Part shown: one piece after another, positions 1 through 47,304 of the stretch
How positions within the stretch are numbered: position 1 is the stretch's first letter
Layout: each line of letters starts with the position of its first letter
Assembly: GCA_902605755.1 (NCBI GenBank)
Contig: CACLDR010000011.1
Coordinates: 1-47,304 of the forward strand
DNA length: 47,304 bases
Direction: 5' to 3'
Origin: an uncultured Marinoscillum sp.
GTDB taxonomy: Bacteria; Bacteroidota; Bacteroidia; Cytophagales; Cyclobacteriaceae
Program-made: the position numbers and the translations under genes
The notes under the pieces: model-generated
The model's database searches: none
Seen by the model: the letters and a program-made list of their open reading frames with translations, nothing else
What the model was told of the DNA's origin: nothing

Positions 1-562
1 GAGAAACTTCCTCTGGATACCACACGCTCTGATCGTGTTTCCTTTTTATATCTTCTTTTTCTTGATCTGAAACCAATTTCCATTTGGTAAAAGTATAGTC
101 ACCAGGTAGCTGATGACCTCCATGAAAAACGGGGAATGCCTGTTCAACCAAAGATTGACATATTCTCATATTAAATTCGGGCTGTTTCCATTTTGTTTTT
201 TGTAACAATTTTTCGAGTATAAACAATGATTTCCAATGTGACCTAAACTGTAACTCTAACCTTTCAAATCCTTCTTTTTTCAAATTTTCTTCTAATGCAA
301 TTAAAAGTCTAAAACCCAATTTATTATTTGCATGATCAGGTTTCACCCTCAATGACATAATTCTAAAATCTTTTAAATTCATATCAGATAGACCTAAAAT
401 CATACCTACCGGCACATTATTTTTAGAAACTACAACACCCTTAAAATTCTTCTGGATACGTTCCCCCTGCTTCGTGATATCAGGAAATATCAGTCCCATC
501 ATATGATCTTTTATCCATTTCAAGGATATAGCAGCGCTGTACTGAAATTTATAATCCATCAT
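1..562 (-). CDS. Partial GNAT-like N-acyltransferase (C-terminus runs off the left edge)
   Basis: Not in the ORF track because no stop lies in the window. Reverse-strand translation from ATG at 562 is open to base 1: MMDYKFQYSAAISLKWIKDHMMGLIFPDITKQGERIQKNFKGVVVSKNNVPVGMILGLSDMNLKDFRIMSLRVKPDHANNKLGFRLLIALEENLKKEGFERLELQFRS... The 'IMSLRVKPDHANNKLGFRLLIALEENLKKEGFERLEL' stretch is GNAT-like. Confidence 0.65.
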   Translation of the reverse strand, partial: MMDYKFQYSAAISLKWIKDHMMGLIFPDITKQGERIQKNFKGVVVSKNNVPVGMILGLSDMNLKDFRIMSLRVKPDHANNKLGFRLLIALEENLKKEGFERLELQFRSHWKSLFILEKLLQKTKWKQPEFNMRICQSLVEQAFPVFHGGHQLPGDYTFTKWKLVSDQEKEDIKRKHDQSVWYPEEVS

Positions 563-647
563 TTTTTTGAATAATTATGTGAAAGCCTCGGTTACAAACA
601 AATTTTTAGACTCAAGCAATATCGATATCTAAAGTCTGAAAAAAGTA

Positions 648-688
648 TATTTTTTTCAAAAAAAAAGAGATACCCTCGAGTATCTCTT
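648..688 (-). terminator. Rho-independent terminator downstream of the FG-GAP gene
   Basis: Perfect 9-bp stem AAGAGATAC (665-673) / GTATCTCTT (680-688) with 6-nt loop, followed on the minus strand by a long T run (rc of aaaaaaaa at ~658-666); lies just after the stop at 715. Confidence 0.85.
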
Positions 689-714
689 CAAGTGATAAAA
701 CGTATAGAAAAAAA

Positions 715-3336
715 CTACTTTTTAATAACTGGATGAATTATTTCACCCTGAACTGAATTTATTTTAATTAAATAAACTCCTTTTGGCATGTCAGTCATAT
801 CTACACTAAAATCTTTAGAGGTTATCTCAAAAGATTTAATATTAACTCCTGATAAGGAATAAACGCTCACATTTTTCAACGTTGCTATTTCAGATTTAAC
901 ATTTACTTTATCTGCTGTAGGATTAGGATAGAAAGAAATATTCACATTCTTATCCAGTGCTGTTAAAGAAGTAATAGTCAATGTGAAAGAAGCTTTGGCA
1001 ACATTATTATCAACATCAACAGCCTCAATAATAACTTCTATCGAACCTATATTAGCTGATGAAGGTGTTCCAACCAATTGCTGCGTTGTTCGTGTGAAAG
1101 TCAACCAAGCAGGTAATGCTGATCCATCAGCTTGCTTTGCTCTGTACTGAACAATGTCATCATTAGCATCAGTAAATAGACTACTCGCATCAAAACTATA
1201 CTCAGCTCCAACGCTTGCAGTTTGAGCATCAACACTTGCTGCCGTAGGAGCTGTAACCGTACCTGATCCTTTGAAGAACCATGAGCTACCGGAACGATCA
1301 CCCAAGAGCATATCTTGAACTCCATCTCCATTTAGATCTCCAAAAACAGGAGAAGGATTTGCAACTACTGTAATTCCTCCAAAAGGATTGAGATCTCCAC
1401 GTTTGGTAAAAGTTTGGTCGCCATTATTCATGTAATATTCAACTCGATCGTCTTTACCAATAAACATATCAAGGTCACCATCCTGATCAAGATCATATGC
1501 ATCATGCCATATCTTATTTCCACCAAGATCTTCATCATCAAAGGGTCCCGCAACCTCTGCTAAAACCCCTGCTCCATCATTTTCAAAATACTTCAGCTTC
1601 CCATCCTTATTTCCTACAAAACTGTCAAGATCCCCATCTCCATCTAAATCGATGAAAGTAATAGTTTCATTATCAACTGTTTTGTAATTTAAGAAAGGAT
1701 TCTTGGAAGTAAATGTTTCATCTGTCCAAGTACCATCTTGGGCATTTTCATAATAATGAATGATGGTATCATTTTCAGTTCCAACAAATAAATCTCCATA
1801 CATATCACCGTTCCAATCAACCCACGTAGGTGAAAAGGCTGAAGCTGTGGCGGTATCAGCACCATCAATAATATCGACTCCACCTATACTTGAGCTTACA
1901 TCATCTAATGGATTACCAGCACCAACCTTCTCCGCGAACTTTCCAGTACCATCATTTTCAAAATATGTCAAAGCATCACCTTTCGACATCACAACGTCCA
2001 AATCACCATCTTCATCAACATCCGCGATTGCTGAACCTATATTTGAATTCGTAATATCTGCTATCCCTAGATTATTGGCTGGAATCCACTTAAAAGTACC
2101 ATCTCCATTATTTTCAAAATATGTTAGTGGTCCATTCAAGAATCCCATAGGCATATCTAAGTCTCCATCTCCATCCAAATCCACAAATATTGGTGTTACA
2201 CTATCAAAACCTTCTGAATGGTAGCTCGACAAATCTGAAAATGGGTTATTTACAGTGGTGTCTTGTGCAAATGATGGTTCAGTTGCGGATCCTGTATTAA
2301 CATACATCACTATTGCCCCATCTTTGTTGCCAACATAAGCATCTAAATCACCATCACCATCAAGATCAGCAAAAGCAGGAGCCGCTTCGTCCCCTGCATC
2401 CAAATAACCATATTCTTCAATTAAATTTCCTAAGCTATCAGTTTTTTGGTAGCTAAAAGGACTACTTAATTGCCAAGAGTACTGTTCTTTTAATACTCCC
2501 TCCTCATTCTTAAAGTATCTTAATTCTCCGTTCCCCTTACCTATAACAGCATCTAAATCACCATCCGCGTCTAGATCTGCAAAAACAGGCTTTGATTTCT
2601 CGCCATCTGCAACGTAACGTCCAGTCCAAAATTTAGTAGTATCCTGACCATTATTAGTTATCGTATCTTTCATCTCTTTCTTGTAAAAGGATGTCCCTAA
2701 AAACGGATTATTCGCTGTATCGTAAGCAAACGTACCAGCTTCATTTCTAAAATAATGAATCAACCCCTTTTCTTCACCTACAAAAAGGTCGTGGTCTCCA
2801 TCCCCATCAAAATCTGCGAAAGCTGGGGCCGAATACATACCATCACTTCCTTCGTTCTTATCTAATCCGTGTGCAGTTGAATCATAAAGGTTTTTGAACA
2901 ATCCCACTATTGCGTGATCTTTGTTCCTTTTAAATTTGCCGTCGGCATTTTCATAGACAAAAGCGCCCAGTCCAGGATATCTTTCGCCAATCACCAAATC
3001 AAGATCTCCGTCACCGTCAATATCACCAAATGCGGGTGCAGAGTAATTTTCGGCATGTGCTGAACCCAAAGGTCTTTTGGTATCAAGTGCAAAACTTGTC
3101 TGGGCGCTAGACTCCATGGGAGCTAAAACCAATGCTAGTGAGGCAAGACTGCCGGCGGCGGCAAGTTTCAAAGCTCTTCCCAAATCGTTTATTCTATCAT
3201 AAAGCTTTCGCAATCTTTTTACAAAAACATCAATCCTTCTTTTATGAAAGGATAATCGTTTGGCATTATCAATTTTTCTTTGGTACTTGTTATAACGCTT
3301 AACTAGCTTGTTGTAATAAAGTATTTGTCTTTTCAT
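715..3336 (-). CDS. Secreted FG-GAP/VCBS-repeat protein with cadherin/He_PIG-like domain and T9SS type A sorting domain
   Basis: About ten FxDxDGDGDLDxxxG repeats (e.g. PAFGDIDGDGDLDLVIGE, PAFADLDGDGDLDAYVGN), an Ig/cadherin-like stretch (QTASVGAEYSFDASSLFTDAN...LTFTRTTQQLVGTPSS), and a C-terminal sorting tail (NISFYPNPTADKVNV...MPKGVYLIKINS..). Confidence 0.92.
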   Translation of the reverse strand: MKRQILYYNKLVKRYNKYQRKIDNAKRLSFHKRRIDVFVKRLRKLYDRINDLGRALKLAAAGSLASLALVLAPMESSAQTSFALDTKRPLGSAHAENYSAPAFGDIDGDGDLDLVIGERYPGLGAFVYENADGKFKRNKDHAIVGLFKNLYDSTAHGLDKNEGSDGMYSAPAFADFDGDGDHDLFVGEEKGLIHYFRNEAGTFAYDTANNPFLGTSFYKKEMKDTITNNGQDTTKFWTGRYVADGEKSKPVFADLDADGDLDAVIGKGNGELRYFKNEEGVLKEQYSWQLSSPFSYQKTDSLGNLIEEYGYLDAGDEAAPAFADLDGDGDLDAYVGNKDGAIVMYVNTGSATEPSFAQDTTVNNPFSDLSSYHSEGFDSVTPIFVDLDGDGDLDMPMGFLNGPLTYFENNGDGTFKWIPANNLGIADITNSNIGSAIADVDEDGDLDVVMSKGDALTYFENDGTGKFAEKVGAGNPLDDVSSSIGGVDIIDGADTATASAFSPTWVDWNGDMYGDLFVGTENDTIIHYYENAQDGTWTDETFTSKNPFLNYKTVDNETITFIDLDGDGDLDSFVGNKDGKLKYFENDGAGVLAEVAGPFDDEDLGGNKIWHDAYDLDQDGDLDMFIGKDDRVEYYMNNGDQTFTKRGDLNPFGGITVVANPSPVFGDLNGDGVQDMLLGDRSGSSWFFKGSGTVTAPTAASVDAQTASVGAEYSFDASSLFTDANDDIVQYRAKQADGSALPAWLTFTRTTQQLVGTPSSANIGSIEVIIEAVDVDNNVAKASFTLTITSLTALDKNVNISFYPNPTADKVNVKSEIATLKNVSVYSLSGVNIKSFEITSKDFSVDMTDMPKGVYLIKINSVQGEIIHPVIKK

Positions 3337-3362
3337 ATTTTCTTCGTTATAGTTTTAAGATT

Positions 3363-3815
3363 TTAAGGTGTAAAGTTGAACACATAGTCGCCAGGTAGTG
3401 CATCAATTCGTCCACCCGAATCAGCATAAGTGAAAGTAATAGTTAGACTTGTTTCACTAACAGCAATTGTCATGCTCACACCATCGTCTCTTGTCAACGT
3501 ATTTAAGTCTGATCCAAAAGTAAATGAGCCCGAGGAAGGCCAGACTGGATCATAACTTCCGTTTGTAGAATAAGTTTTATCCTCCTTCAGCGTAAGCACG
3601 AGGCCACTGAAGTTTGTAGTCGCATCGGCACCATCTAAGGTAGTGCTGGACATTGTCCAAGCAGACGCAGACAAAGTTTCAAGTTGCTTCTCTTCTTCTG
3701 TTTGCTCAACAGGATCGTCAGTGACCGCGGCAGCATCGTCATCGTCTCCACAACTCATCAACATCAGCGCGGAGAGAGAGAAAGTAAAAAAAACAAATTT
3801 TTTAAGGTATTTCAT
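3363..3815 (-). CDS. Lipoprotein, possibly lipocalin-like
   Basis: Signal peptide II (MKYLKKFVFFTFSLSALMLMSCGDDDD); C-terminal half resembles lipocalin-like small lipoproteins of Bacteroidota (SASAWTMSSTTLDG...LVLTLKEDKTYSTNGSY). Confidence 0.75.
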   Translation of the reverse strand: MKYLKKFVFFTFSLSALMLMSCGDDDDAAAVTDDPVEQTEEEKQLETLSASAWTMSSTTLDGADATTNFSGLVLTLKEDKTYSTNGSYDPVWPSSGSFTFGSDLNTLTRDDGVSMTIAVSETSLTITFTYADSGGRIDALPGDYVFNFTP

Positions 3816-3999
3816 ATAAAGTTTTCGTTTGTTCGTTTAATTAATGTTTCGAAAGCTTTGTAACTATTTATTCGTTTGGTTAACAAAAGCTATTCGACAA
3901 TATAACGAAAAAAATATGTCAATCCCCCAAAAATCTAAAATAGTTATATAACAACATATATAACCTTTGAATTCTAGTAAGTTTATTTATCTATAAATA

Positions 4000-4560
4000 T
4001 TAACTTACTCTGGTTGTTATATCTCGAAAATAAGGTTCAAGATCCAAAAATATTTTTTTAGTTGCTATTCTTAGTTGATTTTCTATTGTTTTAGGGGTCA
4101 AACCTAGGATTCTGGCAGCCTCTTTATATGAACGCCCCTTATTTCTGACTAGTTCAAAAATAGATTTACATCGAAGTGGTAATTTTTTTATAGATAACTC
4201 AATCAACACTTTGAGCTCATCAAGCTCGTAGATTTGATCAGGGCCCATTTCATAATGATTCAACATTTGCTCATCTAACGAAATAAAATGTTTGTTCCCT
4301 CTCTTTCTGATATGATCTAAACATAGGTTTTTAGTGCAAACAAAGAGATAGGATTCTAACTTTACTATTGGGGGAGAATTTTTTCTATTTTTCCAAAGTT
4401 TGAGAAATACGTCTTCAACAATTTCCTCTGCAAGACCTTGATCTTTTACAATGCTAAACGCAGTGGTATAAACCCATTTCGAATGCATATTAAACAACTC
4501 CTCTAATGCACTTTCGTCTTCTTTCTCGTTAATTCGTCGCAAAAGTAAATTATTAATCAT
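4000..4560 (-). CDS. ECF-type RNA polymerase sigma-70 factor
   Basis: Region 2 (LFNMHSKWVYTTAFSIVKDQGLAEEIVEDVFLKLWKNR) and region 4 HTH (LPLRCKSIFELVRNKGRSYKEAARILGLTPKTIENQLRIATKKI). Confidence 0.93.
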   Translation of the reverse strand: MINNLLLRRINEKEDESALEELFNMHSKWVYTTAFSIVKDQGLAEEIVEDVFLKLWKNRKNSPPIVKLESYLFVCTKNLCLDHIRKRGNKHFISLDEQMLNHYEMGPDQIYELDELKVLIELSIKKLPLRCKSIFELVRNKGRSYKEAARILGLTPKTIENQLRIATKKIFLDLEPYFRDITTRVS

Positions 4561-4722
4561 GGTGAACTGGTATGTTTTAATAACAAAATGTTTGAGAAGC
4601 TAATTAAAAAAGTTGAAATAAAACAACTTATTATAGAATTTCTACTAAATTCATCGCATGCAGATCGAAAAATATTAAAATATTTGCAAAGAGCCCCTTA
4701 ATGATCTTATTTTTTATTCCAA

Positions 4723-4764
4723 TGTTTTATCGAAGACATTATTTGTTTTATCGAAGACATTATT
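4723..4764. repeat. Exact 21-bp tandem duplication
   Basis: tgttttatcgaagacattatt at 4723-4743, repeated exactly at 4744-4764, upstream of the sigma factor start. Confidence 0.95.
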
Positions 4765-5000
4765 TACTTTGATACATCAATATTTTCCATATCTCTTCCT
4801 TACAATTCATAGTGAGATATTATTAAAATTGTAATTCAAATTGATTAATTGGCGAAATAAACCGAAATACTTCTTAAAATATTAAAATATGACAAGACTA
4901 AAGTAATAAAAAAATACGCTCTATTAGTTTTATTGTCTTTCAAATTAAACCTACCTTTTTTTGAAAAAAATCAATTAAAGAACAATTTGTTTTTCAAATA

Positions 5001-5645
5001 TTAGGCTAAAAAAATGAACTTATCCTCTTTTTCATTTGGAATAACTTTCAACACGTTGTTTATAGTGAGTTTAATGAGTATTTGAGAAGCTAACTGCTTA
5101 TCAATATTACTAATGGTGCAAAAAGTATTAACTGTAACTTCCTCATGATTTCCAAGATAATTTAAAAGCATTTTTTCATTTTCACCATATTCAAAAGAGG
5201 TCGAAGCCTCTCTCAAAGATAATTTTAAAATTTGTCTCATTTCTCGACTCGCTTGGATGGATCTATCCTTAAGTCTCACAAAGGAGCGACCTCGCTTGTG
5301 AAAAGGTTTTAAAAAAGCATAGTAGGGTTTCTTTTCTCCAGATTCAAATTGATAATGAAGTATCGCTCTTTTATCATCTTTAGGTATGATTTGGTATTTA
5401 TATTTAATTTTGGGCCTACACAACTCTAGCATCGCTCTCTCCATAACATAATGGGCTTCTTCAGCATCTTTTAGGCCAATAATGCTGCCATCATCGTCAA
5501 CACCTATAAACAAATGCCCCCCCTTTGAATTTGAAAAAGCAACAACTTCTCTGATAATCCTGTCGGGATGATTTGCTTTAAGCTTAAATTCAATTCTTTG
5601 GCCCTCCCCTTTTGCAATCAACTTTTGGACCTCTGTGAGTGTCAT
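5001..5645 (-). CDS. AlbA_2/Schlafen-type putative DNA-binding domain protein
   Basis: GEGQRIEFKLKANHPDRIIREVVAFSNSKGGHLFIGVDDDGSIIGL is a typical AlbA_2 (AAA_4) N-terminus; C-terminal part resembles a winged helix. Confidence 0.85.
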   Translation of the reverse strand: MTLTEVQKLIAKGEGQRIEFKLKANHPDRIIREVVAFSNSKGGHLFIGVDDDGSIIGLKDAEEAHYVMERAMLELCRPKIKYKYQIIPKDDKRAILHYQFESGEKKPYYAFLKPFHKRGRSFVRLKDRSIQASREMRQILKLSLREASTSFEYGENEKMLLNYLGNHEEVTVNTFCTISNIDKQLASQILIKLTINNVLKVIPNEKEDKFIFLA

Positions 5646-5657
5646 GTCTGCTGTATT

Positions 5658-7166
5658 TTAACTATCTTCTGGACTATGATCTTCAATATCAAGCATGCTA
5701 CTAATCAAGTCTTTGAACTGAAATCCCTCATCGAGGATGTGCTTACTCAGCACACTGTATTCTGCTAATCCGTGTAAAGCCAACTCCATTAAAAATAGCC
5801 GATAATCCTCCGATTCCTGACCATACCTTTTATTAACTAAATCAGCTAACCCTGGTATACCTTTTAGGCAGGAACTATATTCCGAATCACTTGCGTCTAA
5901 TGTTAAATCTACTAAATTACCTTTTCCGAACCATTCTGAAATAGCTTGATATGGACTCTTTTTTTTATTTTTCCTGATCTCCTCGGGATCTGGAAAAAAA
6001 TTTACAAATTGAGCTCTTATGGACTTACTGATCAAATTGGCAGCTACAATACCTGGGCCCTCTTGCTCTCCCTCATAGACCAGTTCTACTTTACCTGTTA
6101 TCCCTGGAATTACCCCGACAAAATCAGTCACTCGTATTGTTGTCTTTTCCATCCCATTCTTGATCATTCTTCGCTCAGCCGCACTGATTAAATTTTCATA
6201 AGCAGAAATAGTCAGTCTTGCTGACACACCACTCTTTGCATCGATATACTCACTTTCACGGGCTTCAAAAGCAATCTGTTCAACTAAATCCTTTACCAAA
6301 TCAAAAGACTTTACTGCTTGCTTTTGTTCTGACTCCAATCGTGCTTCTTGCTGGGTTATTTTCTTACCTACATCTATTCTTTTTGGATAATGAGTTATGA
6401 TCTGGCTATCAATTCTGTCTTTTAAAGGTGTAACTATACTCCCTCTGTTAGTATAATCTTCCGGATTTGCAGTAAATACAAATTGAACATCCAAGGGCAA
6501 TCGCAACTTGAACCCTCTTATTTGAATATCCCCCTCTTGAAGAATATTGAACAGAGCTACTTGAATTCGAGCCTGTAAATCTGGAAGCTCGTTGATCACA
6601 AAAATAGACCTATTAGAGCGTGGAATTAAACCGTAATGAATGACTCTCTGATCTGAATAAGAAAGCTTCAAACTAGCGGCCTTGATAGGATCAACATCCC
6701 CGATAATATCGGCGATAGATACGTCAGGAGTAGCTAATTTTTCAGTGTACCGCTCATTTCTATTCAACCAGGAGATTGCCGTATTATCACCCTCATCTCT
6801 TAGCTTACTCAAAGCGTAATGGGAAATCGGTCTAAGTGGATCATCATTGAGTTCTGACCCTTGGACAATAGGTATCCATTCGTCAAGTAAAAATAACATC
6901 ATCCGAGCTATTCGGGTTTTGGCTTGTCCCCGAAGTCCGAGAAAATTAATATTGTGTTGGGCCAAAATTGCCCTTTCAATATCTGGAATTACCGTATGTT
7001 CATAGCCCCATATCCCCTTAAAAACTGAATCTCCATTTTTTAAAGATTTTAACAAATTTTTTCTCAGCTCTTCTTTAATACCAATCGAAGCATAACCTGC
7101 CGCCTTCAACTCTTTTAATGTTTTAATCGATAGTAATTTTTTTTCTGATAGATCGTAATAGGTCAT
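5658..7166 (-). CDS. MoxR/magnesium-chelatase ChlI-like AAA ATPase
   Basis: INFLGLRGQAKTRIARMML (P-loop-like), RSIFVINELPDLQARIQVALFNILQEGDIQIRGFKLRLPLDVQFVFTANPEDYTNRGSIVTPLKDRIDSQI (Walker B/sensor region typical of this clade). Confidence 0.88.
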   Translation of the reverse strand: MTYYDLSEKKLLSIKTLKELKAAGYASIGIKEELRKNLLKSLKNGDSVFKGIWGYEHTVIPDIERAILAQHNINFLGLRGQAKTRIARMMLFLLDEWIPIVQGSELNDDPLRPISHYALSKLRDEGDNTAISWLNRNERYTEKLATPDVSIADIIGDVDPIKAASLKLSYSDQRVIHYGLIPRSNRSIFVINELPDLQARIQVALFNILQEGDIQIRGFKLRLPLDVQFVFTANPEDYTNRGSIVTPLKDRIDSQIITHYPKRIDVGKKITQQEARLESEQKQAVKSFDLVKDLVEQIAFEARESEYIDAKSGVSARLTISAYENLISAAERRMIKNGMEKTTIRVTDFVGVIPGITGKVELVYEGEQEGPGIVAANLISKSIRAQFVNFFPDPEEIRKNKKKSPYQAISEWFGKGNLVDLTLDASDSEYSSCLKGIPGLADLVNKRYGQESEDYRLFLMELALHGLAEYSVLSKHILDEGFQFKDLISSMLDIEDHSPEDS

Positions 7167-7171
7167 ATGAA

Positions 7172-8269
7172 CTAGAAATTTTTTCTTCGGTTATTTTTAT
7201 AGTCTTGAAAAATAAGATGTCCCAGACCTTCTAAGTTACTATAATAGGCGTTGCCATTATTTATTTTTGTAAACTCTTGTACAAACTGCTTTAAGTAAGG
7301 GTCTGAAGCAATCATAAAAGTAGTAATAGGTATCTGGTTTCTTCTACACTGTGCCGCTAAGTTGAAAGTTTTATTCATTATTTTAGGATCTAAACCAAAA
7401 CTATTTTTATAATATTTAATACCCACCTTCATACATGTTGGTTTACCATCAGTAATCATGAAAATTTGTTTATTTTTATTTTTTTTACGCTTAAGAATAT
7501 CTGTTGCAAGCTCCAAACCCGCGATCGTATTAGTATGATAAGGACCCACTTGTAGAAAAGGTAAGTCTTTGATTTCGATTTGCCATGCATCATTACCAAA
7601 TACAAGAATGTCAAGAGTATCTTTGGGATATTTTTGGGTAATTAACTCTGCTAAAGCCATGGCTACCTTTTTGGCGGGCGTGATCCGATCTTCACCATAT
7701 AAAATCATGGAATGGCTGATGTCTATCATTAAAACTGTTGAAGTTTGTGCCTTGAAATCTTTATATTGAATTTCTAAATCTCGCTCCGTCAATCTGAAGT
7801 CTTCAGCACCATTATTAATCTGTGCATTTTTTAAGCTTTCGGTCAATGCAATTTGGTCTAATGGGTCTCCAAACTGAAATCCACGGTAATCGGTAGTATT
7901 CTCATCTCCATGACCAAAATGAGGGGTTTTATGATCTCCTTTAGCCCCTTTTTTAAGTTTTCCAAAAATTTCTTTCAATGCATTTTTTCTTATTTTTTGT
8001 TCCGATTTAGGGGAAGCCTCAAAAACACCATCTTTGTTACTCGCCTTAATATAACCTTGGTCTTTTAAATCATCAACAAAATTTCCTATACCATAGTCAT
8101 TAGAAAGTAGATTGTATTGTCGATCTAAATTATTCAGCCAATTGATTGTCTCTGTGGTATCTCCCCCAGTAATAACCATCAATTGCAAAAAAATATCTAA
8201 AAGGCTTTCAAATGACCCTTTTTGAGGTATTTTTTCAGGTATATATGTAGTAAACCTATATCCAATCAT
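7172..8269 (-). CDS. vWA domain protein (MoxR partner)
   Basis: MIDAS motif DISHS in TSTVLMIDISHSMILYGEDRITPAKKVAMALAELI, downstream MITDGKPT; 5-nt gap to the MoxR-like gene. Confidence 0.9.
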   Translation of the reverse strand: MIGYRFTTYIPEKIPQKGSFESLLDIFLQLMVITGGDTTETINWLNNLDRQYNLLSNDYGIGNFVDDLKDQGYIKASNKDGVFEASPKSEQKIRKNALKEIFGKLKKGAKGDHKTPHFGHGDENTTDYRGFQFGDPLDQIALTESLKNAQINNGAEDFRLTERDLEIQYKDFKAQTSTVLMIDISHSMILYGEDRITPAKKVAMALAELITQKYPKDTLDILVFGNDAWQIEIKDLPFLQVGPYHTNTIAGLELATDILKRKKNKNKQIFMITDGKPTCMKVGIKYYKNSFGLDPKIMNKTFNLAAQCRRNQIPITTFMIASDPYLKQFVQEFTKINNGNAYYSNLEGLGHLIFQDYKNNRRKNF

Positions 8270-8338
8270 ATTATACTCTTTTTATTTAAAAACATTTATT
8301 GACCCAAATAAATTTCATTTACAAAAAATAATGAAAAA

Positions 8339-9463
8339 TTATAGCGTAATGCATGCAGCTTTGTAAGCTCTCTCATACATGGGCATGATCTCAGACAATT
8401 CGAATGATAATGCCTTATTGTAAGCTGCTGCTTTGAATTTCGGCAGATAATCTTCATTCAATACATGTAGTGTTTTTTCTGTCATATCCTCGATATCTCC
8501 TACATTACAAGTATACCCTGTAATCCCATTTTGATTTAATTCGAGCAGTCCGCCAACATTTGTACTGATAAGAGGTACTTGACAGGCCATTGCTTCAAGG
8601 GCTGCTAAACCAAAACTCTCTTTCTCAGAGGTCATAATAAACAGATCGCATACCGATAGAATTTCTTCGACATTAGACATTTTACCGAGAAACCGTATGT
8701 CTTGAATACTACAGGTCTCACGAGTCATTTTTTCCATTTCAGATCTCTCAGGACCATCACCCACTAGTAGCAACTTGACCGGCATCTTTTCGCAAACCTT
8801 ACAAAATACACTAATTACATCTTGCACCCGTTTAACCTTCCTAAAATTAGAAATATGTACCATGAGCCTTTCACCATTGGGACATATAGCCTTTTTAAAA
8901 TGATCTTTATGCTGCTTTTTAAACTTTTTAATATCGACAAAATTTGGAATCACCTTTATTTTTTTTTTGACATTAAAGAGTGAATAAGTATCACTTCTTA
9001 ACGAATTTGAAACTGCCGTAACAACATCTGATTGATTGATGGCATAAGTTATCACCGAGGCATAAGTGGCCTCTTTACCCACCAAGGTAATATCTGTACC
9101 ATGTAACGTGGTTACAATTGGAATGAAAATTCCCTTGGTTGCCAATATCTGTTTTGCCATGAGACCTGCAGATGCATGAGGAATGGCATAATGGACATGT
9201 AATAGGTCTAATTTTTCATATTCAACAACATCCACCATTCTTGCAGCCAAAGCAATCTCATAAGGAGGGTGTTCAAACAAAGGATAATCTTTAATAGATA
9301 CCTCATGGTAAAAAAGATTCTCACTCAAAAAGTCTAACCTGGTAGGCTGGGAATAGGTGATAAAGTGAATCTTGTGTCCTTTTTTGGCAAGGCCCATCCC
9401 TAACTCCGTAGCCATTACGCCACTGCCTCCAAAAGTAGGGTAACAAACAATTCCAATTTTCAT
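8339..9463 (-). CDS. bshA: N-acetyl-alpha-D-glucosaminyl L-malate synthase (bacillithiol biosynthesis)
   Basis: GT4 glycosyltransferase: MKIGIVCYPTFGGSGVMATELGMGLAKKGHKIHFITYSQPTRL..., LLHVHYAIPHA, HGTDITLVG, SEKESFGLAALEAMACQVPLISTNVGGL. Confidence 0.93.
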   Translation of the reverse strand: MKIGIVCYPTFGGSGVMATELGMGLAKKGHKIHFITYSQPTRLDFLSENLFYHEVSIKDYPLFEHPPYEIALAARMVDVVEYEKLDLLHVHYAIPHASAGLMAKQILATKGIFIPIVTTLHGTDITLVGKEATYASVITYAINQSDVVTAVSNSLRSDTYSLFNVKKKIKVIPNFVDIKKFKKQHKDHFKKAICPNGERLMVHISNFRKVKRVQDVISVFCKVCEKMPVKLLLVGDGPERSEMEKMTRETCSIQDIRFLGKMSNVEEILSVCDLFIMTSEKESFGLAALEAMACQVPLISTNVGGLLELNQNGITGYTCNVGDIEDMTEKTLHVLNEDYLPKFKAAAYNKALSFELSEIMPMYERAYKAACITL

Positions 9464-9847
9464 TTTTTTAAATTAAGTTAAAAATGTTCACTTTAGAGTT
9501 TTTCATTCTATCTTCATTTCCTGTGGCGAAAGTAAAGATTTAATTAAATAAGCAAAATTTTTAGTGATATTTTTGAAAATCAAGGATAAGTCCAAAGCGT
9601 TATTTAGAGGTTAAAATTAATAAACTCAAAAATTTATATTATGTCTAATTATTTCATCCTTATATTTCATTTTTAAAGTAAATTAAAGTTTTGGAAACAG
9701 CCTTCATGATATTTCAATAAATTTGTAAAAATGAAGGCAATAATCATTTTTTTCTATTTATTCACAGAAAATATATTGCTCCGAAAGATCATTTCATACC
9801 TTGCATAAAGCAGGCTTTTACAAAAATGTTATAAATAATTAGATAAA

Positions 9848-10189
9848 ATGAAGTTACCATCTTTTATAAAATTACCCGGACATAAAAAATTTACCATCAC
9901 TCCGCGCTATTATGATCCGATCAAAGAGGAAATAATTGAGCGTACAGAGGCGATTAAAAGAAAGATGTCAAGAGAGGAGAATTTTAGGATGAGTGACCAT
10001 AAAATTACCTTCGAGAGGCGATCCAGTCAGAGGGCTAATACTTTGGGATTACAAATAGTGATCGCAATTGGTTTAAGCTTGGGTATAATGGGTTGGCTTT
10101 ATTTTGGAAATTACATTTTAAATCTACTTTGGCTTATTATTCCCACATATATAATTTTTAAGTTCAAAAATAAGGGAACTGGACACTAA
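9848..10189 (+). CDS. Small membrane protein upstream of mutL
   Basis: 113 aa; two hydrophobic stretches at the C-terminus; stop overlaps the mutL start (TAATG). Confidence 0.7.
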   Translation: MKLPSFIKLPGHKKFTITPRYYDPIKEEIIERTEAIKRKMSREENFRMSDHKITFERRSSQRANTLGLQIVIAIGLSLGIMGWLYFGNYILNLLWLIIPTYIIFKFKNKGTGH

Positions 10190-12012
10190 TGCAAGGTATA
10201 ATTAATGTACTACCGGACCACATTGCCAATCAAATCGCCGCTGGTGAAGTTGTTCAAAGACCGGCCTCAGCCTTAAAGGAACTCCTAGAAAATAGTATTG
10301 ATGCTGGAGCTAAAGAAATTCAAGTATACATAAAAGAGGCCGGTAAAACTCTCATTCAAGTGGTAGATGATGGCAGAGCTATGTCTGAAAAAGACGCTAT
10401 CATGTGCTTCGAAAGACATGCAACTTCAAAAATAAAAGATGCTAAAGATCTATTTAAACTAAAATCAATGGGTTTTCGAGGGGAAGCCCTTGCGTCCATT
10501 GCCGCGGTTGCGCAGATAGAGTTAAAAACAAAGCCTATTGAACTTGAACTGGGGGTTCTAATCAATGTTGAAGCTAGTGATGTTCGTAAGAAAGAGCCCA
10601 TAACCATGCAAAATGGAACCAGCTTGTCCGTTAAAAATCTTTTTTTTAATATTCCTGCTCGACGAAATTTTTTAAAAAGTAATTCTGTTGAGTTTCGACA
10701 TATTCACGAGGAATTTCAAAGAATATCCATTGGTCATGCAGATATTAAATTTTCATTATACCACAATGATGAAGAAGTTTACAACTTAGTTGATGATAAA
10801 CTAAGTAAACGCATCGTACAAATTTTTGGGAAAAACTATCAACAGCAACTTATCCCATGCAAAGAAGAAACACCATTAGTCAAAGTAAAAGGCTATATTG
10901 GTAAACCTACTTTTGCCAAAAAAACCCGAGGTGAGCAATTTTTTTTTGTAAATAATCGGTTCATAAAAAATCATTATCATCATCATGCCGTATTAAAAGC
11001 ATTCGAGGGACTATTAAAACCGGAATCACATCCTTTTTATGTGCTATTCATCGAGATTGATCCTAAAGAGGTAGATGTAAATGTGCATCCAACCAAAACA
11101 GAGGTTAAATTCACCGATGATCGCCTTCTCTATGGTGTTATCTTGGCTGCCGTGCGCCAAGCCTTGGCAACCTCAAATATCACTCCCTCAATAGACTTCG
11201 AAACTGATATTAATTTTAATTTATTTTCCCCAAAAAAAAATGATTATCGCCTATCTGAATCAGATAAAAAATATTCGGAGTTCAAAAATATTCCAAGCTC
11301 TAATAGTTCACCAAAAAACTGGGAATTATTATACAAAAATGCACATAATGAAGAGCTGAAAAGCAGAGAACAAGCTATAAATGAAATTCAGCAGCAAGAT
11401 CAAATTATTCTGAACAGTGATGCTCATTCTGACCTTCAAAAAAGTTATCCCAATCTTAAAACCCTTTGTATCCATAACCGCTTTCTATTACGTCAAGTAA
11501 AAAGTGGCATGGTGCTAATTGATCAGAGCGCAGCACATGAGAGGATTCTGTATGAACGATATCTCGAATATTTTTTCCAAAATCGAGGTGTTTCACAATC
11601 TTGCTTATTCCCCAGTCAACTTTCTCTCAATCCTGCAGATTTCGATTTAGTCCTTTCAATGAAAAATGAAATTCAAATGCTTGGTTTTGAATTTGATCCT
11701 TTTGGTAAAAACTGTATTGTTATCAATGGCGTACCTCCTGAAATTGGTAATCTATCTGAAAAAGATCTTTTTGAAGATCTAATAGAGCAATTTAAGATGA
11801 ATCAATCAGAAATCACTTTAAATAAACCCGAAAACCTAACACGCTCTTTAGCGAAGCGCACCGCTATAAAAATCACTGAAAAATTAAGTGAGGACGAAAT
11901 CTCTAAAATCTTTGACTTATTATTTGCTTGCAAACAACCCAATTATACACCAGATGGTCAACCAACTTTTGTAGTTTTGACCATAGATAAAATAATTTCA
12001 CTTTTCAATTAA
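10189..12012 (+). CDS. mutL: DNA mismatch repair endonuclease MutL
   Basis: IINVLPDHIANQIAAGEVVQRPASALKELLENSIDAGA..., GFRGEALASIAAVA, C-terminal dimerisation domain with DQSAAHERILYER and ACKQPNYTPDGQPT. Confidence 0.97.
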   Translation: MQGIINVLPDHIANQIAAGEVVQRPASALKELLENSIDAGAKEIQVYIKEAGKTLIQVVDDGRAMSEKDAIMCFERHATSKIKDAKDLFKLKSMGFRGEALASIAAVAQIELKTKPIELELGVLINVEASDVRKKEPITMQNGTSLSVKNLFFNIPARRNFLKSNSVEFRHIHEEFQRISIGHADIKFSLYHNDEEVYNLVDDKLSKRIVQIFGKNYQQQLIPCKEETPLVKVKGYIGKPTFAKKTRGEQFFFVNNRFIKNHYHHHAVLKAFEGLLKPESHPFYVLFIEIDPKEVDVNVHPTKTEVKFTDDRLLYGVILAAVRQALATSNITPSIDFETDINFNLFSPKKNDYRLSESDKKYSEFKNIPSSNSSPKNWELLYKNAHNEELKSREQAINEIQQQDQIILNSDAHSDLQKSYPNLKTLCIHNRFLLRQVKSGMVLIDQSAAHERILYERYLEYFFQNRGVSQSCLFPSQLSLNPADFDLVLSMKNEIQMLGFEFDPFGKNCIVINGVPPEIGNLSEKDLFEDLIEQFKMNQSEITLNKPENLTRSLAKRTAIKITEKLSEDEISKIFDLLFACKQPNYTPDGQPTFVVLTIDKIISLFN

Positions 12013-12017
12013 TACAC

Positions 12018-12818
12018 ATGTTTGGAAGATTAACCCCCACAGTCAAGTACATTTTAATCATCAATACGGGCATCTTTGTTTTGCAATCATTTTTAAACCT
12101 TCCATTATCCTATTGGTTAGGATTACGTGTGATTTTCTCTGACCAATTTGCTTTGCATCAATTCATTACCTACATGTGGATTCATGCCAACTTCAGCCAT
12201 CTATTGGGAAATATGTTTGCTGTTTTTGTTTTTGGACCACTCCTTGAGCAAACATTTGGACAAAAAAAATTCCTCATTTTCTATTTACTCTGTGGTATTG
12301 GAGCGGGTGTACTCTTTGGTGCTGCCAATTTTGTTGAACAATATCAATTAAAAGCAGATACGGAAAATTATCTAGCTGATCCAAATCCCGATGCCTTTAG
12401 CCTTTATATTGCCGAACACAAGACTCGTCAATTCAATCTACAAAATTTGGCTAAGCTCTCAGACCAATATTATGAAAATTCACAAAATATTTATTACAGG
12501 AATCAAACTAAGAGCGCAGTATCGCAAATATTTGATTTTAAAACGAATATACCAATGGTAGGTGCCTCTGGAGCAATTTATGGAATATTAATGGCCTTTG
12601 CAATGCTATTTCCTAACTTGGAACTCATACTTTTATTTCCACCCATACCTATTCGAGCGAAATATTTAGTTTTTATTTATGGGGCCATAGAACTTTACTC
12701 AGAGTTAAATCGTTCTGAAAGCGATAATGTTGCGCATTTAGCACATTTAAGCGGTATGCTGATCGCCTTTGTCCTCATTCGGATTTGGACTAATAACAAA
12801 ACCATTAAACCTTATTGA
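12018..12818 (+). CDS. Rhomboid family intramembrane serine protease
   Basis: HANFSHLLGNM, GASGAIYGIL catalytic Ser motif, NVAHLAHLSGM catalytic His. Confidence 0.92.
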   Translation: MFGRLTPTVKYILIINTGIFVLQSFLNLPLSYWLGLRVIFSDQFALHQFITYMWIHANFSHLLGNMFAVFVFGPLLEQTFGQKKFLIFYLLCGIGAGVLFGAANFVEQYQLKADTENYLADPNPDAFSLYIAEHKTRQFNLQNLAKLSDQYYENSQNIYYRNQTKSAVSQIFDFKTNIPMVGASGAIYGILMAFAMLFPNLELILLFPPIPIRAKYLVFIYGAIELYSELNRSESDNVAHLAHLSGMLIAFVLIRIWTNNKTIKPY

Positions 12819-12820
12819 TT

Positions 12821-13747
12821 ATGTATACAAATGAAAATCTATTTGATGAATTCAAAAATGCTTGGAACAAGCCAAATAATGCCATTGCACAAATAATAAT
12901 TATCAATACTGGTGTTTTCTTGGTAATGCTGATTTTGAGCATATTCCTGAAACTAAGTGGTGAAGCTGAAATCTACAGATCTATTGAGGAATTATTGATG
13001 CTCCCCTCTGACCTCAGTTTATTTTTATCTCAGCCATGGTCTATCATAACTTATTTCTTTTTACACGCTGACTTATTTCATATTTTATTCAATATGTTAG
13101 TAATCTATTGGTTTGGAAAACTCATTGTTGAATATTTAGGCAGCGACAAAGTGATTTCCCTATATGTTCTCGGCGGAATCGCTGGTGGACTGCTTTATTT
13201 GATTATTTATAATACTCTCCCATTTTATGAAAGTGATCACATTTCCAGAATGCTCGGTGCTTCAGCTGGAGTGTACGCTGTTATTACAGCCGCGGCTACC
13301 TTATTACCTAATTATACTTTCCATTTGCTTTTGATTGGACCGGTAAAAATTAAATATATTACTCTGTTTTATATAGTTTTATCTTTTTCCCAAACTGTAG
13401 GTGCTAATGCAGGTGGCGAATGGGCACATTTGGCCGGCGCTGCTATGGGCTACGTCTACATTAAACAAATACAAAAAGGCCAAGACCTCGGACGATGGGT
13501 CCCTCAAATTATTAGCTTTTTTAAGAGTTTTTCTAAAAAATCCTCGAAAATTAAAATTACCCACAGAAGTAGACCTAAAAAAAAGACCAAAGCAGATACT
13601 AAAACAAATCACCCAACATGGCCTATAAACAACCCTAATCCAGAGCAAAATGAGATAGATGCTATTCTTGATAAAATTTCACAAAAAGGCTATGAGAGCT
13701 TGACTAAGGAGGAAAAAGAAAAGCTTTTTAATGCCAGCAAAAAATAA
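12821..13747 (+). CDS. Rhomboid family intramembrane serine protease
   Basis: HADLFHILFNMLVIYWFG, LGASAGVYAVI, GEWAHLAGAAMG; ORF track start at 12815 is TTG, ATG at 12821 preferred. Confidence 0.9.
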   Translation: MYTNENLFDEFKNAWNKPNNAIAQIIIINTGVFLVMLILSIFLKLSGEAEIYRSIEELLMLPSDLSLFLSQPWSIITYFFLHADLFHILFNMLVIYWFGKLIVEYLGSDKVISLYVLGGIAGGLLYLIIYNTLPFYESDHISRMLGASAGVYAVITAAATLLPNYTFHLLLIGPVKIKYITLFYIVLSFSQTVGANAGGEWAHLAGAAMGYVYIKQIQKGQDLGRWVPQIISFFKSFSKKSSKIKITHRSRPKKKTKADTKTNHPTWPINNPNPEQNEIDAILDKISQKGYESLTKEEKEKLFNASKK

Positions 13748-13749
13748 AA

Positions 13750-14784
13750 TTAATTTTTGTTGGCTAGCTGCCCACAGGCCGCATCAATATCCTTTCCCCG
13801 ACTCCTTCTCAAATTTACGACAAGTTTCTTTGACTTCAAAAAATTTGCAAATTGATCCAATTTATATTTGGTCGTATTTTGATACTGAGCTTCAGTGATT
13901 TGATTGTATTCAATAATGTTAATTTTGGAAGGAATAGATTTAGCAAAATGCCATAAATCCTTAGCATCCTTGAGACTATCATTGAAATTATGGAAAACTA
14001 TATATTCAAAAGTAATCCGATTTCCTGTTTGTTGATAAAAATAAAGCAAAGACTCCTTCAATACCTCCAATGTATTGCTTTCATTGATAGGCATAATTTG
14101 ATTTCGCTTCAAATCATTCGCCGCATGCAAAGACAAGGCCAAGTTAAATTTGACTCGATCATCAGCAAGCTTAGTAATCATCTTTGCAATACCTGCCGTA
14201 GAAATCGTGATCCGCTTTGGAGACATGTTAAGCCCATCTAATGCAGTGATCCTCTCAATACCTTTTAAAATATTGTTATAGTTAAGTAAAGGTTCACCCA
14301 TCCCCATAAAAACAATATTGCTAAGCGGCAAATCAAAATGCTTTCGGGCTTGTTTGTCTATTTCAACTACTTGATCATAAATTTCCGCTGAATCTAAATT
14401 TCGCTTACGATCCATGTAGCCAGTAGCACAAAATTTACAACTGAGTGAACATCCTACTTGAGAAGAAATACAGGCGGTCATGCGATCCTCTGCAGGTATC
14501 AAAACCCCTTCCACCAAGCTTTTATCATAAAGAGCAAAGGCAAATTTTATGGTTCCATCATTCGACATTTGATCTGCTTGAACAGTGATAGGCAAAATAT
14601 CAAAATCTTCAGCCAACTGTGCTCGAATTGATAAGGGAAGATTGGACATTTCGGCAAAAGTATGTGATGACTTAACCCATAACCATTCCCAAATTTGTTT
14701 CGCACGAAACCGCGGTAATCTTTTTTTCAATACATAATCCCTCAATTCGTTCAGTCCTAATTTTCGAATATCCTTTTTCATCAT
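13750..14784 (-). CDS. rlmN: 23S rRNA/tRNA (adenine-C2)-methyltransferase
   Basis: Radical SAM motif CSLSCKFCATG, SNIVFMGMGEPLLNYNN, SRGKDIDAACGQL; start placed at MMKKDIRKLGLNELRDYV rather than the longer ORF start. Confidence 0.95.
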   Translation of the reverse strand: MMKKDIRKLGLNELRDYVLKKRLPRFRAKQIWEWLWVKSSHTFAEMSNLPLSIRAQLAEDFDILPITVQADQMSNDGTIKFAFALYDKSLVEGVLIPAEDRMTACISSQVGCSLSCKFCATGYMDRKRNLDSAEIYDQVVEIDKQARKHFDLPLSNIVFMGMGEPLLNYNNILKGIERITALDGLNMSPKRITISTAGIAKMITKLADDRVKFNLALSLHAANDLKRNQIMPINESNTLEVLKESLLYFYQQTGNRITFEYIVFHNFNDSLKDAKDLWHFAKSIPSKINIIEYNQITEAQYQNTTKYKLDQFANFLKSKKLVVNLRRSRGKDIDAACGQLANKN

Positions 14785-15498
14785 GGCGAAGATAGAGGAA
14801 TATATCATTATTCCACTTATCAGGTATATATCTCGTGAATAGATTCCCCGGATCATGAAAAGATCATTAACACTACCTAAAATTGAATAATGATGTCAGA
14901 AACAAATAATTCGCATAAAATATATAAATCTGGATGATTTTTTGTTTTAATAGAGTACTGCCCTCTAACCGGGTATTCTTATTTCTTGAAGATGATTAGT
15001 GTTATAATATTTTTACTTTCTCAGCACTTTATAAAAATAATTTAATTTATGAAGCTTATTACACCTAAGGTAAATCATTAGGTTACTGTTACATCATAGA
15101 ATAACCAATGTCAAATTTATCAAGATTTAATATTCCATTATTACATTGTCTCATTGCATTCTCCAAAGAAGTGAGGAAAACAAAATGGAAATAAAAACGT
15201 TAAAATGATCTTTCATAAAAAAATGATTACAATTCTAAAATTAATTTCAGTTCCAAAGAATACTAAAATATCAATTAATACAATAGAAAATTTTTTAAGT
15301 GGAATTGATCCCTTAAGTGTTTACTCCAAATAACAGTAATATCGCTTTTCAAAGTCATTTTATTATTATTAAACCCGCTGATTTTATCATTTTGATTGGC
15401 CTCAATGTTTTTTCTCAAAAATGTAAACGTCCTTTAATGCAGGTAACTCAATCACAAATTAATTTTTTATTGCTCTAGTTTTCGATAGATTAGCTGGC

Positions 15499-15993
15499 AT
15501 GAATTCAATCATAAATGGAATCCAATCTTTAAGTCGCTTCCTTGGAAGAACAATCTCGTGGAGCTCAATCATTTTGATATTTATAATAGTCTCGGATGTA
15601 TTTTTTCGTTATGCTTTTAGTTTAACCTCTGCAGCAACTTATGAGATAGAGTGGCATCTATTTGGCCTCATGTTTCTTTTGGGTGCTGCTTGGACCTTCG
15701 ATCAAGATAAACATGTCCGAGTAGATCTTTTTTATCAAAACTTTAGTCCAAAAATGAAAGCCTCAATAAATCTAATTGGCACATTAATTTTCTTAATCCC
15801 CTTTTGTTGGGTAACATTGATTACAAGCATAGATTTTGTCCAAAGTTCATTTTTACACAATGAAACAAGTCCAGATCCTGGTGGATTGCCCGCTCGATAT
15901 CTAATAAAATTGGCAATCCCCGTAGGTTTTGGCCTTTTGATACTTCAAGGTATCGTAGTCATTATCAATTCAATTAAAACACTGTTTAAATAA
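15499..15993 (+). CDS. TRAP transporter small permease (DctQ family)
   Basis: Four-TM small protein, FRYAFSLTSAATYEIEWHLFGLMFLLGAAWTFDQDKHVRVDLFY; ends at the start of a DctM gene. Confidence 0.9.
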   Translation: MNSIINGIQSLSRFLGRTISWSSIILIFIIVSDVFFRYAFSLTSAATYEIEWHLFGLMFLLGAAWTFDQDKHVRVDLFYQNFSPKMKASINLIGTLIFLIPFCWVTLITSIDFVQSSFLHNETSPDPGGLPARYLIKLAIPVGFGLLILQGIVVIINSIKTLFK

Positions 15994-17297
15994 TGTACGA
16001 ATTCCTTCCTATTATTTTTTTTATTATCACTTTTTTATTAATACTTACAGGCTATCCTGTCGCCTTCACTTTAGGAGGCATCGCCACAATTATTGGGGTT
16101 TGGGTATTTGACATTGATTTTTTCTATCTTCTTTCTCTTAGAATTTTTGGTACTATGCAAAATTTTGTCCTTTTAGGGGTTCCCCTCTTTATTTTCATGG
16201 GTATGATGTTAGAAAAATCAGGCATTGCTGAAAAGCTCTTGGAGACTATGGCCTTGTTATTTGGTGAATTTAAAGGGGGACTTGCACTGTCTGTGATTGT
16301 AGTAGGGGCTCTGCTTGCTGCATCTACAGGTATTGTTGGAGCAACGGTAGTCACTATGGGATTAATCAGCCTTCCCACCATGCTTAAACGTGGCTATAAA
16401 CCAACCCTTGCGATGGGAACAATCGCAGCTTCGGGTACCTTGGGACAGATCATTCCTCCTTCCGTAGTTTTGATATTATTGGCTAGTGTATTGAATGTTT
16501 CTGTTGGGGCTTTATTTCTTGCTGCAATCGTACCTGGTTTCTCCCTCATTGGTATGTATATGATTTATGTAATTATCTTTGCACATCTCTATCCAAAGCA
16601 GGCACCGGCAATGCCTTCTAAAGAAATTACTTATTTCCGAAGTAAGGGATTTTCTAAAGAAATCATTCAATCTTTTTTATTGCCCTTACTCTTGGTTGTA
16701 CTGGTGTTAGGAACCATTATTGGAGGAATCGCTTCTCCAACAGAGGCAGCGGGAGTTGGAGCAATGGGTGTGTTAATACTAACAGCCTATAAAGGAAAAC
16801 TTAATAAGAAAATTCTCACTTCAGTGACTAAAGAAACACTCGTACTCACTTCAATGGTTTTCATGATTCTCATTGGGGCCACGGCCTTTTCTCTAGTCTT
16901 TAGAGGGCTTCAAGGAGACAAGCTTTTTTTAGAGATAATCTCTAAATCTCATTTGAGCCCAAATGGTTTTTTAATTTTAGTCATGATAATGGTTTTTATC
17001 GCAGGGTTTTTTATCGACTTTATCGAAATCATATTCATTGTTGTTCCGATCGTTACTCCTGTATTTATCAGTATGGATATAGATTTAGTATGGATAGGCA
17101 TATTACTCGCCATTAACCTCCAAACATCTTTTTTAACACCCCCTTTCGGATTTGCACTCTTCTACCTGAGGGGCGTCACTCCTTCAGAGATTAAAACCAA
17201 ACAGCTCTATATTGGGATTCTTCCTTTCGTAATAATTCAAATCATATTTTTAGGCCTATTGATTCTTTTTCCACAATTATTGAAGGTTTTTCAATGA
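15993..17297 (+). CDS. TRAP transporter large permease (DctM family)
   Basis: GVPLFIFMGMMLEKSGIAEKLLE, GTLGQIIPPSVVLILLASVLNVSVGALFLAAIVPG, ASPTEAAGVGAMGVL. Confidence 0.95.
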   Translation: MYEFLPIIFFIITFLLILTGYPVAFTLGGIATIIGVWVFDIDFFYLLSLRIFGTMQNFVLLGVPLFIFMGMMLEKSGIAEKLLETMALLFGEFKGGLALSVIVVGALLAASTGIVGATVVTMGLISLPTMLKRGYKPTLAMGTIAASGTLGQIIPPSVVLILLASVLNVSVGALFLAAIVPGFSLIGMYMIYVIIFAHLYPKQAPAMPSKEITYFRSKGFSKEIIQSFLLPLLLVVLVLGTIIGGIASPTEAAGVGAMGVLILTAYKGKLNKKILTSVTKETLVLTSMVFMILIGATAFSLVFRGLQGDKLFLEIISKSHLSPNGFLILVMIMVFIAGFFIDFIEIIFIVVPIVTPVFISMDIDLVWIGILLAINLQTSFLTPPFGFALFYLRGVTPSEIKTKQLYIGILPFVIIQIIFLGLLILFPQLLKVFQ

Positions 17298-17497
17298 GAG
17301 TTCAATATAGCCTAATATGAGATTATTTAACGTCAACTTCAATAAAACTATATCCTCCCTTGGATACAAATTTATATGTTATCAATTTCGTGCACCAATA
17401 ATTGCGAACCTTTCAGACAGAACTGCTTGGTATTAATAATCTGGCATATTACACAGCATATATCACTCTTGAATAATATCCGTCTTTTTAATTTTTG

Positions 17498-17572
17498 TCG
17501 GGATGACTGGATTCGAACCAGCGGCCCCCACTACCCTAAAGTGGTGCGCTAACCGGACTGCGCCACATCCCG
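17498..17572 (-). tRNA. tRNA-Pro, anticodon AGG
   Basis: 75-nt cloverleaf by eye: CGGGATG TG GCGC AGTCCGGTTA GCGC A CCACT TTAGGGT AGTGG GGGCC GCTGG TTCGAAT CCAGT CATCCCG A; C1-G72 and A73 fit tRNA-Pro; anticodon at 17535-17537; CCA not encoded. Confidence 0.9.
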
Positions 17573-17658
17573 AAAATTAACTCAAATCCAAAGCTGCAAA
17601 CTTATTTCAATAACGGGACTATAAAAAGAACATAAGTTGAAAATCTAATGATTTATCC

Positions 17659-19056
17659 TTACTCACTATGGACAAATACTTCATCCTTTATTGAGAGGCT
17701 TGCCCCTCCTTCGATCTGAAATATAAATTGGATCTCGTCCTCATTCATCCCCTTCGAATAAGGGATGAATGTCTTCAAATCTAAATCTAGAGCTATTTTG
17801 TTCGATAAGAACGATTTATTCAATCCCCGAGCAATACGGTCATCTAGCGAATAGAGAAAAGGACTCATGTTATAGCTTAACTGGTTCACTACATATTTTT
17901 CAATGGCCCGATGCATTGCCCAGTCTGTAATCTTTGCCCATCCTTCCATTTTGGTTAATTCATAGTCAAAAGCTGAAAATCGTATTACCAAATTTTCATC
18001 AATACTCGGCACTACAAACAAAGAAATAATTCCATTGATATCTCCTTCCACTGTTAAATTCCATCTCAAAAATCCCTCATGGGGGCTGATCTCAACCCCA
18101 TTTACTTTTGCAGCAATCCCGGCCAAATTTAACTCCTTCCCTACCAAGAGTAAATCCATCGCCTGCTCTATTTTCAGAAAAGAGAACCGGAGTTCAACAA
18201 AAGAACTGATCTGTGCATGCCTAGACAAGGGATTGGTCCTAAGTGGTAAAGCTTCCAACAATTGATGGCTGTTTTGCACATCGTTGATTCGGAGTATCGA
18301 TTGATGCTCAAGTTGGAAAAATAAGGTATCATTAATCTCGAATTTAACAAAACCACCCCTTAAATTGATGGCCTCATTGGTAAAATAAAAAGGCAGTTCC
18401 GTTGCTGATATATTCAATGGCTCTTGAATCGATCGATATAGCCTTTCTACTACTGCTCTTAAATTAATTTGGTCTTGAAGAATGGCATTGATAATTTTTT
18501 CTAAGGGCTTTTTATGTGTTTGAATCTCTTTTTCTATGAGTTCTGCCAAATCCATTTTCAAGCCCAAAACTGTAAAATTAGTCCCTTCAATCCATTTAAT
18601 AGTTCCCCATCTTGAATCAACCTCTATATCCCATCGTTCATCAATATTTAACTGCAGAGACAATTCAGCTTTAGCTTGAAGTTTAATAGGCCTTGCTGCA
18701 TTACTGACCGAAACGCCCAAGAGACGAGATTTGATAATCGCCGAAATATTTAAAGGTAAAGCCAAATGAAGACGCTCTTGGTAATATTCAATATCAATGC
18801 GTCCCTCACGCTTAATTTTTAAAAATAAGCTATCCTTTTTTTTATTCAAAGCAAACCCTCCATCGAATAATTGTTGACGCAAATTTTCGTTAATCCCTTC
18901 TTCTAGCTCAGCGATCGGCAACTTAATGAGGACATTGGTAAAAGAGGCTGGCACGGGTATTATCGCCCCCATTCTATCATCATTACCTCGACAACTTATT
19001 AAAAATATTAGGGAAGTCATTATCAATAAGCGAAAGTATAAGCCTAACTTTATCAT
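17659..19056 (-). CDS. DUF4403-family lipoprotein
   Basis: Lipoprotein signal (MTSLIFLISCRGND); ASFTNVLIKLPIAELEEGINENLRQQLF and overall layout match DUF4403 as I know it. Confidence 0.75.
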   Translation of the reverse strand: MIKLGLYFRLLIMTSLIFLISCRGNDDRMGAIIPVPASFTNVLIKLPIAELEEGINENLRQQLFDGGFALNKKKDSLFLKIKREGRIDIEYYQERLHLALPLNISAIIKSRLLGVSVSNAARPIKLQAKAELSLQLNIDERWDIEVDSRWGTIKWIEGTNFTVLGLKMDLAELIEKEIQTHKKPLEKIINAILQDQINLRAVVERLYRSIQEPLNISATELPFYFTNEAINLRGGFVKFEINDTLFFQLEHQSILRINDVQNSHQLLEALPLRTNPLSRHAQISSFVELRFSFLKIEQAMDLLLVGKELNLAGIAAKVNGVEISPHEGFLRWNLTVEGDINGIISLFVVPSIDENLVIRFSAFDYELTKMEGWAKITDWAMHRAIEKYVVNQLSYNMSPFLYSLDDRIARGLNKSFLSNKIALDLDLKTFIPYSKGMNEDEIQFIFQIEGGASLSIKDEVFVHSE

Positions 19057-19121
19057 CTATATAAAATATAATTTAATCTCTATTTTTTGAGTTAACGCTT
19101 ATTCATCTGCTACCTACTCCT

Positions 19122-19955
19122 ATGAAATATCAACCCTTTTCTTTTAATCGAATTTCAAACTTTAGTCCAAGCCTTACCCCAATCATAAAAAATTGGGGAT
19201 TTTTTGGCGTTTTATTGCTCTTCGTTTGGTCTTGCGAAAATAAGGTCTCCTCATCTCAAAAAAAAACACCCAAACACAAAGCCCAAGAAGTAATTAATCA
19301 AGCAATCATGGCACATGGGCAACATCTTTTCGAGAATGCCACCTTGTCTTTTTTATTTAGAGATAAGCAATATAGCGCAAGGAGATTCGATACCGAATAC
19401 ATTTATACAAGATCTTTTAAAGACGGTTCTGCACTCATAGAAGATATGTTGATCAATAGTATAAATTTTTCTCGAAAAAAAAATGGCGTCTCGATGGAAA
19501 TCGAGAACGAATGGGCCGATAAATACAGCAAATCGATAAATTCCGTTCTTTATTTTTTTCAGCTACCCTATCTATTAAATGATCCAGCAGTTGAAAAAAC
19601 ATATCAAGGAATTAGACAAATAAATGATAAAGAGTATTATCAAATCAAAGTTTCTTTTCAGGAAGAAAATGGCGGAGACGATTTTAATGACGAATATCTA
19701 TTTTGGATCAATGTAAACAATTTTGAAATCGATTACTTTGCCTACAATTATATCACTGATGGCGGAGGAGTTCGATTTAGATCTGCGATAAATAAAAGAA
19801 AAGTGGATGGATTGCTGATTCAAGATTACATAAATTATACTCCAGAAAATAAAAAAACTCCCTTACCCGACTTAATCAAACTGTTTGAAAAAGGAAAATT
19901 GATGGAGCGATCTCGTATTGTGAATTTCGAAATAAGCCTCACCCCAAATAATTGA
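19122..19955 (+). CDS. DUF6503-like putative lipoprotein
   Basis: LLLFVWSCENK lipobox; AQEVINQAIMAHGQHLFENATLSFLFRDKQY..ISYE-like architecture. Confidence 0.65.
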   Translation: MKYQPFSFNRISNFSPSLTPIIKNWGFFGVLLLFVWSCENKVSSSQKKTPKHKAQEVINQAIMAHGQHLFENATLSFLFRDKQYSARRFDTEYIYTRSFKDGSALIEDMLINSINFSRKKNGVSMEIENEWADKYSKSINSVLYFFQLPYLLNDPAVEKTYQGIRQINDKEYYQIKVSFQEENGGDDFNDEYLFWINVNNFEIDYFAYNYITDGGGVRFRSAINKRKVDGLLIQDYINYTPENKKTPLPDLIKLFEKGKLMERSRIVNFEISLTPNN

Positions 19956-19957
19956 TC

Positions 19958-21124
19958 TTAGAACTCCTCTTTTTTTCGTACAGTCTTTAAAAAGACAAAC
20001 AAGCCAATTAAAATCATAGGTATACTGAGAATCTGACCCATATTAATAGGTAAGGTTGCCTCAAATGCCTCCTGATCCATTTTTAAAAACTCATTAAAGA
20101 ATCTATCTCCCCAAAGGAGTACCATAAAAACGCTAAAAATTAAACCATCATTTAAAACAAATCTTTTATAACTCCATAAGGAGAATAAAATGAAGGCAAT
20201 AATCAAGCAAACTATTGCTTCATACAACTGCGGTGTATACCGCAGTATGCCTGTGGCCTTGATTTCTATGCGCTCAACTCCGGACTCATTAATGATTTGA
20301 TAATCGAGACCTCTCCTTGATGAAGTAAAATCAACATGCTCAATAATTTCTTGATAATTATTAAGGCTGTAGGCCAGTTGACCTTTTAAAAACCGTTTCA
20401 TTGAATCATCGACTTCGATACCTGATTTCAAGACCAAAACTGCTTTGATAGGTAAATATCCCGGATTTTTGGGATTATAAATTCCTTCATTAAAAAATAC
20501 TTCTTCAATCACATTATCATCAAAATTCAACACCTCTTCAGCCGCTCTAGCATACACAACACCAAAATCGGTCCCTGTCTTTACCCCTTCCATTTCTGAA
20601 TTCATAAAATTACCTATTCGGATAAGTGCTCCAGTGATAGCCACTACAATTGCGACCCTATCCAAGACCCAGAAATAACTTTGACCCTCTTTTTTTCGCT
20701 TTTTTACAGAAAAACTAATAGGAATAATAAAAATCCATTTTGACCTGATATCAAAATTAACATATAACCAGAGGGCCACGAATATTCCAAGAGCACCCCC
20801 GTGACTTGCCAAACCTCCCTCCCAAATCTTCAAAATCTCAATGGGATCCGACAAATAATAACTGGGATTATAAAAAAGGCAATGACCCAATCTAGCACCT
20901 ACGATAGTGGCAATAACCATAAATGTAGTCAAGGTATCTACATCCTTTTCAGAATGGCCCTCTGCCTTGAAAATTTTATAAGAAATTTGTTGTCCGATGA
21001 TAAATCCCATCGCAAATAACAAACCATACCAAACAATTGGACGATCTGGTAAACCCAAAAAAGATAAGGGAATTTTAAAAATCACAGGATCAGGGCTCCA
21101 AATTAAATAATCCAAAAAAATCAT
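19958..21124 (-). CDS. lgt: Prolipoprotein diacylglyceryl transferase
   Basis: PIVWYGLLFAMGFIIGQQI, GARLGHCLFYNP, WEGGLASHGGALGI, IRIGNFMNSEMEG; ATG at 21124 preferred over the TTG at 21142. Confidence 0.93.
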   Translation of the reverse strand: MIFLDYLIWSPDPVIFKIPLSFLGLPDRPIVWYGLLFAMGFIIGQQISYKIFKAEGHSEKDVDTLTTFMVIATIVGARLGHCLFYNPSYYLSDPIEILKIWEGGLASHGGALGIFVALWLYVNFDIRSKWIFIIPISFSVKKRKKEGQSYFWVLDRVAIVVAITGALIRIGNFMNSEMEGVKTGTDFGVVYARAAEEVLNFDDNVIEEVFFNEGIYNPKNPGYLPIKAVLVLKSGIEVDDSMKRFLKGQLAYSLNNYQEIIEHVDFTSSRRGLDYQIINESGVERIEIKATGILRYTPQLYEAIVCLIIAFILFSLWSYKRFVLNDGLIFSVFMVLLWGDRFFNEFLKMDQEAFEATLPINMGQILSIPMILIGLFVFLKTVRKKEEF

Positions 21125-21126
21125 AA

Positions 21127-22581
21127 CTATGTTTTTCTCCAAAAAAATGGGGTGAATAATATCAAAACAGTAAAAAGCTCTAATCTACCCAATAACATCA
21201 ACAAAGAAAGTATCCATTTCCCCATAGTAGGCATATATGCATAATTGGCGATGGGTCCTACTGATCCCATCCCGGGTCCTACGTTCCCCAAGCAAGTTGC
21301 AGCAGCACCCATAGCAGTCACTAAATCCACTCCCAACAATGCCATTACTAATGACCCTAAAGCAAAAACGGTCAGATATAACATTACAAAAGCAAGAATT
21401 TGAAAAGTAATTTCACCATTAACACCCTTCCCATTGAGACGTAAGGGCAACACAGCTGAAGGGTGTATTTGTCTGTTAAATTCTAAAAAACTATTTTTCA
21501 CCAAAATCAAGTGTCTAATTATTTTAATTCCCCCAGCCGTTGACCCTGCGGAAGCACCTAAAAACATGAGAAAGAAAAAAAGCATGGTCAATAAAGGTGT
21601 CCAAGCCGTATAGTCCTGTGTAATAAAACCGGTAGTCGTAATAACTGAGATGACCTGAAAAATACCATATCGAAAAGAATCCATTAAATTTTCATCTCCA
21701 TTCATCCAGATTCCTAAAGCACAAAATACCGATATAGCCAAACAAGAAATCCCATAGCTTCGGAACTCTTGATTCTCAAAAACCTTTTTGAGCTTACCAT
21801 GTAGCCCAAAATAAAGCATGGTAAAGTTAGTACCCGCTAGAAACATAAATATTATAATAATAAAATCTATATAAGCGGAATCATAATAAGCAATACTAGT
21901 ATTTTTTATTGAAAACCCTCCAGTAGCCATAGTAGTTAAACTGTGGTTTAAAGCATCAAAAAAAGTCATACCTCCCATCATCAGGAATATTAATTCCAAT
22001 CCCGTGAAACCTACATAAATAATCCATAACCGCTTGGCAGTTTCTTTGATTCGAGGTTGAAATTTATCTGGAGTAATGCCTGGAGCTTCTGCTACGAAAA
22101 GCTGCATCCCACCTATTCCCAATATAGGTAATATCGCCACAGTGAGTACAATAATCCCCATGCCTCCTATCCATTGACTCATACTCCTCCATAACAATAC
22201 ACCTTTACCCACCGATTCAATATCCTCTAAAATGGTCGCTCCCGTTGTAGAAAACCCAGATAAGGTTTCAAAAAATGCATCCGTAAAATTTAAAATCTCT
22301 CCACTCAGCATATAAGGTAACGTTCCAATTAAAGACATCACCACCCAGCCAATAGTGACCACTAAATACCCCCCACGTTTACTTAGTTCCCTATTGATAG
22401 ATTTTCGTGTCAATAACCACATGACTGTTCCCAAAGTAATCACAATGAATGATGACCCTAACAGAGCCATAAAATCTTGGCCTCCAAAATACCAACTGAA
22501 AGGCAGACAAAACATCATAAAAATACCATTGAGCACTATAAGAAGACTCATAATTTTGATGATTAATTTATAATTAAACAT
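21127..22581 (-). CDS. trkH: TrkH-family potassium uptake protein
   Basis: TGATILEDIESVGKGVLLWRSMSQWIGGMGIIVLTVAILP, TTMATGGFS, GASAGSTAGGIKIIR, GNVGPGMG selectivity-loop motifs. Confidence 0.94.
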   Translation of the reverse strand: MFNYKLIIKIMSLLIVLNGIFMMFCLPFSWYFGGQDFMALLGSSFIVITLGTVMWLLTRKSINRELSKRGGYLVVTIGWVVMSLIGTLPYMLSGEILNFTDAFFETLSGFSTTGATILEDIESVGKGVLLWRSMSQWIGGMGIIVLTVAILPILGIGGMQLFVAEAPGITPDKFQPRIKETAKRLWIIYVGFTGLELIFLMMGGMTFFDALNHSLTTMATGGFSIKNTSIAYYDSAYIDFIIIIFMFLAGTNFTMLYFGLHGKLKKVFENQEFRSYGISCLAISVFCALGIWMNGDENLMDSFRYGIFQVISVITTTGFITQDYTAWTPLLTMLFFFLMFLGASAGSTAGGIKIIRHLILVKNSFLEFNRQIHPSAVLPLRLNGKGVNGEITFQILAFVMLYLTVFALGSLVMALLGVDLVTAMGAAATCLGNVGPGMGSVGPIANYAYMPTMGKWILSLLMLLGRLELFTVLILFTPFFWRKT

Positions 22582-22587
22582 CAAAAA

Positions 22588-23928
22588 CTATTTAAAATAA
22601 TGCTCAACTGCATGGATACATTCTGGTTTAGATAGCACGACTACGCGATCCTCTGCCTCAAAATTAAAGTTCCCTCTTACAGTATAACCTTTGTTTTTTC
22701 TAATTACCCCTCCGATTACTGCGGTCCTCGGAAAATCTAAGTTCCGCAATTCATCTTGCAGAATTTTTGACCCTTTTTTAACTTCGAATTCAAGAATTTC
22801 TGCATCTACTCCGTGCACACTTGTAATATTAACCACCTCTCCTTGACGAATATGCCTAAAAATAAAATTCGCTGCTATAAGTTTTTTATTAATCATCGTA
22901 TCAACTCCAATACTTTGAGACAAATGAATGTAATCAATATTTTCAACCAAGGCTATGGTTTTTTTTATCCCTGCATCCTTGGCCACCAATGAAGAAATGA
23001 TATTGGTTTCGGAATTACCCGTTACTGCAATAAATGCATCCATACTTTCAATTCCTTCCTCTTTCAGTAATTGTAGATCTCGTCCATCACCATTAATTAT
23101 CATAGTATCAGGAAGTTCCTCGGCTAACCGAAAACATTTTTCTTTATCCTCTTCTATAAGCTTAATTTTATATTTTTTTTTTAGTTCGCGAGCCGTATTG
23201 ATCCCAACCTTGCTTCCTCCCAAAATCATTAGACATTTTACTTCAGATTTAACTTTGCCGGAAAGGTGTAAAATTTGATCAATCCCCGTTGGCTCAGCTA
23301 TAAAATAAGCATGATCATTTTTTTTAAATTTATTTTCTCCATGTGGAATAATTGTCTCATTATCTCTGAGTAGAGCTACAGTTGTAAAATCATGATTTGA
23401 TGCCATAAAGGCTGTTTCGGTAAGGGTTTTGTTAAAAAATTTCGATTCCTCATCTATGGTAATCCCCACTAAAGACAAAATCCCTTTATCAAATTCAAAA
23501 GTATCCGTTAATGCAGTCTTTTTCAACAATCCCTTTATTTCATGGGCTGCCAATAACTCTGGAGAGATGAGTTCATCAATGCCCACATCATTAAAATTAA
23601 ATAACTCTTTTTGCCTTAAAAATTCAATATTAGATATGCGAGCAATGGTTCGCTTGGCACCCAGTTTTTTACCAATTATAGTCGCAGCAATGTTGGTTTC
23701 TTGATCAGAAGTAACAGCAATCAACAAATCTGTTTTAGAAATATTGGCTTCAACGAGAACGCGTATAGATGTCGCACTACCCACTACAGTTCCCACATCA
23801 AATTGATTTTTCGCTTGATCCAAAACACTATCATCTCCATCAATGAGTGTAATGTCTTGCTCTTCTATTGCGAGTAGTTTGGCTAAGTGAAATCCAAGTT
23901 CACCAGCACCTGCAATAACTATTCTCAT
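22588..23928 (-). CDS. trkA: Trk system potassium uptake regulatory protein TrkA
   Basis: Two NAD-binding RCK domains: MRIVIAGAGELGFHLAKLL and KCLMILGGSKVGINTARELKK, with TrkA_C segments. Confidence 0.94.
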   Translation of the reverse strand: MRIVIAGAGELGFHLAKLLAIEEQDITLIDGDDSVLDQAKNQFDVGTVVGSATSIRVLVEANISKTDLLIAVTSDQETNIAATIIGKKLGAKRTIARISNIEFLRQKELFNFNDVGIDELISPELLAAHEIKGLLKKTALTDTFEFDKGILSLVGITIDEESKFFNKTLTETAFMASNHDFTTVALLRDNETIIPHGENKFKKNDHAYFIAEPTGIDQILHLSGKVKSEVKCLMILGGSKVGINTARELKKKYKIKLIEEDKEKCFRLAEELPDTMIINGDGRDLQLLKEEGIESMDAFIAVTGNSETNIISSLVAKDAGIKKTIALVENIDYIHLSQSIGVDTMINKKLIAANFIFRHIRQGEVVNITSVHGVDAEILEFEVKKGSKILQDELRNLDFPRTAVIGGVIRKNKGYTVRGNFNFEAEDRVVVLSKPECIHAVEHYFK

Positions 23929-24044
23929 GTATTTTTAACCTAATGGCCCCTGCAAATATATAGAGTTATCCTTTTTTAAATAACTATGCTTAAGCAGATA
24001 CCTGTAATTGAAATCCCAAAAACAGAACAAAACATAAATAGCAC

Positions 24045-25406
24045 CTAGTTTTCAATCTTTTTAAAATAAATTTTCGCCACTTTCATGACTTTAGAAGCCA
24101 ATATCATAGCAGAAATCATAGTAGGAAATGCCATCAAGCCATAAGCCATATCAACCAGACTCACGACCGCACCCAACGTTGCTACTGAACCCAAAATGAT
24201 GATTCCTACATACCAATAATTAAAATACCATCCATATTTAGCCCCTATAATGAAAGACAGGCATTTACGACCATAATAAGATAAACCTACAATTGTCGTG
24301 AATCCAAATACTAACACGCAAAGTGCCAAAATATAGGAGCCCACCAAAGGGAGACTTGTCCGAAAAGCTTCGACCGTCAAGGCAATCCCACTCAATGTAC
24401 TAGATTCCCAAACTCCAGTCGTGAGGATACATAAACCCGTTAATGTACATACCAATAGGGTATCGATGACAGGCCCCAGCATGGCCACAAGTCCCTCCCT
24501 AATCGGTTCTTCGGTTTTTGTAGCACCATGCATCATCGGAGCCGTACCAATACCTGCCTCATTAGAAAATGCCGCTCGACGTGCTCCAGCTAAAATGATA
24601 GCCCCAACCGCACCCCCTAATACAGCATTTGCTGAAAAGGCATCCTCTATAATTAACAATAAGGAGGGAACAATATATGATGCATTTAAAAAAAGGATGC
24701 AGCCTACACTGATCAAGTAAAGTATGACCATCGCTGGTACCAAACGTGCTGCCCAAAGACCGATCCGCTGTATCCCACCAAAAATAACGATGCCCGTTAA
24801 AAGAGTCAAAACCAGTCCCATAACCAAGTCTCCAGACATAGAAGCTTCTATTCCAATGGGTTGCAATACGATCTCATTGGCTGCAGCTATGATTTGATTG
24901 GCTTGAAAAATGGGTGTGGCTCCGAAAAAGCCTACCAAACAAAAAAATACTGCCAATGGACGCCATTTTTCACCCATTCCCTCACTAATGACATACATGG
25001 GCCCCCCCTGTAAATCTCCATTGGAATCTTTTCCCCGATACATAACCGCTAGAGTACACGTGAAGAATTTAGTAGACATACCAAAAATAGCACTGACCCA
25101 CATCCAAAAAATGGCGCCAGGGCCACCTGTAACTATGGCCACAGCTACACCACTAATATTCCCCATACCAATGGTCGCCGCCAAATGACTCGCCAAAGCC
25201 TGAAAATGACTAATCTCTCCTACACCATGGGCTTGATCATATTTTCCCGTCAACACCTCCAAAGCATGTCTTAGGTATTTAAAAGGGAGCAACCTTGAAT
25301 ACATCATGAAAAAAAAACCTCCCCCCAACAAAAGTATGAGCAACGGAAAACCCCAAATAAAATTAGCCCCTTGAATAAAAAACTGTTCGATCTTTTCTAT
25401 GATCAT
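24045..25406 (-). CDS. Alanine/glycine:cation symporter (AGCS) family protein
   Basis: SHFQALASHLAATIGMGNISGVAVAIVTGGPGAIFWMW, AAFSNEAGIGTAPMMHGA, FGFTTIVGLSYYG; ATG at 25406 preferred, overlapping the SGNH stop by 1 nt. Confidence 0.94.
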   Translation of the reverse strand: MIIEKIEQFFIQGANFIWGFPLLILLLGGGFFFMMYSRLLPFKYLRHALEVLTGKYDQAHGVGEISHFQALASHLAATIGMGNISGVAVAIVTGGPGAIFWMWVSAIFGMSTKFFTCTLAVMYRGKDSNGDLQGGPMYVISEGMGEKWRPLAVFFCLVGFFGATPIFQANQIIAAANEIVLQPIGIEASMSGDLVMGLVLTLLTGIVIFGGIQRIGLWAARLVPAMVILYLISVGCILFLNASYIVPSLLLIIEDAFSANAVLGGAVGAIILAGARRAAFSNEAGIGTAPMMHGATKTEEPIREGLVAMLGPVIDTLLVCTLTGLCILTTGVWESSTLSGIALTVEAFRTSLPLVGSYILALCVLVFGFTTIVGLSYYGRKCLSFIIGAKYGWYFNYWYVGIIILGSVATLGAVVSLVDMAYGLMAFPTMISAMILASKVMKVAKIYFKKIEN

Positions 25407-26116
25407 CAATTCAATTCTAAAAGTGGCAATAACCTTTCCCAAACCAATTCGGCTATTAAAAGGTGACCCTCTGGAGTAGGGTGAATACCGTCAGACAAGT
25501 TCAAAATGGACTTACCTGCAACATCTACCAACAAAAAAGGTATAAGTAATACAGAATTCTTTTTAGCAAGATTTGAAAAAATATTACGAAACTGACTTGT
25601 GTAAGCTTCCCCTAAATTTGGAGGAACTTCCATTCCGGCAATCACGATCTTCACCTCCGGATTGATCAATTTTACCTTATCGAGGATTACTTGTAGGTTT
25701 TTAGATGTCTCCCGCAAAGGAAGTCCTCTAAGGCCATCATTCGCCCCTAATTCCAAAACAAAAATATCGGGCACGGTTCGCAGCACCCAATCTATCCTAT
25801 TCTTACCACTAGCAGTGGTTTCTCCACTCAATCCCGCATTAATTACCTGATAGCTTAAACCCAAAGAATCTATTTTTTGCTGAATTATTGCCGGAAATGC
25901 CTGATCCATATCTAATTGATAACCCGCAGTAATACTGTTCCCAAAAAATAAAATAACCTTTTTTTGAGAGGAGGGTATGGATTCTGCGACCCTTTTCCCC
26001 GGCAAAATAGGAGGTAATTTTTCTTTTTTTGGCCCCTGACAACCTACCCATAAAAGTGATAGGCAACCCATTAAAAATCTCATGATTTCGTCTTGATTAA
26101 ATTGCAAATTAGACAA
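25406..26116 (-). CDS. SGNH/GDSL arylesterase (TesA-like)
   Basis: ILFFGNSITAGYQLDMDQAFP, ELGANDGLRGLP, SDGIHPTPEGHLLIAELVW blocks I, III and V. Confidence 0.92.
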   Translation of the reverse strand: MSNLQFNQDEIMRFLMGCLSLLWVGCQGPKKEKLPPILPGKRVAESIPSSQKKVILFFGNSITAGYQLDMDQAFPAIIQQKIDSLGLSYQVINAGLSGETTASGKNRIDWVLRTVPDIFVLELGANDGLRGLPLRETSKNLQVILDKVKLINPEVKIVIAGMEVPPNLGEAYTSQFRNIFSNLAKKNSVLLIPFLLVDVAGKSILNLSDGIHPTPEGHLLIAELVWERLLPLLELN

Positions 26117-26245
26117 GTCAAAGCATTAATATACAAAAGTGAACATTTAAAACTTGAATCTACGCAAGGACCTCTTAAAATAAAAAAGGAACTTTAACCT
26201 TTTTTAACCTCTTATATAAGCCTCGGTGATTTATTATTGTATCAC

Positions 26246-26914
26246 ATGTCTGAAATTCTAAAAGTTAAAAGCTTATCTAAAGTGTATGGCTCTAAAGCCA
26301 ATTCGCTCACTGTACTCAGTGATATTAATTTTTCTGTACTAAGAGGTGAGTCTTTAGCCATTATTGGGCCCTCTGGTAGCGGGAAAACGACGCTACTTGG
26401 TCTTTGTGCCGGATTAGATCGTGTGACAGAAGGAGAAATTATCTTGAACCATATCTCACTCAATAAGCTTAATGAAAATGAATTAGCCCGAGTTCGTAAT
26501 CAAAACATTGGTTTTGTTTTCCAAAATTTTCAATTGATTCCTACCTTGACGGCCATTGAAAATGTCCAGGTTCCTTTAGAGCTTCGCGGTGTAAAAAATA
26601 GCATGGGACCCTCTATTGCCTTGCTCGAAAGAGTTGGTTTAGGCGCCCGAAAAAATCATTACCCCTCGCAATTATCTGGAGGTGAACAGCAACGCGTAGC
26701 CATCGCAAGAGCCTTTTCAAATAATCCTGAAATCCTTTTTGCCGATGAGCCCACGGGAAACCTAGATGAAGAAACAGGAAAATCTATTGAGGCCTTACTT
26801 TTTGAAATTAACAAAGAAAAAGGAACAACATTGATAGTCGTCACCCATGACTTAGAGCTTGCTCAAAAAACTCATCAAATTATCAAAATCAAAGGGGGAA
26901 CCCTAATTAATTAA
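26246..26914 (+). CDS. ABC transporter ATP-binding protein (LolD/YbbA type)
   Basis: Walker A GPSGSGKTT, signature LSGGEQQRVAIARAF, Walker B ILFADEPTGNLD; ATG at 26246 preferred over TTG at 26237. Confidence 0.95.
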   Translation: MSEILKVKSLSKVYGSKANSLTVLSDINFSVLRGESLAIIGPSGSGKTTLLGLCAGLDRVTEGEIILNHISLNKLNENELARVRNQNIGFVFQNFQLIPTLTAIENVQVPLELRGVKNSMGPSIALLERVGLGARKNHYPSQLSGGEQQRVAIARAFSNNPEILFADEPTGNLDEETGKSIEALLFEINKEKGTTLIVVTHDLELAQKTHQIIKIKGGTLIN

Positions 26915-26929
26915 GACAGGCTTCAAACT

Positions 26930-29491
26930 GTGTATAAAAATCCTCCATTAAAAAAAATAATATACGATAGCTCTTGGCCCTGGAAAATGGCTTGGAGAGA
27001 TAGTAGAAAAAGTCGTGGTAAATTATTACTATTTATCGCTTCTATCTCATTGGGTATTGGTGCAATGGTGGGCATCACATCGTTTAGAGAAAATCTCATA
27101 GCTGAAATTGACGGCCAAGCAAAAAACTTGCTGGGTGCAGATGTTTCTGTTCGAGGCAAAGCTGAGTTACCTGATTCGTTATTTTTCCAAATATCCCGGT
27201 TGAGCAAAGATGAATCTAATGAAGTCTATTTTGCTTCAATGGTTCGATTTCCTAGTACAGATGGTACCCGTTTGGTACAAATCCGCGCTTTAGAGGGTAA
27301 CTACCCTTATTATGGAGACATAGAAACAGAGCCCTACAGGGCCGCTAAAGATTTTCGGATCGCACAAAAAGCCTTAGTAGATGGAAAATTGATGCTCCAA
27401 TTTGGTGTTCAATTGGGTGATTCCATTAAAGTCGGGAACATCAGCTTTGAAATCGTCGGAAAAATACAGAAAATTCCCGGGCAAAGCGACGTTGGTTCAT
27501 CGGTTGCACCAGTGGTGTATATTCCTCTAAAATATTTAGAAAAGACAGGCCTGATACAAAAGGGAAGTATCATCAACTACATCACTTATTTTCAATTCCA
27601 TCCTGATATAGATACAACCAATGTTTTTGAAGAATCAAGAAATATTCTTGAGCAAGCAGGTTTTGACGTAGATAATGTAGAAGATCGAAAAGCACAAACG
27701 GGTAGGGCTTTTCGAGATCTTTCCTCATTTTTAGAATTGATTGCATTTGCTGCCTTATTATTGGGGTGTTTGGGTGTTTCAAGCTCAATTTATGTGTACA
27801 TAAAAAGTAAAATACAAATTGTGGCCGTGCTGCGATGTATGGGAATGCAAGCCAAGGAAGCCATCAATATTTATTTAATTCAAGTAGGTTTTTTTGGCCT
27901 CATCGGTGCATCTATTGGCTGCCTTTTGGGAGTCGTCATTCATATTTACTTACCAGAAATCGCAAAATCATTTATTCCCTTTGACATTCAAGCAACCATG
28001 CATTGGCCTGCGATTATCGCAGGGTTAATTATTGGTGTGGTTACCTCTATTCTTTTTGGATTACTATCACTTATCGGATTGAGAAAAGTAAGTCCCCTCA
28101 CTGCCATTCGTTTTGGATATGAATCTTTAACCCTCAAATTAGATCTACCTTTTTTCACCATTATTGGGAGTATTTTAATCTTCTTATATCTGATAATGTT
28201 ATGGCAACTTAAAATTGCACTTGATGCTTTAATAAATATATCCATTCTTTTGGCAGCGTTGGCCTTATTGTACGGCCTTGCCCATGGCCTGAATGCATTA
28301 CTTAAAAGACTCCTACCCAAACAGTTGGGGTTTGTTTGGCGTCAAGGCATTTCAAACCTCTATCGCCCCAATAATCAAACCGTGATTTTGGTGACCACTT
28401 TGGGCTTGAGCACGGCGTTTTTAGCAATGTTATATTTCACGCAAGGATTGCTTGTAGATCGTGTATCTATAAGTGGTAAGAATGAAAGACCCAATACAGT
28501 ACTTTTTGACATTCAAACCAACCAAAAAGAAGCGATTCGGACCTTGACAGAGGAATATGATCTTCCGGTGCTCCAAGAAGTTCCCGTGGTTACCATGAGG
28601 TTGTTAGAAATCAATAATCAGACACATGATGAAGCCGACGCCGACTCCACTGTCGATCTTCCGAAATGGGCATTTAATCGAGAATATCGCGTAACCTATC
28701 GAGACACATTGATCAGTTCAGAAACAATCTCTCAAGGAACATGGCATGGAAAATTAAAAAATCCAGATGATTCTATATTTGTTTCCATATCTGATGGATA
28801 TGCTGAAAACTTAGGCCTTAAAATTGGTGATCAATTGCTTTTTAATGTGCAAGGAGCATTGATAAAAACCTATATAGGCAGTTTTCGTGAAGTAGATTGG
28901 CGCCGAGTACAAACCAATTTTTTAGTCTTGTTTCCTACTGGAGTTTTAGAACGAGCACCCCAGTTCCATGTACTAATTACACGAATCAATCAAAGTGATG
29001 TTTCTGCGCGCTACCAGCAAGCCATTGTTCGGCAACATCCTAATGTATCTATCATTGACCTAGAGCTTATCTTAAAGACCCTTGAAGATCTCCTGTCAAA
29101 AGTAGCTTTTGTCATCCAATTCATGGCCTTATTTAGTATCGGGACAGGATTAATTGTAATGATCAGTGCCGTTGTCTTGAGTAAATTTCAGCGCATGCGC
29201 GAAAACGTTTTACTTCGGACTATAGGAGCCTCTAAGGCCCAATTATGGAAGATCATCGCGGCTGAATATTTCTTTTTAGGGGGTTTGGGAGCATTAGCAG
29301 GCCTCTTTTTAGCCGTCGTTTTTACTAGTCTATTAGGTTATTTCATTTTTGAATTTACCTATGTGCCCGACTTAATAGAAATCGTAGGATTCTTTTTTAG
29401 TATAACTGCCCTGACGGTATGCATTGGGCTGCTCAACAGTCGCGCCATCGTCCGGCAATCGCCTTTAACTGTTTTGCGAAATGAAATTTAA
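26930..29491 (+). CDS. FtsX-like ABC transporter permease (YbbP type)
   Basis: MAWRDSRKSRGKLLLFIASISLGIGAMVGITSFRENL and two FtsX domains; GTG start. Confidence 0.93.
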   Translation: MYKNPPLKKIIYDSSWPWKMAWRDSRKSRGKLLLFIASISLGIGAMVGITSFRENLIAEIDGQAKNLLGADVSVRGKAELPDSLFFQISRLSKDESNEVYFASMVRFPSTDGTRLVQIRALEGNYPYYGDIETEPYRAAKDFRIAQKALVDGKLMLQFGVQLGDSIKVGNISFEIVGKIQKIPGQSDVGSSVAPVVYIPLKYLEKTGLIQKGSIINYITYFQFHPDIDTTNVFEESRNILEQAGFDVDNVEDRKAQTGRAFRDLSSFLELIAFAALLLGCLGVSSSIYVYIKSKIQIVAVLRCMGMQAKEAINIYLIQVGFFGLIGASIGCLLGVVIHIYLPEIAKSFIPFDIQATMHWPAIIAGLIIGVVTSILFGLLSLIGLRKVSPLTAIRFGYESLTLKLDLPFFTIIGSILIFLYLIMLWQLKIALDALINISILLAALALLYGLAHGLNALLKRLLPKQLGFVWRQGISNLYRPNNQTVILVTTLGLSTAFLAMLYFTQGLLVDRVSISGKNERPNTVLFDIQTNQKEAIRTLTEEYDLPVLQEVPVVTMRLLEINNQTHDEADADSTVDLPKWAFNREYRVTYRDTLISSETISQGTWHGKLKNPDDSIFVSISDGYAENLGLKIGDQLLFNVQGALIKTYIGSFREVDWRRVQTNFLVLFPTGVLERAPQFHVLITRINQSDVSARYQQAIVRQHPNVSIIDLELILKTLEDLLSKVAFVIQFMALFSIGTGLIVMISAVVLSKFQRMRENVLLRTIGASKAQLWKIIAAEYFFLGGLGALAGLFLAVVFTSLLGYFIFEFTYVPDLIEIVGFFFSITALTVCIGLLNSRAIVRQSPLTVLRNEI

Positions 29492-29513
29492 TCGATTAAA
29501 ATTACTTTTGAAA

Positions 29514-30329
29514 TCAAAGTAGCTTTGCCAGTAATTCCTTAATGATTTTTGCCGCTGCCATGGCGGTAACTCCATTGAGATCACGATCAGGATTGTACTC
29601 AACTAGGTCAAGGCCGACAATATTTAAATCAAGCAGTTGTATCATCCGCAATACCTCTCGGGTAGTGAAGCCTCCGGGCTCATGATGAGAAACTCCAGGC
29701 GCAAAGGCAGGATCGAGTACATCCATATCAAAACTTAAATAAACAGGTCCCGATAAATTTAAATCTACGGCCGGTGACCAATTTCTCATGTCTACAACCC
29801 TTACACCAAACTTACTGACTTGCATTTGCTGATGATCATTCAAGGTCCGAATACCTACTTGTGTTAATCCTTGAGACAGTCCCTCTTCCATAATTCGGGC
29901 AAAAGGGCTAGCATGTGAGTACCTACTTCCTCCCCATGAATCATATAAATCCCCATGGGCATCAAAATGCAGAATACTTAAACTGGGGTAAGAAGCTGAC
30001 ATGGCCCGCAGAATCGGATAGGTAATCGAATGATCCCCTCCTATCGAAAAAGGAATAGCCCCCCGCTTTAAAATTTCAGCAATAATGACCTCGATATCAA
30101 AATAATCTTTGAGCGGGGCATTACCCAACCAACAAACATCTGGATGATCCGCTAAATCCATCAAGCCCTCGGTAAAATAATTAGCCGAATTACTCTCAAT
30201 GGCATCGATGATTAATGGAGGAGCCGTCGCTGACCCTTTGAGAAAAGAAGAGTGATCATCAAAAGGTATACCAATTAAGGCAATATCACCAGACTTGAGG
30301 ATAGATGTTTTGGCGCGACGCACAGGCAT
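29514..30329 (-). CDS. speB: Agmatinase / ureohydrolase family
   Basis: Metal-binding motifs GGDHSITYPIL, SILHFDAHGDLYDSW, VYLSFDMDVLDPAFAPGVSHHEPGG. Confidence 0.88.
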   Translation of the reverse strand: MPVRRAKTSILKSGDIALIGIPFDDHSSFLKGSATAPPLIIDAIESNSANYFTEGLMDLADHPDVCWLGNAPLKDYFDIEVIIAEILKRGAIPFSIGGDHSITYPILRAMSASYPSLSILHFDAHGDLYDSWGGSRYSHASPFARIMEEGLSQGLTQVGIRTLNDHQQMQVSKFGVRVVDMRNWSPAVDLNLSGPVYLSFDMDVLDPAFAPGVSHHEPGGFTTREVLRMIQLLDLNIVGLDLVEYNPDRDLNGVTAMAAAKIIKELLAKLL

Positions 30330-32518
30330 TAATTCAGAACCAATATGCTCTGCAAGTGGGCATCAAAATTTTGAAGTGTCGTGGTCAAAATGGTCACCTG
30401 AGACCGGCATTCCTCCCAATTTTCTTGTTCGATCGCCTCTCTAACACCTGGGAGCGTTTTAACGCCATATCCCGTGTAAAAGCCCGGTGCATAAATCTGA
30501 TGCCGGTACCAACTCCTGCGCGGTAACCCTGAGGCAAAAGTCAAAACCTCTTCAGCATGCATCAGTTTGTCATTGAGAACATCTTTTGAGATCAAGGAAA
30601 CAAGGGACTTTTCACCTAAAGCATCTACCGTAACTTTGAGACTGGCTAGCGCATTGTGTAGTGGCGAGAAATCAACATAAGGTATGATGGCTTTTTTGGA
30701 AGGCTGTTTGAAAGGTTTTTTTGGATCTGCAGTCAAAAAAAATACCTTTTTGTCAATAAACGCATTGTGCAGTTCAACTTCCGCACGCATCGTGTTTAGC
30801 AAGTCATTAATTTCCGATAAGTACCCCTGAACGGTCATGTACCAAGCCTCAAACTCAAAAGGCAATACTTCAGCATTAGCCAACCTCAAAACTATACGCC
30901 CCACTGTTTTGGCTAATGCAATCCCATAAGACATATCTGGATCTTTAAACCTTTTAAAATGCTTATAGGTATCATAAATCGTATGGTATTCTCCTCCCAA
31001 ATTTTCCCCTCCAAATCCAATATTAATCGCTGCGATACCTGCATGCTGAATAAAAGGTGTATAATCAGAACCAGATCCCAAGGCATAAAATCCTGGATTA
31101 CCATCGCCTCCATTTAATAAATCTAAAGCTCCAAGTCGTTCAGCCACAGAAACGCCTTTTTGAGGATCGATAACATCTATAGCTACCTCTTTTACCATAG
31201 ACTCAAGTGAATGAGATCCCCCTGCTCCTAAAAATCCGCGCCCATTCCCATCTGTATTAATGTAGGCTACCGTTTTTTGTTGCAGTTCATCCAAATGATC
31301 CTCAACCCATTCAGTAGAACCAATCAAACCAGGTTCTTCAGCATCCCATGCACAATAAATAAGGGTTCTTTTTGGTTCATTCCCTGCTTTTGCGAGCATC
31401 CCGACTACTCTAGCCTCCTCAAGCAAGGCAACCATGCCGCTTAAAGGATCAGCAGCTCCATGTACCCAGGCATCGTGATGATTCCCTCTAATAATCCATT
31501 GATCAGGAAAATCTTTCCCTTTGAGCTTGGCAATTACATTATGAGCATTTTTCAATTGCCAATCAAAAGTCAGTTTTAGATGAACCCTCGCCGGTCCAGG
31601 TCCGATGTGATAAGTAATAGGCAACGCACCGCGCCATGAGGGGGGAGCCACTTGCCCTTCAAGGTTCGCCAACAATGGTAAGGCATCCTCATATGAAATC
31701 GGTAATACCGGAATTTTTGTAATGGTTGGAGCATCCTTCCAATCAAGCCTTTTGGCATTTTTCGTGGCTCCATAACCTGGGGTCAGGACATCTCCTGGAT
31801 ACAAGGGCATATCCATTACGGATCCCCTTTGAACACCTGTAGCATTTTTAAAAGCTCCCTTAGGGTATACGTCCCCAGCATAAAATCCATCATCCTTAGG
31901 ATCTGAGTAAATGATACAACCAATGGCACCTTTCTCTGCTGCCAATTTAGGTTTGATCCCCCTCCATGAGCCATAGTATTTGACGATTACAATTTTCCCT
32001 TTGACATCTACCCCTAACTTCTCCAATTCGTCATAATCTTCGGGAATTCCATAATTAACAAAAACGAGCTCGGAAGTCACATCTCCATCCGAGGAAAAGG
32101 CATTATAACTTGGTAACAAGGCATCCCCTTGATCCGTGTAAGTATCACCTGCAACGGGAACAGCAGTCAATTTGGCCTTATATTTTTCAGGAGCTACCAA
32201 CTCAAGTAAGCGAACTATTGGATAAGGGAACAATACCTGATAAGTCTCAATTTTAGCATCATAACCCCATGATTTAAATTGCTTAACCATCCATTCGACA
32301 TTTTTTCGCCCATATGCTGTCCCCAAGTAATGAGGTTCTGCAGACATTAGTTTCATCCACCCATCTAAGTTATCAGCTAAAAGCATTCTATCAAATTCTG
32401 CTTCAAGATTCTTTTGTTGGGTCACTTTGTTTGCTCCAAAACCGATAATAGAAGATTGAGAAAAAATCAAGCAGCTTTTCAAGATGAGCATCATTCCAAT
32501 AAATATTTTTATTTTCAT
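30329..32518 (-). CDS. M28-family metallopeptidase, glutamate carboxypeptidase II / transferrin-receptor-like
   Basis: Signal peptide; PA domain; zinc-site motifs NHHDAWVHGAADPLSGM, WDAEEPGLIGSTEW, GSGSDYTPFIQHAGI; TFR-dimer-like C-terminus. Confidence 0.92.
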   Translation of the reverse strand: MKIKIFIGMMLILKSCLIFSQSSIIGFGANKVTQQKNLEAEFDRMLLADNLDGWMKLMSAEPHYLGTAYGRKNVEWMVKQFKSWGYDAKIETYQVLFPYPIVRLLELVAPEKYKAKLTAVPVAGDTYTDQGDALLPSYNAFSSDGDVTSELVFVNYGIPEDYDELEKLGVDVKGKIVIVKYYGSWRGIKPKLAAEKGAIGCIIYSDPKDDGFYAGDVYPKGAFKNATGVQRGSVMDMPLYPGDVLTPGYGATKNAKRLDWKDAPTITKIPVLPISYEDALPLLANLEGQVAPPSWRGALPITYHIGPGPARVHLKLTFDWQLKNAHNVIAKLKGKDFPDQWIIRGNHHDAWVHGAADPLSGMVALLEEARVVGMLAKAGNEPKRTLIYCAWDAEEPGLIGSTEWVEDHLDELQQKTVAYINTDGNGRGFLGAGGSHSLESMVKEVAIDVIDPQKGVSVAERLGALDLLNGGDGNPGFYALGSGSDYTPFIQHAGIAAINIGFGGENLGGEYHTIYDTYKHFKRFKDPDMSYGIALAKTVGRIVLRLANAEVLPFEFEAWYMTVQGYLSEINDLLNTMRAEVELHNAFIDKKVFFLTADPKKPFKQPSKKAIIPYVDFSPLHNALASLKVTVDALGEKSLVSLISKDVLNDKLMHAEEVLTFASGLPRRSWYRHQIYAPGFYTGYGVKTLPGVREAIEQENWEECRSQVTILTTTLQNFDAHLQSILVLN

Positions 32519-32592
32519 GGTTTTTATTTCTAAAAATTAAATTAATTCATACTCGCCCTTTTTACCAACCGTTCAAGTAAAATTACTCTTTT

Positions 32593-34266
32593 TTAATTAT
32601 TTCTTTTATTCCAACCATCTCTTAGGGCCAGAGTTCTATTGAAAATGAGCTTCCCATAATGACTATCCTCGTCTACCCTAAAATATCCGATTCTTTCAAA
32701 TTGAAACTGATCCCCTACTTGGGCATGTCGAACAGAAGGTTCTAAAACCGCTTTATTATTAATTGTCAAAGAATCTGGATTCAGATGAGTTTTAAAATCA
32801 TCTTCAATCTTATCCAAATTTTCCGTAAGAAATAATCGATCATACATACGTATTTCAGCTGAAACTGCATTCGGTGCTGATACCCATCCTAAGGTTCCTT
32901 TTACTTTTTTGCCACTCATATCTTGGCCACTTTTGGTATTTGGATCATATTCAGCATAAATTTCAACGACCTCTCCATTTTCAGATTTCTTAAACCCTGT
33001 GCACTTAATAATATAGCCTTTTTTAAGGCGTACTTCACGATCCGGACCCAGTCTGAACCATTTTTTGGGACTCGGAGGATCTTCCAAAAAATCTGATCGA
33101 TCGATGAAGAGTTCACGAGTAAAAGGCAACTCACGAGTACCTGATGTTTTATCTTCCGGATTATTTTCAGCCATCATTACTTCTTGATAATCCAAAGGCC
33201 AATTAGTAATAATTAGCTTGATAGGATCCATGATGCCAAAGATACGATGGGCTGTTTTATTTAAATCTTCTCGTACAGAATGCTCTAACAAAGCCACATC
33301 GGTAATGCCATTTCTTCTTGCCACCCCTATGATCTCCGTGAATTTTCTAATCGATTTAGCTGTAAAACCCCGTCTGCGAATACCTGAAATCGTAGGCATC
33401 CTGGGGTCATCCCAGCCTGCAACATAATGCCCTTCAACCAATTCTCGAAGACTTCTTTTGCTTACAATGGTATAACTCAAATTTAATCGAGCAAACTCTG
33501 TCTGTTTTGAAGGGTAAATTTCTAATTGCTGAATAAGCCAATCATATAGGGGTCTATGCACCTCAAACTCAAGAGTACAAAGAGAATGGGTAATTTGCTC
33601 TATACTATCCGACTGACCATGTGCAAAATCATAAGTAGGATAAATACACCATTTTGATCCCGTACGATGATGTGCTAAATGCTTGATCCGATATAAAATA
33701 GGATCCCGCAGATGCATATTTGGACTACTCATATCAATTTTGGCACGAAGTACCCTTTCTCCATCTTGAAAAGCTCCTAACCTCATGGCTTCAAAAATCT
33801 TAATATTTTCTTCAATTGGTCGATTTCTAAAGGGACTCTCTTTTCCAGGTTCAGTCGGTGATCCTTTCAACTTATTAAATTCAACCGCACTCAATTCGTC
33901 AACATAAGCGCTACCTTTTTCAATTAAGCGAACTGCGAACTGATATAAACGTTCAAAATAGTCTGAAGTATAATACGCTGACGGTCCCCAATCAAAACCA
34001 AGCCACCTGATATCTTCTTTAATGGAATTGACATATTCAGTCTCCTCTTTTTCAGGATTGGTATCATCAAATCTAAGATTGCACTCACCCCCATATTTTT
34101 GAGCAAGTCCAAAATTTAAACAAATCGATTTAGCGTGACCAATATGTAAATACCCATTAGGCTCGGGAGGAAAACGCGTTTGGATCTTTATAAACTTACC
34201 TTCCTTCACATCCCGCTCAATTAGCTGCTCAATAAAATTTAATGACTCTTTCTTTTTTTGACCCAT
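32593..34266 (-). CDS. glnS: Glutaminyl-tRNA synthetase
   Basis: RFPPEPNGYLHIGHAKSICLNFGLA, RFDDTNPEKEETEYVNSIKEDIRWLGFDWG, VSKRSL KMSKS-equivalent. Confidence 0.96.
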   Translation of the reverse strand: MGQKKKESLNFIEQLIERDVKEGKFIKIQTRFPPEPNGYLHIGHAKSICLNFGLAQKYGGECNLRFDDTNPEKEETEYVNSIKEDIRWLGFDWGPSAYYTSDYFERLYQFAVRLIEKGSAYVDELSAVEFNKLKGSPTEPGKESPFRNRPIEENIKIFEAMRLGAFQDGERVLRAKIDMSSPNMHLRDPILYRIKHLAHHRTGSKWCIYPTYDFAHGQSDSIEQITHSLCTLEFEVHRPLYDWLIQQLEIYPSKQTEFARLNLSYTIVSKRSLRELVEGHYVAGWDDPRMPTISGIRRRGFTAKSIRKFTEIIGVARRNGITDVALLEHSVREDLNKTAHRIFGIMDPIKLIITNWPLDYQEVMMAENNPEDKTSGTRELPFTRELFIDRSDFLEDPPSPKKWFRLGPDREVRLKKGYIIKCTGFKKSENGEVVEIYAEYDPNTKSGQDMSGKKVKGTLGWVSAPNAVSAEIRMYDRLFLTENLDKIEDDFKTHLNPDSLTINNKAVLEPSVRHAQVGDQFQFERIGYFRVDEDSHYGKLIFNRTLALRDGWNKRNN

Positions 34267-34466
34267 GAATACTGTGTTTGAAATGTAAATTAAATCAGAT
34301 TTTTAGATTGATCATTTTTAATTTTAAATCAAATCAATCTAAACGCTCAATTAGTTTATTAAATGAAGCGCGGGAAGGAATTTTAAGCCACTTAAAAGGA
34401 TTGCTGTTAACCCTCATTTTTAATAATTCGATTAAACTCATTATATTCGCATTTCATTTTATAATC

Positions 34467-35132
34467 ATGCAAAAAATTAAAATATCGATTTTAGTAGCTA
34501 TAGTAGCTCTATCTTCAAACTGTTCAGATAAAACAGGAACTGGGCAAGTTCAATTGAAAACGTTTAAAGATAGCTTAAGCTACAGCTTTGGTACTCTTTT
34601 GGCAGAACAAATTAAACCGCAGCTAGAAGATGTCGATATAGCCGTAATTACGGAGGCATTTAGAGAAGCTTTAAGCGATACCAGCCAATTGACCCTAGAG
34701 AAATGTCAACAATTATATATGGCATTCAATGAAAGAAAAACAGAGAGCCTAGCAGAAGAAGGAGTAGCTTTTCTTCAAGAAAATGCTACTAAAGACGGTG
34801 TCCAAACTACAGCCAGCGGACTTCAATACAAAATTTTACAGGCAGGTTCAGGAGAGTTTCCCACCGCCGAAAGTACCGTCACGGTACATTATACTGGTAA
34901 ATTGATAGATGGAACTGTTTTTGACTCTTCTATTGAACGCGGTGAGCCTATCTCTTTTCCTCTAAGTGGTGTCATCCCCGGATGGACGGAAGGAGTACAA
35001 CTCATTAATGTGGGAGGTAAAATTGAACTTACCATTCCTTACGAATTGGGTTATGGAGAAAGAGGGTCAGGTCCAATTCCTCCTAGATCTGTATTAATAT
35101 TTGAAGTCGAACTGATTTCTATAGAAGCCTAA
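34467..35132 (+). CDS. FKBP-type peptidyl-prolyl cis-trans isomerase, exported
   Basis: ESTVTVHYTGKLIDGTVFDSSIERGEPISFPLSGVIPGWTEGVQLINVGGK...; start at MQKIKISILVAIVALSSNCSDK (34467) preferred over the 63-codon longer ORF. Confidence 0.92.
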   Translation: MQKIKISILVAIVALSSNCSDKTGTGQVQLKTFKDSLSYSFGTLLAEQIKPQLEDVDIAVITEAFREALSDTSQLTLEKCQQLYMAFNERKTESLAEEGVAFLQENATKDGVQTTASGLQYKILQAGSGEFPTAESTVTVHYTGKLIDGTVFDSSIERGEPISFPLSGVIPGWTEGVQLINVGGKIELTIPYELGYGERGSGPIPPRSVLIFEVELISIEA

Positions 35133-35185
35133 ACTAACTCATTTAAAGACCCTACTCATCCATTTTGTGTAAGTTTTTTTTATGC

Positions 35186-35809
35186 TTAAAAAGGGCTATA
35201 GCTTAAGATTTTTTCTAGGAATATGGCTGCTGACTCAGGATATATCCAAATACTGAAAAAAATTCCATAAAGGGCGCCATACAAATGGGCTTCGTGGTTG
35301 ATGTTTTGAGATAGGTTTTTCCCTTGAGTAAAAGAATAAATGAGAAAAATAACTCCCAAGATAAATCCAGGAAAACATAGTATTGCAAAAAGACATATTT
35401 TGTTCAATGGGGCATAAATGATACTCGCAAATACCATAGCTGAAACTGCTCCAGAGGCTCCTAAGGTATTATATCCAGGCCTATTTTTATTTTTAAATAA
35501 TCCTGGTAAATCTGAAACAACAAGGGCGGACACATAGAAGAAAACAAATACAACGGCCGCATTTGATCCCAAAATATAACCAAAATATAACTCCACAGCA
35601 CCACCAAAAAAGTACAGTGTAAACATATTAAACCCCAAATGTGAATAGCCGTCGTGGACGAAACCTGAAGTAATCAGTCTCCAATATTGACGCTTCTTCA
35701 TAACCTCATTTGGATTCATCATAAATTGGCCATAAAGATTCGTATTGTTCTGAGCATAAATACTGACCAATACCGTCAAAATAATAATGATTAAATTTAA
35801 ACTCATCAT
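35186..35809 (-). CDS. Rhomboid family intramembrane serine protease
   Basis: HDGYSHLGFNMFTLYFFG, TLGASGAVSAMVFA, NINHEAHLYGALYG. Confidence 0.9.
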   Translation of the reverse strand: MMSLNLIIIILTVLVSIYAQNNTNLYGQFMMNPNEVMKKRQYWRLITSGFVHDGYSHLGFNMFTLYFFGGAVELYFGYILGSNAAVVFVFFYVSALVVSDLPGLFKNKNRPGYNTLGASGAVSAMVFASIIYAPLNKICLFAILCFPGFILGVIFLIYSFTQGKNLSQNINHEAHLYGALYGIFFSIWIYPESAAIFLEKILSYSPF

Positions 35810-35832
35810 TTAATTATTCATACTTAGTGCTA

Positions 35833-36807
35833 CTATCCCTCTCTTACAATTAAGCCATGCGCAAAATGATTGAAAATCTCAAGTCCGTCTTTATTACAAT
35901 CTATCACTTTAAGTAATCTAAATGCCTTATCAAAATAAGCATTCATCTTTATTTTTACTCGGTTGGGGATTTTCAATCGATCATAAATATTTTTTACAGC
36001 AGCTACTTTTTCTTTGGGGTCTGCATCTCGTATACTGACCCAACCCTTCAACTGGCGACGCACGTCAGTTCCTGCAAGGTCTAGAGCATTGATCATTAAA
36101 AATGTTTTTTTATTGGCAATAATATCGCCCCCTACTTGTTTGCCTACCTTCTGATGATCTCCGTAAACATCTAAATAATCATCCATCAACTGAAAACCCA
36201 GCCCAAGATTTTCTCCTACCTCATAAAGCTGCTGTTGATTCTTACGATCAAAGCCGCCCATCAATCCTCCTAATTCCATACTAAACCCAAGCAATACAGC
36301 AGTCTTTAATCTAATCATCTCCAAATAATCCGTTTGAGAAACCTCAGAATATTGTTCAAAATCCATATCCAATTGCTGACCTTCACAGACCTGTAAAGCA
36401 GTTTCATTAAATCGGTTGATGGCTATTGACAAGTGGCCAGGACTGATCTTAGTCATAAGCTGATAAGCCTTGACAAACATCGCATCTCCACTTAAAATAG
36501 CAGTGTTCTGATTCCATTTTTCATGAACTGCTGGTTGACCTCTTCGAAGCGGGGCAACATCCATAATGTCATCATGCATCAAAGTAAAATTATGAAACAC
36601 CTCAACGGCTATAGCTGGATCTAATATTTGTGAGGTTAGTGATCCTCTTAGCTGTGCTGTTAATAAAACTAATAAGGGCCTAAACCGCTTCCCTCCCATA
36701 GCCAATAAGTAGCTAATGGGCTCATACAGGTTCTTGGGCTGTACCTTGAGATCTAATTGAGCCAAGCGTGTATCAATTGATTTTCGTAAGGCAATTATTG
36801 ATTCCAT
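35833..36807 (-). CDS. Polyprenyl synthetase family protein (isoprenyl diphosphate synthase)
   Basis: GGKRFRPLLVLL, FTLMHDDIMDVAPLRRGQPAVH (first Asp-rich motif), GFQLMDDYLDVYG (second Asp-rich motif). Confidence 0.95.
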   Translation of the reverse strand: MESIIALRKSIDTRLAQLDLKVQPKNLYEPISYLLAMGGKRFRPLLVLLTAQLRGSLTSQILDPAIAVEVFHNFTLMHDDIMDVAPLRRGQPAVHEKWNQNTAILSGDAMFVKAYQLMTKISPGHLSIAINRFNETALQVCEGQQLDMDFEQYSEVSQTDYLEMIRLKTAVLLGFSMELGGLMGGFDRKNQQQLYEVGENLGLGFQLMDDYLDVYGDHQKVGKQVGGDIIANKKTFLMINALDLAGTDVRRQLKGWVSIRDADPKEKVAAVKNIYDRLKIPNRVKIKMNAYFDKAFRLLKVIDCNKDGLEIFNHFAHGLIVREG

Positions 36808-36922
36808 TTACTTTGTATTAAGCTTATAATTAAAAAAGGATATGAATAACTTCCCTCTCCCTGACTTCAAACTTCTAAGTTAGTCCTATCTAAAAAAAAT
36901 CAATCAAATATTTTGAAATAGG

Positions 36923-39085
36923 TTAATTTTTAACCCAAAGCAAATCTATTGTTCTCCGTTCTATGTCTGTTTTTAATACCTTAACATGAATTTCATCACC
37001 CAAAGAAACTATTCGCCCTGTCCGTCTTCCAACAATCCTATATTGCTTCTCATCGTATTGAAACTGATCATATTCTATATCTGCAATTCTAATCATTCCC
37101 TCACATTTAGTGATACTTATTTCCACAAATAATCCCCACTCAGTGATTCCTGATACAATCCCGTCAAAAGTTCCTCCCAGCATCTCAGACATAAATTCAA
37201 CCTGCTTAAATTTTATAGAAGCTCTTTCAGCCTCAGCAGCCCTTTTTTCTCTGTCTGATGAATGAATACATTTTTGTTCAATAAGCTCTTTTTCTTGAAG
37301 ATTTTCCCCTTCCAAATAATCCCAAAGTAACCTATGAACCATTAAATCTGGATACCTTCGAATGGGAGAAGTAAAATGGGTATAATGATCAAAAGACAGG
37401 CCAAAATGACCCCTAGGATCTGTGGTATATAGAGCTTTAGCCATAGATCTGATGGCTATAGATTCTAAGACGTTCTGTTCTGGCTTACCCTGTATGTCTG
37501 CAAATAACTTATTTAGGTTTTTGGATATTCCTCCTTGAGTTGGAAATTGATATCCAAACCTATTGGCAAACCTTGAGAAATTATCAAATTTTTCAGGATC
37601 AGGGTCATTGTGAACTCGAAATACAAAAGGAAGACCTCCCTCTTGTTGTTTTTCTTTCCCCTTATCAAAAATAAAAGTAGCTACCTCTCTATTTGCCAAT
37701 AACATGAACTCTTCAATCATCTTGTGAGCTTCTTTTCGCTCTTTGGGTATAACTTCCAAAGGCTTTCCTTTCTCATCTAATTTAAATTTTACTTCTACTG
37801 ATTCAAAGTTTACTGCTCCGTTAGCAAAACGCTGATCTCTAATTTTTCCAGCAAGGTCATTAAGGAGTAATATTTCCTCTTGATAATCTCCAACACTTCC
37901 TTCAATAATTTCTTGAGCATCTTCATAAGTAAACCTTCGATCCGAATAGATGACCGTTTTTCCAAACCACTTATCAAATACTTTTCCTTGACCATTGATT
38001 TCAAAAACTGCTGAGAAGGTTAATTTCTCTTCTTTAGGACGTAATGAGCAAAGATTATTAGATAACTTTTCTGGTAACATCGGTATTGTTCTATCTACCA
38101 GATAAACAGACGTTGCCCGTTCAAAAGCCTCTTTTTCGAGCAATGAATCGGGTTTGACGTAATGAGAGACATCTGCTATGTGTACCCCTACTTGAAAATG
38201 TCCATTATTTAGTTCTTTAACAGATAGGGCATCATCAAAATCCTTCGCCTCGTGAGGGTCAATGGTAAAGGTGACCTCTTTTCTGAAATCTCTACGCTTA
38301 TTTATTTCCTCTTTTGAAATGGCTACTGGAATGAGCGCTGCCGCTGCTTCGACTGTTTTGGAAAATTCCAAAGGCAGACCATATTCTGCAATTATCGCAT
38401 GAATCTCCGTATTGTTTTCTCCTGCTTGACCCAAGACATGGGTTATACTTCCAAGGGGACTTTTATTTTCATTATTAGGCCATTTATCAACTTTTACTAA
38501 AACCTTATCATTATGAATGGCCTTTTTAAATTTTTGTGGATAGACTAATACGTCGAAAAACACATTCCTATTATCTAATACCACAAAACCAAATTTCCGT
38601 GATACTTCCAGTCGCCCTACAAATTCGTTTTTGAACCGCTTTATTATGGAAATTACACGCCCCTCAGCTCGTTGACTGGCTTTTGCCACACTCGTGATTT
38701 GAATAGTAACAGTATCTCCATGCATCGCAAAGTTCAAGTCTTTAGATTTTACCCAAATATCATCAGGAAGTGAATCCACCATGATATAGGCAAACTTGGG
38801 ATTGACATGATCCACCGTACCCTCATAATAAATAGGCTCTACAGCAGTAATCCATCTGCCGTCAGGTACACGGCGCAGCTGATCTTCGGCTTCCATTTTA
38901 AATAATAATTTCTTTACAAAATCTTTGGATTTTCCATCCCGTATTCTCAAAAGTTTAACTAACTGACTTAGACTAAACGACTCATTGGGACTATTTTGAA
39001 AATGTAGTTTTACTTCGTTTTTGATATTTATTTTAACCCGTGGCATTTTGCCATGAATACTTGATGATTTCTTTTTTCTAGACAT
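36923..39085 (-). CDS. rnr: Ribonuclease R
   Basis: RNB domain FTIDPHEAKDFDDALSV, VGVHIADVSHYV, HFGLSFDHYTHFTSPIRRYPDLMVHRLL, S1 domain; start at MSRKKKSSSIHG preferred. Confidence 0.95.
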   Translation of the reverse strand: MSRKKKSSSIHGKMPRVKINIKNEVKLHFQNSPNESFSLSQLVKLLRIRDGKSKDFVKKLLFKMEAEDQLRRVPDGRWITAVEPIYYEGTVDHVNPKFAYIMVDSLPDDIWVKSKDLNFAMHGDTVTIQITSVAKASQRAEGRVISIIKRFKNEFVGRLEVSRKFGFVVLDNRNVFFDVLVYPQKFKKAIHNDKVLVKVDKWPNNENKSPLGSITHVLGQAGENNTEIHAIIAEYGLPLEFSKTVEAAAALIPVAISKEEINKRRDFRKEVTFTIDPHEAKDFDDALSVKELNNGHFQVGVHIADVSHYVKPDSLLEKEAFERATSVYLVDRTIPMLPEKLSNNLCSLRPKEEKLTFSAVFEINGQGKVFDKWFGKTVIYSDRRFTYEDAQEIIEGSVGDYQEEILLLNDLAGKIRDQRFANGAVNFESVEVKFKLDEKGKPLEVIPKERKEAHKMIEEFMLLANREVATFIFDKGKEKQQEGGLPFVFRVHNDPDPEKFDNFSRFANRFGYQFPTQGGISKNLNKLFADIQGKPEQNVLESIAIRSMAKALYTTDPRGHFGLSFDHYTHFTSPIRRYPDLMVHRLLWDYLEGENLQEKELIEQKCIHSSDREKRAAEAERASIKFKQVEFMSEMLGGTFDGIVSGITEWGLFVEISITKCEGMIRIADIEYDQFQYDEKQYRIVGRRTGRIVSLGDEIHVKVLKTDIERRTIDLLWVKN

Positions 39086-39539
39086 ATGTTTTTGATACAT
39101 GCGCGCACTGTAATCTTTCTTAACAACAGGCAAGTCTTTCAATTTAAATAAGCTTGATCTAGGGCAAACACATCCCCTTGACAATAATTCCCTACTTGCA
39201 TCGGAACCATATTCTCACTGTAATATACCTAATTGACCTTAAAACCATCAATGTTTGATTTATTCGAATCGAAATCATATAGGGTTACTAATAGATCCAA
39301 AAACTTAGAGTTTTTTTGTCTTCAACTTACCAAGGTCAATTGTATTGATGTGCCGTACCTCCCAAAGCTTTTTACCTGAAAAATCTTAGGTTTGACAAAT
39401 CACTACAAATTGACAAGCATATGCCAACTCAGAAAAAGAAAATAAAATTTTTTGCCATTATAAATACATAATTTTAAATACTATTGATTGAATTTTGTCA
39501 CTAGAGATTTCTTAAAATCACTCTACAATTTAGCGCCCT

Positions 39540-39720
39540 CACAATTTTAAAAAAAAGAAACTGAGAATGGTCCTATCCTCAAACTCACGGGATGCCCCTG
39601 CAGAAAAATCGATGATTTTTCCTAATTCAGCCTAAATGCCTCCTTTTTAAATGCAAAAATCACTCGTTGATTTTTACCCTTACTGCACAACTAGATAGCT
39701 TTTCTCTTCAAATGCTGTCT
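39540..39720. other. Structured intergenic element with two related hairpins (candidate ncRNA or dispersed repeat)
   Basis: gaaaaatc-gat-gatttttc at 39603-39621 and aaaaatca-ctcgt-tgattttt at 39655-39675 within a ~900-bp gene-poor gap. Confidence 0.4.
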
Positions 39721-39994
39721 TAATTTTTCAAGGGGGGTTTTAAAGCTTAAAAATACTCTGATCTTTTTAATATCAATAATCAATAAATAATTTAATTTCA
39801 CACTCGTAAATGCAAACCCCCATTTAATTTTAGCTTTTCAATATAACTTAAGTTTGAAGCATTAATCGACGAGGGAAGATAAATATATTTCTCATTATAA
39901 TTTGCCTTCTAAAATAAAGACTAATCCAAAATTTATAGATAAAATATAAAATTTCAGAACTTATACATTCAATTAAAGTCAAAGATACCGTTTC

Positions 39995-40258
39995 TTAGCT
40001 AGGAATGGCATGGAGTAATGAAGTTTTTCGATCCCCATTGGACCCTTTAAAGGCAACTAAAGTAGTATCTAAACTGCTCTTATTCCAATTGGTTGAATAA
40101 ACTAGCCATAAATCATCTTTATTTGATTGTAAAATCGCTTTAGTAACTTGACCAATGAGCGAATAAAGAATATTTTTTTCATCTATGCACAAAAAGGTCA
40201 AAAGGTTCTCGAAAAATACAGTAGGATAATTCGAAAAATAATAATGTGATAATAACAT
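39995..40258 (-). CDS. Hypothetical protein (87 aa), uncertain
   Basis: Open reading frame downstream of lipB on the same strand; no recognised domain. Confidence 0.3.
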   Translation of the reverse strand: MLLSHYYFSNYPTVFFENLLTFLCIDEKNILYSLIGQVTKAILQSNKDDLWLVYSTNWNKSSLDTTLVAFKGSNGDRKTSLLHAIPS

Positions 40259-40302
40259 ACCATATGATCATAAAATATTATTCTACATGGCCGATTGATT
40301 AG

Positions 40303-41031
40303 CTATTGCATTCCAAGACCATCCTTTTTCCATTGCATTTTGAAAAGTTCTGAAATATTCTTGCGAAGCCTTTCTTCCACCTCATCAAAGACTATCAGTC
40401 TACCGAGTTCTTGATGCATAGAGGTAACCGCTTTATCACCAATACCACAAGGAATAATATTTTTAAAATACTCAAGGTCTACATTGACATTTAATGCAAG
40501 CCCATGCATAGTAACCCATCTGCTCGACTTAACTCCAAAAGCACATATTTTTCTTGCTTTAAGAGGATCATTTTCGTCTAACCAAACCCCCGTCAATCCC
40601 TCAATTCTTCCGGTTACCATTCCATAAGAAGCTAAAGTTCGAATTACCGCCTCCTCCAAAAATCTTAGATATTTATGAATATCGGTAAAAAAATTATCTA
40701 AATCAAGAATCGGATATCCTACAAGCTGACCCGGCCCATGATAAGTTATATCACCTCCACGACTTATACGGTGATAGGTAGCACCCTTATCACGCAGTCC
40801 AACTTTATTTAATAACAAATGATCTTCCTTACCACTTTTACCTAATGTATAGACATGAGGATGATAAACGAAAAGTAAATAGTTGGGTGTAACTTCTTGC
40901 TGATCTACAGGCCGATTCCTATTTTTAATTTTTAAGTCTACAATCTTCTTAAAAAGCTTTTTCTGGTAGGCAAGCCCCTTTACGTAATCTAATAATCCCA
41001 AATGTCTAAATTCTACAACTTTGTTTTGCAT
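40303..41031 (-). CDS. lipB: Lipoyl(octanoyl) transferase
   Basis: RISRGGDITYHGPGQLVGYPILDL, RKICAFGVKSSRWVTMHGLALNV; ATG at 41031, overlapping the manA stop (TGATG). Confidence 0.96.
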   Translation of the reverse strand: MQNKVVEFRHLGLLDYVKGLAYQKKLFKKIVDLKIKNRNRPVDQQEVTPNYLLFVYHPHVYTLGKSGKEDHLLLNKVGLRDKGATYHRISRGGDITYHGPGQLVGYPILDLDNFFTDIHKYLRFLEEAVIRTLASYGMVTGRIEGLTGVWLDENDPLKARKICAFGVKSSRWVTMHGLALNVNVDLEYFKNIIPCGIGDKAVTSMHQELGRLIVFDEVEERLRKNISELFKMQWKKDGLGMQ

Positions 41032-42005
41032 CAATCAATATAGGTTTCCAAAAGTACAACCTCAGCATCCGCCTTAATTTCATAATTTAATAACATAGCA
41101 GGAATCAAAGCTGTTTCTCCTTTTACTAAAACAGTCTCCTCTTCACCTTTTACTATTTTTGCTGAACCCTCAATACAAATATAAATTTTGAACCCTGCTA
41201 CTTGAGGTGCATTTAATACTTTATTTTGTGTCAAATTGAGCTTGTTTGTCACGAAATATGGACAAGACACTAATGGCACTCTTTTATTCAATCCCCGATC
41301 ATAATTGGTTTTATAATTTAATTCGTAGGTAAAATCTATTGCGTCCAACGATTCCTCAAAATGCAAGATCCGCTTATTCCCTTGATCATCCGTTCGATTA
41401 AAGTCATCTATACGATAGGTGATATCAGAGGTTTGCTGTATTTCAGCAATTAAAATCCCTTTCCCAATCGTATGTATTCTGCCTGCAGGTAGAAAAAAAA
41501 CATCTCCTTTGGCGACATGTTCTTTATTCAATACTTCCATTAAATTCCCAGATGCTAATTTTATTAAATATTCTTCTCTGGACACAGATTTATTAAACCC
41601 AGTAATCAGAGATGCCTGCTTATCTGCTTGCAAAACATACCACATTTCCGTTTTTCCCGAACCTTGATGCCTTTTTTTTGCCAATGAATCATCTGGATGT
41701 ACTTGAATGGAAAGATCCTTATTTGCATCAATGAATTTAATTAACAAAGGGAAATCTGAACCAAATTTTTCATATAATTCTATACCCATAATGGCAGCCC
41801 CGTTTTGCGCTAGAAGCGATTTAAGATCCCAGCCTTCCCAATAACCATTACTTACCACTGAAATATCTCCAGGTAGGGCAGAAAGCTCCCATGTTTCCCC
41901 ACAGTTAGGCAATTCACCAAAATCTTTATTAAGAAATGTTTTAATCTTATTTCCTCCCCAAATCTTATCTTTGTAGATAGATTTAAATTTTAATGGATAG
42001 GCCAT
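41031..42005 (-). CDS. manA: Mannose-6-phosphate isomerase, class I
   Basis: FKSIYKDKIWGGNKIKTFLNK, GETWELSALPGDISVVSNG, LSIQVHPDDSLAKKRHQGSGKTEMWYVL, FLPAGRIHTIGKGILIAEIQQTSDITYRI. Confidence 0.93.
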   Translation of the reverse strand: MAYPLKFKSIYKDKIWGGNKIKTFLNKDFGELPNCGETWELSALPGDISVVSNGYWEGWDLKSLLAQNGAAIMGIELYEKFGSDFPLLIKFIDANKDLSIQVHPDDSLAKKRHQGSGKTEMWYVLQADKQASLITGFNKSVSREEYLIKLASGNLMEVLNKEHVAKGDVFFLPAGRIHTIGKGILIAEIQQTSDITYRIDDFNRTDDQGNKRILHFEESLDAIDFTYELNYKTNYDRGLNKRVPLVSCPYFVTNKLNLTQNKVLNAPQVAGFKIYICIEGSAKIVKGEEETVLVKGETALIPAMLLNYEIKADAEVVLLETYID

Positions 42006-42313
42006 ACAGAATAGTTTTTTTGAACAAATTTAAGGGAAAATGAAAGAAATCATGAATCAAAAATATCTAGAATTTGGGGATAAATTTATAATATAACTAT
42101 AGTTCTACACGAGTAAAATTAGATTTTATGCTGATCCTTTATAGAAACTGATGAGTTTTCTGTCAAGCTGATATATCGTAAAAGTAACGTTAACTGACTA
42201 ACTCAAATTTATTCTTTCATAAAAATGTTATCTGTGCTAAACTTAAGTAAATCCACCAAAAAAATTGGAGATGAAACCATTGATTTTCCTCAAGGTCCTA
42301 TTGATTAATTAAG

Positions 42314-43480
42314 TTAAATATATTCAAAAGAGCCATTGGGCGTTTGAATAACGAGCTCTTTAATCGCTGATGCCTCTACCCGTCCCACCACTTGCGCATT
42401 CACATTAAAAGACTCTGAAATTTCAATAAGATCATCTGCTACCTGTTCGGGCACATAAAGTTCAAATCTATGACCCATATTAAATACCTGATACATTTCA
42501 CGCCAACTCGTAGTACTCTCATTTTGAATTAAAGAAAACAAAAGAGGTACCTCAAAAAGATTATTTTTTGTGATTTTTAGTTGATCGACAAAGTGCAAGA
42601 TTTTTGTTTGACCACCTCCACTACAGTGGACCATCCCATGGATTTGATCATGGTGCTCAGTTAAAATTGCTTTGATGATGGGAGCATACGTTCGTGTAGG
42701 AGAAAGAACCAGTTTACCTACATTCAAATTAGTGCTTTCCACAGGGTCAGTGAGGAATTTTGTTCCACTAAAAATTAAGTCCAATGGTATCGATGGATCA
42801 AAAGCTTCAGGATATTTTGATTGATATATCTTTGAAAACACATCATGCCTTGCTGAAGTAAGGCCATTACTTCCCATTCCACCGTTGTATGCCGACTCAT
42901 AACTAGCCTGACCAAAAGAGGAAAGACCTACGATTACATCTCCTGGGATGATGTTGGCATTATCAATAACCCTGCTCCTTGGCATTCTCGCCGTTACCGT
43001 GCTGTCAACAATAAGGGTACGTACCAAATCTCCAACATCTGCGGTTTCACCACCCGTTGAAATAATATCAATCCCTTGATTTCTCAACATTTCTAAGACC
43101 TCTTCTGTCCCTTCTATCACTGCTGCAATTACTTCTGCGGGTATTTTATTTTTGTTTCTACCAATGGTACTTGATAGCAATATATTCTCTGTGCAACCAA
43201 CGCACAACAGATCATCTGTATTCATGACCACCGCATCCTGAGCAATACCTTTCCAAACAGACATATCTCCTGTTTCCCTCCAATACATGTAGGCCAAGGA
43301 AGACTTAGTTCCTGCTCCATCAGCATGCATTATGGCACAATAATCTTCATTTTTTGCTAAAAGATCAGGAACTATTTTACAGAAAGCTTTAGGGAAAAGT
43401 CCCTTATCTATATTTGAAATCGCCTCATGAACATCTTCTTTAATGGCTGAAACTCCTCGTTGTGCATACCTATTTGACAT
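42314..43480 (-). CDS. purM: Phosphoribosylformylglycinamidine cyclo-ligase (AIR synthase)
   Basis: MSNRYAQRGVSAIKEDVHEAISNIDKGLFPKAFCKIVPDLL, HADGAGTKSSLAYMYWRETGD, ISTGGETADVGDLVRTL; 388 aa from this start. The ORF continues in frame upstream to 43705. Confidence 0.9.
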   Translation of the reverse strand: MSNRYAQRGVSAIKEDVHEAISNIDKGLFPKAFCKIVPDLLAKNEDYCAIMHADGAGTKSSLAYMYWRETGDMSVWKGIAQDAVVMNTDDLLCVGCTENILLSSTIGRNKNKIPAEVIAAVIEGTEEVLEMLRNQGIDIISTGGETADVGDLVRTLIVDSTVTARMPRSRVIDNANIIPGDVIVGLSSFGQASYESAYNGGMGSNGLTSARHDVFSKIYQSKYPEAFDPSIPLDLIFSGTKFLTDPVESTNLNVGKLVLSPTRTYAPIIKAILTEHHDQIHGMVHCSGGGQTKILHFVDQLKITKNNLFEVPLLFSLIQNESTTSWREMYQVFNMGHRFELYVPEQVADDLIEISESFNVNAQVVGRVEASAIKELVIQTPNGSFEYI

Positions 43481-43885
43481 AGTATATATTATAAGCTGCA
43501 AATATCGCAACTTAAATTTAATCATGGTACTGATTACACTAATGATTATGGACAACCCAACAACCAATACCAAGTTTAAAGTTAATCCATACTCAACTGA
43601 GATAAAACCAATAACTAGAGCACCAATAAAAAATCTTATAAAGCTTATTTTTGATACAGCCGCAATACCTAGATTGTTCCAAGAGGCCCATAACGGAAAC
43701 GGCATACGACAATCTTAGGCTCTTTTACATTTGGTATTCTGACCTCCAATTTCCGAATATAAAATTTTAAGAACAAAAAGTACCCTTAAATAGGACTAAT
43801 GCCAATTCTAGAATAAAATTTGAAATGATCAAAACTGACATTATATCAACACACTAAACCTAAGCGATAAATTTGTAGATTATAG

Positions 43886-45850
43886 CTATTTATTATCATT
43901 TTCGAAAAAGCGCTCATATTCATCTACCGACTCCTCCTCTACCTCAATCTCCTGAATATCATATTTCAATACCTTAAATTCAGTACGCCTATTGATTTGA
44001 TGCTCTACTTCTGTTTGCGCATTTTCAATCATTAATTTTGTTTCTCCATAACCTTTTGCCAAAACTCTTTTAGACTGAATGCCGCGACCAATCAAGTAGT
44101 CAACAGCTGATTTAGCCCTTCGTTGCGATAAATCCAAATTATATGCATCGGTATTTCTGTCATCAGTGTGCGAACCTAATTCGATGTAAATCTCAGGATT
44201 ATCCTCCAACATAAGTACCAGACTATCTAGAATGAAGGCTGCATCGGTGCGTATTTCAGACTTATCCAAATCATAATAAATGTTATTGATCACAATAGTT
44301 TTCTCAATCACGATTTGATCTAATTCGACATCTAATTCAAAGAAAATATCAGTCTGAAATTGAGTGAGCGTATCTCTTCTAATGTTTCTACCAACGGTAG
44401 AAAATACTTTTCTAGCGGAAAAATAAGTAGATTTTTCAACCCTAATATTATAATTTTCCTGCGCATAGACTCGAAATTTATAAACACCATCCTCTCGAGT
44501 AAAATATTCATCTAATATTTGCCCATCCTCCGAAATTAAGGAAACTTTCGTATTAGATACCGTTATGGCTGCTCCACCATCATCCTTAGTAAGAGTTTTG
44601 CCAGTTAAAAAATAATTGATGATTTTCAAATCAGGATCGTCGTTAACAAATGTATAAATATCATCGTCCCCCTTACCTCCTGGTCTATTTGATGAAAAGA
44701 AACCGCGCGTAAGATTATATTCATAAAATCCAAAATCATCAGCAGAAGAATTCATTGGAGAGCCTAAATTTTCTATAATCATAGAACCTCCAATCCGAGT
44801 CGCCTTAAAAACATCTAGATTACCAAAGCCAGGTTGACCATCCGAGGAAAAATACAAGACCCCTGATTCAGAAATAAAGGGAAACATTTCATTCCCCGGA
44901 GTATTGATCTCAGGACCTAAATTTTGTACATCTACCCATCGCCCTCGACGATCTAATTGTGCAATGTAAAGATCTGCCCCTCCAAAACCTCCAGCTCTAT
45001 TAGAGGCAAAATATAAAGTATTTGCTTCTTTATTTAGTGCTGGGGTACCATCATATGCATTGGGATCATTTATGTTAAGGGGTCTGGGCGTACCCCATTT
45101 ACCATTTCGGTATCTGGCAGCAAAAATATTGACTTCGAGAGTTCCACTGGCTTTACCAGAGTTCCCTTTCGCAAATAATATGTAGCTCCCATTGGCTCCT
45201 AGAGCCAACGAACCCTCATTAATCATAGGGTTATTGATAATTGGATCTAGTGAAGTCAAAGTTCTTAAATTTACCTTAGCTCCCTTAGTCGCAACGCTGT
45301 AAATATCGGTAAAAGGGGTTCCTGTACTTTTATATATCTTACCCCCATCACGATTAGAAGTGAAATAAAGCCTTCCATTTTCAAAAACCGGTCCATATTC
45401 CGCTCCTTGGGTATTGATCTCTTCTAAATTCTTAACTCTAAAAAAGGTTTCGGTATCATACATATCATCTAAGGAGGCCAGACCCTCTATTTCATAGGTC
45501 ATTAATTTATAAATCAGATCGTCCGTTACTTTAGGCAAAGCATCTTTTAAAACCTTGCGAGCATCATCGTATTTTTGATTAGCTTTCAAGGATCTAGCAT
45601 AATAATAGTAAGCATCATCTTGATCAACACCTGACTTTAAAGCTGATTCATAGAATGATTCAGCATTCTTTATTCTATTCGAGAGTCGATAAGCCTCGGC
45701 AACCTGGTAGTTGGTTATACCATCATTGGTTTTCGTTGACTTCCCATGCTTTGCGATCATACCATCATAATTCCCTTTAATTAATTGCTTGGCTGGAGAA
45801 ATACAACTACTGAATAAAAACAAAATTAAAAGTTTCCGAAAATATTTCAT
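43886..45850 (-). CDS. TPR / PD40 / OmpA-domain lipoprotein (PorE-like architecture)
   Basis: Lipobox FLFSSCIS; TPR-like N-terminus; PD40 repeats (LYFTSNRDGGKIY, LYFASNRAGGFGGADLY, LYFSSDGQPGFGNLDVF); OmpA C-terminus (IYIELGSHTDDRNTDAYNLDLSQRRAKSAVDYLIGRGI). Confidence 0.88.
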   Translation of the reverse strand: MKYFRKLLILFLFSSCISPAKQLIKGNYDGMIAKHGKSTKTNDGITNYQVAEAYRLSNRIKNAESFYESALKSGVDQDDAYYYYARSLKANQKYDDARKVLKDALPKVTDDLIYKLMTYEIEGLASLDDMYDTETFFRVKNLEEINTQGAEYGPVFENGRLYFTSNRDGGKIYKSTGTPFTDIYSVATKGAKVNLRTLTSLDPIINNPMINEGSLALGANGSYILFAKGNSGKASGTLEVNIFAARYRNGKWGTPRPLNINDPNAYDGTPALNKEANTLYFASNRAGGFGGADLYIAQLDRRGRWVDVQNLGPEINTPGNEMFPFISESGVLYFSSDGQPGFGNLDVFKATRIGGSMIIENLGSPMNSSADDFGFYEYNLTRGFFSSNRPGGKGDDDIYTFVNDDPDLKIINYFLTGKTLTKDDGGAAITVSNTKVSLISEDGQILDEYFTREDGVYKFRVYAQENYNIRVEKSTYFSARKVFSTVGRNIRRDTLTQFQTDIFFELDVELDQIVIEKTIVINNIYYDLDKSEIRTDAAFILDSLVLMLEDNPEIYIELGSHTDDRNTDAYNLDLSQRRAKSAVDYLIGRGIQSKRVLAKGYGETKLMIENAQTEVEHQINRRTEFKVLKYDIQEIEVEEESVDEYERFFENDNK

Positions 45851-45909
45851 TAATTAAACTTTTGAAAACAAACGTTATAATACTTTTCAATCACTTTTTT
45901 GGATAACAT

Positions 45910-46395
45910 TTAAATGAGGTATTTCTTACACCAAGATTGATCGACGGTTTGATACCAGAATTTTTTAAACTCCGCTACACTGGAAACCGAGTTATTTAAA
46001 ATGATGTCATCTGGCTTGATTTTATCAGAAATTATGGCTTTTTTAATCTGGCTTATATTTAATACTGTTATCTCTTTATCAATCACGAATCCAATCTGGG
46101 TTCTATCCGTCAAGGAAATCTCATAAGTCCGTTCTAATGATTTCATAAAAGCAACTGACGCATCAATACTGCAACCACTAGCACCATGAGATGACTCATC
46201 AACTGCAAGAACAATAACTTGATCATAATATAACCTATAGGAGGATTTTATTGCAATTCCATGCGCATCCCAAGAGGCTAAAAATTCTTGCAATGAGGAA
46301 TTAATACCTTCTATTTCTGCAGATGAAAATTTTCGATTACATTGATAAATCCATAACCGAGCATCCTCCGGCATTTGATCAAAAGATTTCTTCAT
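45910..46395 (-). CDS. Conserved hypothetical protein (161 aa)
   Basis: MKKSFDQMPEDARLWIYQCNRKFSSAEIEGINSSLQEFLASWDAHGIAIKSSY...; recognisable Bacteroidota family, no P-loop visible. Confidence 0.75.
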   Translation of the reverse strand: MKKSFDQMPEDARLWIYQCNRKFSSAEIEGINSSLQEFLASWDAHGIAIKSSYRLYYDQVIVLAVDESSHGASGCSIDASVAFMKSLERTYEISLTDRTQIGFVIDKEITVLNISQIKKAIISDKIKPDDIILNNSVSSVAEFKKFWYQTVDQSWCKKYLI

Positions 46396-46439
46396 AAAGC
46401 TATATTAAGTTACAAAGTTAGACTTTAAGTTTGAATATT

Positions 46440-47231
46440 TTAGAGCCCTTGGGATTCGGCAATAAGTTCTGCCAAATCTCTTACCTGTACAGACTCCTCT
46501 TTTTCTTTATTTTTAACACCGTCACTCATCATGATCATACAGAACGGGCAAGCCACTGCAATGGTGTCTGCACGAGTCTTTAATGCTTCCTCAGTGCGTT
46601 CAATATTGACTTCTTTATTCCCTTTTTCTGCATCTTTAAACATCTGCCCTCCTCCTGCTCCACAACAAAGCCCTTTGGTTTTACACCTTTTCATTTCAAC
46701 TAATTCAGCATCTAAGGCTTTCAATACTCTCCTAGGCGCCTCATAAATATTATTAGCTCTGCCCAAATAACAAGAATCATGAAAAGTTATTTTTCTTCCC
46801 CTAAAAGCGACTTCGGTTTCCCTCTGAATAACCTTCCCCTCATCGATAAGCTGCTGCAAATAGGTAGAATGATGGACTACTTGATAATTTCCACCAAGTT
46901 CAGGGTATTCATTCTTTATAGTATTGAAACAATGCGGACAAGCGGTTACAATAGTTTTTATACTGTAAGCATTTAACATTTGAATATTAGATATCGCCTG
47001 CATTTGAAAGAGAAAGTCATTCCCCGACCTACGGGCTGGATCACCAGTACAAGTTTCCTCAGGGCCTAAAACAGCAAAATCAACTCCAACCTTATTCAAT
47101 ATTTTGGCAAATGCCTTAGTGACATTTTTATAACGTTCATCAAATGAACCTGCACAGCCCACCCAAAATAGAATTTCCGGAACCTTTCCCTTGGCAGCCA
47201 ATGCCGCAACTGTTGGTATTTTTATATCCAT
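46440..47231 (-). CDS. (Fe-S)-binding CCG-domain protein (heterodisulfide reductase/GlpC-like)
   Basis: Two Cys-rich CCG modules: TACPHCFNTIKNEYPELG..HDSCYLGRANNIYEAPRRVL..KGLCCGAGGGQMF; VACPFCMIMMSDG. Confidence 0.93.
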   Translation of the reverse strand: MDIKIPTVAALAAKGKVPEILFWVGCAGSFDERYKNVTKAFAKILNKVGVDFAVLGPEETCTGDPARRSGNDFLFQMQAISNIQMLNAYSIKTIVTACPHCFNTIKNEYPELGGNYQVVHHSTYLQQLIDEGKVIQRETEVAFRGRKITFHDSCYLGRANNIYEAPRRVLKALDAELVEMKRCKTKGLCCGAGGGQMFKDAEKGNKEVNIERTEEALKTRADTIAVACPFCMIMMSDGVKNKEKEESVQVRDLAELIAESQGL

Positions 47232-47241
47232 TACAATTTAA

Positions 47242-47304
47242 TTATTTATCATTTTTCAATTCTTCTAACCAATTGAAGCGATCTTGATGAGAAAATTTCC
47301 ACGG
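47242..47304 (-). CDS. C-terminal end of a further CDS of the same operon, likely the Fe-S partner subunit
   Basis: Minus-strand frame reads ..PWKFSHQDRFNWLEELKNDK* and stops 10 nt before the CCG gene start; runs off the right edge. Confidence 0.55.
   Translation of the reverse strand, partial: PWKFSHQDRFNWLEELKNDK

Follow-up and report, generated by a model that had tools for sequence, protein, structure and literature searches.

Three genes on the minus strand of the window (the whole stretch of DNA analysed, 47,304 nt), which encode a vWA protein, an AAA+ ATPase and an AlbA_2 protein, probably form a transcription unit that is restricted to one family, the Cyclobacteriaceae, and that joins two independently conserved housekeeping modules, i.e., the AAA-vWA pair on the one hand and the AlbA_2 protein on the other. 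The respective features are the following.

8339..9463, minus strand: bshA (bacillithiol synthesis), TIGR03999 match with E 1.6e-160, conserved upstream neighbour
7172..8269, minus strand: vWA protein, 365 aa, N-terminal ~175 aa without Pfam match, followed by the vWA domain
7709..7723, minus strand: MIDAS motif DxSxS (D183, I, S185, H, S187), invariant in 14 aligned sequences
5658..7166, minus strand: AAA+ ATPase, 502 aa, ChlI-like, single copy (Pfam and survey of relatives)
6915..6938, minus strand: Walker A motif GLRGQAKT, invariant in 16 aligned sequences
6588..6602, minus strand: Walker B motif FVINE (N for the usual D before the catalytic E), invariant in 16 aligned sequences
5001..5645, minus strand: AlbA_2 (Schlafen-type) and winged-helix protein, 214 aa (Pfam, alignment and structure model)
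5583..5606, minus strand: Schlafen ribonuclease motif ExxxxExK (E14, E19, K21), based on 50 orthologs
5004..5183, minus strand: C-terminal winged helix of the AlbA_2 protein (weak MarR_2 match, helices and strands of the AF2 model, ArsR/MarR structure matches)

In transcription order, the open reading frames of the window are vWA (8269-7172), AAA+ (7166-5658) and AlbA_2 with winged helix (5645-5001), with intergenic gaps of 5 nt (vWA/AAA) and 12 nt (AAA/AlbA_2). These are the exact coordinates of the three same-strand genes and of the two gaps given by the first-pass annotation. All three ORFs are intact and the alignments show them to be kept as proteins in relatives; they are thus not chance ORFs. 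We take the cluster to be real and family-specific and, judged from its sequence, probably an operon from which vWA, AAA and AlbA_2 would be co-transcribed. A promoter and terminator scan of the cluster gave results no better than those for shuffled sequences. A literature search combining MoxR, von Willebrand and AlbA_2 returned no paper. Further downstream of the trio, the window holds a gene for an ECF sigma factor (4000-4560), found at the same position in a second locus of the genus, as well as a gene for an FG-GAP repeat protein (715-3336) that carries a sorting tail of the Por (type IX) secretion system and is probably secreted.

Concerning the AAA+ ATPase, the Pfam matches (AAA_5, Mg_chelatase, Sigma54_activat) are weak yet over the cut-off, and beside Walker A and Walker B also the sensor 1 motif (FTANPED) is invariant. 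The unusual N-E of Walker B, which replaces D-E, is likewise present in the inspected relatives from Thermomicrobium (Thermomicrobiota) and Tsukamurella (Actinomycetota). The protein had been described as ChlI/MoxR-like. Its weak profile matches agree with the first half of this name, but an assignment to MoxR proper was rejected, because PF07726 (MoxR family) is absent among its Pfam matches at E<=0.01. The genome does contain PF07726 genes, but these are distinct and lie on other contigs.

The profile similarities also raise the question whether the AAA-vWA pair is the motor of a magnesium or cobalt chelatase (ChlI/ChlD or CobS/CobT type). Weak matches to the Mg_chelatase, BchD-ChlD and Cob-chelat-sub profiles point in this direction, as does the magnesium chelatase annotation that a relative carries in mycobacteria (PMC10774309), but all profile scores are far under the equivalog cut-offs. 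Moreover, the chelating subunit CobN/ChlH (PF02514) was found in 7/59 relatives and in none of the 10 genomes sampled in the genus; the 52 relatives that lack it mostly possess the AAA gene. A chelatase role was therefore rejected after this survey, and we regard it as hardly probable at all. Names such as "magnesium chelatase" or "sigma-54 regulator", under which this widespread AAA-vWA motor is found, are misleading.

The vWA protein matches VWA_2 (E 1.5e-8) and ends at residue 365, right behind the vWA domain, without any further Pfam domain. All residues of the MIDAS pattern DxSxS...T...D (D183, S185, S187, T248, D274) are invariant, so that the MIDAS is indeed intact, as had been proposed from the sequence. 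A search of solved structures with the vWA profile found no relative by sequence, and the predicted structure (pLDDT 57.8) is too poor for use.

The AAA gene is present as a single copy in 46/59 relatives and in 190/297 genomes sampled over the phylum; together with vWA it forms a single-copy chromosomal pair. In most Bacteroidota loci, vWA is located directly upstream of AAA. Here, the simple gene caller detected vWA at 60/79 loci and missed it in some GC-rich ones, and we thus claim no absence of vWA for the latter. The pair is also found beyond the phylum, since AAA relatives with 41-50% identity adjoin vWA genes in Thermomicrobium and Tsukamurella. In five Sphingobacteriaceae loci, vWA-AAA is followed by genes for a metallophosphatase and a UbiA-like membrane protein in place of AlbA_2. 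One Cytophagales-type AAA gene was found in a MAG titled Thalassovita sp., which probably reflects contamination or a mislabelled bin.

By analogy to NorQ-NorD, RavA-ViaA and ChlI-ChlD, we consider the pair an ancient remodelling machine, in which ATP use by the AAA ring would drive movement of the vWA protein, while the MIDAS of the latter may grip a client. The idea of a MoxR-vWA remodelling module from the first-pass annotation hence remains plausible as far as a remodelling pair is concerned, but not with respect to MoxR in the strict sense.

For the AlbA_2 protein, the SLFN_AlbA_2 match (PF04326) is strong (E 1.2e-21; 77.9 bits vs. a cut-off of 25.3). Within the ExxxxExK motif, E14 and K21 are invariant among the 50 orthologs and E19 nearly so. 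The motif was defined for SLFN14, for which it is essential for RNase activity (PMC12215978). The AF2 model has a mean pLDDT of 94.8, and a Foldseek search with it yields matches to SLFN11/14/12/13 as well as to the rSAMD9 tRNase. Sequence and model suggest a Schlafen-type RNase, while the motif, possibly a general feature of AlbA_2 proteins, is by itself no proof of catalysis. The protein had been termed an AlbA_2/Schlafen-type putative nucleic-acid-binding protein; the type is right, but the second part understates the case given the kept motif of the RNase active site.

AlbA_2 genes are present in 203/297 genomes of the phylum, nearly always as a single copy. Outside the arrangement studied here, they adjoin plsY-gpsA (with or without parC/parE), secA/glnB, uvrB, lipA/lipB or PhoH genes, where these names are based on sequence inspection and only PhoH was checked with Pfam. 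Other lineages of the phylum have clusters of plsY, gpsA and AlbA_2, behind which several genomes carry the topoisomerase subunit genes parC/parE. Three loci show a compact run of secA, glnB (P-II), a gene encoding a probable ~750-aa lipoprotein, and AlbA_2. We thus view the second module as a stand-alone core protein with AlbA_2 domain, winged helix and a putative metal-dependent RNase active site of Schlafen type, which might act on structured RNA (tRNA, rRNA, mRNA) by cutting or binding it, as part of ordinary RNA turnover or of translation control.

The winged helix with its ArsR/MarR-like structural matches would also fit a non-catalytic DNA-binding regulator of its own operon. The ExxxxExK motif is kept, though, and AlbA_2 is a core gene mostly sited in other operons, which excludes a role confined to this one. 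We therefore consider such a regulator improbable.

The central question is how tightly both modules, i.e., the AAA-vWA pair and AlbA_2, are linked. AlbA_2 is located directly downstream of AAA in 16/23 Cyclobacteriaceae-type genera that have both genes. The same holds for 14 of the 79 named loci, with no AlbA_2 within the flanking DNA (up to 10 kb) of the remaining ones. Outside the family, no adjacent AAA and AlbA_2 genes were seen when inspecting by eye the gene positions listed in the phylum surveys. On genome level, 144 of the 297 genomes have both genes, 46 only AAA, 59 only AlbA_2, and 48 neither. This co-occurrence exceeds random expectation (odds ratio 2.5; Fisher p 4e-4), with shared ancestry ignored. 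The suggestion to check whether AlbA_2 is the constant third gene thus has a twofold answer: within the Cyclobacteriaceae it mostly is, while elsewhere each partner also occurs without the other.

The usual layout in the family is bshA, a fatty-acid hydroxylase, vWA, AAA, AlbA_2 and PIN-PhoH, and bshA is found upstream of vWA in many Cyclobacteriaceae. In the window and the second locus of the genus, neither the hydroxylase nor PhoH is present at this position. In eight loci, a PIN-PhoH gene (~445 aa; PF02562 and PF13638) follows AlbA_2 at ~+2.4 kb from AAA, such that many Cyclobacteriaceae encode two consecutive proteins with a predicted action on RNA. PIN-PhoH remains with AlbA_2 also where vWA-AAA is missing or located elsewhere (L141, L143); in L141, bshA, AlbA_2 and PhoH are kept with no vWA-AAA in between.

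Across 12 loci, AAA, vWA, AlbA_2 and BshA show correlated pairwise distances (r 0.61-0.78; Mantel p 0.0005), as expected under vertical inheritance; the rate of evolution of AlbA_2 is roughly double. The AAA tree groups largely by taxonomic family. Mapped onto it, the adjacency of AAA and AlbA_2 requires at least 5 changes, which is compatible with, though no proof of, one gain and several losses. With respect to the question of patchy vs. vertically conserved genes, the single-copy core distribution and the family-consistent AAA tree speak for the latter.

An adjacency in 16/23 genera is beyond what neutral accident might give, and there could thus be a functional tie between motor and RNase, which we consider possible. 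In one such reading, the three proteins of the Cyclobacteriaceae would act in the stress response as a ternary complex, in which the AlbA_2 RNase is loaded, activated or held back by the AAA-vWA motor, e.g., at ribosomes or on tRNA. The close spacing and the constant order vWA-AAA-AlbA_2 in the 16 genera, the co-inheritance inside the family (Mantel r 0.67-0.77) and the PIN-PhoH neighbour, another predicted RNA-acting protein in many relatives, are consistent with such a complex. On the other hand, AAA-vWA and AlbA_2 are each kept separately over the phylum, AlbA_2 stays with PhoH in the loci L141 and L143 introduced above, and the correlation of AlbA_2 with BshA is nearly as good (r 0.61). 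We therefore judge the complex to be somewhat unlikely. It is more doubtful still that a pan-bacterial AAA-vWA motor was wired to a core Schlafen-family RNase in this family such that RNA cleavage would be under the control of ATP-driven remodelling and serve as a switch for translation or stress.

The first-pass annotation had further considered the third gene a possible stress or defence effector, or a regulator, and had pointed to ternary conflict systems built on MoxR-vWA pairs. An RNase effector in an anti-phage or conflict system of this kind would have precedents, since MoxR-vWA ternary systems exist (PMC7159879) and the literature on BREX-linked systems describes Schlafen RNases as effectors (PMC12839542). 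Nevertheless, the conflict and defence reading found no support: the linkage is found in one family only, the modules are separable, the genes are single copy, broadly conserved, located among core neighbours and show signs of vertical inheritance, and none of the PADLOC models fits. Neither AAA nor AlbA_2 has relatives in 50,697 phage records. The plasmid search gave nothing specific, with the listed AlbA_2 matches being 26-50% identical and mostly partial. Furthermore, according to Pfam the vWA protein carries no C-terminal effector domain, and no VMAP-C or iSTAND partner was seen; for VMAP-C, 0/39 relatives match the profile, which is equally silent in the control genomes. Neither a patchy or mobile spread nor defence-gene neighbours were observed. 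Defence was thus rejected as unlikely, and for a conflict system with RNase effector we see a very small probability.

The preferred reading therefore remains that of two housekeeping modules sharing a transcription unit: core, inherited genes that stand side by side in one family only are probably housekeeping genes rather than a new anti-virus system. This supports the earlier argument that the core-genome surroundings speak for a housekeeping role. Both modules belong to the genes that are widely conserved in the Bacteroidota, and we found no experimentally established function for either. A family with a shared operon is a concrete place to test a functional tie. In addition, a conserved single-copy candidate for a Schlafen-type RNase suggests that this domain can be a housekeeping and not only an immune one.

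Compared to known systems, the ternary conflict systems (VMAP, iSTAND; PMC7159879) share the combination of AAA, vWA and a third gene, but the vWA protein studied here carries no effector domains and the distribution of the genes is core instead of patchy; the main text of PMC7159879 mentions neither AlbA nor Schlafen. The chelatase motors ChlI/ChlD and CobS/CobT resemble the pair by weak profile similarity of AAA and vWA, while the chelating subunit is missing from the genus studied here. The Schlafen and SAMD9 RNase domains and bacterial AlbA_2 proteins share ExxxxExK and the predicted fold; in contrast to the Schlafen/SAMD9 RNases, the candidate RNase here consists of a single AlbA_2 domain and a winged helix, without helicase or kinase-like parts.

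A further counterpart is the adjacent AAA-vWA pair of mycobacteria, i.e., Rv0958/MSMEG_5512 (AAA) and Rv0959/MSMEG_5511 (vWA), which we compared via the Tsukamurella relative. The AAA protein of the latter is 41% identical and encoded near purN/purH. Its surroundings (purN-purH-AAA-vWA) presumably match Rv0956-Rv0959 of M. tuberculosis. The gene order of the Tsukamurella/mycobacterial pair is reversed and no AlbA_2 lies alongside; the Tsukamurella vWA protein is about twice as long as the one studied here. The literature names Rv0958/MSMEG_5512 a magnesium chelatase, for which we found no chelatase evidence there. MSMEG_5512 shows no DNA association (PMC7092591), and both MSMEG_5512 and MSMEG_5511 are part of the ClpC1 interactome (PMC10433963). 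Finally, the MoxR AAA+/vWA chaperones NorQ-NorD and RavA-ViaA also combine an AAA+ ring with a separate, MIDAS-bearing vWA partner (PMC13036017), from which the AAA protein studied here differs in that it has no detectable PF07726 membership.
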